Source: Naegleria lovaniensis (taxonomy: Eukaryota > Heterolobosea > Eutetramitea > Acrasida > Naegleriidae). From it: a stretch of DNA of 64,000 nucleotides. Location: the NCBI RefSeq assembly GCF_003324165.1, contig NW_025407885.1, forward strand, positions 23,792 to 87,791, given 5' to 3'. The notes beneath the pieces are model-generated. The model was given only the letters and a program-made list of their open reading frames with translations. It ran no database searches and had not been told where the DNA came from. Shown piece by piece: positions 1 to 64,000 of the stretch (the stretch's first letter is position 1; every line of letters begins with the position of its first letter). The position numbers were made by a program, and so were the translations under genes.

Positions 1-442
1 ATGATGATGAGGTATTTGGGTCAGTGAGAGAGGATGGTTGTGAGGCAGAATTTGGAGGTGGCTGTTCCGATGATTCAGTAGAGGAAGAAGAAGATTGTAA
101 TGATGAAGGTTGATCTGTTTGGCCGTTCTGATGATTATTACTATTATTATTATTTGAAACTGGATCTGAAGAAGATGAGCCATCGTGTTGTGGCTCCGAA
201 AGAGAAGACTGATGATGAATACCATCTTGATGATCATCATCCACGGGATCCTTATTGGATAGTAACAACGGGGAGAGTATGGATTGAGTAGGTATCTCTT
301 CAATGACTTCTTCCGATGACGACACCGAAGATGAAGTCGATAACAGAGTATTGTTCCCATTCGGCAGAACAATTCCTTGTTCCAACTCTTTGGAATATGA
401 TGTTTTTACTTGTTCATTATGATCATCTTCACTTTCATTCAT
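1..442 (-). CDS. 5' part of a low-complexity protein, runs off left edge
   Basis: Reading leftwards from an ATG at 442 (a second in-register choice is not available), the frame stays open for 147 codons to the edge of the window. The translated part begins MNESEDDHNEQVKTSYSKEL and then becomes rich in Ser, Asn, Gln, Asp and Pro with acidic patches. Such tails are common at the N-termini of regulatory proteins in this window. No folded domain is visible, so no function can be given. The frame has no stop and uses codons like the neighbouring genes, which supports it as coding. The gene is incomplete here and its catalytic or binding domain, if any, lies outside the window. Confidence 0.65.
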   Translation of the reverse strand, partial: MNESEDDHNEQVKTSYSKELEQGIVLPNGNNTLLSTSSSVSSSEEVIEEIPTQSILSPLLLSNKDPVDDDHQDGIHHQSSLSEPQHDGSSSSDPVSNNNNSNNHQNGQTDQPSSLQSSSSSTESSEQPPPNSASQPSSLTDPNTSSS

Positions 443-493
443 TCTTCCTCCGATAGGAAAGGGAGAGAGTTGATGAGAGAAGGTCGGGGGTAT

Positions 494-511
494 GGGAAAG
501 AAATACGAAGG
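494..511 (+). repeat. Left inverted repeat flanking transposase
   Basis: Contains GAAATACGAAGG (500-511), the exact reverse complement of 2646-2657. The outer six bases match at four positions. Confidence 0.5.
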
Positions 512-699
512 AAATTGCAAAAACACCAGAAAATTTTAGACAATTCATAACTTTCCCATGCTTTCCGAATGCTTCAGCCTCTTTCTCGGTATTTCCAATC
601 AGTTTTGCAAAATTCCGAAAATTTGAACGGAAATTCATAAAACGTGAAGAAGCAAACGGAATCCTCAGTCAAAAACAGATAAAAAAACAGCAGCACACC

Positions 700-2461
700 A
701 TGGAGAAAAATTGTCCTATTGCAACACCAACATTGATGCATTTGCGTTCAATCGTCACATTCCCAAATGCTATCATCAGTCATGTGTTGCCAATGAAGAG
801 ATTCCACTGTGCACATGTTTGATATGTAAAGGAATAAAGACACATGATGGTGATTTTCTCCACAAAATACAAAATTCAACCACTCCCCATAAAAGAAGGT
901 CTGTAACGGCTCCAGCGACATTGGGATCAATGTCTCAAACACAATCCTTAGGGACTTTCAGCGAAGATGTCTCTCCAAAGCTTCATCCTGATAAACTTAG
1001 CGGTAAAGAATGTATTTGTTGCACCATCCGTACGGCTGCCAAAGGATTCCCCAAAATTTACGTCGGAAAATATCGAACACTAATACTATGCAAGAAATCT
1101 CATGCTCTGGACAACACTGAGAATAAAAGATTGGCTGAAATGATTGACAAAATCAATGATGAGGTCATTTCAACCAATGATTCAAAGCAGTCAATTCTTG
1201 ATGGAGAATCTGATGAAGAGAATGCTATTGAAGACGTTATGTGTAGTGGTTGTAAAAATGTTGACTCTTCTTCAATGTGTGGCGCTGTTTGTAAGGGAAC
1301 CCTTTACATTAAGGAAAAAAAAGGTCAAACCGAGTCTAATATTTTTTTCTGTAAAGGTTCTCACTTAATCAAATACTTGGTTCGCCATTATTGCTCCCAT
1401 AAATCAGGTAAAAAGAAAAAAACTAACCCCAATTCATCCGTAACTAACAGATCATCCAAAAAACGAACCAAAGATCAAATTATTGATGAAAGTGAAACGG
1501 ATGATGAATGTGAGCATGATGTAATTGAAACTCATACCACTCCAAGTAAGTTGATCAAAAAATAAATTTTTCTAATATTTCAAATTCTCCTCATGTTTTC
1601 GAAGGTAATTTCACTCAGTATGTCATTGATTGCAATGTAATTCATAAAATTACTGGAATATGTGAAAAAGGTTTTCATGAATTAATCCAATTGAGAAAGC
1701 AAACACGACTCAATGCGTTAGGAAGACCAATAGAAATTCCAGTGGAAGATGAAATTATGATAACACTTACACATTTGCGGCAATATTGTACGGACCAATT
1801 TTTAAGTTGCATTTTTCAAATTGAAAAACGAGCAATAACCACTATAAGAATTAGAGTTCTTGATTGGTTGTATATCGAGCTAAAACGTTATATATGTATG
1901 CAAACCTTGCAATTCAGAATGGATAATAGTGAAGAATATTTTAAGCATTTGATTACCATAATAATAGACGGATCAGAACAGCCTGCATTTTGTTGTGATT
2001 CCGCAATTTTGGATTTTGAATTCTATTCTGCAAAAAAAAACCAACACAGCATCACAATCCTGATGGCAATGACTCCTTCTGGCCATATTGGATATCTTTC
2101 GCCTTGTTTTCCAGGAAGAGTTAATGATAATGAATTGTTCAACAAAACCTCTTCTCATTGGTTGAGTGAAATGGATGCATCAGAATTCATTTTTGGCGAC
2201 AGTGGTTTTAAAGGGCTTCCTCGTGTAATTACTCCTCCAGACGACCCATCCTTGCGCAAAATTTTCTCTAGTGTTCGTATTAGAGTAGAAAATAAGTTCA
2301 GGGAAATCAAGATATTCAAATCTTGCAAAGAACGAATTAGAATCAAAACCCAAAGCAAAACTGAAGTATTACGCATTGCTCATATGCGATGGGTAGTTGT
2401 TGGTGCTTTTTGCAACTTAAATTGGACGAGATATAGTAATAAAGACTTTGAAATGTCTTGA
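700..2461 (+). CDS. DDE_Tnp_4 (HARBI1-like) transposase, spliced
   Basis: Exons 700-1545 and 1605-2461 give about 566 residues. The intron 1546-1604 starts GTAAGT, contains CTAAT and ends GAAG; splicing joins two frames that are otherwise interrupted. The N-terminal half is Cys/His-rich (CYHQSC, CTCLIC, CICC, CSGCK), probably zinc-binding. The C-terminal half is a DDE_Tnp_4 nuclease fold: IIDGSEQ (first Asp), the YSAKKNQHSI block typical of IS5/Harbinger enzymes, GDSGFKGL (second Asp) and VENKFREIK (Glu). The only ATG, at 700, is in register only if one A is missing from the five-A run at 706-710; in the sequence as given the open frame begins at a TTG at 711. It could be a live transposase or a domesticated one. 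No separate Harbinger Myb-like partner gene is present. Confidence 0.75.
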
Positions 2462-2841
2462 TTATAAAATCCGATGGAATTTAAAAGAATTTAACAGAAT
2501 CCGAACAAATTTGAAAGAATTTGAAAGAATTTCACAAATACAACAAGACGAAGCATTTTTTTTGATGATTCTTTGAAATTTGATGGAAGAGCAAAGAAAG
2601 CTTTGGAAAAGAACAGACAAAATTTGCCAAAAATTTCTCATTTCGCCTTCGTATTTCTCGCCCTCGTCTCGGCGATGATGAATTCAGTTCATCCTCTTCC
2701 GCATCGCGTTGTAAATCTTGTGTTTGCATTTTTTGGAATTATTTTATTTTGTTTTTCAAATCCGATTAAAGGGAACATTGAATATCAAAACCAAGGTTCA
2801 GGAAGAGTTCTTTGAAAAGAATCCTTTCATTGAAAAATGTA
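2462..2841. other. Intergenic: 3' flank of transposase and of channel gene
   Basis: Holds the right inverted repeat (2646-2663) and short GAATTTGAAAGAATTT-like direct repeats just after the transposase stop. The open frames here are shadows of the repeat; no gene is supported. Confidence 0.5.
2646..2663 (-). repeat. Right inverted repeat flanking transposase
   Basis: CCTTCGTATTTC (2646-2657) is the exact reverse complement of 500-511. Similarity extends to CCC at 2661-2663. Confidence 0.5.
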
Positions 2842-4150
2842 TTAATTGAAAGTATCCCAAATACCTCGTATTGATTTATGTTTGAATGAATAGGGAACTT
2901 GAAGGCATCCTCTTAACATTTTTAAAATGTCAATTCCCTGATATTGAAATCAGCAGCAACATGTGAAAATACCATTCAACAACAAATTGAAAGGCTATTA
3001 TTAAAAAAAAGCATCAGAAACAATCGTTGCTTACCATCATGACTCCTAAAATTCCAGCAATTTCTCCCAACAATCCTTCAATCGATGAAGTATACATTTC
3101 TGCATTGTTGTGTTCTGTTAATGTGTTGTAAGTAAACGAAATGACCACAGTATTGTCATCTCGTTGTGTTAATTCCACAAGTGAAAGAATAGATTCCTTA
3201 ATAAGAAAAATAAAAACACATCCATGAATCATTTTAAATAAAAATCAACTTCTCGACTCCAAAACATACCCATCGTGTATCTGTTAAATTTGGATTTTCT
3301 ATCGATGGTTTCAATCGGGTGGTCACAATTTTAGTCAAAACAAAGTAATTATCTACATTTGCTACTGCAAAATTTGTTTCAGCAAAGACGTTGGGAATAG
3401 TACCAATTTCATGAAAAGATACTTGTAACTATTCACGAGTGGTTTGGTCATAAAACACGTTAAAAGATGATTAACACAAATGAATTCAACGGAAGAAGCA
3501 CTTACGCCAAACCTCGCGTCACGTTCCTGTGGAACCGATGGCACATCAAAAAACAATGAAATAACTCCACCGTATCCAGTTGCATTAGAAGTCATCACTT
3601 GATCTGAAAAGTTATTAAATACGTAGCATCGATAGAGTCCATTTTGTTCTATTTCCTTATATTCGTATGGTATTTCAAACTCGACCACATTTCCATCAAC
3701 CACTCGTGTCGCTGTTTTTAAGGTTAAATCACAAAAATCACATTCATAATATCCATTCCAGTTACAAATGGTGACAGCTGGCAATTCGAGTGGAACTTTC
3801 TCAACAATCGAAAGAGCTGTCGTTGGATTATTCTGAGAAGTTTGAAATTCTCCTGATGCGTTCACGACATACCAAATACAAAATACAATGGCCAATACCC
3901 ATCCGATGCTTGTGACAATTTCCGGAATGGTAATTGGAATTTTGAACTTGTTTTTTGGAATACTATTCGAGGCAATACTGTTATTCTCATGGTCACTCTT
4001 AGGAGTGATCGTATCAGCGAGAGCTGGCGATTGAGGAGTTGATTTCAACTTCAAATCGTTGGTTGTTTCTTCATTGTTATTGACAGATATCCTGCTTGAT
4101 GGGTCTTGAGATTGTATTGAACCCTCTTGAGACATTTTTTGAGATTTCAT
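2842..4150 (-). CDS. DEG/ENaC-like (amiloride-sensitive channel family) protein
   Basis: Four exons, all phase 0: 4150-3506, 3428-3270, 3196-3035, 2937-2842; every intron has GT-AG ends. The product is about 353 residues. A polar N-terminus is followed by a first membrane helix (IGWVLAIVFCIWYVV, near residues 80-98), then the post-helix signature LELPAVTICNWN, characteristic of degenerin/ENaC/ASIC subunits. Further family-like blocks are RCYVFNN and, across the first junction, RFG-LQVSFHE. The C-terminal helix GLLGEIAGILGVMMGIDILK corresponds to the pore helix. The family role is a trimeric plasma-membrane sodium channel. Oddities: about 350 residues against 500-700, a short ectodomain with few cysteines, and GID where the G-x-S filter is usually found. 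ATG 4150 is the first in frame; 4135 (MSQEGS) is an alternative. Confidence 0.7.
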
Positions 4151-4584
4151 ACAGAGCGGGAAGATACTTGGATTCACCTCTTGGTGATGATGGATCTTAT
4201 TGGTTTTGAAGGACAGCTTGTTTGAAAAGTTCTTGAGTTCAAGATTTGTAGTTGAGATTTAGCGAGAGCGGGTATGTTTGATCAAAACAAGAAACCATCC
4301 AATCAGTACTATATCTCAAGTTGTCCATGATATGGTCAATGAAAAGTCTTCTTCAATAACAACGATGTGACAACTGCTATTCCCTTTCCAAACCACTGAA
4401 TTGGCATGATATTTTCTTTGGCTTGACATTTGACATTGGCCAAAAAAAATTCATTCTTTTTGTAAACCGTTGCAGCAAGCATTCCTAAACTAAAAGACAA
4501 TTTAGGGCAGACTCTGATATGCTTGTAAAACCTTTAAAAAGTGTTGGTGTTGAGCTTCATTTCTTCTCATCAACAAAACAAAAA
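4151..4584. other. Divergent intergenic/promoter region
   Basis: Separates the divergent channel and Cys/Lys-rich genes. An ATG at 4519 is in frame with the rightward gene, but starting there would bury the signal peptide, so 4585 is preferred. No RNA gene or clear promoter motif is seen. Confidence 0.4.
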
Positions 4585-5761
4585 ATGTACAAAAGAATTG
4601 TATTGTTATGCACAGTACTCTTGTTGGCAGCAGCTGTTGTGATGGCAGCTGACACAACCAGCTCAAAGCCTGTTGATACTTATGGCGAGCATAAGCAGTT
4701 TTGCTACAAGAGATGTAAAACATATAAAACTGAAAAGGGAAAGTGCAGTGATTATGAATGGAGAGGAACCACCAAGAAATGTTGTGCTTGGAAAGTTGTT
4801 GGTAAAGGAAAGTGTTTGAAGTATAAGAGATACAGCAAGGTAAGTTCAAATCTCTTAGTACTTGTGAATTTAGAATTCTGATTCTTCATTAAACGTTGTT
4901 CATTCTCAACAGTGCATCTACAAATCCAAGCCCAGAAAATTATGTTTGGGTCATGGTTACAAGCAAGTGTGTAAGCCAAAGAAGGAAAGATATTGCGTCA
5001 AGTATGGATGGAAGCACCAATGCGTTGGAAAGGGAAAGAATCACCACTGCGCCAGATATTCTTATCACTTCATTTGTTCCAAATATGATAAGAAGCACAT
5101 CTGTGCAAGCTACATCAAGATTCCAAAGACTAAATATTACTACAAGACCAAATGTATCCATTACAAGATCAAGGCCAAATGTGACTCCTACAAGCAAATC
5201 TGTAAATGCCAAAAGAAGTGGAAGAAGGTCACCAAGAAGCACTACAAGGGATGGTACGATACTTATCATCGTGCTTTCTGTATCAAGAAGTGTCACTCCA
5301 TTTGTAACAGAGTGGTCAAGAGAAGATACTGTGTTGCTCACAAGAAAGTTCGTTTCGCTCGTCCAAAGGGTTATATCAAGAAGTGCAACAAGTTTGTTTT
5401 CAGAAAGTTCTGCGTTGCTCAAAAGAAGGCTCGTTTCTGTACCAAGTGGGTTAAGACTAAGTTCTGTAACGCTCGTAAGAAGGTCAGATACTGCAAGATT
5501 CACAAGTATAGAAGATTCTGTAAATACTACAAATCCGTTCCATTCTGTACTCAACATCATACTACCAAGTCACGTTGTTTGAAGAGAAAGTACTGGAGAA
5601 AATGTACCCATAGATCCTACGGAGTCAAAGTCTGTAAGAAGTACCAATTCGTTGGTGGTAAATTGCATTGTGCCAAGAGAGGTTTGGTCAATAAGTGCAC
5701 GGAATATGAGACTAAGTGTTCTCCAATTCAAATCGACAAGTATGTTCCAAAGAAGAAGTAA
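4585..5761 (+). CDS. Secreted Cys/Lys/Tyr-rich repeat protein (copy 1)
   Basis: Exons 4585-4839 and 4913-5761 (GTAAGT...CAACAG, phase 0) encode 367 residues. The start MYKRIVLLCTVLLLAAAVVM is a clear signal peptide, so the product should be secreted or placed in a wall or vesicle. KPVDTYG follows, then a very basic region in which Cys recurs every 7-12 residues inside Lys/Tyr/His/Arg text (KKERYCVKYGWKHQC, KTKFCNARKKVRYC, HKYRRFCKYYKSVPFC). No enzyme motif is present. A paralog lies at 38902-39951 on the other strand with the same layout. The regular Cys spacing suggests a disulfide-linked matrix, cyst-wall or granule protein; that is inference only. A 3' AATAAA-like signal lies near 5838. 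Confidence 0.8.
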
Positions 5762-5917
5762 TTTTGAAGAGACTTGTTGGAAGTTTTGAGGCATTTCAAT
5801 GCCAATACTTGCAAAATCGTCAAGAGCGGCAATTTCTTGTAAATAAACATACATTTGCCTTCTTTACAAAATTCAAGGTGTAATTGCGTGTTGTTCGATC
5901 AAGAAAGGAGGCTTCTC

Positions 5918-7033
5918 TTAATTATCAGAATGAGAATGACTGAGAGTTTGTAATGAAAGCGATTTTGCAGCCCACATCTCCTTCAACAAATCATACATGA
6001 CCAGAATAAATGTTCCACTTGTTCTTCTGGCTAAACACTCCACGAGTGCTCCCTTGAACAGGCTAGAGACGCCATGTCGAGAAACCATTGTCTTGATAGT
6101 TTGAACAGATGACATGTATCCATCGGAATTTTGTGCATTGCCAGTCATGCTTTGCAAGATCATCTCTTTTTGAATATTTAAAAATGGTATCGAAAACAGT
6201 ACAGAAATTGAGGTGGCACATTGGGCAATCAATAATTTGGAACAAATTCCATAAGCATCCCATTGATTCTTGAAAGGATTGTTCACATTAAGAGAGTCGT
6301 ACACTCCAAACAATAAACCTCTGCTTGTGACAGCATTCATCAATCCAATTCCAAATCCTTTGAAAAGAGAAGAAAAGCCACTCGTACTCACAACAAAATG
6401 TACCGGTCCTTTAAATTGGCTCACAACACGATGCTTGCTAAGATAGGTAAAGTACCTCATTTGGGCATGCTCAAACGGATGCAAAACCACATGTGATGCT
6501 GCTCCAGCCAACGCTCCTGCAGTCAAGTTGAGAATCAGCTGGTTCTTTTCATCATGTTGACGATTTAAATTCAATATGACTTGAGATGATGCCAGAATAT
6601 CTTTACACGTATCCTTCAAAGAAAGCGCAAGTGCTTGAGCAGGAGCAAATTTTGTAAGGCACGACGAAAATCCTGTGGTCAAACCTTTTGTGCATTGATA
6701 AATGTATCGCGAAAGTGTGATAGATTGGCCATTCCATATAGGCAGAGTTTGTTGTAACGGTACTGAAAGCGTTCTTCCAAATACTGCAGCCACTGTTCCA
6801 ACAGCAAAGTTGGATGGCAAACTCGTCATCAGTTGAGGTACATGATGATTCATGTAGAGGCCGCTTGGTGAAGAAAGGCTTTCTTTAACGTCACCATGCT
6901 GATGATACTGTGCTGGTAAATATGGGCTTTCTGTGTGATGATCATGATGAAGATCCAAAGGCTCATCGTGATGCTTATCCGAAACTACGGATTGAAAGAG
7001 AACATTAGAATTCTTATTCTTGGTATGATCCAT
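5918..7033 (-). CDS. Mitochondrial carrier family (SLC25) protein
   Basis: 371 residues from ATG 7033, the first ATG in frame. After a polar, His-rich extension of about 65 residues come three repeats of roughly 100 residues with carrier signatures in degenerate form: SVPLQQTLP, HPFEHAQMR and SIPFLNIQKE in place of Px[DE]xx[KR]. The end GTFILVMYDLLKEMW resembles the last helix of ADP/ATP and related carriers. Carriers exchange metabolites across the mitochondrial inner membrane. The acidic signature residue is lost in repeats 1 and 3, so the substrate cannot be assigned and the protein may be a divergent carrier. The stop is followed by only about 155 bp before the convergent gene on the left. 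Confidence 0.75.
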   Translation of the reverse strand: MDHTKNKNSNVLFQSVVSDKHHDEPLDLHHDHHTESPYLPAQYHQHGDVKESLSSPSGLYMNHHVPQLMTSLPSNFAVGTVAAVFGRTLSVPLQQTLPIWNGQSITLSRYIYQCTKGLTTGFSSCLTKFAPAQALALSLKDTCKDILASSQVILNLNRQHDEKNQLILNLTAGALAGAASHVVLHPFEHAQMRYFTYLSKHRVVSQFKGPVHFVVSTSGFSSLFKGFGIGLMNAVTSRGLLFGVYDSLNVNNPFKNQWDAYGICSKLLIAQCATSISVLFSIPFLNIQKEMILQSMTGNAQNSDGYMSSVQTIKTMVSRHGVSSLFKGALVECLARRTSGTFILVMYDLLKEMWAAKSLSLQTLSHSHSDN

Positions 7034-7109
7034 TTGTCTATGGTCAACGTTGTAGTGTTCGTGGAGGATGTAGTAACGAGGCGTTTTCAATACAACCAGC
7101 TTATTAGGT

Positions 7110-7266
7110 CAATCAAGCCTTTTTGTTTGTTGAGAAAAAACTAACAAATTTTCCTTTTGCGTCAGTTGTTCTTTTTTACCCAAATATGGATCATTGGCAA
7201 AACGTTCAAAGAGATGTCTGGCAGTTTTTTTCTTTGCCCAATGTTCAATGGCTTTGGAATGAGCTC
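7110..7266 (-). other. Coding-like stretch without a start, between two genes
   Basis: Directly after the ethanolamine kinase stop, another minus-strand frame is open for about 50 codons (KAIEHWAKKKTARHLFERF, then NDPYL) and ends at a TGA near 7111. It looks like protein, but it has no ATG and is stopped upstream inside the kinase gene. It could be a 5' exon of the carrier gene (a CTAATAAG acceptor-like site lies near 7100), an alternative exon, or UTR with chance coding character. Confidence 0.25.
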
Positions 7267-8457
7267 TTAGTCCATTCTTTTGTACCACTCTAGTCTTCCC
7301 TTTGCATAGGAGAGAAAGTCAAATTCTAAATTTGACACATTGCTCTGAACGATTGCCCACAGACCCCAAAACAAATGTGACAATTTGCAGAAGAGTGGTA
7401 TGGATTTGAGAAATTGTTTCACATGGTGTTGAGTAATTTCATGACTGTGGGCAGTGTCAACGAAAGATTTCAAATATTCATAGACAAATGTTTCTTGAAT
7501 TTGTTGAGATGGAAATAGACTTTCGTCCATTTGAAAACCACAATATTCGTTAAAGTGATTTCCAATGTCAAAACCTCTGTAGTTGTATCCACAATATTCA
7601 CAATCTATGAATTGCACTTTTGTGTCAATCGCATCTTCTCTCGCAATAATGTTTAAAATTACCAGGTCGTTGTGACAAAATCCAATGGTAAAAGGGTCGA
7701 TCACTTGATCTAGATTGGTTGGATCTGCAAGTTGTTGCTGCGAACTGTCGTGACCTTTTTTCATGCCAAACGAAGCTGAATTGGCAATTTCTTCTACATC
7801 ATTGCAAATTCTTTGAAAATCAATTTCTTTCTCAAATTTTCGCATAACTTTTTCATCTTTCCATTCCATATTCTTTACAAGTTCAACCCATTTCCTCAAA
7901 CATGTGAATAATGAAGGTGAAATTTGAGAGTTGGTGTAGTGGTCTTGAATTTTCAATTTGTGCCACTCGGCTAACTTGTGAGCAATCTCCTTGCAATACA
8001 GTGTGGCATCCTGTGCATTCTGCAAACATTTTCCTTCAACATATTCATAAATAAATCCATTTTGAAATACAGCATAGACACGAGAGCCTACTCCTCTCTT
8101 TCCCAACTCGATCATGTGATGTAATTCCTTTTTTCGGTCGATAAGCCTCTCTGTTTCCAAGCCATTAATTCGTACGAGAATGTTGGTATGGTCGGAAAGT
8201 GTAACCTTGTACAATCGATTGGTGTTTCCTCCCGTTTGTCTTTGTATCTGCAAATCCGATGATAACTTATTTTGCAGAGAAAACACTCTTTCAACGAGTT
8301 GTTTAATTTCCAAAATTAATTCATCTTCCTCCCTATTCATCATGTCTATTTTGTAATCATTGAAAAATTGAACCGATGATTCATCAAACAACAAATTTTG
8401 AATTTGCCCATCCTGAGCAATGCTTTCGTCGTCGTTGTTGTTCTGTACTAGATTCAT
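7267..8457 (-). CDS. Ethanolamine (or choline) kinase
   Basis: 396 residues, single exon, ATG 8457. It phosphorylates ethanolamine or choline with ATP, the first step of the CDP-ethanolamine/CDP-choline (Kennedy) pathway in the cytosol. Visible motifs are the nucleotide-binding TGGNTNRLYKV (near residue 75), YEYVEGKCL, Brenner's loop CHNDLVILNII (near 260) and the following FIDCEYCGYNYRGFDIGNHF, which carries the metal-binding Asp. The loop reads HNDL...NII and the end GNHFNEYCG, closer to ethanolamine kinases than to choline kinases (HND...NIL). Length is normal. It lies between the carrier on its 3' side and the divergent ORMDL gene on its 5' side. Confidence 0.88.
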   Translation of the reverse strand: MNLVQNNNDDESIAQDGQIQNLLFDESSVQFFNDYKIDMMNREEDELILEIKQLVERVFSLQNKLSSDLQIQRQTGGNTNRLYKVTLSDHTNILVRINGLETERLIDRKKELHHMIELGKRGVGSRVYAVFQNGFIYEYVEGKCLQNAQDATLYCKEIAHKLAEWHKLKIQDHYTNSQISPSLFTCLRKWVELVKNMEWKDEKVMRKFEKEIDFQRICNDVEEIANSASFGMKKGHDSSQQQLADPTNLDQVIDPFTIGFCHNDLVILNIIAREDAIDTKVQFIDCEYCGYNYRGFDIGNHFNEYCGFQMDESLFPSQQIQETFVYEYLKSFVDTAHSHEITQHHVKQFLKSIPLFCKLSHLFWGLWAIVQSNVSNLEFDFLSYAKGRLEWYKRMD

Positions 8458-8718
8458 GAAAGACGCGGCACAGATGAGTTTTTCAACAATCAAATGATAT
8501 TTTTCTTTTTTGTTGGTTGAAATTCAAAAGGTATGAAAGAAAGCAAGCCGTATACCACTCGAATATGAAGAAAAGAACGGGCTATTTGAAACAACAGAAT
8601 AAAACCTTCCTTTTGGGGGCGTTAAGGGATTTTTCATTTTGAAACAAAAATCAAAAAAAATTATCTATTGATTCATCGCACACATTAAATCATCACACGT
8701 TTATCGCTCTCAACAACG

Positions 8719-9593
8719 ATGAGAAAGAATCTTACACCCCTTGATACTTTATCCGTTAAATCAACATCTTCTCCTCAACAACAACAACATGGAGATCATT
8801 TTCAACATCCAACAACCACTCCAACACTCAAAATGCCTCGTTCCGAGTCTCAATCATTTCTGAATATTGCTGATACGAGCTCGGGGGAGGTAGTGAGCAC
8901 CAATTTCAACACACAACCATTTAGTGATAAGGCTGCTTGGTTTATTTATATACTTGTGTTGTTTTTGTCTTATTGGGCTTTGTTTTTGGGATGTTTGATT
9001 TATAGCAAAGCAATTTCATATTTGAATGGTAGGTTTGTGTAAAGGATAATATCATTTTAAAAACTAATAATAATGCTATTTACAACAATCATCAAAATAC
9101 GTATGAAATTATTTTCACCAACTCGGAATTATTGTGATGAAAAATTTTTGCTGTGATGATTCTAATTGGAATTGGATCATCAATTGATTCATTCGAATCA
9201 TGGCAATTGAAAAATATCACATTATCCAAAATTCACACAACAACTCAATCAGATTCAATGATCAATGCCACTATTTGGACAGCTTTGAATTGTCTTCATT
9301 CCATTTGCACACTGATTCTTTTTCACTGGAAGAAAGGATCTCCCTACGACCTTTCCATTCATTTACAGGATCAATCAAAATTGACTTTTTGGGAACAATT
9401 GGACAATCAAAAGCAATTCACTCCTACTCGTAAATTCATGTTTGCTATTCCATGTGTATTGTTATTGCTTACGTCTTGGCATGTTGGAGACAGCCTCGCC
9501 TTATTATTTGTGAATTTTGTTTTCACCCTTATTGTAGTTCTTGCTAAATTACCAAGTTTCCACAGAAGGAGACTTTTTGGAATCAATGAGTAA
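8719..9593 (+). CDS. ORMDL-family ER membrane protein
   Basis: Exons 8719-9028 and 9253-9593; the intron (GTAGGT...AATCAG, 224 nt) joins phase 1 ends and gives 216 residues. ORM/ORMDL proteins are ER membrane regulators of serine palmitoyltransferase and sphingolipid synthesis. A polar N-terminal extension of about 70 residues precedes a membrane segment (AAWFIYILVLFLSYWALFLG). The second exon carries the family blocks in order: ATIWTALNCLHS, HWKKGSPYD, TFWEQLDNQKQFTPTRKF, then two hydrophobic segments and the terminal motif RRLFGINE, equivalent to the RIFGINKY end of animal proteins. The extension is longer than in animal or yeast proteins (about 150-220 residues overall). Confidence 0.88.
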
Positions 9594-9775
9594 TTTTTGA
9601 ATGGTTTTCTTCTCATGAACCACTTTTTCGTTTTGCTCCAATGCTACTGCTTGCTACTAATCGTTTTTTGTAAATGATTAATTTCACACCAAGTAAATCT
9701 TGTGGTTGCAACACGTTCCCAATTTATTCAAAGCACGTAATACATGAAGGTAGCATTGTCATGTAGTAGATTTGC

Positions 9776-11451
9776 TTATTTTCTTGGAGGATTTGAGTGC
9801 TTTCGTCTGATGTTTGAACCGTACTTGTTGCCGATACTTTTAGAGGAAGATGAATTAGAACCACTACTGTTGGAGCTGCTACCAGTAGATCCTTGTTTTT
9901 TACCCTTATTATTGTTGGCACCAGAATTATTCTTTCCATTTGGTCTTCGATTTGAATTTCCTTGTGGTCTTGAAGTGGATCCACTTCGATTATTGGCACC
10001 ACCTCCTGATTTTTGAGATGAAGTATTCTTCTTCGAACCATTTCTCTTGAACAACTCCATTCCAGATTTCACATCTCCAATGGCACTATTAGTGGAATGA
10101 GCTGTAGAAAGTTTGGAGATGAGAGAAGTTTTTCTGACATTGGAAACGACCTTTTTCGCATTGGTAGCTACTCTTCGAATGTTCTTCATGATGGCTGCTC
10201 GATTCTTGACAGCACTTGTGGCTTTGGTTAATGTCGTTTTCAATGATTTGAAATTTTTTGGAAGTTTTGCAACATTCAAAAGACCAATGGATTTGGCAAC
10301 ACCATGAAGACCAGTAACACCAGCAACCAAGTTAATACTTCTCTTAACAGCAAGATATGCTATTATTTCAACATATCAATTTTCAAACATGTCAGTAATC
10401 ATTTTCACATGACAAAAAAAACATGAAAACTCGCTTCCATCTTTCACAATTACTTACGCTTGGACTTGACCACAGGAGCAATCTTCTTGGCCACCTTTGC
10501 CTCAATAGGTCCCAACTTTTTTTCAGAAAAATTCGAAACTCCTGTTCCCACCGTCGATGCCGCTTTGGCCGCCCTTTCGAATCCCCACTTTTGCAACTTT
10601 TGTGAAGCCGTTCCTGAAAGCCATTTTCCAGCTTTTGAAATTGAAGTCGAATAAGTTCCAATTCCATCGACAAAGTTCATGACATTACTGGCAACTCCAA
10701 TGGCAGGTAAAATGAAGAGAGTTTTTGCTTCTTGGTTGTTGGATGAACTTTCCAAAGAGACAGAAGGAGGTTCTTGTTTTTTGACAGCATTCAAATAGGA
10801 AAGTGAAGAAACCATTAATTCAGCACTTGGATTGGCAGCTTTGCTTGTCAAGTCACGAGTGACTGCTAAAAGTTGAGTTTTGAATTCTTGTTGGGCTTGA
10901 GTGAGGCCTGAGTTTGGAATGGCGTCATGGATCTATTGAGAAGCGTTTTCAAATGTACGTTTAATATTCATTGACATTTGGCATGTAAACGATTTATATA
11001 AATAGAACACCAATAACAATACCTTTTTCACTTCATTCGCAAATTGCAACAAACTTTCAGCAATTTCTGTAGCCATCTTACTTGAAACAGCATCATGAAC
11101 TTGAGTGGCAATTTCTTTTGTTGTGGAATCCAATCGAACTTGTTCTGGTTGTTGTGAAGAAGACGAAGACGAGGTTTCTTCTTGTTGAGAGCTTGTCATT
11201 GGAGTACTTTCCTCTTGAGATTTTGATGAAGAAGAGGATGTAGAAGAGGTGGATGAAGAGCGTTTACCGGCACCGTTCACATTTACATTGACAATTAACT
11301 CGACTCCACCATCACGACGATGACGAACAGAGACATCTCGAGCCAAAGTGAAAGTCAAGAAAAGGGATAACAAGAGAAGTAGTTGAATGAGAGTGGACAC
11401 CTTGAAGAGGCGCAGAGTCCCACCTGGTGTTGTTTTCTTGGAATTTATCAT
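9776..11451 (-). CDS. Unrecognised secreted or membrane-anchored Ser/Lys-rich protein
   Basis: Three exons: 11451-11023, 10932-10458, 10359-9776; GT-AG introns with matching phases give 495 residues. A hydrophobic segment (STLIQLLLLLSLFLTFTLA, near residues 19-37) after a basic start is a signal peptide or anchor. A Ser/Thr/Gln-rich stretch follows, then amphipathic helices (KEIATQVHDAVSSKMATEIA), a Lys-rich middle (KVAKKIAPVVKSK) and a basic, Asn/Gly/Ser-rich tail ending RRKHSNPPRK. I recognise no family. The ATG at 11451 is the first in frame. Its upstream region was once shared with the racemase gene that now starts 2.3 kb away, because a retrotransposon lies between them. Confidence 0.7.
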
Positions 11452-11752
11452 GATGGCGAAACGAGTGTTGTTGACACCAACTGACAGTTGTCACTTTTTT
11501 TTTTGAGATGGGTCAGACTTTACCTTTCCTCGCGCACTGGACTATTTCCAGCAAGGTGTACCATCATCTTTCGGTTCCTTCCATTGTGGTACCCTTGTTC
11601 CTTCAAGATCAACCTATGAGAGATCTCGTCATGAATTGAAGTTCACACCAGGAGGACCAAACATCTTCTCAATAAAATATATCAAATAAAAGAGAATAGA
11701 AATAATACAATACTTTCATTGATTCATTATTAAACGAATGATCGATCTACGT
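11452..11752. promoter_or_regulatory. Former divergent promoter region
   Basis: About 300 bp between the minus-strand gene start at 11451 and the retrotransposon target site. Without the insertion this would be the shared divergent promoter of that gene and the racemase gene. No defined motif is assigned. Confidence 0.4.
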
Positions 11753-11771
11753 CGTCAACAATGAGATTTTT
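11753..11771 (+). repeat. Left target-site duplication of the non-LTR element
   Basis: The 19 bases CGTCAACAATGAGATTTTT match 13713-13731 exactly. This copy carries the ancestral ATG (11761-11763), which now runs straight into the poly-T run and is dead. Confidence 0.85.
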
Positions 11772-11854
11772 TTTTTTTTTTAAGAAGGAAAGTTTATTAC
11801 AATAGAGTTGTATTGACAACATGTTTGTAGTGAAACTCCTGCCAATTGGCAGCA

Positions 11855-13712
11855 TTAGATAATGTTTGTACACCTTGATAGTTGTTGATTCCATGTGTAG
11901 TGATTGTGAAGCCATTCATTTCTGTTATTCCATATAGTGTTGTTGCATTTTGCAATTTCTTTGATGATGATTTTGTGGATGTTTGGGTTAATTCGAATAG
12001 ACTCTGAATTGGTTAATCCAGTAGCGTATTGAAGATTAGTAAAGCATATTTGTAAAATTTTCTTCTTAGTCTCTTCACCTAGTTCGTTTTGCTTGATAAT
12101 TTTTGCTATGTTGTTTTTACATTTGTTCCTTGTAGTCTTGTGATGAGGGCAATGCAAGAAGATGTGTTCAGCTGTTTCTTTTGCACCGCAGATGCATTTG
12201 ATATCCGTATTGGTGATTTTGTTGATCCTAGAAAGGGTGCTCATGGCATTATATCGTATTCTTGTCATTTGATTGATTGTTCTGAAGCCTATTCCAATAG
12301 AGGGATGTATGTTGATGAATTTGTTTTGAANNNNNNNNNNTTTCAGAATTTTGTGCATTTTGTATTCCGATTGTTTTTGACATTAATTCTAATCCATTAT
12401 CTGTTACTATTCCATAACCAGCTCTTTTGTTGTAGAAACTTCCATCCGTTGCTATGATTTTAGCCTTTTCAAAGGCTCGTTTTGTGGCTGTTGAATGTTT
12501 GTTGTTAATGATGTTGTATCTGTTTTTAAGTTTCTGGAGGTTATTAGATACTTCATTTCTGATTTCTTCATTATGAATGAGGTTGATTTGGTGGGCATAA
12601 AAAACATGATTGCGGATTAGGCCATAGCTCACTTTGTTCCACTTGTCGTGGATAAAAGGGATGATTGGTGATTTTTCAATAGGTTCAGCACTGTTCCATA
12701 GGTTGATGTTGAATTCCTTGTTTGCTCTCGCAGTTATTTTAAAGTATGGTGGAAAAGGGTCTAGTTTCTTGAGGCTCATGTTAGTAGGCCATTGGCATGT
12801 GATCGGGTTGAGCCCGAGTGATTCATTGCACATTTTGATCATTTGTTTGGTGGTGCTTCCCCAATAGTGGTCATCTTGGAGCATGATTTTTCTAATTTTG
12901 CTAAAACAGTCTATTTTCCAGAGCATCTCAATGTCTTTGAGACTTAGTCCTCCTTGTCGTTTAGGTAGATATAACCATTTAGGGTCAAGCTTTTTCTTTG
13001 TTTTGAAAATTTCATTAATTCGGGCATGGATTACTTGTTTACATTTTTGTATTGTGGAACTATCTGAGATTGAGTAGCTATGGTATAGTATGAACGGAAT
13101 AATGTCAGTGTTAATCACATTGATTACTGATTGAATTGTTGCATTCATGTGTATGCCATTACACTTTTGTTTTGTTCTTTCAATGATCCATTTGTTGAGT
13201 TTGGAAGAATCGTTTTTGGTATTGAAGTGAGCTCCTAATGCAATAAATTCGTCTTTGGAGAAATGGAATTTGTCATCAAGAAGGATAATGGCAGGGACAT
13301 TGCTAAAAAATTCTGTTTTGTCGGGCTCTAAATCCATTCTTTTTGTGTTTAAGAGGTTTCTGAGAACGGAGTACATTTCCATTAGTTCCTTGGTTTCTTT
13401 GGATACTAAGACTATGTCGTCTATCCATCCACCGACAGCAAAGCCAAAAGGACCTGCTTGAGGGTCGATAATATATCCTTTGTAATTCTGTTCGATATGT
13501 TGTAATACTGGTTCCACAGAGATTTTAAACGCAGTTGGAGAAAGTCCGTCACCCTGTTGTAATCCTATTTCATTCGTATATCCTGATGATAGAGTATTAT
13601 TTGTGAAGATTTGGCATCGTGTGTGTGAGATGATGTCATGGATTTTTTGTCCCACTTCTTGTGGTATTCCTAGATGTTCTAGTCCTTCGATAAGGCATTG
13701 ATTGTCAATAGA
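11855..13712 (-). pseudogene. LINE polyprotein fragment: RT, RNase H, zinc knuckle
   Basis: The open part starts mid-palm (SIDNQCLIEGLEHLGIP, after the first RT motif). It continues with GLQQGDGLSPTAFKI (RT motif B), GGWIDDIVLVS (catalytic box, IDD in place of the usual ADD) and GAHFN. A thumb/connection region follows, then an RNase H start (IATDGSF, AGYGIV) cut by the gap at 12331-12340. Beyond the gap, in another frame, is a C-terminal CCHC-like knuckle (KCICGAKETAEHIFLHC) ending at 11855. Endonuclease and the 5' RT motifs are missing, so the copy cannot mobilise itself. RT plus RNase H plus knuckle recalls the I/R1/Tad-type groups; the exact clade is not assigned. Confidence 0.85.
12331..12340. 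other. Assembly gap (10 N) inside the retrotransposon
   Basis: Ten Ns interrupt the RNase H region. The reading frame changes across them and most of an RNase H domain (about 100 residues) is absent, so the true gap is probably longer than ten bases. Confidence 0.95.
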
Positions 13713-13731
13713 CGTCAACAATGAGATTTTT
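13713..13731 (+). repeat. Right target-site duplication; regenerates racemase ATG
   Basis: Exact copy of 11753-11771. The ATG at 13721-13723 opens the intact racemase frame. Confidence 0.85.
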
Positions 13732-15426
13732 CCAATTTTTTCACTTTCCAAAAAAAATGTCTCGTACGAATCAACCGAATCCAACAAATCAAACAACAAG
13801 AAATTCTCTTCCACTTTCTGGAATTACAGTATTCGATTTGTCTCGACTCTATCCAGGTCCATTATGTGCTCAATTATTGCAAGATTTAGGAGCACTAGTG
13901 ATTAAAATTGAAGATCAAAGTGGAGGAGACCCGACGAGATATTTCCCTCCATTGATGAAAGAGTAGGTGTTTGGGTTGTTGTTGTTTGGTGAGATGAGGA
14001 TTATTGATGATGATGATTGCTGAAAATAATATTTTTGGATATATTTGGAAATTTAAAATCTTTGGATCGAAAAATAATTAATGATTTTTTTTGAACAATA
14101 GAGAGGAGGATTCTGAAAAGAATAGTAGTTATCTCTTTCATTGTTTTAATAGAAACAAAAAATCAATTGCTTTGGATTTTAAACGAAAAGATATTTCACA
14201 AATGTTAAAAAAGATTTTATTTCAAAAGGAATTGTTTGGTCATGAAACACCGAGTGGTGTGAGAGTTTTAATTGATAGTGCTCGACCTGGAAAATTAGAA
14301 CAATTGCTTGGAATTAAACATGTGAGTGAGTTATGGGAGGAATTTCCAGCGCTTGTCATTTGTCGAATTTCTGCATTTGGACAAGATGTGAAAAAATATG
14401 GAGATATGCCAGCTCATGATATGAATACTGTTGGAGCAGCTGGTAAGTGGTTCGTGGAGAGTATATTCTCTGTTCGGGAGTCTGACTTTGAATGATCTTG
14501 GTGATATTTCATAATTTCCATTTTTAGGAATTTTCAACATTTCTGGAGACGTTTCTGAAAAGAATTCCGGATTGAAACCTCTTCCTATCCAACTCTCAGA
14601 TGTCATGACTGGTTACAGCTCTGCCTTACAAGTAACTTCTCTCATTCGAAAATTAGAATCCATTCTTCAAAATCCAATTTTCACACAACAAGAAAAAATC
14701 GAATTATTGAAACAAGTGAATCGACAAATTGATGTCTCCATGTTTGACAATGCCATTGCCACGATTCAAATGTCTCTCACGCTACAACTCAACGGATATG
14801 AAGAAATGGCATCCAATGGAAGACACGTCCTAGCTGGTTCCATATTAGGATATAATATTTATCCAACTAGGGAAGGATTATTATCGGTTGGATGTTTGGA
14901 ACCACATTTTTGGAAAGCATTTCTCACAGTATTATCTCGATATGAAACCATTCATTCGTGTCCACAACAAGAACAATTCAAAGATTCTGAACGACCATCC
15001 AACAACACCATTCCACAACAAATTCATTCCCAATCATCCACTCGAATTCTTCCTCTCACCAAATATACTTCTCCTCAATATTTATTTTCCAATGATTCTG
15101 AATTGAAAAGTCGTATTACAAAAATTTTGACAACAAAAACAGCATGGGAATGGGAAGAAATTTTCACACAACACTGTGCAAGTTCTGAAAAGTTGCCAGT
15201 CACGAAAATTCGAACATTGCATGAAATTGATCGAGAATTATTGCGGGAACGAAATATGATTGCGAATATGGATCAGAAGAAACAGCGTTGGATTGTAAAA
15301 AATGCATTGGATTATTCGTCATTGTTGAAAAACACAACTTTGGACCATTCTTTGCAAGGTGATCATCATCAACGAGGACCTCAATTAGGAGAACATAATG
15401 CCATGTTCCTCATCTCCAAATTGTAA
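13721..15426 (+). CDS. Alpha-methylacyl-CoA racemase, peroxisomal
   Basis: Exons 13721-13962, 14102-14442 and 14528-15426 (GTAGGT/ATAG, GTAAGT/TTTAG; phases match) give 493 residues. CoA-transferase family III enzymes of this branch invert the 2-methyl centre of branched acyl-CoAs before beta-oxidation. Motifs: GITVFDLSRLYPGPLCAQLL, GALVIKIEDQSGGDPTR, NRNKKSIALDFK, RPGKLEQLLGI and MPAHDMNTVGAAG, the last with the catalytic Asp. The end is SKL, a type 1 peroxisomal signal. The protein is about 110 residues longer than animal enzymes, with a polar insert around residues 345-380. The first ATG lies in the retrotransposon target duplication; a second in-frame ATG at 13757 (MSRTNQ) would avoid it. 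Upstream DNA is now LINE sequence. Confidence 0.9.
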
Positions 15427-15571
15427 TATTATTTATTTTTTTGTGACTTTTTCAAGTTTCAATTTGAAGTTTCAATTTCACAACTTAAAATAAATCTAGA
15501 AAAATAAATTCACAAAAACAATGAAAAAATTGAAAACATTGTTCACAACAACAACCTTCAATCATTGAAAC

Positions 15572-16372
15572 ATGCCCTCTCTCTTTCAATCTCTCCCCAA
15601 AGAGTCTTTTCAACAACAAACTTTGAATTATCTCAATTCTGTACCCATTCGAAAACATGTCACTGCAGCTACTACCGACGACTGTGTGGTGGTCTATCAG
15701 GCATACAATCCAGAAATTGCACAACATGCAGTTTCTCATCAAACCTTTGAAAATTGTTCCAAGTTTAGCATGACTCGAATGACTTGGATCAAAACAAATT
15801 ATTTGTGGATGATGTATCGGAGTGAGTATGCCACGAGTAAAAATCAAGAACGGATATTGGCATTGTTTATTGATAAGGAATATTTTGAAAATTCAATATT
15901 GGGTGAGTTGATATATTCGAATTTCAATTTATTATTTATTATTTTTTTTATATGAATTTAAATTTATAATAATTGTAATATTATTATTTTGTATTTATAT
16001 AAATATTTAGGAAATGGAATTTGTAGTTATTTCTATTACGGATTAGACCAAGTCTATGGCAGTGAAGAGGAATGGAAGAAGTTAATGGATCAACAAAAAC
16101 ATGCCAACACTTGTGTGCGAGTTCAATGGGATCCCTACCACGATCCCTCCGGAAATAAATTACCAGAAGTAAGGGCCATTCAAATCGGATTGAAGGGTGA
16201 CATTGTCAAGGAAATGCTTTCTCAACATAAAGTGAAAAAAATTGAGGATATTACTTCGTATGTGAGGGAACAACATGAACATTGGAAGCAAACGGGAGAT
16301 TTAAGCATTCCAGTGGAGAGATTGTATTCGATTGAGAATGAGGAAATTAAAAGAAAATTGGCGATTATGTAA
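15572..16372 (+). CDS. DUF4291 family protein
   Basis: Exons 15572-15902 and 16011-16372 (GTGAGT...ATTTAG, phase 1) encode 230 residues, a normal length for the family. Family blocks are VVVYQAYNPEIAQHAV, MTWIKTNYLWMMYRSEYAT followed by NQERILALFI, VRVQWDPYHD and RAIQIGLKGD. The biochemical role of DUF4291 is unknown. It is soluble, with no signal or membrane segment. It lies tail to tail with the Zn2Cys6 regulator (219 bp apart) and 145 bp behind the racemase. The intron is very AT-rich compared with the exons. Confidence 0.82.
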
Positions 16373-16591
16373 ATTATATTCATTCGCGAACAACGACAAA
16401 GTTTGATTTGACAATAAAAGGAAATGAAAATATTACAAAAAAGTAACGTTCCGAATGGAGTACGCTTAGCATTCAAAATTGAAAAAAAAGCTCGTACTAA
16501 TTGTGGACACACCTTTCTTGTCAAGACAACATGTTTAAAAGTTCAAAATTTAATAAGCGAATCACATGCATGACAATGACAACAAAACTCA

Positions 16592-19366
16592 CTACACATG
16601 ATGAGTTACAACAGGATCTGTGGAAAAGGCAACTGCTTCTAAATCATTTTGCAAGGAATCGACCAGTGTCGAAAATTGAATACTCGATTGCAAATTATCA
16701 ACAGAAATGCCCTTCTTGTGTAGTATTTGTGTAATTTCATTCACAAGTCCATCATAGTAAGCGGATGGATTTTTCAAATGTCTTTTGAGTAAATTAATTC
16801 CTCTCAAATCATGAGCTAAAATTTCATAATAATCGATCTGACCAATCATGCTGCCATCCAATGAAGTAATTCCAGTGTTGTAGGCACTTCGTTGACCTGC
16901 TTCAATGGCACGAACGATATGAAGATGAACTCTGGCAGCCAATGCAACATAGCTAATCATATCAATGGAACAGAATGGATATAAATCTGTGTAGGTTGTG
17001 TACGTAACTCGCAATGCACATTCTTCAATGAGATCTTTTCGTTGTCCAGCTTTTGTGAGAATGGCTATTTTCAATCCATTCGAAATAAACAAGTAGACTA
17101 AATCAATTTTAGAAAATGGTTTCGAGTTTGCTGTTTTCGTTAACATGTTACTCTGTGCATACATTAATTTAGTCAAGGTATCAATCACGTCTAACATTTC
17201 TTGATAATTATGTTCGGTAATTTCCTGTGAAACAAGATCATGAAATTCAGGAGGAAGTGATTGTCCAGTAGAGAGAGTATACATTTGTGGAATTTGCTTA
17301 ATCATGTCCATCACATTACCAGAATAGTCATTAGAAATTCGATTGTTACATGTGGATATTTTAGCATAGGCATGAGCTCTTTTAAGGAGTTGAGCTCGAT
17401 CGTCCAATGCATTTTCATTTGCAAGTGATTCCAAATAAAATTCACAACATTGTAAGAAAAATTTGGCAGTCTTCAAATCATGATTCAAAGATTCCACAAA
17501 TGACATGTAACAAAAAGCAGTAGCTACATAAAAATTAGAGTGATGACAAAACACGGTTGACAATGCGTGACGTGCTTCAAGCATAGCTCGAGCTGCATCT
17601 TCAATTGTTCCACATCGTTGCTCAACAAGTGCTCGAATGACTGTAAATAACACTTCCACTTCTCGCTTATTTGGAGTTCCTGGAGGACATTTTTGTTCAT
17701 CCAAATAATATTCGAGTTCGTCACGAGAAAACAATGGAAAATCAGCAGCCAAGCAAGTGAAATAAATATCCACAATTTTAGATTTTGCACGATTTGGAAT
17801 GACAGGCATATAGGGTGTCAAATTTGATGATGATTTAGATCGATTCTTCTTTTTCTTCTTTTTCTTTTGTTGTGGTTGAGAAGTATTCCTCTTGGGAGTG
17901 CGATATGTACACTCCACTCCTCTTGAAACACATTTTGTACATGATGGCAGTCTCTTGTCACACTACGTATATCATGAAAGTTAAGTTTAATCCTCTTGTA
18001 CAACTCTACATGTAGAAACACAAACCTTTTTATGAAGCTGTCTGCATTGCACACAGGCAATAGGATGGAATTCACATTCATCCTCTGCATTCGTATGGTC
18101 ATCAGAATCGTCAGAGGAGTCTGAATCTCCCGATGAATATTGCTGCAATGGTGGCAAAATGCCACTGTAAAATATTTGCTGTGAAGAGTGAGTCATTTGT
18201 GGATTACTAGGAGTAATTGAAAGATTATTTTGAGGTGATGAATACCCGTATTGTTGTTGATGAGGTGATGATTGATTGGATGAAGGCATATTGGAGGTCA
18301 TGGTGACACTTGTTGGTAGAGATGCAACATGTTGATGGCCTGCATCCAAACTTCCAGTGTCACTTGTCATTAGAGATAACAGCGAAGAGGAAGAGGATGA
18401 TCCTGATGAATACGTGCCCATGTTGGTACCAAAATTACCACTTGTAGAACCGTGCATGCTATTTGTCATTATTTTTTGATTTGACGGCGAGTTTGTTGTG
18501 GTTACGTTCGAGAGGTGATGAACGTGGAATTGTAGTTGTTTGTTGGTAATACCATGGCCACTATTGGATTTGTTTTGTAAAGTAGTATTCCTAGAAGTAG
18601 TTACACCGGTGTTTGTAGTCATCATCATTGGATGATCTGAAACAATGTTCCCATGATTACTCCACAAAATGGCGTTGGAATTGCCATTCGTGTTGTTGTA
18701 TAAAGTAGAATGAGGTTCATTTGTGTATGACATCTGACCGTTATTGCCAACATGCATGTTGTGGTAATTTGTTTGAGATTGTGTTGGATTTATGTTTGAC
18801 AGAATTGTGCGCTGTTGTTGATGCATCTTTGTCGAGGATGATCCTCCAAATTTTGATACAGTCAAATTTGCTTGTTGTTGTTGTTGATGCATCTGATCTA
18901 ACATCATATCCAATAAACTTGAAGTATTGCTATTGTTGACATTACTTCCTAGAATAATGGTATTAGCCGATAATACAGATGACGACGAGTAGGACATGGG
19001 ATAACCGTTTTGTTGTTGTTGTTGCATCAAATTTTGGGAGTCATTTGTCGTGCCACTTCTCATCTCAAAAGGATTTGAGTGTGGTGGAGATATATATCCT
19101 TGATGATGGGGAATGGTTTGTTGTTGTTGTGGAATGGAAAGAACTGAATGTGATGGAGATGCCGTTCTGTTCTCTGTTTTAGTTGGCAGCAGCGTCATGT
19201 TCGGCTGTGAGGAGAGATGATGAGTGGATGAAATACCATCGTCGCTGTTATTGCTATTACCCCTACTCGTCATGGTGTTGGTCATGTTACTCGCTGTAGA
19301 AGTATTCATTGCATGAGTTGGCGAGGAGGAGGGAAGAGGAGACGAATTATTTGTCCTAGATGACAT
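16592..19366 (-). CDS. Zn2Cys6 transcription regulator (copy 1)
   Basis: Exons 19366-18026 and 17962-16592 (GTTTGT...CGTAG, phase 0), 903 residues. The N-terminal half (about 430 residues) is Ser/Asn/Gln/Thr-rich with polyQ, typical of activation regions. The zinc cluster spans the splice junction: ACVQCRQLHKK from exon 1 and CDKRLPSCTKCVSRGVEC from exon 2 give CX2CX6CX5CX2CX6C, the fungal-type binuclear cluster. A run of seven lysines just after it is a likely nuclear signal. The C-terminal 400 residues are helical (ADFPLFSRDELEYYLDEQ onwards) and have the position of a fungal-style middle regulatory domain. A second such gene is at 35253. ATG 19366 is the first in frame. Targets are unknown. 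Confidence 0.85.
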
Positions 19367-20134
19367 TTCAGAATCTTGTGAAAAAGGTATTGACTGGATG
19401 AGAGAGATCTCTCTTGGCAAAGAATCCAAGATTGAAAATTGAGAGGAATCAAGGAGTCTAGCCAGTGAGTTACTTGTTGTGTGAATCACTATCGAGTAAA
19501 TGTGTGAGTGGTCTCTTGTTTTTTTCTTGAAAGAAAACCCCACAATTTACATGTTGGTGATGATCACCCATAATTCTTCCTTGTTCATGCTACAAAAGTA
19601 GTGGTATTATGCGATTGGGATTTGAGGGGAGACAATAGGACGACGAGTCAAGTAATCCGAAGATGTGGCGCTCAAATACCAGGCCAACACACAATGTTTA
19701 AAAGGTTTGACACTTGCGAGGTTCTTTCAAATTTGAATAGCCACCAGGGATGTTAGTTTGATGTCTGAAACCCATATGCCAATTTCATGTTGTGGATCCA
19801 AACAAGTACATGAAATAGAATGCTAATCATACTACTTGAGGAGTGGAAGCGACCACAAAAGGTGGTGCATCCATTATAAATTCTATGATTCAAAATGCAT
19901 TCTGAAGAAATCAACAAACAAACACTGAATTCTTGGACAAGCAACCGGAATCACTACTCAGAAATATCTTTCGTCAAGTGATTGTTGGATCACGTGCCTC
20001 GTTTGTCAAGAGAGCACACAAAAAGGATATCCAGGAACGGACCCGATTATGTGCCAAACATGAATCTCCTCTCGAACTACATTCCAATCCGACAAATTTA
20101 CTCCGCCGACACTGCAAGAATTCAGTTGTATGGC
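19367..20134. other. Intergenic, 768 bp
   Basis: Upstream region of the Zn2Cys6 gene and 3' flank of the cullin gene. Plus-strand frames between about 19880 and 20135 are open but lack a convincing start, run into antisense cullin sequence and match nothing I recognise. No RNA gene seen. Confidence 0.35.
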
Positions 20135-23100
20135 TTAGGCCAAGTACTGATACCAATTCGAGTCGTCGTTCACTCGTTTCATGTATTCTTGTTGAAGAAG
20201 GGAGTCAATGGCTCTTTTGATATCTACAGTTGTTGGTTTGAAGGTTGGTGAAAGTTGTGTGAGCAACAAGTTCACGAGTTGCTTGTGCTCAATGAGCTTT
20301 CGTGCTTTCAAGATTCTCACAATGGCTGCTTGGATGACATATCGTCGATCTTCTTGAATTTGTGAATAAATTTTGTCATTCAATGGGTGATCTCTTCCAG
20401 TATTTTCGTGGTATTGCTTGATGGTGTATTGAAAGAGAGCAATTTTGTTCTTCTTACTGTTGAAATTTTCATTAATTTGGATGATTGAGTTTCGGTCGAG
20501 AGTTGAATGACCTGAAGAATGTTCAACATCAAATAATTTCAACGAGTGCAAAGGTGTGAATACTTGAATAAATTCATCCAATTCCAGACCAGTCTCATCT
20601 AATAATTGTTGAACAGTCCACTTGATAGTAGACACGTCCTCTGGTGTCGATTCATTGGAAGATCCATGCATTTTGTTGAATGGAAGCAACAATGCAAGCT
20701 GAACCATGGAAACGTTGAATTCATAGTAGGGTGATGACGATTTCATAAAGTATCCTCGTACCACTCCTTTGGATAAAATATTGAGCCATGTTAAATGTCT
20801 ACCGGAGTGTTGATTGGCATAGAATTTGGAAAAATCGTTCATACGGTCAACAATTACATGAGGTACAATAAACTTGTTGTTTCTGCTTGGAGACATCAGG
20901 GAAGATACTTGCAAGGGCCAATATCCTCGAGTTAAAACAGTGCACGACAAGTGTATCTTGTGTGTGTTGGTTGAGGGAGTTTCATTTTCATGCTGCTTAA
21001 ATTGTTCGTTCAAATTTCTTGCAACATCCAAGTCATTGATCACTTTATACTGGTCATATCGAAATCACATTAAATCTATGCCACTTACTTGTTTGAATTT
21101 TGTAAATATGACTAAATGGACACACTTTTTTCAACTTGTTGATCATTATCAACTCTGTTTCTTGTTGAGATGTGTCGCCCTCTGATGAAAAGATGAGCAG
21201 TCTTCTCGACAGAAATACCTTGTAAAATTGAACAAAAACGTCCATGTCGTTCAATAATGTGCAAATCATAACACAACGATCTAAGCCATCTTCTAAATTA
21301 GAGTCATCCATGGAGCTGGAAGGAAGGGCTGTTTTTGAATTGGCTTTCAACAAATGGTTGGTATACCTGGCCAAACTTTCTGCACTTCGTATGCTTGCAT
21401 TGGTTTGATAGACGGGAGGATTGTTGAAAATTTCTTTGAATGCCTTATCTTTTGTCACATTTAGATCAAAGTTACCTCCAAAGATATTGTTGACAATGTT
21501 TCCAAATTTCAAATAATTTTCAATAAATATTTCAATGAACAATATTGAATCAATGTTGTCTTCAGCACAATTTTCAAATTTAGATTTTAGCTCATTAGAA
21601 ATGTCCACAAGTACTTTGTCTCGTAACTTTCTTGAAAGCACATTAAATGCATTCTTGCGCGTTGATTTCATGATCAGCTTGAACAGTAATTCTAACTCGT
21701 GTGTAAAATGTTCAACATCATTCAACCATTGATCAATCTCACTGAACAAGAAATCCTTGGATGATGACATGGATTGAGTTGGTAACGGAGATCTCGGAGA
21801 CCTTTCAATTATAGTGTCATTAGTGATGTTAACCATGTTCATTCCCTCTACAAATGTGTCAACACAAATCTTGGTTAGAGTATCCTTGGAACTTGCGTTG
21901 ATATAATGTAAAATTATTTTGTTACTTTCTTGGTCAATTCGTGTTAAGGCATGTTTGATGTAGGTTCGTACAGCCTGGTCTGAGGCTATCAGCAACTGTG
22001 ATATCAGAGATGAAACTTCACTAGCGTAATATTCAACACTGCTGTGAAGAAGGAATCGTTCAAAATCGATGGTATAAAAGAGCGGGTAGTATGCAACTCG
22101 TTTTTTTGAGCCTCCTTTGTAGTGATCATTTTTCACTTCGGTAAACAGAGAGTTGTAATAATCTCCAATAAATGGCTGTAGCTTTGAATTGAATCCTTCA
22201 AGAGATGTCAAATGCAAATACTTGATATTGAAATAGTAATCCTCTTCAATGTCCAAGCTTAAATCTACAAAGGATCGAATTACCGATTTAAGAAGTGGAT
22301 AGTATTCGTCTACGGATGAAGAGAGAGCTGCTTTCGATCTCAGTGGTGAGTGTGCATTTCTGTCTTTCTCGATTGCTTGCAACACAGTGTGATATAGTAT
22401 ATATTTGTCAAAATAGATAACCTCTTCTGGTAGTGGTGAATTTTCATCTGCATCTTGTGTTGGTGGGCTTTCAATTTCATTAGTTGCAACAAAATGTCTT
22501 TCAATATTTACAAAATCCTGGTTGTTCTTGTGATTGCTGTCACATCTTTCAAAAAAGAATTCTCTCCAAAGTAAGTAACAAGTCGTTCTGGTGTGGTAGA
22601 CATGATTACTTTCGCTAAAATGTTTGATGAGTTTCAAATTTACAGGAGAAACATTGTTCTTGTCGCTAGTATTGGGTGATTGTCTATTAGACTTTCGTTT
22701 ACATTCCATGTCGTTTATCCAATCTGTGTTGAGGTAATGAAATACCTTGTTCATAAATTCACAAGAAATTACAAAATTCTTCCAAGATTCTGAATATTGT
22801 TTCAACAATGAAAAACCTCTCAAATCTTTCAGTCTTTGTCCAATTAATTCTTGTTGAATAAATCTAGCAATTAATCTCTTAAACATAAAATATAGAGTAC
22901 ATGGTTGAATATCACCTTCTTGCGGAATAACCGTTGCATGAGGATTTTGTGCCAACACACTTTGGTCAGGTAATTCATAACATTGGCAAGTGCTTAGTTT
23001 ATATACAATATTATGCAATTGTTCAATGTCATGAGTCAATTTTGCTTTCAAAGGATCGAACAAAATTTTCCACAAATCTCGTTCCAAGCTTTCCCACAAG

Positions 23101-23426
23101 GCACTAAAATTAACAGCTTTAATTGCGAGCGAGGGTCTACTTCTCCTCATCAATCCCGAATTATTTCTATTCCCTCCACCACGATTAATAACTGATGATG
23201 AAGCATTACCACTTCTCGGATTTACTCCACTATTCTGAAGAGGATGATGAATGTTATTATTATTTCTTGGATGGGTAGTTTCATCATCTCTATTTCCAGC
23301 AGCAGAGTGAGATCTTCTCCGTTCGCTCATTTTTTGCAACGATGTCTTCTTCAAAGAGAACGTTGTTTGGATCATCATCTCGAAAGGATTCAAGAGAAAG
23401 AAAAGTCTCTTGGATTTCATCTTCAT
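20135..23426 (-). CDS. Cullin (SCF/CRL scaffold), large
   Basis: Exons 23426-21089 and 21042-20135. The 46-nt intron (GTAAGT...ATAAAG) completes an ATG codon across the junction, giving KIQTM-INDLDVARNLNEQF, which aligns with the conserved cullin KLQRMFQD..SKDLNEQF block. The product is 1081 residues against the usual 750-800; extra length is an N-terminal polar extension and inserts. Cullin-homology marks are FYKVFLSRRLL, INKLKKVCPF, and the C-terminal winged helix DRRYVIQAAIVRILKARK with the neddylation Lys (near residue 1024), then RAIDSLLQQEYMKR and YLA. It would scaffold a RING ubiquitin ligase; the subfamily is unclear, though NLNEQF is CUL1-like. ATG 23426 was chosen as first in frame; 23330 (MSERRR) is an alternative. 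Confidence 0.88.
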
Positions 23427-23482
23427 CAATAATGATGAGTCTTGTGAAGAATTGTTGAGTCAATAATTACGAAAAAGAAAAA
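23427..23482. promoter_or_regulatory. 56-bp divergent promoter, cullin/SUV3
   Basis: Only 56 bp separate the divergent start codons of cullin and the SUV3 helicase, so both must share a tiny regulatory region or one starts inside the other's leader. If the cullin starts at 23330, the gap is 152 bp. Confidence 0.5.
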
Positions 23483-26400
23483 ATGAAAAAGTTCATACTT
23501 TCCACATCCAACAACACGAATTTTAAGAGTGCTTTTTCTCATCATCATGAGGATGTTCGGATGGCGTCCTACTTGTTGAGACCGGAACGGTTTTATGCCC
23601 TTGCTTCAAGTGTTAAATTTCTAATGACTCAAGATGCTTTATTCGGAATGAGAAATTTCTCAACTCAAAATGCCTCTCTGTACGGAGAGGATAATTATCA
23701 AAATAATAATAACAGAAAATTCGGAAATACATCCTTCACTCCTAACAATGAAGAATCGAGGAAATTCAAGGACCATGAACGTAAAAAAGTTCCTCCTCAA
23801 CATTACGCTCAAAAATCACGAGATACTTGGCCAATGTTCAAGGACGAACAATTAGAAAATGATGACACTCGACACAATAACATGAATAGAAACAGATCCA
23901 GACATCATCATCAAGGACATCAATTCAATAGAACGCATAATAAGACACAGCAAGAACGGAACAAGTCAGAGACATCAGTGGAGAATGAAGTTGCTTCGAT
24001 GGTGTCCAAACTACTTTCAAGATCAAATTTCGAACAAAAACAGGTCGATAGGTATAAGGACTGGAAATACCCAAAATTCACTATCAAATGTCCCGATAAC
24101 TTTGACTTTACTAGCGCACCAACAAAAGAGCATGACCCCACTTTAATGTTAACCCCTTTTGACGAAGACAAGGCGAAAATGTTTAAAACATTTATGCTCA
24201 ATTATGTGAAGAAGAATTCAAGTTTTAAAGCCAAGTGTACATCGATGAACTATGAATTTTTATTTGACATATTCTGTTTGGAGATATTGGAACGTGCAAA
24301 AATACAACCTGAAATTGCAACTTTAGTGGACGAGGTAATCAATTTTCATCCAGAGAAAATTGTTATGAGAAATCAAAAAGGTGGTGACGACTCTATTTTT
24401 TCGAATGTGATTAATACAGATATGAAGCTTTATGATTTTGCAACTATTACGGAACACACGTTGGGAAACAGTAACTTTTCAACAGAGCTGTCGAAATGGT
24501 TCAACACTTTCATTCAGCAAAAGTATCCTTCAGACTTTAGATTATATATAGAGGCACTTCGTTGTTGTGACATGACCAATCCATTCAAATTCTACAAGAA
24601 GTCAATACCTTTCGGAAGAAAAGTGATTTATCATCTTGGACCAACAAACTCTGGAAAAACTCATGCTGCTCTTACGGCCTTATCGACCGCTGAAAATGGT
24701 GTTTATTGTGGGCCGTTGAGATTACTTGCCCAAGAGGTTTTCACCAAGATGAACACAAGGTATGGATGTAAATGTAACTTATTAACAGGGCAAGAAAAGA
24801 GAATAATTCCTGGAGCAAATCATGTTGCATGTACAGTCGAAATGGCAGATTTGAATGAAATTTATGATGTTGCTGTAATTGATGAGATTCAAATGATTTC
24901 TGACGCTCAAAGAGGCTCTGCTTGGACTAGAGCTCTTTTAGGCTTGAAAGCAAGGGAAATTCATGTTTGTGGTGATGGAAGCGCATTAGAGATTGTAAAG
25001 AACTTGGTTTTTGGAGATAATTCCAAATTATCAGAAGATACTAGCATTGAGGTTATTGAAGTAGACAATCCCAATCACATTCCAACAGAAGATGAAACAG
25101 CCACAGGAGAAAATCTTTATCATTATCATCAACCAGTTGCTGCTGATAAGCTTCTCTACTTTTCAAAACCAGGAATTTCAGACACATTAGAAGTGGTGCC
25201 ATATACTCGAATGAAGCCCTTAGAGATTTGCTCGGAATCGTTACAGGGAGATGTCAAGAATATCAAAGATTTTGATTGCATCGTTACCTTTTCCAGGAAT
25301 GAAATTTATGAAATTAAGAAATTAATTGAAGTGAATACCGGTATTAAGTGTTGCGTTATTTATGGAGCATTACCTCCTGAAGTAAGAACAGATCAGGCAG
25401 AACTGTTTAATGATAGTGCCGATAAGGAGCAGGATGAATTTGGAAACAGAGACTACTCGGTGTTGGTTGCCAGCGATGCTGTTGGTATGGGCCTTAACTT
25501 GAACATTAAGCGCGTTGTGTTCTACAAAATGTCTAAATTTGAAAATGCCAAACAATCCAATGCTCCTCTTGAGCCATCTTTGGTGAAGCAAATTGCAGGA
25601 AGAGCTGGACGTAGGGGTTTTCACGAACATGGACAAGTCACAACATTTTTTGACACTGATTTAGAGTACCTTCATCAATGCATGAATTCTCCAAACACAG
25701 CCATTGAACAAGCAGGTCTATTTCCTGAATGGTCTCAGATTGAAGAATTCGCCAAAGTTTACAAGAATCTTAAGGACAATGATGAAATAACTGCTATTCC
25801 TATAAGGGATGTGTTGGAAAAATTCTTCTCCTTGAGCAAAATTCATAAGGACTTTTTCTTTTGTGATGTTCAAGAAACATTAGAATTGGCAGCTGCAATT
25901 GATGAAGCCGGTCCCAATATGACACTGAAACAAAAATTCGACTTTGTGAATGCACCAGTACCTGGGTTTGATAGAGCTAAGGAGATGCACATTCGTTATG
26001 TAGAAGATTTCTCCAATCCAAAAATTGCAACTGTTCCATTACATATTGACTTGCAAAACATTTTAAGGATTTTGGATAAAATTCGAGAAAAGTCCAAAAC
26101 AGAGTCTAAAATTCAAACAGGCTTTAATTCAGTGGGAGTATATCTTCAAGAAGCTTTAAAGAATATTGAATTTTATCACAGAATGATTGACTTGTATATG
26201 TGGCTAGCAAACAAATATCCCTTAAGATTTGACAAAGATGCTGCAGAACAAGCACGAGATGTGTTGATGAGTGAATTGACCGAGTCTCTTTTTAATCAAA
26301 CAGAGGAGAATAAGAAATTGAAATCCATAGGCATGCTCAAAGAAAATGCTCCAAGAGCATTTGAATATGTCTCATTTAAGAGAAACAATCGAAATCCTAA

Positions 26401-26566
26401 CCAGCCACCTCTCGATCCAAGTTTGCAAGGCCTTAGACGTGTCATGATTGGAGGAAAAGAGTATTTCAGAAAGAATCAATACCAAGTAGTGACTCTCGAT
26501 GGAAAGCAAACCAAAGATATTGTGGATGTCATGGTTGAAACTATGGATCAAGAGCAGAAACAATAA
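23483..26566 (+). CDS. SUV3-type ATP-dependent RNA helicase, mitochondrial
   Basis: 1027 residues, one exon. SUV3 is the DExH helicase that unwinds RNA for mitochondrial RNA degradation and processing. Motifs in order: HLGPTNSGKTHAAL (Walker A, near 386), VIDEIQMISDAQRG (DEIQ, near 467), VCGDGSALEIV, VTFSRNEIY, CCVIYGALPPEVR, VLVASDAVGMGLNL and KQIAGRAGRRG (motif VI, near 706). After the core comes a helical SUV3 C-terminal region. The N-terminal 150 residues are basic and Asn/His/Gln-rich and could carry a mitochondrial targeting signal, though the very start is not a classic presequence. It is longer than the human protein (about 790) because of this N-terminal and C-terminal extra sequence. 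Confidence 0.93.
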   Translation: MKKFILSTSNNTNFKSAFSHHHEDVRMASYLLRPERFYALASSVKFLMTQDALFGMRNFSTQNASLYGEDNYQNNNNRKFGNTSFTPNNEESRKFKDHERKKVPPQHYAQKSRDTWPMFKDEQLENDDTRHNNMNRNRSRHHHQGHQFNRTHNKTQQERNKSETSVENEVASMVSKLLSRSNFEQKQVDRYKDWKYPKFTIKCPDNFDFTSAPTKEHDPTLMLTPFDEDKAKMFKTFMLNYVKKNSSFKAKCTSMNYEFLFDIFCLEILERAKIQPEIATLVDEVINFHPEKIVMRNQKGGDDSIFSNVINTDMKLYDFATITEHTLGNSNFSTELSKWFNTFIQQKYPSDFRLYIEALRCCDMTNPFKFYKKSIPFGRKVIYHLGPTNSGKTHAALTALSTAENGVYCGPLRLLAQEVFTKMNTRYGCKCNLLTGQEKRIIPGANHVACTVEMADLNEIYDVAVIDEIQMISDAQRGSAWTRALLGLKAREIHVCGDGSALEIVKNLVFGDNSKLSEDTSIEVIEVDNPNHIPTEDETATGENLYHYHQPVAADKLLYFSKPGISDTLEVVPYTRMKPLEICSESLQGDVKNIKDFDCIVTFSRNEIYEIKKLIEVNTGIKCCVIYGALPPEVRTDQAELFNDSADKEQDEFGNRDYSVLVASDAVGMGLNLNIKRVVFYKMSKFENAKQSNAPLEPSLVKQIAGRAGRRGFHEHGQVTTFFDTDLEYLHQCMNSPNTAIEQAGLFPEWSQIEEFAKVYKNLKDNDEITAIPIRDVLEKFFSLSKIHKDFFFCDVQETLELAAAIDEAGPNMTLKQKFDFVNAPVPGFDRAKEMHIRYVEDFSNPKIATVPLHIDLQNILRILDKIREKSKTESKIQTGFNSVGVYLQEALKNIEFYHRMIDLYMWLANKYPLRFDKDAAEQARDVLMSELTESLFNQTEENKKLKSIGMLKENAPRAFEYVSFKRNNRNPNQPPLDPSLQGLRRVMIGGKEYFRKNQYQVVTLDGKQTKDIVDVMVETMDQEQKQ

Positions 26567-26704
26567 AATTGTTGAATACTTCAACCATTTCAGCACGTTA
26601 TTCGGTTCATTTTAACAAATTTATCGCTTGTCAATCCAAACGAAGAGTCCGTCAATGAATTTGTAAAGAGCACATGTCATTGGTTTTTAAATAACAATTA
26701 AAAA

Positions 26705-29700
26705 ATGTCAAACAATGGCAACAACAACTGGGAACGTTCTATTTTCCACATCTCTGAGTTTGATGATGAAGTCGTAGTTGTAGGAGGAACAAGTCCTCTC
26801 GTACTGCTGACACTGCTGAGTTCTGTCGGCATTGTACTGTTTTTCATCATTTATACACTATACAAAAAACACAAAGCATCCCAACAACAGCCTTCCGAGA
26901 CAAGTGACAGCAACCCGAACTTGAACCCCTCCCGAGCGTCCATCTTGAACAACATTGCCCGTAATAGTTTATTCAACAACCACAACAACAACAACTACTC
27001 GAATACCATCACTCCCGAACAATTACTTGCGTTGCGAAGAGAAATTGGGCTTTTTGATGCAGCTGCACTCGAAGAGTTGGCGGGAAATGACACGGTTACA
27101 ACCTCAACGACCGTAAAAAATGGAACACGGAGTTCAACGAGGCGAAAAGTTTCGCAAAAGCCTTTGTCATCCTTGCATTTCAATTACTCGACGACGGCCG
27201 AGTCGTTAAGCGATCGGAAATTGGAAAGTGATGATGAAAGTATTGTTACAAGCCGTAGCAGTAGTGTTAGAGAGGAGGATCAAGAGGCGCTTGTTACTCA
27301 GCGTTCTAATAATTGGGATTCTGAATCGATGAGAACATATCGAGCTTCGATGAGAGTTGCTATGGAACATCAAGCCAATGCAGTTGGAGAATTGGAATCT
27401 CTAATTGAAAATATGATTATGACAAAACATAATTATGGAGAATCGTTACAAGCTTTATTGATTAATTTTGCTGTAAAAATTTATCATCTTCTTATTGCTT
27501 TGAGGATTGACTACAACAAACTCAAAGACGACTATTCAAAAATGGTGACAGTATTGAAAGATGCTTTCACACAATATACACATGAAAGCGCAAAAGCACT
27601 CATGAATAATAACTCGCTCATCGTAAAATTAGAGAGTCAATTAGAACAGAAAGAGTTGAAAACAGAAACATTGAATAATCAACTCACATTCAAAGAAAAA
27701 GAAATCGATATTCTTAAAGAATCACTCTCAACCAAACAAACGGAAATTAACAATTTACAACAACAACTTACTGAAGAACGAAACAAGGTCATTGATCGAA
27801 TTGAAAAAAGTAGTATGGAGTCTTCCAAGTTTCATGAGCAAAGTAAAGAGCTAATAGAATCTCATCGAAAGCAATTATCAGATTTGGAAAATGTGTATCA
27901 GTCCAAAATTCATACTCTTCAACAATTGCAACAAAAATTAAGTTTCGACAATGAGCATTTGCAGAAATCATTAAGCAATACAGAAAATCGACTGAAAGAT
28001 TTACAAGAGCAATACAATGTTCTCAAGAAGGAAAGGGACAATTCAAGTACGTCTCTTCAAACTGCAACAGAAAATATTCGTAATCTCGAGTTACAACTGA
28101 AGGAAACAAAACAAGAAAAGGACAAGGAAATTTCATTAATAACTTCTAAATTAGAATCAGTTCAAGAACTTTTTTCACAGAATCAAAAAGTAATCAAAGA
28201 TTTGGAAGAGCTCAAAAATAACCAATCACAATCGAAATTAACCCAACAACAGGAGCATGAACTCGAGCTAAACAGGTTGCATCAACAGATTACAGCTAAA
28301 GAAGAGGCTATAACAAGTCAGAATATTCAATGTCGGTCGTTGGAAGAGAAGCTATTACAATTGACATCCGATGAAAAGCAAAAGACTACACAATTGGAGG
28401 AAGCGAACAAAAAATTAAGCACATTGCAACAAGAGTTAGAGAATTACCACAAGTTTTCAAAGGAGCTTGCCTCAAAGTGTGAGGAAAAGGATCTTACTAT
28501 TGCAAAGCTCAACAATGAAATCAAATTTCAAAATGACAAACTCCAATATGAAATGGAGAAACGGAAGACAGAAAATATTGAGAAAGACGCCAAACTGCAT
28601 GAGTTACAAAACAGATTGGTAACCTTGGAGACTGAGTTAAAAGATGTTACTCACAAATACGAAAATTCTAGAATGAAGTTGGAGCTCTCTGAAAAGAAAA
28701 ACGAAGAGTTGACATCGGAGGTCCTTCGAATGACAGAGGAGTACAACACACAGAAAAAATTATTGCAAACAGAAATAGAAAAATTGAACGAGAAGCTTCA
28801 TCAAGGTTTGGAAAAGCAAATTTCTATAGAACGAGCACACTTGGACAAGGTTCAAGAATTGAAAGACAAAATTGTAAATCTAGAAACTGAAAATCGTACT
28901 CTTAACAATCAATTGCAAGAAGCGAAAAAATCTCTTGAAAACCTGAGCTCACAAAAAGAACAAACAACCAAGACATTAGAGGAGAGAAAAACCGAGCTTA
29001 CCCAAAATCAATCAGAGATTCAAGAAAAGACCAGACAAGTTGAAAAATTGAATAACAAGCTCTCTAAGAAAGAACAATGGATTAGCGCTCTAAAATCTGA
29101 AAAAGAAAGATTGGAACAGAAACTCAAAGAGCAAGAATTACTCGTCACAGAGGCGGAGGCTAAGGTCGTCACAAAGCAGCAAGAAATAGAAAAACTAGAG
29201 CAAATAGTGACAATTCTGCGCGACGAGAAAGACAAGCAGAAAAATACGATTGAGCAGCTCAATAGGGAAATGAGCACTCTGACCGAGAGCAAGACTGTAT
29301 TACAAAAAGATTTAGAAAATTTGAACACACTCATTTGTGAACAGAAAGAAATCATTATTAAGAAACAACAATCAATCACAGATTTAGAAAATAAGAATTC
29401 TGAATTGACACAACAATCTGAAATACTTGCTTCACAACTTGAACGTGAAAAAGTGCAACTTGCCTCGTCTATTGAAAAACATAAGTTAGAGACTGGAAAT
29501 CTCCAAGATCAGTTGGAGAAGAAAGAGAAAGAGCTCGAGAATTTGAAAGGAAAGCTCTCAGAAGCCACAACAAGAACAAACCTCCTCGAACAAGATAAAA
29601 TTGAAATGGAGAAAAAGCTAACAGATGCCTCCAATGAGTTGCAAAATACGCAACAGACCTTAAATCACGTTAACAACGAACATGAAAAGTTAGACTCTAG

Positions 29701-32700
29701 TTACCAAAATGCTCTTAACGATATCAATAATTTGAAGAGAGAAGTTCAAGAGCTGCAGTCAGAATTGAACGAGAAAATTCAAGCCATTTCCAACTTGGAA
29801 AAGACAAATAGCGATTTATCAAAGAAAAACGAAACTGAAACCTCAAGTTTGACAAAACAAAAACAAGAATTCTTGACACAAGTTGAGAAACAAAAGACAG
29901 AAATTGAAATTCTGAAGAACAGTTTGCACAACAAAGAATCAGAATTTGACAGTGTTTTGGTGCTGAAAAACTCGCTTGAAAACTCGAAAATCCAGTTGGA
30001 ACAGCAAGTTGAAGCCTTGTCTCAAGACCTCCATAATGTGAGCGAATCATTGACTGCTTTGAGAAACGAAAACGAGAAATTAACTCGTCAACATCGTGAT
30101 ACGTTAAAAGAGCTAGAGGACCACAAGAACATTGCAACACAGCAAATACATGAGTTGTCCAAAGAGAAGGACTGCTTAACTCTTGAAAGGAATGAGCTGA
30201 GGTACAAATTACATGAAAAAGAAGAGCTACTCAAATATCAAGAATCACAGCATAAACAGTTGCAAGAGCAAGTAATGACAACAACCGTAGAGTTGACATC
30301 CAAAACGAAAGATCACGAACACAATCAACAACAAATTCGTCGTTTAGAGAAAGAGTTGGATCAGCTTAAACACGAAAAGAATGAATTATCCAGGACCATC
30401 AACGAAAAAGAGAAAGCTTTTGAAAAACAAAACTCAGAGTTATTGGTACTTCAAGAAAAACTTGCTAATTCTAAGAAAGACCTTGAAAATTTGAAAAAAG
30501 AATGCGAAACCAAAGATTCCAAGCTTTCTGAGGCTTTGGAGAGAGGTCGAAAATTGGAGATGAATCTCTTAGAAGTACAAAACAAGTTCGACACAATTTC
30601 AAAGCAAATGGAAGCTGAGAAAAATTCTCATCTGGAATTGTTGCAAAAGCAAAAAATAGATATGGAAAAGCTTGAAAAAGAAATTTCCAAATTAACACAG
30701 CATTACAATGAGCAAAAAATAGATATGGACAATCAGGTACGAGACTTGACTCACAAGAATCACACTTTGGAAAGTGAAATTTCAGAAAAACAAAATCAAT
30801 TGCACGAACAGGACAAAAAGATTACAGAACTTCAACAATCATTGCAAGGAATTGAAAAACAACTTTCAGAAAGAATGTTGAAATATGATAACTTGCAAAA
30901 ATTGTATGATGAGGAAAAGAACAAGTATTCTCAACATGTTACTACGAATACTGCTCAGCTCCAAAGGATTATGGAACAGTTGGAAAATGAAAAAATCTCA
31001 CATCATCATGAGCTTCAACAGAGCAAGCAAGAGTTAAATGATTTGGAGCAAAAGTACCACAAGGAAAATAACATCTTCAAAGAACAATTGGACACATCAT
31101 CTCTAGCTTTAAAATCAAAGCAACAAGAATTGGAAGCACAATATCTCAAAATGAAAATACTTGAAGAAGAACTTGAAAAACGTAAATCAGAAGTGGAAGA
31201 GTTGCAACATCAAAACAAGAAGCAGCAGGAAGATTATTCCAAATTGTCACAAGACACGGCAGCCATGAAAGAGACTCACCATGAAAAAATGGTAGATCAT
31301 GAGAAACGTATGAACATGATCGAAAATAGTCTGCATCTTAAACAAACCCAAATCACACAGCTTGAAAAACAGATTCTTGCAAAGGAAGAAGAGATATCAG
31401 AGCTAAACAAGACAATCACATCCAAGAGTGAAAATATTTCCTCAATGCGTGACTTGTTAACAGATATTGCTCGAAAATTGAACGTTAAAACAGATGCAAA
31501 AGATGTATCATCCTTTAATGCTCTGTTAGGTGAAGTTGATAAGACTCTAGAATCTCAAAAAGCATTGTCACAGCAGTTGCAAGATGCAAAACAGTCACTG
31601 CAAGCGAGCAAACAGGATCTTGACAAGAGCAACAAAAAGATCAAAAAGGCGATGGACAAGCAGAGCACACTCCAACAACAATATGATGACTTGAACGAGA
31701 AACACAAGAAACTTTTAGAGGATCAAGCCACTTCCAAGCTATCATTGGAAGAGAGCAGTAAGCAAATCATCAACCTCAACAACCAGATCGATTTACTTAA
31801 TACCCAAATTAATAATTTAGACAATACTCTTTCCAAACTCAATCAAGAGAAGACTGATTTTATACAACAAAAACAAAAGCAAGATAGAGAAAATGATGAA
31901 CTTATCAAAGCAGAAAGAAAAAAATATATCAAAGAGGTTGAAAAGTGCAACAGTCTATCTCAAGATCTTGACAACACCCAACAAGCACTCGATAAGATCT
32001 CAAAAGAACTTGCTGCCTTGCGTGACAATAATGACACATTGACTCAATCTTTACACATTGCCGAGACAAATGCTACAAGAAACATTGAAGACCTTAAAAA
32101 ACGCTTGAAAGAACGAGACGATACAATTCAACATTTGGAAGAGGAAAAGCAAACTGCCATTGCCAACTATATTTCACAACTTCAGGGAGTACAAGAAGGC
32201 AAAAATTTAGCTGAAGTCAGACTTGAAAAGCTTGAAGAACAAAACCATCAAAACCTCACAACGATCGACAATCTCAAAAAAGAGCGTGATGATCTGAAAC
32301 AACAAGTTGACAAACTCAACGTGGAAATCAACAAACCATTCATTTGTGAGAAATGTGGAGAGTTAGAAAAGAAATTGCATGACCATGAGGAAAAGTTAAA
32401 AAAAGTTACTCTCGAAAAGGAACAAGAACAAAGTGAGCACGCCAAAACAACCATCTCTGCTATTCAACAATTCGAAGAACACCTCAACTCTGACATTTCC
32501 CAAAAGTATCAATCATACGAAACCAAGATCATTTCTCTGACCACTAAATTGAATACTCTAGAGAAAAAATTATCTCTTCTCAAGAAACCAAAAGAGCAAA
32601 AGAAGGAAGAAATTATACCACCCAGCACGCCAAAGAATGATGAGCATGACGCTGCTATAAAATTCATGGAAATGATGACAGAAGTTGGTTTCACATATGC

Positions 32701-34882
32701 AAAAGAAGATTATGAAAGAATGAGAGGAAAATCCATATTTTCACTTCTCAGAACCGGCAACAAGTTGTCAGGAGAAAATTCTGAACAGTTTTATTCTCAA
32801 GAATTAGACTTTGCTGAGAAAGCTCTCTCCAAATGGCTTATGCAATTGGTGAAGAATGATTTCCAAGCAGATTTGTCATTATATCAAAATATGTTGGATG
32901 GCGTAATTTTGTGTAAATATGCCAACACATTATTCCCAGAAATTGAGCCATGCAAAAAGTTGAAAGAAGAAATCAAAAATAACCAAGATGCAATTGGAAA
33001 TATTGGACTTTATACTAAATTTTGCAAAGATGTTGGTATTCAATCTGTGTTTGAATATGACTCCCTTGAAGATGCAGCCCAGGATGTAAAGAAGGTCAAA
33101 GAAAGAAGCTTGATCATCAGCAATTTAGCATTGCTGTTCGAGCTTTCTATCAAGTGCTCAGATCCAAAAAAGAGAAACAAGTATTTGAAAGCTTTACAAC
33201 AGCAACACATGAATCAATATGCTGAATCACCAATGTCTTCAAGAGGAGGTGCCTTTTCCGCACGAAGAACCAATAGTTTTAAATTATCCAACCTTCCAAT
33301 TATTGCCATGACAAATGTGGAACCATCCAATGACGGTTCCATCACAGATAGAAAAAAGAATATCGAAGGAATCAAATCTAGTCGTACCAAAGCATTTGAA
33401 CACGCCACAACTAGGACAAAATTATCAGGAGCTGAAGAAGAAAAATACTTTAAAGAAACACTGTCACACATGTTAGAAATTCCAACTTCTGATATGAAAT
33501 TGTCGGATTTAATTGAGGATGGAACCATGCTATGCTTATTGATCAACAAATATTATGGAGATAACAGTTGTAAATTCAAGAAACATCCAAACAGATTTGA
33601 GAAGAGCGGAAATATTACACATTTCAATAATGCTGTCCACAAATTAATTCCTGCCTCAGCCAATACAACTTGCACGCATGAAGAAATTGAAAAGGGATCC
33701 ATGAAGAATGTCTTTTCAATGCTGCGTTTCGTTATTGACGATTTAGAAAAACAAGGAAGAATTTCACTTGCTCCTAATGCTGAATATGACCAATGGATGC
33801 AAAAGGTTCAGCAAATCGATCAAATTGAAGGATGTACGAGTCCTCATCCAACGAACTTTTCATTGAGCCCTGGCACTGAGGAACGAGCGGCCATGAACAA
33901 TTCATTCAAAATCTCGAATTCTTTTATGGATAAGGCCATTGTCAACAAGCCATCCAAAAACACCCTTCAAATTCCAATTACAAATGTATTCTTTAGTGGT
34001 CTTGCTAAGAAAGTACAAAGTGAAGGTAATTTGGAGAACAGTAGTAGTGGAGAAGCAATTCCTCTCTCTGCACGAACTCCAAAGAGTTCCAGATATGAAA
34101 AAGACTTTGGAAATGCAGTGGCTGAAATGATTTTCTCTCCAAAACGAGCACCACCTCGAAAAGGTTCATTTGCAAGTGCCCTTCGCAATTCACCACCACA
34201 ACAACAAGAAACTGAAGCCAGTCCACGACGAATTTCAAGTGTCACAACACCCAGCAGTCCAAGAAATCCTCTTCTCTCCAATGTTACGGATCCAACGAGT
34301 CCAAAAGGTCGTGCTCGATCAAACACAGGAAGTCCAAGAAGACTTTTTTCACCAAGTCCAATTCAACCAGTCTTTGCAACGACACTTAATTATCCTAATA
34401 CTCCAGCTGCCACGTATAGCTCTGGTGATGATGGTGATTCTGAAGTTGAAGATAGTTTGGAATCTCTTATTGAACTTTTGAAATTGTGCCAATCTGCTTC
34501 TGACAGCGCTGACATTGTATTTAGTGTTTACTTTGATGATGCACAATCATTCTTTGAAACTCGAGAACAAAAAGAAGAATTTATGGATCAATTTGAAGGT
34601 GGTAACTTTAAATGTTTGGATTTCTCAAATTGTGCCAAATATATGGATCAGAATGTATTTACTGAAGTCTTACAAAAATTGAGAAATAATAAGCATTTGA
34701 AGATTCTCAATTTGAGTGGCAATGGAAGTGTCGTTTCAAGCGAATCCATCAAAGATTTGCTGACAGGGGCCATTCTACTCGAAAAGATTATTCTCAAACA
34801 ATTCACATCGGTTTGGACACTTGAACAACTTGACACGATTCGAAATATTTGCAAACGAAAGGCCATTAAACTCGAGCTGTAA
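26705..34882 (+). CDS. Giant membrane-anchored coiled-coil protein with CH domains
   Basis: 2725 residues in a single 8.2-kb exon. A hydrophobic helix near residues 29-57 (PLVLLTLLSSVGIVLFFIIY) followed by KKHK should anchor it with the bulk in the cytosol. Residues about 280-1990 are nearly continuous Glu/Lys/Gln heptads, a long coiled coil. Near residue 1878 the heptads are broken by KPFICEKCGELEKKL, a lone CXXC of the Rad50 zinc-hook type. Two calponin-homology domains follow: about 2035-2150 (SLYQNMLDGVILCKYANTLF) and 2242-2352 (LSDLIEDGTMLCLLINKYYG). Then comes a Ser/Pro/Arg-rich linker and a C-terminal leucine-rich-like segment (KHLKILNLSGNGSVVSSESI). It may tether membranes to actin or microtubules; this is inferred from the domains. 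Confidence 0.9.
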   Translation: MSNNGNNNWERSIFHISEFDDEVVVVGGTSPLVLLTLLSSVGIVLFFIIYTLYKKHKASQQQPSETSDSNPNLNPSRASILNNIARNSLFNNHNNNNYSNTITPEQLLALRREIGLFDAAALEELAGNDTVTTSTTVKNGTRSSTRRKVSQKPLSSLHFNYSTTAESLSDRKLESDDESIVTSRSSSVREEDQEALVTQRSNNWDSESMRTYRASMRVAMEHQANAVGELESLIENMIMTKHNYGESLQALLINFAVKIYHLLIALRIDYNKLKDDYSKMVTVLKDAFTQYTHESAKALMNNNSLIVKLESQLEQKELKTETLNNQLTFKEKEIDILKESLSTKQTEINNLQQQLTEERNKVIDRIEKSSMESSKFHEQSKELIESHRKQLSDLENVYQSKIHTLQQLQQKLSFDNEHLQKSLSNTENRLKDLQEQYNVLKKERDNSSTSLQTATENIRNLELQLKETKQEKDKEISLITSKLESVQELFSQNQKVIKDLEELKNNQSQSKLTQQQEHELELNRLHQQITAKEEAITSQNIQCRSLEEKLLQLTSDEKQKTTQLEEANKKLSTLQQELENYHKFSKELASKCEEKDLTIAKLNNEIKFQNDKLQYEMEKRKTENIEKDAKLHELQNRLVTLETELKDVTHKYENSRMKLELSEKKNEELTSEVLRMTEEYNTQKKLLQTEIEKLNEKLHQGLEKQISIERAHLDKVQELKDKIVNLETENRTLNNQLQEAKKSLENLSSQKEQTTKTLEERKTELTQNQSEIQEKTRQVEKLNNKLSKKEQWISALKSEKERLEQKLKEQELLVTEAEAKVVTKQQEIEKLEQIVTILRDEKDKQKNTIEQLNREMSTLTESKTVLQKDLENLNTLICEQKEIIIKKQQSITDLENKNSELTQQSEILASQLEREKVQLASSIEKHKLETGNLQDQLEKKEKELENLKGKLSEATTRTNLLEQDKIEMEKKLTDASNELQNTQQTLNHVNNEHEKLDSSYQNALNDINNLKREVQELQSELNEKIQAISNLEKTNSDLSKKNETETSSLTKQKQEFLTQVEKQKTEIEILKNSLHNKESEFDSVLVLKNSLENSKIQLEQQVEALSQDLHNVSESLTALRNENEKLTRQHRDTLKELEDHKNIATQQIHELSKEKDCLTLERNELRYKLHEKEELLKYQESQHKQLQEQVMTTTVELTSKTKDHEHNQQQIRRLEKELDQLKHEKNELSRTINEKEKAFEKQNSELLVLQEKLANSKKDLENLKKECETKDSKLSEALERGRKLEMNLLEVQNKFDTISKQMEAEKNSHLELLQKQKIDMEKLEKEISKLTQHYNEQKIDMDNQVRDLTHKNHTLESEISEKQNQLHEQDKKITELQQSLQGIEKQLSERMLKYDNLQKLYDEEKNKYSQHVTTNTAQLQRIMEQLENEKISHHHELQQSKQELNDLEQKYHKENNIFKEQLDTSSLALKSKQQELEAQYLKMKILEEELEKRKSEVEELQHQNKKQQEDYSKLSQDTAAMKETHHEKMVDHEKRMNMIENSLHLKQTQITQLEKQILAKEEEISELNKTITSKSENISSMRDLLTDIARKLNVKTDAKDVSSFNALLGEVDKTLESQKALSQQLQDAKQSLQASKQDLDKSNKKIKKAMDKQSTLQQQYDDLNEKHKKLLEDQATSKLSLEESSKQIINLNNQIDLLNTQINNLDNTLSKLNQEKTDFIQQKQKQDRENDELIKAERKKYIKEVEKCNSLSQDLDNTQQALDKISKELAALRDNNDTLTQSLHIAETNATRNIEDLKKRLKERDDTIQHLEEEKQTAIANYISQLQGVQEGKNLAEVRLEKLEEQNHQNLTTIDNLKKERDDLKQQVDKLNVEINKPFICEKCGELEKKLHDHEEKLKKVTLEKEQEQSEHAKTTISAIQQFEEHLNSDISQKYQSYETKIISLTTKLNTLEKKLSLLKKPKEQKKEEIIPPSTPKNDEHDAAIKFMEMMTEVGFTYAKEDYERMRGKSIFSLLRTGNKLSGENSEQFYSQELDFAEKALSKWLMQLVKNDFQADLSLYQNMLDGVILCKYANTLFPEIEPCKKLKEEIKNNQDAIGNIGLYTKFCKDVGIQSVFEYDSLEDAAQDVKKVKERSLIISNLALLFELSIKCSDPKKRNKYLKALQQQHMNQYAESPMSSRGGAFSARRTNSFKLSNLPIIAMTNVEPSNDGSITDRKKNIEGIKSSRTKAFEHATTRTKLSGAEEEKYFKETLSHMLEIPTSDMKLSDLIEDGTMLCLLINKYYGDNSCKFKKHPNRFEKSGNITHFNNAVHKLIPASANTTCTHEEIEKGSMKNVFSMLRFVIDDLEKQGRISLAPNAEYDQWMQKVQQIDQIEGCTSPHPTNFSLSPGTEERAAMNNSFKISNSFMDKAIVNKPSKNTLQIPITNVFFSGLAKKVQSEGNLENSSSGEAIPLSARTPKSSRYEKDFGNAVAEMIFSPKRAPPRKGSFASALRNSPPQQQETEASPRRISSVTTPSSPRNPLLSNVTDPTSPKGRARSNTGSPRRLFSPSPIQPVFATTLNYPNTPAATYSSGDDGDSEVEDSLESLIELLKLCQSASDSADIVFSVYFDDAQSFFETREQKEEFMDQFEGGNFKCLDFSNCAKYMDQNVFTEVLQKLRNNKHLKILNLSGNGSVVSSESIKDLLTGAILLEKIILKQFTSVWTLEQLDTIRNICKRKAIKLEL

Positions 34883-35252
34883 TTTGGATTTATCTTCACA
34901 ACCTCTCTGATGACATTTCATTATAATGAGCTACTGGACCGTTATCGTCACGGTTATCACAACATCATTCAAATAGCAGCCACTTTAGTACTATCATGAT
35001 GCAATTTAAACTTTGGAAAGTTTGCCTTAAAAAATCTGCAACCCGATTGGATTCGAAGCTGCGACGACCACACACGGAGATATCATGATCAAAAAAAACG
35101 ACATCGCACCAAAAGTGCAAACAATCATTGTGCCAAAATTTCATCATCAAGTGTCGGAAGCAAGAGAATCCAAGTACATTGATGTGGGTGAACGATCGTC
35201 ATTTACAAAATCATTAAAGAGATATCATCATTAGCGAATTTATCGGATTGTC
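34883..35252. other. Intergenic, 370 bp
   Basis: 3' flank of the coiled-coil gene and upstream region of the next gene. No RNA gene or repeat found. Confidence 0.4.
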
Positions 35253-38200
35253 ATGATGACCGACCAGCCGCAGCAACAAGATGTTGCGGATGATGATCAT
35301 GTTACCAAGACTGATATGAACAATAATAGTGCCGCGACTATTCAAGAAGAAGAAGAACAACAACAATACCCTTCAACCATCACAACATCTTCATCATCCT
35401 CTTCATCGCCTTGCAACGATCAGCAACAACAACAACAACTTCAACAAAATGATTCCTCTCAAAAGTACCATCCGATTGCATGTACGTAATTGTTTTACCA
35501 TAAAGTAGTATCATCTAACACGTTCATCTTTTGATCGGACCTTGGAAAATTTGGAATCGGTTTTATATTCTGATATTTGATTTTTAATGGTCTGATCGGA
35601 ACGAATCATGGATTTAATAGGCGAGGCATGCAGAAAGAAACATAAGAAATGTGATAGGACTGTAGGTGTTAATAGTTTTATGAACCGTGTTTTATTATTT
35701 ACATGTTACAAATAATATTGTAAAAGCTTCCGTGTTGCATTGAATGCACTCGAAGAGGACTGAATTGCGTTTACTATGAACCTAAAAAGGAATATCTTCA
35801 GAAGATGATGCAAGAGGGGATTGTTGTGAGACCCCAAAAACCATTAACCAAAAAGCCAAAAGATTTTCAAGTAGTTTCATTTCGTGTCGAGTCGCCAAGA
35901 GCTCAACAAAACACTTTCACACATTATGCATATAATCCTGACATTAGTGGTTTGTCTCGATATGATGCAAGTGGAGGACAATCAACAAATTTTCCATCAA
36001 ACTTTATCCAACATTCTCAAGAGAAAGTGAAAACAAAAAAGAAGAAAAAATTGATGAAAACGCAGAGCATGACAAATCCAACTTCAATTATTCCTCCTCA
36101 GCAATCATATCCAACACAACCTGGTATATTATCAACACTTATTTCGCAGACTAGTACAAATCCTAGTGCCACAACAACTACTACTGCCTATCCCAGTACT
36201 GTCTATAACCAAACTGTACCTACAACAGTGTCACAAACGCGTTATACTGAGCCACAGCTTCTCAGTACCTATGAAACAACAAACAACCAAAATTATTTAT
36301 CGCAACAAGATACTCTTCCAACCAGCACCATAGCCAGCAAGTACAATGCAATATCCGATAATTATCATCAACCCACATTTTCAAACAACAGCGCCAAGAG
36401 TCATGATTTATCAATCACACAGCAGTTGTCAACATCCCCTTCTCATTCTCATTCCACTTCTTCATTACATAATTATAGATATCAGCCATATAACCCACCT
36501 AGTTCCGTTGCTCTTCAATCTTCCTCAGTTACTGCTGCCACTACGTCTCTGAGTCCATCACAAAAGCCATTATCTGATCCAACATCTTCTGTAAATGCAT
36601 TAAGCGTAAAATCACCACGTGTACAAAACAGTCCCAGGTCAAATTTAACTCATTCATCACATAGCGACAGCAGCAGTAATAAGGAAGGAAGTGATGCAAG
36701 CAGTAGTATGCATTCATTGTTTTTACAAGACCTTCTCAACACTTCATACATGAAAATTAACACTTTTGAATACTACCATAGATATGTTGTTTATGGCTTT
36801 CGGCTATTTTCTCAGGAGCTGATTGAGCAAACAATTTTTGGAGAAGATTTAAAAGTGACAATGAGTGACATTTTCCGAAATCCAAATTGCTTTTTCCAAC
36901 ATCCCGAGTTTTCGAAACATACCAACGAAAGTATTCAACACTTGAAAAAGTCAGAAATTCTCTCCTTACTCTATACTGTACATGCGGTTGTTTGCTCATT
37001 CAATGGCTATCAACAACAGGCTGAAACATCAATTCGTCGATCATTTGAAATCAGCTATAGAGGAAGTGTTTTCAGGGATATTTTGCAATTATTCTATGAC
37101 CCTAGCTTTCCTGAAGAGTTGGTGGGCTCGATAGTACTAAGACACGGTCCTCAAAACGATTTTTTAATTCAAACAGATAGAGCTTTTTATTCATTCCGAC
37201 TTGGTAGATTTCTCCTTTCAGCACTGTATGCATTGAGTAATGCGAATCTAGGCCTTGCTAAATACTTTTTACTCAAATCAGACGAAATGCTTGATAATGA
37301 CTCTCCAAATTTCAAATCTAGACGTTACATTAATTATTCAGTATCAATGGAATCGAAGGAAGGAAGTGATTACTCTATTTTTGCAGTTCCCGATCTTCAA
37401 GTGATTTCGTTTTGTAAATTTAGAATTACTACTGGAATGTCCTATGACAATGTCAGAAATTACTTACAACGTGGTGACATTTTTTATGGTTATGAAAACA
37501 GCATTCCAAAACCACTGGTCGTTACCAAGACGTCATCGGTCTTGAGGGATGCTCCTGAATTTCAATTTGACCACAACGTTCTAAGAATGATGGCAGGCAA
37601 TCATGTTATTAACATGGGAAAGCTTCCAATGGAGATTTTACTTATTACCACGTTGAGAAATATCACAGTAGATAACATTGAGCTATTTTTGATGCTTAAT
37701 ATATTGGTGCTTAAAGAAGGAGCTCATTATATGTTTGATATGAAGATAGATCCAATCACTATCTCTTACGCACAATCCCTAAGAAAATTTACTATTTATT
37801 CAGTGTTAATCGACTTGTTGTCAGTCATACTTGAAAATTTACCCTATGATGAAGAACCATCCGTTGGTAATCCAACTGTGGCCAGACTTGAGAACATTTT
37901 CAAGAATTTTGATGAGGCTGTCGCTGGAGGGCTTAGTGAAAACTTGAAAAAGTGGAATTTTTCCAATTTGACCGAGTATGAATTGGAAAAATTGAGAGAA
38001 GGATCCACTCCAAATGAACCTTCTATTTTTTCTCTGCTGTCTAGTCGAGATTCCACAGCGACAACTCCTTCCAGTGAACCAACCTCTGTACGGGCAACAG
38101 TTGAAAAATTATTGACTTTATACTGTGACAGATTTGCTGACAATTTGAGAGAATTCTCGTAAGTTTAACGTAATTTATTCATGATTCATGAACCTTGTTT

Positions 38201-38504
38201 TTCACAAATTATTAGTAAGGAAACAATTATATTTAACAACGGAGATATGTTAGTACTTCGTACAGCTTGTTTGGTACATTTGAGACAAGCTGAAACAATT
38301 TTGCAACGAGTGCCGCTTCCTTTAGCAGATCGAATGGAGCTTGCCAATCGATTACATCCAATTCTCACAACAGAATTCAATATCATCACTTATTTACAGC
38401 AGAAATTTCCAAAAATTTACTTTAGAACGTTTTCTTTTTCCAATCGGCTTGAGACCATGTTAGAGAGAATTCAAACAGCGATTTCCAGTGGAGCGCAATT
38501 GTGA
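35253..38504 (+). CDS. Zn2Cys6 transcription regulator (copy 2)
   Basis: Four exons: 35253-35481, 35621-35661, 35727-38158, 38216-38504, all GT-AG with matching phases; 996 residues. Exon 2 is a 41-nt micro-exon. The zinc cluster is assembled from three exons (first Cys codon split, then EACRKKHKKCDRT, then LPCCIECTRRGLNC) and fits CX2CX6CX6CX2CX6C, residues about 76-104. It is preceded by the same HPIAC lead-in as copy 1 (16592-19366), so the two are paralogs. A long Ser/Thr/Gln/Tyr-rich region (residues about 110-410) and a helical C-terminal domain follow. It is a likely nuclear DNA-binding regulator. Unlike copy 1, the cluster sits near the N-terminus. Confidence 0.87.
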
Positions 38505-38901
38505 AAGAAAATATGTAATAAAAGCAACAAGATTTTAGCATGCGTGAACAGTAGGTATTCACAGTATTCCCTATCTCATGAAGAGGATTAATTTAAAAAG
38601 AAATTATTGAAACACAACAAGTAACCATGATGGTCAAATTAATAGATCCAGCAACGACTCAACCTACATCCAATAGCGAGACCACCAATATTTCACATCG
38701 ACAAGAACATGTAACAACGTTGAATTGTACAAAAATATCTCACAAACGTCTTATTTTCAAAATTTGTACAAAATTGATTGAATATTCAAATTGTGCTACT
38801 CGAGCAACATTCAAGTCACTAATCATTATAGTGAAAATTTAAGGGTTATGTCATTCAAAAAAACCCTTCACATTCTTACAAAATTTGGTTCAAAAAATCA
38901 T
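38505..38901. other. Convergent intergenic, 397 bp
   Basis: 3' flanks of two convergent genes. A 71-codon plus-strand frame from 38627 has biased but unconvincing composition and is not called. Confidence 0.4.
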
Positions 38902-39951
38902 TTAAGCATAAGTATCAACCTTCTTGGCATAGGTATCAACGTTCTTTGCATAAGTGTCAATCTTGACTCTCTTGCAAACCTTCTTCTTCTTGGCACATAC
39001 TTTCTTTTGTGCGTGTTTGGCACAGACCTTCTTTCCCTTAGTCCACTTGTGCTTCTTACAGACTCTCTTTCCCTTAGATTTCTTCACACACTTCTTGGTA
39101 TGCTTGTAATGAATGCACTTGGATGGGAATGTCTTCTTCTTGATACAATATTTCTTAGTCTTGTATTGACAACAAGTCTTGACATTCTTATGCTTCTTAC
39201 AGAATGAAACCTTCTTGAAACGAGCACAGAACTTCTTTGTGGCATGCTTGACACACTTTTTTTCAGTCTTGTGCTTTTTACAGAATTTTCTAGTTTGATG
39301 CTTGACACACTTCTTCTTGTATCCACAGACTCTACATTTACGAACCACTCTGCACTTTCTTGGAGCATACGAGTCGACGTACTTGTCACAGACCTTCTTT
39401 TGAGTACACTTCTTAATTGGAGTCTTTTTGAATTTCTTACAAGTCTTCTTGGTTCCATAAGAACAACACTTCTTTACGTTCTTATGCTTGACACAATATT
39501 TACGAGTGGAATGCTTCTTACAGACCTTCTTGGATCCATAACTGTCGCAGACCTTCTTGGTTTCATGCTTGGCACAATATCTCTTTTTCTTGTGCTTGAC
39601 ACATTTAGTGACAGCCTTACTGTACTTGTCACAGACTGAATTTCGTTTGTACTTGAGACAACGTCCCTTTCCTACAACGGCATACTTGTCGCAAACCTTC
39701 TTTCTACCAACAGTCTTGTGCTTGATGCATTTTCCTTGGACATACTTGTGGAGAACACACTTCTTCTTACATTCTCGTTTGTAAGAATCGACTGGCTTGT
39801 AGGTGTCAACTGGTGGCTTGTAAGTGTCGACAGGTGGTTTGTAGGTGTCGACAGGTTTGTAAGTGTCTGGTTGTTGATAGGAATCAGAACCTCTTACAAG
39901 GACAGCTGCTGCAAGTAGGAGTGCGAATAGCAAGACAAGTGTTGTCTTCAT
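38902..39951 (-). CDS. Secreted Cys/Lys-rich repeat protein (copy 2)
   Basis: 349 residues, no intron. A strong signal peptide (MKTTLVLLFALLLAAAVLVR) starts at ATG 39951. Then come short tandem repeats of KPPVDTY, and about 270 residues of Lys/Cys/His-rich text with Cys every 6-12 residues (KKVCKKHSTRKYCVKHKN, TEKKCVKHATKKFCARFKK). The end has two VDTYA units, so the Cys-rich core is bracketed by VDTY repeats. Copy 1 at 4585-5761 shares the signal peptide, KPVDTY and core style but is spliced and more Tyr/Arg-rich. There is no known enzyme or lectin motif. It is probably an extracellular cross-linked structural or storage protein; antimicrobial or adhesive roles are equally open. Confidence 0.8.
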   Translation of the reverse strand: MKTTLVLLFALLLAAAVLVRGSDSYQQPDTYKPVDTYKPPVDTYKPPVDTYKPVDSYKRECKKKCVLHKYVQGKCIKHKTVGRKKVCDKYAVVGKGRCLKYKRNSVCDKYSKAVTKCVKHKKKRYCAKHETKKVCDSYGSKKVCKKHSTRKYCVKHKNVKKCCSYGTKKTCKKFKKTPIKKCTQKKVCDKYVDSYAPRKCRVVRKCRVCGYKKKCVKHQTRKFCKKHKTEKKCVKHATKKFCARFKKVSFCKKHKNVKTCCQYKTKKYCIKKKTFPSKCIHYKHTKKCVKKSKGKRVCKKHKWTKGKKVCAKHAQKKVCAKKKKVCKRVKIDTYAKNVDTYAKKVDTYA

Positions 39952-40486
39952 GTTGATTGAACTGTTTTTTTTGTTGGGAAGGATGGCTTCAATAAGATGG
40001 CGCAATTTATAGGTTGGCAATTGACATCTCTGAATGGAAAATGAAACCAAACGGAATGCGTCATGTTTGAGGATTGTGTATGAATCAGTATAAAACAACA
40101 AAGCAAGAACGGTATGCTGGTCTTGTTCATGTTCTAAAAATGGAAAGACAAGTGAAGGAATTTCGTTGAAAATGGTCGGTCTGTTTAAATACTAATTGTA
40201 AAAAATTAGATCATTACTGAATTTTCAAGTTCGACAAGTTAGAACGTACACTCTATAAGCAGGCCATTTTTCAGTCTATAAGGAAAACGAATGATCACTC
40301 AATGAGCGGCAATGATTCTTTTAGTATTGTTGTTTTTAAGGAAATTTGTTTTGGTTTCCTCAAAGAGTCTCCTTTTTGTGAAGCAAGTTAAGATTGAGCG
40401 ATCATTTCGATCGCATGCGCAAGGATTCGTTCTCGAGTCGTTTACAGTATTTTCTCATTGCAAGTTAGAAGATCATTGATAAAGCC
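39952..40486. other. Intergenic, 535 bp
   Basis: Upstream region of the secreted Cys/Lys-rich gene and 3' flank of the NHL gene. No coding or RNA signal is supported. Confidence 0.4.
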
Positions 40487-41647
40487 TTATTTGAAAAACA
40501 TGATTCGATGATTTTCATGGTCACATACAATAAGTTCTCCTGTCAACTCATTCAAGCATATTCCTTTCGGATTATTAAGTTGACCATTGGAAAATGATTT
40601 AAATAACTCATTTTGAGGTGAGTAGATTACTATTCTGTGATTATGACTATCGCTAACAATGAAATGTTTCGTCAAATAATCAATTATGAATGAGTCAGGA
40701 AAATGAAGGGCTCCATCCAGTGGTCCAACATGACCAAATTTTTCTTTAAACTCCCATTGACTTTTCTCACTCTTTTGAAAAACAAAAATTGTGTGTGTGG
40801 ATTCAATCTTGAAGGTTGGCGCTTGTATCAATGACTGATGAGCACCAACATATAAAACCTGATAATCAGGTGAAAAACAAACTCCATAAGGACTGCTTTC
40901 AACTTGAATTGTGGATAGTAATTTTCCTGAGCATGAGTCCAAAACTTTCAAACATTGATTATAGCTGTCCGCAACATACACTCTGTTTTGACAAACTGCA
41001 ATTCCTTGAGGTTGTTTAAAGAGTGTAGATTTCCAAATGTAACTGTTTGCAACTTTGGAAATGGAATTCATGGATAGCTCAAGAATATCGTTCAAGTCAT
41101 ACTTAAAAACCGAGGGACGATTCGTACAACCAAACAATAAGGCATCATTGAGACCATCATAATCCGCTTCCACATATAAATATCTTGGACATTTTGAAGG
41201 AGAAGGAATTGAAGTTATATATTCGTTGGACAGCAAGTGAAATACCTGAATTCTATGATTTTTCAAGTCGGAAATCAATATCACTTGACATTTGTAAGAT
41301 ATCTTGACATCAAAAGGTAATGAAAAATGTTGTGGAGAACAAGTATCAACCCCTGCTTCTCCCAATGAATGAACGAGCTCAAAATTCATTACGAAGGGTT
41401 TAATTCGCCTTCCTTTTTTTCCCCACAACATTTTTTCTCTGAATTTCTTCATGACTCGTTGATGATGATGATCGGAATCTTTTTGGGTTATGAAATCATC
41501 ATGAAGAAATAATTTGGTACACTTCTCCTCTGCAGATGAATTGAATGGATGATATTCATTCTCAATGGGTAAATAATGATCATCTCTTCCATAGTGAGGA
41601 GGATCAAGTTCAAACAAATCATCCCATTCAGAAGATCGTTGTTCCAT
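40487..41647 (-). CDS. NHL-repeat (beta-propeller) protein
   Basis: 386 residues, single exon, ATG 41647. After a polar N-terminus (about 100 residues) come several NHL units of the form hhDxxNHRIxVF: LISDLKNHRIQVFHL, QGIAVCQNRVYVADSYNQCL, FIVSDSHNHRIVIYS and the final ELIVCDHENHRIMFFK. These build a six-bladed propeller that usually binds protein or RNA. No RING, B-box or enzyme domain is attached. Stand-alone NHL proteins are numerous in amoebae and their role is generally unknown. It lies head to tail with the DJ-1 gene, whose stop is about 155 bp upstream. Confidence 0.82.
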   Translation of the reverse strand: MEQRSSEWDDLFELDPPHYGRDDHYLPIENEYHPFNSSAEEKCTKLFLHDDFITQKDSDHHHQRVMKKFREKMLWGKKGRRIKPFVMNFELVHSLGEAGVDTCSPQHFSLPFDVKISYKCQVILISDLKNHRIQVFHLLSNEYITSIPSPSKCPRYLYVEADYDGLNDALLFGCTNRPSVFKYDLNDILELSMNSISKVANSYIWKSTLFKQPQGIAVCQNRVYVADSYNQCLKVLDSCSGKLLSTIQVESSPYGVCFSPDYQVLYVGAHQSLIQAPTFKIESTHTIFVFQKSEKSQWEFKEKFGHVGPLDGALHFPDSFIIDYLTKHFIVSDSHNHRIVIYSPQNELFKSFSNGQLNNPKGICLNELTGELIVCDHENHRIMFFK

Positions 41648-41801
41648 TTTTTGAGATTGTGTGTTGTGCAATTTTCAATTTGCTTCCATACCAATTTATT
41701 GTAACAAGTGTCAAACACGTGCTTGTTCGGAAATGTTCCAGTTCCATAACGCTATGTGTTGAAATTGCACTTGTTGTTTGGTCATTTGATGGGTTGGTCA
41801 T

Positions 41802-42890
41802 TTACAATTCAATCTTGGTTCCCAAAAGTTGAATAAAAGCTCTCAACCATTCAGGATGTCCTGGCCATGCAACACCAGTGACAATGTTTCCAGAAACAAC
41901 TGCACCATCTGCCTTACAATCCACCCATTCAGCTCCAGCATTGATGATATCATGTTTACAAGCAAAATAAGCTGCAATCTTTTTGCCTTTGATGGCTCCT
42001 GGAATGGCAGTTAAAATCAAAGGTCCATGGCTATAGATTCATTGGATTAATCATCGTCATTAATTTGTGAATATTGATAGATTCATGATGCAAATTCATG
42101 AAATTGAATTTTCGTAAACGGCAACGAGTTCACAAAAAATTGAATTTCTTAAGATTATTTCAACCTTATCCACTTACCAAATCGATGCAATGGGCTTGTT
42201 GGAGTCAACAAAATGTTTGACAATATTCAAAACATTATCGTTCAATCTTAAATATTCTGGAGCTCTACCACCTAGTCATTGGTCACGTTTAAATGTGACC
42301 AAATCATGAATTAATTCAAAGTGGACATTTCCATAAATACATAAATATATTCATAAAATTAATAATCATGATCATACCTGGAAGAACAATAGCTCCATAT
42401 CGATCCAAATTATTCAATACTTCATCAAAATCAGCATTAATTTGAAAATTATGTCCTTTCAATTCCGTATAAGTTTGTTCTCCTGGAAGAAAATCATGAA
42501 CAGCAGTAACCACCTTATCACCCTTCTTCTTTCCTGGAGAAATGACAGAAACTTGATGACCAATCATTTCCAAAGCTTTTTTCATTGATCAATATTACAA
42601 GTCATCAACATTATGATTCATGGGTTCATATTCATACCGATGATATGGTAGATGAGTAAATTTAGTCATGATGAAGTTCAAATATTCATTGTACGATCAA
42701 GACTAGGATATTTACCTTGGAAAGGAACCATTGCTTCATAATCCTCCACTACATTCATTGAAAACAAAATATTAATCATGATCAGTCAATATGAGAATGG
42801 ATCAATGCGATGATCATCATGTCGGAAAATCAATTACATTCATGACCTACCATAATCTCCAACAATCATAACAATTTGCTGTTGAACCAT
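41802..42890 (-). CDS. DJ-1/PfpI family protein, five exons
   Basis: Exons 42890-42851, 42748-42716, 42575-42378, 42271-42178 and 42030-41802, all GT-AG with consistent phases, give 197 residues. DJ-1/PfpI proteins are cysteine-dependent glyoxalases, deglycases or stress chaperones. Family blocks are assembled across introns: [20 protein letters not shown] (exons 1-3, with the conserved acidic residue), [16 protein letters not shown] (exons 3-4) and ASICHGPLIL (exons 4-5), where the nucleophilic Cys codon is itself split by an intron. The C-terminus has [20 protein letters not shown]. The pattern is closest to plant/bacterial YhbO- and DJ-1D-like members. It has the highest intron density in the window. 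Confidence 0.9.
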
Positions 42891-43749
42891 TTTTTAAGAT
42901 TGAAGACGAAAGATTGAGAGTCCACCAAGAGTCCAAATCGAGTGTGAACAATGAAACATGTTTAAGCGTTGGTACACTCTTAGTGTCTTTACATATAAAA
43001 ATCTTGGAACAAAGGAGGTTAGAATCGATTAGATGCACAAACAGAAGGTTCTCAAGTCCTTCGAATAGAATCAAAAACAGCTTGACTTCAACTCATTCAA
43101 AGAGGATTTATCATCCATGATTCCCCTTCTAAATGCATCTTTTTCTTCCATTCACACGTGGTGCACCATCATTACAGAAAGATTCTTTCCAACAAAGGCT
43201 TCAAAATAAAACAAGTCGAAGAAGGAAACAAAAGATTCCTCTCTCTCTTCATCACGGTTCAAATTGTAACCCTCCTACAAAAATTCCTTTTCCATTCCGA
43301 ACTGAGTGTCCTTCCTCAGCGATTCACTGAGAGATTGAGTTTATATTGAACACACACTACTACTTGAAGAGCATCATCACGTACGCACCTATTTATTGGA
43401 CAAACTTCACCAGGAGAGAAAAGGCTTTTCATTGGTGGTACCAAGCACTTAAAAATTTACAAGTTCATTCCCTCTCTCTTCCTTTCCATTAACATCTTCC
43501 TTTTCATCATCAACTCCATCATCAATTTGGCTGCTTGTTGGGTATTGCTATTAGCCTTTTATCCACAGAATCATCATCAACGGAAACAAAAGTAGTTAAT
43601 CTCACCTCCTTCAATTTCTCTTTCTTGTAGTAATAATTACATCATATTCCGCATTCACAACAAGAGAGATTCAACAAGTTATTACATCATCATAAGAGCA
43701 ATATCAATACCGAAAAGCAATCATCATAGTTTCCATCATCAACAAATTT
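42891..43749. other. Intergenic, 859 bp
   Basis: Upstream region shared by the divergent DJ-1 and casein kinase genes. Short frames (43133-43330 and others) lack conserved features. No RNA gene seen. Confidence 0.4.
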
Positions 43750-43770
43750 ATGCTGAATATAACAGAATGA
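43750..43770 (+). promoter_or_regulatory. Upstream ORF overlapping kinase start (ATGA)
   Basis: ATG 43750 reads MLNITE and stops at TGA 43768-43770, which overlaps the kinase ATG at 43767-43769. If this ATG is in the mRNA, the layout would allow termination-reinitiation. Confidence 0.35.
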
Positions 43771-46487
43771 GTAACAATTATAATACAAGAACACAACCAT
43801 CCTATACCACACCATCAAAGGATGAGATTGGAAAAACATCATCACTCAATACTCCCATACATTCCCATGTTGGTGTAACTCCCTTGAGGACAACTCCACC
43901 CAATACAATCGTATCGGCAACACCAACAAGTAGCAGCGCCATAAGAGGCACATCAGCAGCTCTTAGAGATCCTCAGGAACCACTCTACTACAGTAGTCAT
44001 GATCATGTAAGTTGAATATTGTGAGTCGTTGAAGTCTAACAAGCCATCACCAAAAATCTAATGGTGGTATTGTCGCATCATGTTACATTATCACTTCGAA
44101 ACACAAATTTGACAAACGATCCCACTTTGTTTGCTCTTCTATTGATCTTTCCATCATCAATCGCAACAAACGCTTGTCAACAAACACCTTCAACCACGAC
44201 AAAAAACAACACACAAACCGCTCAAATTCGACCACATTCTCATCCTGTAAACCGTACACAGAACAATATGCATTCTTCATACGCTCAACAGCCACAACAG
44301 ACGTTCTACGCGTATAGCCCAAGCACCAATCTCAATGTTAATTCTCTTCCCTACTCCAATACCACCTCCAACTTCTCAAATCCTGCAACACCCAGCAACA
44401 GCGCTGTCCTTCCATCATCAAACATGATTTTCCCACAATCTACCAGTTCCTTCTCTCTTCCATCTGTAAATTACAATTCAACATCGAATAATCCAAGCAA
44501 TGTAGCATCAATGAGTAATAGCCGTGCAAGAGTTCAAGGAACAACAACACCCACCTCCAATTTTCAACAGCAGTCTGCACTCTATTCCAATCCTCACCCT
44601 TCAACGTTGTCATCAACAGCCGGCACAGCAACAATGGGATACAATACTCACCGCAGTCCCGGAACGCTTGCAAGCAATATTGTAACAGATTCACAACTTG
44701 CTTACATTCGTCAACCACAATATATCCAACAGATTCCAGAAGGTTCGGGCTCATACATAGACCCGCAACTAATGCCAATAAGAGGAGAGCAACAACCAGT
44801 CCAATTATTGACATCATCGAAGGCCCAACGGGCCGGAGTACAATACAGTTATGAACAATACTTGCCAACGACCAATACTGGTTCGAGCAATCAATTATTA
44901 CATCCTTCATCAAGTCAGCACTACCAACCACGTCCAACAAGTAGCTTGAGCAATCAAATACCAACATCATCTGGTAGTCCTCAGGGTGGAAACGTCATGC
45001 AAACAAACTATAATACATATGGTACTACCACTTCCAGTTATTATCAACAGCAATATGGAAATATGACAAGCTATCCAACCACTCATAACACTCCAAAAAC
45101 AGTGACACTTTCTAGAACAAATAGCACGCAATTGGTACCAGGATCTTCAATGACTTGTCCGATCGTTGTCACAGATGATCATGGCCAAACATTACAACGA
45201 CAAAATCCGATGTCCCAAAATTATATTCAAAATATGAATTCACGAAGTTATTCGCCAGCAATTTATAACGGAGGCCATCAACAACAACAACATTATACCT
45301 CGTATGCTCAACCTCAAGCAAATCAATATATTGTTACCACTTCAACACCTCCTCAAATGCCACCCCCACAAAATCATATTGCCACAGTTTCCCAAGCTCA
45401 ACCATCGACATCAAACAGCAATTATCCTGTGGGATTGTTAGTTGGATCAAAATATAGGCTCATGAATAAGATTGGAAATGGAGCTTTTGGCGAAGTTTTT
45501 CTAGCTCAAAACACAGATCAATCACAAGATTTTTATGCAGTCAAGCTAGAGACAATACCAACGCCTCAAAACGGGCAAAACAATGGCGGAAAACAACAAT
45601 TAATTTTTGAAGCGAAGGTTCTGTCATATCTTTTCAATGCACCACCAAACTCTACTTCTTCATCTAATGGTAGTACGAATAACAACACTCAGCAAAACCA
45701 ACCCGCTGTGGGAATACCTCGCGTGATCTGGTACGGAACTGAGAGTTCGTTTAATATTATGGTCATGGAACTTCTTGGACAAAGCTTGGAGAGCTTATTC
45801 AAGAAATGTAATCGCAAGTTTTCCTTAAAAACGGTTTTAATGCTGGCAGATCAAATGATTCAAAGAATTGAATTCACTCACAGAAGAAACTTTGTACATC
45901 GAGACATCAAGCCAGACAACTTTTTGATGGGTAGAAAGGGCTCGAATATGCTGCAATTACTGAATGGGACATCCTATCAGCCGACATCTACAAATGGTAA
46001 TCTAAACACTGAGAATACTGTATATCTTATTGACTTTGGTTTATCGAAAATGTACTACTCTGAGAAGGGACATATTCCACTCAGGAAAGACAAACACCTG
46101 ACAGGAACTGCTCGTTATGCAAGCTTGAACAATCACAAGGGCTATGAACAATCAAGAAGAGACGATCTAGAGTCCCTTGGTTATGTCTTGCTTTACTTTT
46201 TGAAAGGTGCTTTACCATGGCAGGGACTTACAGGAAATACCAAAGAAGATCACTACAACAATATCTATCACAAGAAGAAAAATATCAAAGTTGTTTCTCT
46301 ATGCAAAGGGTTCCCAGTTGAGTTTGCAACCTATCTCAACTATGCTCGTGGCTTGAAGTTTTATCAAGAGCCTGACTATCTCTACCTGAGGAATTTATTC
46401 TTAAATTTGTTCATTAGAGAAAAGTTCTCATTAGATTATGAATGGGACTGGATTGTGCAAGATCGAAAGAGTGAACGCCAAAAATAA
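43767..46487 (+). CDS. Casein kinase I family protein kinase
   Basis: Exons 43767-44006 and 44262-46487 (GTAAGT...TACACAG, phase 0) give 821 residues. A 470-residue Gln/Asn/Ser/Thr-rich N-terminal region precedes the kinase domain (about 473-800). Domain marks: KIGNGAFGEVFLAQN (Gly loop), FYAVKLE (Lys), NFVHRDIKPDNFLMG (catalytic loop), LIDFGLSKMY (DFG), and the CK1 hallmark LTGTARYASLNNHKGYEQSR with RRDDLESLGYVLLYFLKG and LPWQGL. CK1 enzymes are Ser/Thr kinases acting on primed or acidic sites in many pathways. Here the low-complexity part is N-terminal, whereas most CK1 proteins carry a C-terminal tail. A short upstream ORF overlaps the start codon. The next gene begins 75 bp downstream. 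Confidence 0.92.
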
Positions 46488-46562
46488 ACAATAAGAACTT
46501 GCAAGAGATGAAAAATCGTAGAGTTTGGTTTAAAAATTCAAGTAAGGTAATTCCTTAAAAAA

Positions 46563-48128
46563 ATGTCTCGACAAGAAACAAGTGTTGTTAAAGAAGACGA
46601 GCTTCAAACAACCACGACTTGCGATACTCAAGATCTTGAGGAACCCATTCCAATGAAACACAAGCCAACTATTTTAGAGGAGTTTTTAACATCTTCCTAT
46701 CATTCCTATGTAGAGGTAATAAAACCTTTTGAAATGAATCATCGTTCGGATTTTGAAAAGCTGTCTGCGTTGCTCGCACGCAAATCCACTGCCTCCAAAA
46801 CACAACATCAATCCCTTGTAGAACGACTTGAAACCTTACTCGAAAAAGTATCAGTCAGCAGTCTTTCCGGAGTCGACGATCACAAGAGTCTCTCCACTTC
46901 TCTCAACCATTCCTTCTTCGAGTTTAGAAATATCAGAGACATGTTCAACAATGACATTGACTCAAACATGAGCATCGTGAGTGAGGAAGATGTTGCCATT
47001 CTTGCCTCTCATTGTCTCTACATGCTTGAATACTATAATACCATATCGAGTGAATTTAGAGACCAAAAAAAACTCTTACTTGTGTTGAGAGTTATTGTCA
47101 ATTATTCAGAAAATAATCCAACAACGAATACACTGAGAAGAGAGCAACTCAAACGAAGAGCAAAGTTTATGAATCATATATTGTCCGAGTCTGAGAGATT
47201 TCAACAATTACTTTGTAAATTCATGACATTCTCTAATGATCCTAATGATAAGGTTCAATATCTGTGCGCTAAATGTTTGAGTAATTTCATGAAAAATCAA
47301 TCAAAAGTGTTGAATCAGAATGAGGGTGTGACTGGTCAGCAGCAACAGAAAAAAGTGTTTGCGTTGAATGTAGATACTCTTCGAGTGATTGGCATGTGTT
47401 TGGAAACACTGTGTGACAAGTTGCTTGTGAAAAATGCTGAGACCTTTGTTCATGTCCATTTCTATCAATTGTTGATTAACATCTTGTATGATCATTATAT
47501 TGAACTTCATGGTGTAGAGATGAGTATCCGTCATGAAGAACCTAGTCGTCAAGAGGTCGTAGATTTGTATGTTCATACTCAGGTGAAAAAATTGCTCAAT
47601 TGTACCAATCAAAATTCAACATTTGTGAAATGTCTATCTCTGATTCAGAAACATGTCGAGAAAATGATTACTTCCAATGAGAGTGATAGTTGTGCATTGA
47701 ATTCTAACGATATTTCCAAATTGGTTAGGGTAAGTTCAATCGTCGACATGATTCATCATGATTTCACACAAATATTGGTGGATGTTAAGTCGTTACTACA
47801 TGAGGAGGCAAACGTTATTCAATTAGCTTCTGAATTGTTGTTGAGATTCAGCGATACACTCACTGAAGAAAATAAGGAGACCATTGTGACATGCCTCTTT
47901 TCACATAATTTGGTATGCTTCAACAGAAATCAAACTCAGAGTGCATACAAGGCTAGTGTGAATGCACTAATAGAATGGTCCACTCGTGATACGTACTTGG
48001 AGGAAAAACTGTCGAGCTTTGTAAATGATCCAGTAGTGGCAGAGTCCTATGATCGTGCCATAGTTTCTATTCGAAACGATAGAGAACAATACAAGTTACA
48101 CTGTGATCGTGTCAAACGTCTTGTGTAG
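46563..48128 (+). CDS. Unrecognised helical-repeat (ARM-like) protein
   Basis: 521 residues, one exon, with an A-rich start context (AAAAAAATG). The sequence is mostly alpha-helical with armadillo-like texture (DPNDKVQYLCAKCLSNFMKN, ANVIQLASELLLRFSDTL), similar to cytosolic solenoid proteins, but no family signature is clear. There is no signal or membrane segment. It is packed tightly between the casein kinase gene and a convergent kinase gene whose stop is only 7 bp away. A role as an adaptor is a guess from the fold. Confidence 0.7.
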   Translation: MSRQETSVVKEDELQTTTTCDTQDLEEPIPMKHKPTILEEFLTSSYHSYVEVIKPFEMNHRSDFEKLSALLARKSTASKTQHQSLVERLETLLEKVSVSSLSGVDDHKSLSTSLNHSFFEFRNIRDMFNNDIDSNMSIVSEEDVAILASHCLYMLEYYNTISSEFRDQKKLLLVLRVIVNYSENNPTTNTLRREQLKRRAKFMNHILSESERFQQLLCKFMTFSNDPNDKVQYLCAKCLSNFMKNQSKVLNQNEGVTGQQQQKKVFALNVDTLRVIGMCLETLCDKLLVKNAETFVHVHFYQLLINILYDHYIELHGVEMSIRHEEPSRQEVVDLYVHTQVKKLLNCTNQNSTFVKCLSLIQKHVEKMITSNESDSCALNSNDISKLVRVSSIVDMIHHDFTQILVDVKSLLHEEANVIQLASELLLRFSDTLTEENKETIVTCLFSHNLVCFNRNQTQSAYKASVNALIEWSTRDTYLEEKLSSFVNDPVVAESYDRAIVSIRNDREQYKLHCDRVKRLV

Positions 48129-48135
48129 AGTATTG

Positions 48136-49304
48136 CTAGGTGAGTGTCTCGCTATTTAGGGACATCTTCTCAAGTAAAATCTTCATTCTTCCGACAACTT
48201 GTTTTGATGAGAGTCTCTCGGAAACATCTTCTTTCCACATATCTTCAATAATTTGAATAAAATCTCTAACATTTTCATCTATAACTATGAGAGATGATTT
48301 CAACATTTCTAAAAGATTCATTCTGAACGGTGGCGAGGCATGTCTTTCAATTTTTTCTTTCACATCTAACACGTTCATTCCAGGATATGGTTTTGAAAGA
48401 GTTAAAATCTCACAAAACACAATGGATAACGAAAACACGTCGGATTTTTGACAAAACTTGCTTTGTTTCATAACTTCTGGGGCCATCCAATAAATGGTTC
48501 CGTGAGGTTGAAACGGTGTCAAATGATCTTGTTGTTGAATGTCCACAATTTTCGAGTCACAAAAATCAGCAATTCTAACATTCAGATGTTTGTCAATTAA
48601 AAAATTCAAAGACTTGACATCTAAATGAGCATATTTGCTGTTTTCATGAATTTCCATCAATGCAAGTGCCATGTCATGGGCAAGCATCATTTTGTTTTAA
48701 AATCCGTTTGAATGGACTTGATCAATTCAATCTCTTGATTTGAACGAATTCTCTCGTTAACACTTGCTGAGTCATTCTTGTTGGCATGTTGTTTGGCAGT
48801 ATTCGTTGTAAAATGAATAATTGAATGTAAATCTCCCAAATCCATAAATTCCATCACAATCCAAAAAACAGGATTCTCAAAACAATATCCAACCAATTGT
48901 GTAATTTTTTTACATCCACATTGACCCAGTCGATTCATAATCAACAATTCATCTTTAAATTTCAGAATATTTCGTTCTAATTGTGCTCTATTCGCCAACA
49001 TCTTTTTTCCAGCATAAATTTTGGATGAATTTACAATCTTTACTTGATACACTTCCGCAAAGCCTCCCGTAGCAATTTTGCTCACAATCTCAATTTCATT
49101 GGATTTGAATGATTGTACATGTTTTAATTGTTGTAATTCTTGCTCGGAAAGATTCGTTTTGTTGGATCCAACAATTTTGAAATCATTATTTTGTATATTA
49201 ATTCTATCATCATCGCCAAATACCAAACGTCGTTGTTCCCTACTACTACTGCTACTACTGGATGAAACACTCGGATCCGACAAGGAATTGGATCTCTTTC
49301 TCAT
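48136..49304 (-). CDS. Divergent protein kinase, frame broken once
   Basis: Two overlapping frames (49304-48687 and 48690-48136) together encode one kinase domain; restoring one base in the four-A run at 48690-48693 would join them, and no intron fits. Features: a Ser-rich start, IATGGFAEVYQV (Gly loop), KIYAGKKM (Lys), VFWIVMEFMDLGDLHSII (hinge), then in the second frame AHLDVKSLNFL (catalytic loop, HLD for HRD), IADFCDSK (DFC for DFG), HGTIYWMAPEVM (APE) and SDVFSLSIVFCEIL. The APE and D-h-F-S-hh-hh pattern fits tyrosine-kinase-like kinases. Catalytic Lys, Asp and metal-binding Asp are kept, so it may be active. The break is probably an assembly error; true decay is possible. ATG 49304 is first in frame. 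Confidence 0.75.
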
Positions 49305-50065
49305 AGCGTCGTTGTGTTTCAATACAATCGTAGGATCTTGATTCGTAATATTTTTTTTTTTAAATAGTTCCTTGTTCTTCTTTCTAATCGTTTATGAAAC
49401 TCTTTCACCTCAAAGAATCTGTAGTTCATAGAATCTTTCAGTTTGAAGAGGATGATGATTCTTCAAGGATATTCCAGGTCAAGTTTTGATTTTGTCCAAA
49501 TATGGCCATCTTCTCTTTTATGTCAATTACCTACTCTAAAAAACCTCTCAAACGTTTCATCTTCACGAGTTTTTTCAGGTCATATGTGACTCTGTAAAAT
49601 TTTCTCTCGTTTTGTGTGGTACCTAATTTTTGTCCAAATACGTTAACGCTGAGTTTTTATCCAAGCTGGATTCATGTTTTTTCTCATGGTCACATTGTTG
49701 TGTCTTTGGATAGTTTGAAAGCTTTGAATACGTTACATTTATGATTTTTCCATGCAGTTGCATTTATGTGAATCCGTTCTTGCGATTTTGTACGTTCGTA
49801 TCATGAATGAATAAGAAAGGTTGAATAAGCGTTCTGCTACTAGTAGAGAAGAGAAACGAATATTCTTTGGCCTTGGAACAAATTGAGCCAACGGTCTGAT
49901 TTTGGTGCATCTGCATTCCGAAAAAGGAGATTTTTTGAGAACACGAATATTCTCTTGGGGCATGATAAAACAACACACGCCAAACGTCAAACAGTAGTGA
50001 TTCATCAATATAAAAAAAACGAGTACTACTACTTCTCTCTACTAACCCAATACTACCACTTTACC
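49305..50065. other. Intergenic, 761 bp
   Basis: Divergent upstream region between the kinase and the first tandem-family gene. A frame in register with that gene is open from 49883, but its added residues are not family-like, so it is treated as leader. Confidence 0.4.
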
Positions 50066-50965
50066 ATGGCAACCAGCACAGTCTCCCCAGCTTTCCAACA
50101 ACTCTTGTGTGAAATGATCACTGCCTGTGCCAAGAACGATCCAAATGCGTTTCTCTCAAGTTATCAAACGCTTCAACAACAATATCATTCGATAGGTCCA
50201 CAACAACAGAAACCATCACAAGAATCCATTTCGGAGAATCCCTGTCCTTCATCGGTAACATCTTCGGAATCAAAAATTCAAATTATCGAACACTCCACTT
50301 GTGCTTTATCATCCTCTTCGTCCGATGAAAGAAGTGTCGATCATGATTCGAAACCAAAGAAAATTTCAAAGAGATATACGAAATTGAGAAAACAATTGAA
50401 GGCCTGTGAAAATTTCAAAGATAATTACTTTGTGTTTAGTACGACAACGACGTCGAAACCTGCAAATTCTGCACAAGGAAAGAAGAAGAGAAATTCTGCA
50501 AAGAAGAGAAGCAAGGATTGTGAAGAATTGTCGACATCTGGCAGCGACCAAGAATCTCCTCGATTGACAAGTGACAGCAAGAAGCGAAAAGTCACTCAGC
50601 ATTCCCAAGATCATTCGACATCGTCCGTGGTTATGGACTCTTCTTTTGAACAACAATATCAACAACTAATGAATACTTGGAACGCACTCCAACAATTTGT
50701 AGATACTTCCTCCTTGAACACCTCCGAACCATCTCACGTCACACCAAATCAACAATGTGAAATTTTAGAGGAACAAACAGTTCCTGATTTCTTTTCAAGT
50801 GAAAACCCCTTGGAAAATTCCTTAGAATTAGACAGTATTTTCAATCACCCAACGACGGATTTTAATTTTTCGACGTCGTCCTTAATGGATCTTCCAGAAT
50901 CACCCAACAACTTTTCCAATCTCTTCTCAGAATTACTTACAATAGCCAATGATAAATTTACATAA
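50066..50965 (+). CDS. Tandem family member 1 (RYTxLRKQL motif)
   Basis: 299 residues from ATG 50066 (context ACCATGG). Three blocks recur in all or some family members: an N-terminal helix FQQLLCEMITACAKNDPNAF, the central motif KISKRYTKLRKQLKACENF plus NYFVF (residues about 98-126), and a C-terminal helix FEQQYQQLMNTWNALQQF. Between them lie Ser/Gln-rich linkers and basic patches (KKKRNSAKKRSK, KKRKV-like) that could be nuclear signals. I do not recognise the family. Its composition (basic centre, polar linkers, acidic tail) would suit a nuclear or RNA-binding regulator; this is inference. Paralogs are at 53872 and 55212. The 3' flank (50972-51017) recurs at 53229-53275. Confidence 0.8.
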   Translation: MATSTVSPAFQQLLCEMITACAKNDPNAFLSSYQTLQQQYHSIGPQQQKPSQESISENPCPSSVTSSESKIQIIEHSTCALSSSSSDERSVDHDSKPKKISKRYTKLRKQLKACENFKDNYFVFSTTTTSKPANSAQGKKKRNSAKKRSKDCEELSTSGSDQESPRLTSDSKKRKVTQHSQDHSTSSVVMDSSFEQQYQQLMNTWNALQQFVDTSSLNTSEPSHVTPNQQCEILEEQTVPDFFSSENPLENSLELDSIFNHPTTDFNFSTSSLMDLPESPNNFSNLFSELLTIANDKFT

Positions 50966-50971
50966 TTTCCT

Positions 50972-51017
50972 TACAACGTGTTTTTGAATGAGTCTAAATG
51001 AAAAATTGTGTGGAATA
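50972..51017 (+). repeat. 3'-flank direct repeat, copy A
   Basis: About 46 bp just after family member 1, matching 53229-53275 with three substitutions and a one-base indel. Includes TCTAAATGAAAAATT. Confidence 0.7.
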
Positions 51018-51143
51018 CATGCGAGCACATGACAGAGAACAGACTAAAGTTGTTGCAGCTGTTCAAAAGCGTCTTGCAACTGAAGGATTCTCCTCAACCA
51101 ACATGCACCGTTGTTGAGTTCCATGAACCCAAATCCATAAAAA

Positions 51144-52826
51144 ATGCAAGAAATTTTCTCGTCATCATTTCTATTATACACAAGTCGTTTATTGGAGGAA
51201 GAAATAGTTGGAGTGGCTCTTATTGTCATGATCCTTGTTCTTGCGGCAATGGTATTATATATTGTTTTGAGTGAATATTTAACTCGGAGACAAATTCTTG
51301 AGACAAGTTGTCGTTTCATTCGACACAAAGCTTCATCGGCCTTTCTTGGAGCAACAATATCCTTCGAATCAACATCAACGCCACATGTCATTATTGGTGG
51401 TGGTATTGCAGGACTATTATGTGCATGTATTTGCAAAAGCTTTTCAATTCCATTCAAACTTTATGAAAAAGATTCACAACGAACAGGTGGATTATTGGGA
51501 ACCTTTCAAATGATGATGACGAATACAAATAATGGTAGAGAGGAAATTATTGGAATTGCAGAACAGGCTGCCAATGGAATATTATGGTCTCAGGAAGTAG
51601 AATATTTATTGACCAAAATTGGAATTTCTGATTTGAATGAGAAACCTGTCAATGTTGACAACACATCATCTCCTATATTAATAACTCCAAAGAAAACAGC
51701 CAAAGCAAGATATTTCTATAGAAATGGATCTATTTCTCAACTTCCTTTGACACTTTGGGAAATATTGTACGTATTGTGTTGGAGAATGTGGAGATTGCCT
51801 TTAAGAACTGGAAAGAAATCACTTTTTGACACGTTGGAGGAATTTTTCATATTTTACATGGGAGAAACTGTCACGAGACAAATCTTAGAACCAGCATTCA
51901 GTGGAATTTATGGAACTACATTGAATAACCTTTCATTTGAAGGTACAATGGTATTATTTCCCAAATTGATGGAACATTCGGTATCTCTTCCTCTTGCTAT
52001 TGTGAAATATTCATTGAGAAATTTATGGAATAGATGTGTTGAAAAGAAACACGACACAAAGAAAACTCAAAACAAAGTAGGAACCACACATAGCTTTAAA
52101 TTTGGAATGCAACAATTCATAGATGCTCTTCAAAATTATGTGGGACAAGAACATATCATTTTAGGGAAAACCATTGACAATCTCTGTGAATTTGATTTAC
52201 AAAATTCTAAAATCATTCTTACAACTCCTGCCTATGAAACATGTAGGATTTTAAATAATACATTCATGACACTTCATGAGAATTCTGACAAATTTGAAGA
52301 ATGGCAACAGCAAATCATAGACTATTTATCTTCCATACGTTATACCCCAATAATGACATGCACTGTCATTGTGAAAAAGAGCGTATTTCAAAAATGGAAA
52401 CCTGGTTTTGGATGTTTAATTCCAAGAAATGAAGGCCTGTCCATCATGGGCGTCCTTTTCAATTCTGAAATTTTTGAAGATCGAGTGCTCGATGAAGCAA
52501 CCAGTGTGAGTATGACAGCCATTCTTCAAGACACGGATCCTAATGTCACCGATGAAAATATCCAACAACGAGTTATTTCTGAACTCGGTCAATTGTTTTG
52601 TGAACATGGACATGGGACCATTCAAAGAATATCTCAAATGAAATTGTTTCGATGGAAACATGGTTTGCCACAATATTCTCCCTCTCTACAAGTTGCACGA
52701 CATGGCATTGATAGATGGTTAAGACACATGTGTCCTAATTTGACATTGTTTGGAAATTATACGGGACAGATATCAATAAGAGGTATGATTACAGAAGCTG
52801 TGAAACAAATGTTGAAGGAACAATGA
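51144..52826 (+). CDS. Protoporphyrinogen oxidase (HemY/PPOX type)
   Basis: 560 residues, single exon, ATG 51144. PPOX oxidises protoporphyrinogen IX to protoporphyrin IX, the penultimate step of haem synthesis, using FAD and oxygen. Evidence: VIIGGGIAGLLCACICK (FAD dinucleotide motif, near 84) with LYEKDSQRTGGLLG, EPAFSGIYGTTLNNLS, FGCLIPRNEGLSIMGVLFNS (strongly PPOX-like) and the C-terminal KHGLPQYSPSLQ and GNYTGQISIRGMITEAVKQ. Eukaryotic PPOX acts on the mitochondrial inner membrane. Unusually, this one begins with a hydrophobic helix (VGVALIVMILVLAAMVLYIV, residues about 22-41), suggesting an anchored form rather than a plain presequence. The gene interrupts the tandem family array. Confidence 0.87.
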   Translation: MQEIFSSSFLLYTSRLLEEEIVGVALIVMILVLAAMVLYIVLSEYLTRRQILETSCRFIRHKASSAFLGATISFESTSTPHVIIGGGIAGLLCACICKSFSIPFKLYEKDSQRTGGLLGTFQMMMTNTNNGREEIIGIAEQAANGILWSQEVEYLLTKIGISDLNEKPVNVDNTSSPILITPKKTAKARYFYRNGSISQLPLTLWEILYVLCWRMWRLPLRTGKKSLFDTLEEFFIFYMGETVTRQILEPAFSGIYGTTLNNLSFEGTMVLFPKLMEHSVSLPLAIVKYSLRNLWNRCVEKKHDTKKTQNKVGTTHSFKFGMQQFIDALQNYVGQEHIILGKTIDNLCEFDLQNSKIILTTPAYETCRILNNTFMTLHENSDKFEEWQQQIIDYLSSIRYTPIMTCTVIVKKSVFQKWKPGFGCLIPRNEGLSIMGVLFNSEIFEDRVLDEATSVSMTAILQDTDPNVTDENIQQRVISELGQLFCEHGHGTIQRISQMKLFRWKHGLPQYSPSLQVARHGIDRWLRHMCPNLTLFGNYTGQISIRGMITEAVKQMLKEQ

Positions 52827-53871
52827 AATCAAATGGTCGTTGACATGATGATTGTTGTTGATGACTAGTTTTCTTTGAGTGTTCAAAAAGTTTATCATTG
52901 ATGACTTGTCACAAGTGTAGTAAGAATCCTCATTTCTCCACTCCTTGTGTTGGAGAGTGTACAATCGAATGTGTATTCAAACAAGATTTGGTACCGCTTT
53001 TGTTGTGATAAGAATTGAATTGTTGTGGTCTAACGGTTGTTGTTGTTGTTGAAGAATAGCCAACTTGTAAATGATTTTCTATCATGAAATGGATCATCGT
53101 TGAGGGTCAAATTGGATCAAGTGCTTTTTCGACGATTGGACAAGTGGTAATTTCAAGTCAAGCTCATGCAAGTAAAGTTGGTTCTTTACATTCATCCATG
53201 TTTTGCAAATGTAATAAGAGAATCTCCATACAACATGTTTTTGAAATGAATCTAAATGAAAAATTATGTGGAATAAAATGTTTTCATGTTAATCAACAAT
53301 AGTACGGTGATGTGACAGGATGCACATCGGATCAAAAAGGAATAATTTTATACAATGAACATTAGTATACAATCATCGATCAATGGATTCTAAAGTGAGA
53401 TAATTCAATCATGATCGTTCTTATTTAAGGCAAATTTAAAACCACCATGAAGACATTCAAATATTTCCCAATTTGATCCTTGAACAAACAAGGGAAAATT
53501 TAAGTGTTGGTTCATTGTGAAAAATGTCTCGTGTCGTAAATTTACGAAAAACTACCACCTACTTGATTGGTACTATTATTTCTCGCACAATCTCATAAAT
53601 CGTTTTAAAAAGAGAAATTTTATAAAATCTCCCTTAACAGCGCTCACTTCTTGCAAAAGATGCATTAGCACGCATCCGAGTTCTTTTATACTATTCAAGC
53701 GTACTTTTGAAATTGTATTTTTCGTTTTTCTTTAAAAGTAGATATTTTTGCTCGAGAATATTCGATCGTTTCGGTTAGCATCACCTAAATGCCAAATGTC
53801 GAGGAAAATTATGCGTTCAATTTTTAAAAAAAAAACTTTCAGCCCAAATCAAATCGTTGGAAACTTGCACC
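52827..53871. other. Intergenic, 1.05 kb, with a family-flank remnant
   Basis: No complete gene. Holds copy B of the 3'-flank repeat (53229-53275), so part of a lost tandem-family unit may lie here. Several short frames are unsupported. Confidence 0.5.
53229..53275 (+). repeat. 3'-flank direct repeat, copy B
   Basis: Matches 50972-51017, the flank just after family member 1, but here no family gene lies directly upstream. Confidence 0.7.
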
Positions 53872-54756
53872 ATGTTGCAACAACAACAAGCACACTCCAA
53901 CACGTTCCAAAACATTCTCAGCGAAATGCTTCAAGCATGTGCAAGTAACAATGCTGAAGCATTTCTCTCGAGTTTTAAACAACTTCAAAACTTGCAACAA
54001 CAACCAACCACCGAGTTGGTAATTGGAACCTCTTGTACAAACTCTGATCCTTCTCCAGATGCCTCTCCTCAAGTACAATGTTCCACTTCAACATTTGTCG
54101 CTTCCTCAACTTCAAACGAAAATTCAAAAACTTGTCCAACACAATCAACACCCAGGAAAAAGAAATCCAACAAAATTCCCAAACGATATACTCAATTAAG
54201 AAAACAATTACGAGATTGTGATCACTTTTCAGAAAATTACTTTGTATTCAATTCGACGTTAACGAATCCATCCGATGATCAGATTGCCTCTTCGAAGCAA
54301 CAGAAAAGAAATTCTTCGATCAAGCGATCGAATAAGGTGACGACGGAAAAGGATTCTTCGATCGTGTCACGAAAAGATGTGAAACAACGAAGACTTTCGA
54401 AATCAAGTGAATCAGAGTCTTCACTGCCCTCCTCTTCTGTAAATTCATCGAACTCAACTCCCTCGAGTCAGAACGAGCAACCCTCAATTCCCATGTATAG
54501 TATTATCAATAATGAATCACTTGCCACTTGTCAAACACCAAGTTTCGACGAACAATTTCAACAATTAGTGTCCTCATGGATGACCGTCCAACAATATACT
54601 TTCCAACAACAACAACAACAACCCTACTCCCAACCAACTGCCTCCAATGACGAATACAATGCTCTCGACTCAACCCTGTTTCAGGTTGACTTTGAAAGTT
54701 TACCTCAATCAGAGAATTATTGTACCTTTAATTTATTTACAGAATCTTTCCTGTAG
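53872..54756 (+). CDS. Tandem family member 2 (RYTxLRKQL motif)
   Basis: 294 residues from ATG 53872; the frame is open upstream to 53857 but only from a non-ATG codon. It carries the same three blocks as member 1: FQNILSEMLQACASNNAEAF at the N-terminus, KIPKRYTQLRKQLRDCDHF plus NYFVFNS at residues about 101-130, and FDEQFQQLVSSWMTVQQY near the C-terminus followed by a Gln run. Basic Lys/Arg patches follow the central motif. The N-terminal helix is clearly alignable with member 1, and the central motif is the most conserved part. Function unknown. It lies 1 kb behind the PPOX gene and 455 bp before member 3, all on the same strand. Confidence 0.8.
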   Translation: MLQQQQAHSNTFQNILSEMLQACASNNAEAFLSSFKQLQNLQQQPTTELVIGTSCTNSDPSPDASPQVQCSTSTFVASSTSNENSKTCPTQSTPRKKKSNKIPKRYTQLRKQLRDCDHFSENYFVFNSTLTNPSDDQIASSKQQKRNSSIKRSNKVTTEKDSSIVSRKDVKQRRLSKSSESESSLPSSSVNSSNSTPSSQNEQPSIPMYSIINNESLATCQTPSFDEQFQQLVSSWMTVQQYTFQQQQQQPYSQPTASNDEYNALDSTLFQVDFESLPQSENYCTFNLFTESFL

Positions 54757-55211
54757 TCAATAAATGACTGCATTGACTCGTCAACTTCATTTATGTACAC
54801 AGGTCTTTGTTTGTGTCACCTCTTCCAGTGGATGTTTTAAATATCCTTGTTGAAATCTTCAATTACGACCGCCCAATGAATACCCTTGGCCATCTCCCTT
54901 TTTCCTTTTAGTGACCTCAAGATTCTCATTTGGAATTTGTTCTTGAAACAATCATTTAGCCGTCCTTGTTGGCTCTGTGTGTCCACTTTTGCCATGACTT
55001 GAACGCAAGCGAACAAATGCGAACCCGTAAATTACGCACGAGGATCGGCAATGCGTAGTCTAAAAGGAGTGCTGTGAAGCACCATTTTGAGAGTTGTTCC
55101 CTTTTTAATAATATGCAACAAGTGTGAATGTCATGTTAACAGCAAATGTGAAAGCCACACTTGTCGTGTTCAACATCAAAAAAACCTCTCAAAACACAAC
55201 AATTCGTACAC
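54757..55211. other. Intergenic, 455 bp
   Basis: Between tandem-family members 2 and 3. A small hairpin (GTGCT/AGCAC around 55070) is visible but unsupported as a gene. Confidence 0.35.
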
Positions 55212-56201
55212 ATGTATACCCTTGAGCAAATAATTCAACTGTTGTTGTCACTTGCCAACACATCGATCCAACACTCACATGTTTCAGAAAACTTGATCTC
55301 ACATTCCCCTTCACACTCGACTGACGTTTCATCCTCCACAGAAACATCCCTTCCAACTACACCTCTTTCAAATGAAAGTGGTTGTGGTATTCATCAACCA
55401 GAGACTCCAACAACCACTTGTCAGGAATCCATTTCTGAGAGTTCTTCTTCACGTGCTGTGACAACTCCTTCAACTTTGAAACAACAAACGAGTTCAGGAA
55501 AGAAAATTTCATCTCGATATACCAAACTGCGCAAACAATTGAGAAATTGTGATCATTTCCAAGAGAATTACTTTGTGTTTAACTCTTTCGACGAACCTGA
55601 GGAGAACAACACTCGACACTCCAATCCATCTCGAACTTTGAAACGAACCAAAGAGGATTCTTCGAGTGGGCCAACAAGGAATCGAAAACATCGCAAGAAG
55701 GACCTTGTTAATACAAACCCGCCGAAGCACTGCTTGCCATTGGATGACGATCCATACACGAGTCCGCAACAACCACAACAACAATTCGAACAACAACAAC
55801 ATAATGATGTCAATGAATTAATTGTACATGAATGGATTCCAGTGGATCCAAGCACATGTACTGCCATGCCGCAACACCTTCCACTTGTTATTGGTAATCA
55901 TCAGCAAATCTCTTCACAGGTTCATGAAACTCAAATTCTTAATGAGAACATTCAACAAGTTTTCTCAACATTATTCGATTCGACACATCCCGATTTCGAA
56001 AGACAATTCCAACAAGTGTTTCAAGCATGGCTCATGGTCAAGCAAGTACTTGCCATGCACTATAATCACTCCAACCATTTCAATTCAGTACCTCAACCAA
56101 ATATGGATAACATTGTGTTTTCCGATCCCACAGTTGATACTAATTGTTACGAACAAGATAAGGATATGTCTTTTTTATTTGCCAACAATTCCAATAAATA
56201 A
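55212..56201 (+). CDS. Tandem family member 3 (RYTxLRKQL motif)
   Basis: 329 residues from ATG 55212, the first usable in-frame ATG (55146 is followed at once by TGA). The N-terminal helix is diverged (LEQIIQLLLSLANTSIQH), but the central motif KISSRYTKLRKQLRNCDHF plus NYFVFNSF sits at the same distance from the start (residues about 98-128). The C-terminal helix is FERQFQQVFQAWLMVKQVL. Basic patches (RNRKHRKKD) follow the motif, and Gln-rich linkers separate the blocks. It is the most diverged of the three. It ends 62 bp from a convergent gene. Function unknown. Confidence 0.8.
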   Translation: MYTLEQIIQLLLSLANTSIQHSHVSENLISHSPSHSTDVSSSTETSLPTTPLSNESGCGIHQPETPTTTCQESISESSSSRAVTTPSTLKQQTSSGKKISSRYTKLRKQLRNCDHFQENYFVFNSFDEPEENNTRHSNPSRTLKRTKEDSSSGPTRNRKHRKKDLVNTNPPKHCLPLDDDPYTSPQQPQQQFEQQQHNDVNELIVHEWIPVDPSTCTAMPQHLPLVIGNHQQISSQVHETQILNENIQQVFSTLFDSTHPDFERQFQQVFQAWLMVKQVLAMHYNHSNHFNSVPQPNMDNIVFSDPTVDTNCYEQDKDMSFLFANNSNK

Positions 56202-56263
56202 GATCAATAATTATCATTCATCATGTCACTTTGATTTCTTACATATTTCGAGTGAGTGAAAAT

Positions 56264-58491
56264 TCACTTTCTAAATTCTTGCTTGAAAGAAAAACCAAAG
56301 GACGATCGTCGTTGTGAGTCGAAACATTGATTCAAGAGTTGTTCTTCAAGAATTTGTAAACATTTTTCGTATGCTTCCTTCACTTCATCTTCCCAATGTG
56401 GATATTCTTGAATTGTTTGTTGATACAACTCTGATAGTCCATCTTCAAGGTTCAATGATTGAATTTGATTCACATACTTTTTCATAAACGTTTGGCCCAT
56501 GGTTGGTTCCTTAAATTTCATGAGAAGATCCATCACTCGTTTCTGCATTTCGTGTTGTGACATGCCCTTTTCAACATATGGATAGACTGGATCATCAGCA
56601 TGCGAATCATGATTGTTTCTTTCCGTTTGCAATTGTAATGATGGAAATACGTGCAAAGTGAAATATGAATGGATATCATTGGCTTCTTGAGGATATAATG
56701 TCAGAGCATATCGCTGCAATTCATGGAATGTGGATATGGAGAGGGGTTGAGTAGCGCTGAAAAATGCTGAACATCCTTGTATCAATTCAATAATGGACTC
56801 AAATTCTTTGACTATTGGGAGCTTTGAGTTCAATAGGTTGCAAAATTGATATTTTCGTTCTTCATGCTGTGGTAACTGTTCTGTTGTTGTATGTAGAAAT
56901 TGAGATTCTAAATGTTTGAATGCTTTGTCGAGACATGCATCGTGATTCACATTCATCATTTTGGAAGCTTCATAAATGACATCTAGGACTTGATAAATAT
57001 TAGAATCAATATTTCTATAAATGACACTCTGTACCAATTTTCTTGTACTAGTATTTTTCATGAGTGACAAACCCTTATTAGCTTCTTCGTCGTTTGAGGG
57101 TCGAGAGAGCCATTCTTGGACTGCCATTTTTAACAAATCGAGTTTGGATACATGTGCATTTTCTAGATTTTGAATTTCTGATTGAATGAAAGGTTTGTGT
57201 GGACAAATCTCAGTTGGAGCGGCGTTATTATTGATATCGTCTTCAATGGCAATAAATAAAGTAGATGATATGGATTCGTCAAGATGGCCAACGTTTGATG
57301 AGTTTGGAGTTAGTTTTTGCTTCTTTTTCGAATTTTGCTCATCGGCATTGTCCTCCATTGAATTTGCAAGCTTTCTTGCCTCTTCTTTCAATCTCTTTTT
57401 GGGGTGATATGACTCGGGAATATCTTGTGGTGATGGTAAATAAATAGGTTTGGATGTAAAGTAGTTTGTAAATTTTGAGGAGATTCTTTTTTTAAAAAGG
57501 TAAATCGAACGCATTTGTATCCATGTGTGACAACCCACTCATACAATTTTTCTTTTCTCAATGTACATTTGTTATTTACAGGGAACAAAGTTTCAATATT
57601 GTCAAGTTTCAATGGATATTCTCCGTTGTTGGTGTTACTACTACTTGATCCATTCATGTTTTCATTGGGTTCATTGTCATCCTTATACAAGTAAGCTTCA
57701 ACTTTGAACGACATCAACCCATGTGTAGAAATTAATAATTTCGCGAATGATGTATAAGTTTTCCTATCTTTCTTAAAAAACATCTTGTTGCTTAAAAATG
57801 TTATCAGTTTGTCGGTTTTGTGGTTAATTGTGCGTGTTACTCGGATGAAAGGACATTCTCTGCGTTCCTCAAAATCAAAGCCAGCTAACATTTTTTCGCC
57901 CAATGTTCTTTCTTTGGTGTAAAGGCCCTTTGAAATAGTTGGAACCCACAAAATAAAATCAGTCTCTACTTTCGTGTCAGGCGCCCTCAATAATCCTTTC
58001 CCCATCTTTGACGAGTGCATGTTAAATTTAAAAACAGCATTCACATTCTCTGGAATTTCAATTGTACAAACTCCATTCTGCAATTTTTTGTAGGTTGTCT
58101 TGTCTCCACCTTTTTCAGTCGTTTGAGAAATATATTTCACAGGTTTTTCTGAATTTTCCAAAGTTGAAAGATCAAACTCAAAGCTTAGAACATAACTTCT
58201 TGGTACATCTCGCACGAGTGTTACATGAGAAAGTTTCGGCTTGGCGTTTTCAACTCTACAAGTTGGACAAAAGTAACCACAACCCGTAACTCGCAAAGTT
58301 CCAATCAAGCCATTCACCAACTCCAACTTGACGGTTTTAGAAAATTTACCACGTCCAATGGATGTCGTAGTAAAAACAATCTCCGATGATGATGTTGTTG
58401 TTGTAGATGTAACTACAGGAGCCTCTTCCGATGAAGTCCCCGATGAAGAAGGTGATAAAGTGGTTGCCTCGTCCATCATCCTGGTGATCAT
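56264..58491 (-). CDS. Unrecognised large protein, frame broken once
   Basis: Two overlapping frames (58491 to about 57487, and about 57493 to 56264) look like one protein of about 740 residues. Both are good coding sequence and they meet at a seven-A run (57487-57493 on the plus strand, as T). Adding one A, or a -1 slip on A AAA AAA, joins them. The N-terminal half is beta-rich with a CGYFCPTC cysteine pair and ends near WVVTHGYKCVRFTFLKK. The C-terminal half has a basic patch (PKKRLKEEARK, KKKQK; possible nuclear signal) and is helical. No family is recognised. An N-terminal Ser/Thr run follows ATG 58491. Confidence 0.65.
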
Positions 58492-58909
58492 CGATCGTAA
58501 AACAATATTTTTTTTTGCTGTTTTTTTGCTTACGATGATGAACTGAAAAAAAGTTTTTTTTTTTGGAACGAGGCAACTTGCTATCTTGTTGAGACATGAT
58601 GCATTGGTAAAAAATTGACATTATTAATAACAATACAATCGATGAAATACAGGTTTGGATTAATAAGAAAGATATTCTTTTGGTAAAGATAGTTTAGGAC
58701 AGTTTGAAGTCTAATTGCGTCTTCTATTAAATCATAGTTTTCAGCTGTTCTGTTTTATTCCATTGAACAGACATCTCATTTGTAAGGCTTAGCAGAACAC
58801 TCCTTTCTTACAAATAAAGCAACTCGTGTTGTAAACTAGTCAACAACCTTTCTTGTATTCGCACGTGTCTTCATCTGTCAAATGCCAAAGCAGTTTCAAC
58901 AATTAAAAA
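58492..58909. other. Intergenic, 418 bp
   Basis: Divergent upstream region. An ATG at 58882 opens a 62-codon frame overlapping the next gene's start in another register; it is not called as a gene. Confidence 0.35.
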
Positions 58910-61336
58910 ATGCGACCAGTTGGCGAGAGATCTGCAACTCCTTGCCGTCACCACAAGAGAAGCCGTTTTCTCCTATTCAACATCCTCAGCATCATCCTAT
59001 TGATCACAATGCAGTCCTTCCATTTTACAGAAGCAAGTCCGACCACTCAATGGGTCGATTTGACAAGTGACAGCAGTCATGGTATCTCCTCGTATCAAAA
59101 TTCCGTTCAAGATGGTACCATCATGTCCACTTCCTCTATCGTATTGAATCAAACCAGTCTTCTCTCCTATGACCGTTATATTTTAAACATGACAAATTTA
59201 AATAATACTTTTTTGTACACTTATGGAGCGAACTCGGATTTCTCTATTATGGAATTGTCTATCAAATACTTTGTTTGTGTTTTGAATTCGTCATGATTGT
59301 ATTAGCTGCTTCTCCATTGATTGCAAAAAGAGGTGAGTGTTGATTCCGATATCATGATTTTACAATTTTAATTTTTGGAATTTTGAAAATTGTTTTGGGA
59401 ATTTTGAATTTTATTGAATTTGAAAATCATTGTCAATTTTGTTCTATTGTGTGGTTTCATCATGATGCTCTCATGACACTACACGAATTTTAGGAAGGAC
59501 ATGGCAAAAGAAAGTATTGCTTGCTTTCTGCATGATTGCTGCAATTATGGAATTTGTGGCACAACCATTCGATTTGTTGAAGGTTTTCCATCCACTACAG
59601 GATCGATCAATTTCAAATGCAGCCAGTAAGTATTCATTCTTGATGTGCACACAAATATCATGAACTGTCACTTGTCGTTTTCACTCGTAACACTCTGTAG
59701 CCCTCTTTCTTCCTCACTTCTTTGCTCGAATGCAATTCCAAGCCATCTACGCTCTCTTTGTTTATCTCTTCTTCAAAATTTTACAAGTCCTTCTCACCAT
59801 TGCGGAACGAATGAATACAAAAAGAAAACGTGAAGAAATCAAAGAAATGTACAAGAAGGCCATTTTAGGTCTTGGCCCCACAAACACGAGTAGTAGCACA
59901 ACTGTTCAACCTATTCCTACTACTACTACTGGCATGGATGTAGGTAAACATCATGAAATTTCCCACGGTCTGAACCCTCTGGATTTCTAAATTTGGGAAA
60001 TGTGAACAACAACCATGCCAATCCTTCGACTGGAACTGCAATGACCACGCACAATGTTCAACATCATCATCATCAACATTCATCGAGTTTGACTCTTCCA
60101 GGTTCTCCACAACTCTTGGGAACTCCAAATTCACCTCTCATGATGGCTGGAAGTGTCAATTCCAATCATTCACATTTAGATGCCAATCCCACGAGTGGTC
60201 ATGCACCTTCGTCATCCATCAACCATGTCGATGATGAATTATGGTATATGAAAAATCAAAGCGTTTCACCCAATGGACTGTTACCTTCAGGCACAAGTTT
60301 ACAAAATAATGTAAATTCAAATACTATTTCGAATCCACCAAATTCAACACCACCTCTTTCAACAAGTCCTGTTCCAACCAATCAAAAAGTTAATTCCTTA
60401 GATATCACTTATTCACACAATATCGATCATGCCCTGAAAACCATTTCCAAAAATTCAGCAACACTCTCCTTAAAACCAAATATTTCAGCTGAAAATCGAA
60501 GAGGAAGTTCCTCATCGAATATTTCAGATACTTCCATGACAGGTCTACTGGTTGCCAATAAGAAGGTCATTGAAGTCTCACGAGACAGAGCTACCAGCAA
60601 TGTTTCAGGAGAATCCAAATTGAGTGAATTAGATAAGGCATTATCATTGGCAGTTCCAACTTCCTCCTTTTATGAAAAATATCCAAGTTCTCCAATGGTG
60701 AAATTTCTCAAAACTCTCAGAATTTTCATGATCGTTGTATTCATATTGCATTTAATAGTGAGTATTGCTGATGTTATTTGCATGCTTGCCTTCCATTTAT
60801 GGGAATTTTTTGGATCCAGTACCATGTCAGGATTTTTCCCATCACTCGATTTGTATCCAACCGTAGCCTTCTCCCTTTCCATGGCTCTTTCCATCTCGAT
60901 GGTCCTCTTTGCAAGCGTAAATTTCATTCAAATTCTCTCCTTGACCTATGTCTTGTATTTTGACCCAGATCAAGACGACGCCATCAAAAGTGCCATTTTA
61001 GGACATCCCATGCCATCGAGTACCAACATTGGACCCATGAAAGTAGCCTTAGAAACCATTGAGGAAAATAAGAATAGATCTCTCATCTGTACCGCTGTTT
61101 TATTATGCCATATCTTTGTAGCCATCTATGTCGCGTGCTATCCTCTCTTTTATTATAGCATGATGTTGCAAGGAATGAGTTTCATGTTTCAGATTATTTT
61201 TTATGCAGGAAGAAGAATCGGAACCATGTGTGCCATCTTGTCCATTTACTTGTTGTATGTGCCATTTTTTAAAATGTATCATGGAATTACAAAAATTCAA
61301 ACCACCAAGAATAAGAGAATTACCTTATTTAGATAA
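58910..61336 (+). CDS. Putative seven-helix membrane protein with glycosylated N-terminus
   Basis: Reconstructed from 58910-59332 (one T apparently missing in the T6 run 59209-59214), 59494-59625 and 59701 onwards. The last part is either spliced 59943/60102 (GTAAAC...TTCCAG) or read through with a second missing base near 59985; total about 680-730 residues. A signal peptide-like start (FLLFNILSIILLI), an ectodomain with NQTS, NMTN and NNTF sequons, then seven hydrophobic segments: FLYYGIVYQILCLCFEFVMI, VLLAFCMIAAIMEF, IYALFVYLFFKILQVLL, IFMIVVFILHLIVSIADVIC, YPTVAFSLSMALSISMVLF, ICTAVLLCHIFVAIYVACYP and MCAILSIYLLYVPFF. A long Ser/Asn-rich loop separates helices 3 and 4. The topology is receptor-like, but no GPCR family motif is recognised. 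Confidence 0.6.
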
Positions 61337-61938
61337 ATTGGAAACGACATGAAAATTTAATTGTGCCATGAAAATTTCAATTCAATACTCATCATAATGA
61401 AAGTCAAAAGGAGAGACATTCATGCTTGTGTATTTGAGAAATAAAAACATACATTAGTTTTCCTCTTGGCGTGCTTAACTGCGACGTGCCAAACAATTTT
61501 AAAGTTAGTTCTATCGACAAAATTGTGCTTCTAAGGCAATCAAAACAGTTGTTTTCAAAAAACAACCTTAGAGCTGGACAAGTTAAAAAAAGAGATGTCA
61601 TGCCTAATTCTACCCCAACCTTGGATAGAACCCATTGCTCATTCTTCCCTCTCTCACATGTTCGTTCATCATGAGAGAAGATAAGAAATTGCTGTCCTCT
61701 TTGGGCTGCTTCATGAACACCTCTCCAAACATAGTTGATGAACGGAGCTTCCTTAGATTAGCTTCAAACGATCACAACCGTTCGTTATGGTTGGAATTAA
61801 AAGAGTGAATTGAAAAACGATATAATAGGATCCTTATGATTTCAAGTTCACCACTTAAATCATCAAATTGAACGTTTGTTAAAAATTACTGTTGGACGTT
61901 TTTACTGCTCAAATTGCTCTCAACAGAATCATGCCACT
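61337..61938. other. Convergent intergenic, 602 bp
   Basis: 3' flanks of two convergent genes. A hairpin-forming stretch (CTAAGG...CCTTAG with inner GTTGTTTT/AAAACAAC, 61531-61571) is the only structure noted. Confidence 0.4.
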
Positions 61939-63686
61939 TTAAAATTTAAAATGATTAATCCATCCACGAGGCTGGCTTAAAATAAATAATCGTTTCCAAG
62001 TGGACAAATGTTGAATACCAATATTTGAAGTAGCTGTTTGTCCAGTCTTGCTCTCTTCGAGCTCTCGAACATTTCCTCGCACATAAATATAGGATTTAAA
62101 ATGTCCACGTTTGCTGTCACGTTCGTTTACATAGGGTAAATTAATTTCGACGCATTCCTCAAAGACAAGTCTTAAATAACGATATCTATCAGGAATAACA
62201 TATGTTGCATTCAAGAATGAGCAACCATTTGGATCTGTGTTATCTGTGTAAATGTAATCATTACTCTCGTTCAGGGAAACTCCATATTCATAAAATCGAG
62301 AGTGATTAAAACCAAATTCTTTCAATAAGAAGTGTTCCCTATGATGTATTACGACCTCAGGAGCATACTGCGCTGATTTGTCTTTCATTTTGTAAATGGC
62401 ATCGTCACATACACTCCTCAAATGCAACGATGGTTCTTCGATCAAGTATGTTTCTGGATTCATCATGATATAGTCCAAATTTCTGCCATCCAACACGGAG
62501 AGACGTTCAGAAAATGGGCAAAATATTTTCTCAGTAATTTTAGAAAGAGACATGCCATGCAGCTTTTGAGGTAACTCAATCATAAATAGGAGAGGGCTTG
62601 ATGGATTGGCTCGTCCAATGAAGAACAGGTTTTGAATTGCTTCACTCTTAGAATCCTTGTACACAATTAATTGTACCAATACTTGTTTTTTCTCTTTACT
62701 ATAATGACTCACAGAAATGGAATACTTTCCATCATGCTCTGATCCACTTGCAAAATTAATTTATATTTCGTTTCATTCTTTCCCGACTTGTTCGATCGTT
62801 TCAATTTCAAAAAATTTTGAGCATTTGATTCCTTTGTTTCAATAATTTCTAACGTGAGAGAGGATCCTTTTTTGTGGCATTCAAACACGAGATCAATCAT
62901 CTCTGAAAAATCGGAAAGCATTTGTCGGTGGCGAGCCTTGATGGTCATTTTTTTGTCTCTGTAAAAATAGAACAAAAAATGTAATGATTGTTTCGTTTTT
63001 ACTTGAACTCGGATGATTAATTTCATTTCCAGATCTTTTCAGTGTTTCCTAGATTTTCTCTGTTTTGAAATTCGGTGCAATGAAGAGGAAGTATTTGATT
63101 TGTTCTTTCGAGGTCTTCCTCTTCCTCGTTTCGGTCCGTTCTGCTTTAACATTTGTTCGGCAAGAAAGGATTTTTGTGTATGAGAGACGAAACAGATTTT
63201 GGATGGAGTTGTTGTTAGATTGGTTGTTTTTGGAGGTGATAATATTGTTGAGGAGGAGGATGAGGAGGAACGTTGTTCACTAGGATGGACACAAACCCAT
63301 GTTGAAGATCCATGAGAAGAATTGTTTGAACATTGATTGAGAGAGTTCAAGAAACCTCTTCCATGATCCAACAAGGAATATGATCTGATATCTGAACCTT
63401 CATCATGATCCGTAGGACTTGCATCAAGTTTCATTTGTTCCTCCACTGGCTCATGAACGTTACCAAAGAGTGAATCATAATCCAAAGTCAAGAAACAATC
63501 AGATGATTGAAGAGAACCATTCTCAAGAACGGTTGGATATAAGGTCAAGTAATGATTCTCACTACTGAGCCTCCCATGCTCGAGACCAATATTGGAACCT
63601 ATTTCAAAGTTGGGAACTAATGGTTGTTCATGTTGCTGCGAATAAAGAAAGCATTGTTCATAGAGGTTTGAAAGCACAATCTCCAT
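61939..63686 (-). CDS. Unrecognised AT-hook protein, frame broken
   Basis: Three minus-strand open pieces (63686-63039, about 63026-62709 and 62712-61939) appear to belong together. The first is Ser-rich and carries KRGRGRPRKNK, an AT-hook-like DNA-binding motif. An intron with a GTAAAA donor near 63000 and an acceptor near 62960 seems to lead into the second piece (TIKARHRQMLSDFSEMIDLV). Pieces 2 and 3 join if one base is missing at the triple T of CCATTTCTG (plus 62715-62717), and piece 1 needs one base near 63045-63047. The C-terminal 350 residues are beta-rich with no family I know and end GWINHFKF. A frame from 63811 could extend the N-terminus with one more missing base. It could be a pseudogene. 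Confidence 0.5.
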
Positions 63687-64000
63687 AAGGAAGAATCAAT
63701 TCGCTCATTCATACCCTCCATGGTACAGGTTGTATGTTGTTCCATCATGATGGAACCTTCTTGTGAGGTTGTTGATGGCGAGAGAAAGGAATCAAGATGA
63801 TGATGCATCATGTAACAATTGAAAGTAATTCTATTTGTTTTTTTCTGTAGTGGAGGACTCTGAATTCAGCTGCCATCAACCTTATAACATCCATGAGAAC
63901 CAGATACAACAACAATGTTGATGAAAACTAGCGCGGAGACTATCTCTTTAAAATTGGTGTTTTTGAATGCCAAATTAATGATGTCTCCATGCGACAGAGA
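63687..64000. other. Right-edge region, upstream of AT-hook gene
   Basis: Contains a 64-codon minus-strand frame from ATG 63811 that may be either the true N-terminus of the neighbouring gene, in another register, or leader sequence. Nothing else seen. Confidence 0.35.

Follow-up and report, generated by a model that had tools for sequence, protein, structure and literature searches.

A 5'-truncated LINE in the leader of a CoA-transferase III/racemase family gene on one of two most likely allelic contigs of Naegleria lovaniensis, and start-codon junctions of related poly-A LINEs

The window, i.e., the whole stretch of 64,000 nt of N. lovaniensis DNA that was analysed (C64:23792-87791, GC 0.366), was compared with a genome of 30.69 Mb on 97 contigs. 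The S-adenosylhomocysteine hydrolase of this genome closely matches chain 5v96, that of N. fowleri, with near identity along 440 residues. At the locus described here two divergently oriented genes flank an intergenic region which is interrupted by a LINE (Table 1). The distance between both genes amounts to 2305 bp with the insert and to 345 bp without it, and to 288 bp on contig C75, which carries a LINE-less version of the locus. A divergent neighbour with a now split intergenic region, as read from the sequence at the outset, is thus supported. For the ORF of this neighbour at 10933-11451 no Pfam match above cut-off was obtained.

Table 1. Features of the insertion locus, given in positions of the window
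Feature	Position	Strand	Remarks
Divergent neighbour gene	9776-11451	-	Several exons, extent as in the sequence-only reading; ATG 11449-11451; ORFs 10933-11451, 10450-10815, 9776-10189
Intergenic region left of insertion, native	11452-11752	.	From ~11672 strongly diverged or missing on the LINE-less haplotype
Left target-site duplication	11753-11771	+	ATG at 11761 opens a 14-codon frame only
Poly-A tail of LINE	11767-11781		Plus strand reads 15 T; 5 T common to the duplication
5'-truncated LINE	11772-13712	-	1941 bp including the 10-N gap; poly-A adjoins the left repeat
LINE C-terminal frame, zf-RVT-like zinc finger	11855-12358	-	E 7.4e-4 and 9.3e-4, below cut-off
Assembly gap, 10 N	12331-12340	.	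Inside the LINE; some of the RNase H region is probably hidden here
Reverse transcriptase domain, C-terminal part	13248-13703	-	RVT_1 positions 84-197, E 1.6e-13
Right target-site duplication	13713-13731	+	Holds the in-frame ATG at 13721
CoA-transferase III/racemase family gene, exon 1	13757-13962	+	From the start ATG common to both haplotypes
Exon 2	14102-14442	+	
Exon 3	14528-15426	+	Ends -SKL (PTS1-like)

The gene to the right of the LINE encodes a product of 481 aa on C64 and of 482 aa on C75, free of internal stops. Its three-exon frame is intact on both haplotypes, in agreement with the claim that the insertion left the coding region unharmed. Five synonymous and six non-synonymous codon differences were counted between the haplotypes, and two of the non-synonymous ones fall at the N-terminus, which is ambiguous. 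The C-terminal PTS1 (-SKL) is present on both, and a peroxisomal location is predicted. A match to PF02515 spans residues 20-473 (E 2.5e-54), and on this domain match the protein can safely be placed in the class III CoA-transferase/racemase family. The more specific designation as a racemase, made in the sequence-only reading, is plausible, but the protein is closest to CoA-transferases by sequence, and the call holds at the family level only. Among solved chains, CoA-transferases and a CaiB/BaiF protein are the nearest by sequence and racemases match more weakly; over the whole protein, 4ed9 and formyl-CoA transferase outrank the racemases. All NCBIfam matches are CoA-transferases as well, far under their cut-offs, and none reaches cut-off. 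With the middle 193 residues alone just two racemase chains pass (E ~0.001), and a weak alignment to racemase chain 1x74 (E 0.001) contains counterparts of the His and Asp of the racemase MCR, which we take to be the catalytic pair. The word racemase is absent from the main text of a peroxisome study of Naegleria and other amoebae (PMC7549135).

The ends of the LINE are marked by a 19-bp direct repeat, CGTCAACAATGAGATTTTT, in perfect match. A direct-repeat scan of 11000-14500 gave no repeat above 29 nt, i.e., no long terminal repeats, and the duplication is the pair at the ends. Without its T-run, the repeat has a 14-bp core for which ~0.0006 occurrences are expected in the window (both strands) and two were found, on the plus strand; this core is far too specific for a chance pair. 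The reverse transcriptase domain scores 51.3 bits (Pfam cut-off 29.6), and the LINE frame is open up to the assembly gap; in the stretch before the gap no RNase H match was detected. A second copy of this LINE, located on C40, aligns in two long pieces with 97.4% and 96.5% identity and runs further 5' into upstream reverse transcriptase sequence (RVT_1 E 8e-6), which shows that the window copy is 5'-truncated. The gap corresponds to 316 bp in the C40 copy, where RNase_H is weakly matched (E 2.5e-4, below cut-off), thus the gap probably hides sequence of similar length. The C40 copy lacks ~245 bp present in the window LINE, has extra sequence and is interrupted by stops. Since one copy of the duplication lies on each side of the gap, the scaffold join is supported. 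Taken together, the exact repeat, the reverse transcriptase domain, the tail and the longer C40 copy confirm the original description of a perfect 19-bp duplication bracketing a poly-A-tailed, 5'-truncated LINE.

No endonuclease domain was seen in the C40 copy, and the window copy lacks the 5' half. Such a domain was found in the relatives on C47 and C54. Identity to the window LINE in the reverse transcriptase region is 33-34% for C47, C65, and C22 and 25% for C54. In the 1423-aa frame of the C47 relative the endonuclease, reverse transcriptase, and RNase H matches pass their cut-offs, and zf-RVT is matched weakly.

Both flanks of the insertion recur on C75, 2 bp apart and with no LINE between them. 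With a length of 51,638 bp, C75 is end-to-end colinear within C64:8040-59710 apart from insertions on either side, at ~99% identity (255 mismatches over 47,467 aligned bases, with scattered indels). At least four further insertions with inverted ends differ between the two contigs. The window carries at 487-2669 an insertion with inverted-repeat-like ends, a 4-bp TCGG duplication, and a DDE_Tnp_4 frame (E 4.2e-17), which is absent from C75. Present on C75 only are a ~3.8-kb element with inverted ends, a TTGA duplication, and a 775-aa DUF7869 frame (C75:1367-5150, L029) as well as two short inverted-end elements (C75:7990-8210 and 26181-26335). No near-identical second copy of window positions 45001-47000 occurs in the assembly, so the doubling is confined to the span of C75. 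The simplest and most likely reading, judged by sequence comparison, is that C64 and C75 represent two alleles.

The LINE is absent from the C75 haplotype. In total C75 also lacks ~60 bp, including the duplicated target: the LINE, both copies of the duplication, and ~43 bp of the left flank are missing as one block, and on the right the match restarts at 13733, not more than 2 bp from the end of the duplication. C75 is therefore rejected as a clean empty site. An empty site elsewhere had been named as confirmation of recency; a LINE-less version does exist, but due to the lack of the target itself it is no proof of a recent insertion. The difference may stem from insertion on C64 or from loss on C75. 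Of 475 blocks of 100 bp, which differ by 0.54% on average, the one on the left side of the LINE (11610-11709) is the most diverged (15%) and the one on the right side (13710-13809) the third most diverged (9.1%). This may reflect a local cluster of mutations or, in part, misalignment beside the indel. The second most diverged block (14%) is located away from the LINE at window positions 3410-3509 (C64:27201). When an alternative origin of the diverged leader was sought for either haplotype, each query matched only itself at the sensitivity of that search.

Concerning the start of the gene, the ATG at 13757 is the only one present on C75 as well, and an A-tract precedes it in both versions. On C64 at least four A directly before the ATG were observed for 7 of 39 long-ORF starts, compared to 1.3% of 3,977 ATGs. 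The ATG at 13721, situated in the right duplication, shares the reading frame of the gene (81-aa ORF) and has an A at -3, but no corresponding ATG exists on C75. The duplicated ATG, regarded in the sequence-only reading as the racemase start, was therefore rejected as the shared start. On the LINE haplotype it could be usable and would add 12 residues to the predicted protein. The PF02515 match begins downstream of both ATGs and hence does not discriminate between them. Given 13757 as the shared start, the LINE sits in the leader, in antisense, with its edge 44 bp upstream of this ATG and the end of the right duplication 25 bp before it.

Within the LINE 46 plus-strand ATGs occur. None of the splice donors GTAAGT, GTAGGT, and GTGAGT is present across 11452-13712, and a single GTATGT was found at 12307; excision of the LINE as an intron of the leader was rejected on the lack of the three former motifs. 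An acceptor-like CAATAG is located immediately before the right duplication. Due to the 46 ATGs and the lack of a strong splice donor, a read-through leader should be poorly translated. Since the promoter region is split by the LINE, this allele is probably poorly expressed, as far as sequence can tell. The earlier statement that expression must use LINE sequence or a cryptic start, or be lost, applies at most to the LINE haplotype, because the intergenic region of C75 is uninterrupted.

Our main reading, to which we assign a probability of roughly 0.85, is that the LINE was copied into the leader on one haplotype by target-primed reverse transcription, leaving the coding sequence intact and the promoter split. 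The plus strand would have been nicked after GAGATTTTT, and the T-run at the nick would have paired with the poly-A tail of the LINE RNA. Copying would then have halted short of the 5' end of the element, resulting in an antisense, truncated LINE in the leader. The LINE-less haplotype C75 could supply the enzyme. In contrast, the sequence-only reading placed the insertion into the start-codon region itself, with duplication of the native racemase ATG. The frame and the A at -3 of ATG 13721 speak for such a split, yet with this ATG missing on C75 and 13757 being the sole shared start, behind an A-tract in both versions, we consider it improbable.

A less remote, if still unlikely, scenario is an insertion that predates both haplotypes, followed by a single deletion on C75 that removed the LINE together with ~43 bp of left flank. 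The block-wise loss and the resumption of the match at 13733 agree with it; a deletion of 60 bp on C75 in combination with an insertion on C64 explains the data equally, and the frame open up to the gap is weak evidence for youth. It is also conceivable that C75 is a segmental duplication instead of an allele, in which case the LINE copy could be homozygous. The comparison is one by sequence alone, the doubling is local to the span of C75, and aneuploidy and raised ploidy are reported for some Naegleria strains in the accessible portion of PMC9928731. Containment and colinearity of C75 in C64 at ~99%, scattered indels, and presence/absence differences of elements argue against it. Furthermore, in the same portion a diploid Naegleria genome is an assumption consistent with the data of its authors, and the N. 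lovaniensis assembly was, according to the available part of PMC6125883, made with a diploid-aware assembler. A segmental duplication thus appears to be a poor prospect, and copying into the leader of one haplotype remains our preferred reading.

The 3' junctions of poly-A LINEs were gathered by similarity to LINE tails with the flanks disregarded, and 10 remained. Six of them belong to one family (C47, C65, C22, C14, C3:149148, and C54:63972) and four to the family of the window copy (window, C40, C35, and C3:1075813). At 8 out of 10 junctions, including 3 of the 4 from the family of the window copy, TG comes directly after the A-run, so the junction reads ATG. For C14, C3:1075813, C22, C35, C47, and C65 (6 out of 10) this ATG opens an ORF of 174-466 aa, and for C40 and C3:149148 ORFs of 12 and 6 aa, respectively. 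Exceptions are C54:63972 and the window copy, which are not at an ATG; the window LINE is followed by TCTCATTG, is antisense to the gene, and lacks an A-tract with ATG at its junction. The claim of an insertion at the start codon is hence not supported for the window copy and fits most of the relatives counted.

The ORF at the C47 junction matches the NEDD8-E1 catalytic subunit UBA3 over residues 21-439 (E 1.4e-138), so that the ATG in question is very probably the start of a genuine housekeeping gene. The C65 ORF has an F-box-like match just under cut-off, and a Pfam scan of the C22, C14, and C35 ORFs gave no match. C65:75777-82045 (L036) and C47:30001-36275 (L035) have the same LINE 5' flank and 5' duplication and different 3' flanks. 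Due to the shared 5' flank and duplication, the C65 copy is either an ectopic recombinant or an assembly chimera, with a 3' flank of its own. Among the seven copies with a resolved duplication, the left copy of the duplication represents the pre-insertion A-tract plus ATG in four cases (C22, C47, C14, and C35) and reads AAAAAACATG in case of C3:149148; for C54:63972 and the window it is not an ATG. Ahead of the tail, only about 27 bp of LINE are left at C54:63972 (L062) and about 63 bp at C3:149148 (L044), with duplications and poly-A kept. At C54:71677-75402 (L038) the A-tract ATG of a mitofilin-like gene (PF09731, E 5.3e-35) follows ~60 bp after the end of an intact LINE frame of 1242 aa; as the 3' end of this LINE is undefined, the case is outside the junction count.

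As a control, TG follows 25 of 173 A-runs of at least 6 on C64, and 13 of 80 outside ORFs of at least 200 aa (background ~16%). Compared to the latter, 8 out of 10 junctions gives a Fisher P of 9e-5, and compared to 3 of 20 A-runs of at least 8 a P of 0.001; for the 5 out of 7 resolved duplications at an ATG the binomial P is 0.002. These values are to be read as coming from a small sample and a partly post hoc idea, which was formed after C47, C65, and C22 and then C40, C35, and C3:1075813. Of the junctions added later (C14, C3:149148, and C54:63972), 2 out of 3 fit the start-codon pattern. A third reverse transcriptase family, classed as LINE from the reverse transcriptase alone, is without poly-A and ends in CCCTGTA plus a T-run. 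None of its 10 copies (C24, C52, C7, C80, C12, C20, C29, C31, C37, and C72) lies directly at an ATG, and the nearest ATG that opens at least 60 aa is 24 bp on, for the C31 copy. The 3' ends of this family run into T-runs, a contrasting target choice within one genome.

Several copies were left out of the 10 junctions: two fragments on C20 that lack a 3' end; C4:662764, C27:323051, C40:92888, and C43:132197, which matched a tail without a following poly-A run; the C9:124982 copy, for which there is no A-tract ATG downstream; and the LINEs at C4:476519 and C54:73246 with undefined 3' ends (no duplication of at least 10 bp for C4, best 9 bp for C54), both of which lie just upstream of an A-tract ATG. 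Many of the 41 reverse transcriptase matches are outside the junction count, as are L049-L051, L060, and L061. Frames of 660-690 aa were left out as well, since we take them to be DIRS-like and not LINEs.

In this genome, poly-A LINEs thus seem to prefer A-tracts, in particular those located at start codons, with the window copy as an exception. We lean slightly towards the reading that two poly-A LINE families insert preferentially, and in sense, into the A-tract directly before start codons; each such insertion would duplicate the ATG, and an intact gene would regain its A-ATG context from the poly-A tail of the element. The bias may be caused by a preference of the endonuclease, by open chromatin, or by survival. 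It is a somewhat weaker, tentative proposal that A-tract insertions occur anywhere and that those at start codons are retained through survival or open chromatin. The two junctions away from an ATG (the window copy and C54:63972) would agree with it, and so would the restoration of the A-ATG context, from which selection against the insertion may be expected to be mild. Non-coding A-tracts, however, should be tolerated at least equally, yet TG follows just 13 of 80 of them.

On its own, the window insertion, present on one haplotype and absent from the other, is a LINE insertion of ordinary kind and handy for tests of allele-specific expression; more weight attaches to the pattern across the family. 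If such targeting is true, start-codon A-tracts would serve LINEs as a landing niche within the gene-dense genome of a protist, whose A-rich start context would double as a transposon target. Promoters would be displaced and proteins left intact, and it is tempting to regard this as a tidy route to promoter replacement. Among the literature matches listed, no title or abstract opening concerned start-codon-targeting LINEs or LINE target sites in Naegleria.

With respect to known systems, the gene product resembles alpha-methylacyl-CoA racemase and class III CoA-transferases in its whole-length PF02515 match, and may resemble the racemase also in the His/Asp pair, which has counterparts in the weak alignment; unlike racemases, its best sequence matches are CoA-transferases. 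The window LINE shares the reverse transcriptase region with APE-type LINEs with RNase H (the C47, C65, C22, and C54 relatives) and differs from them by the missing 5' half, so that no endonuclease of its own is seen. Zorro3, a non-LTR element of Candida albicans, targets poly(A) stretches, and its new insertions are in intergenic DNA (PMC7175516, available part); the insertion of poly-A-tailed LINEs into genomic A-tracts described here is similar. In contrast to the 8 out of 10 junctions that abut an ATG here, no start-codon preference is described for Zorro3 in that part of the text. As in case of Dictyostelium TRE5-A (PMC5391098, available part), LINEs of a gene-dense amoeba genome are located at fixed sites beside genes; the TRE5-A site lies ~47 bp upstream of tRNA genes, whereas here it is the A-tract at the start codon of protein genes and, in case of the window LINE, a T-run in the leader.
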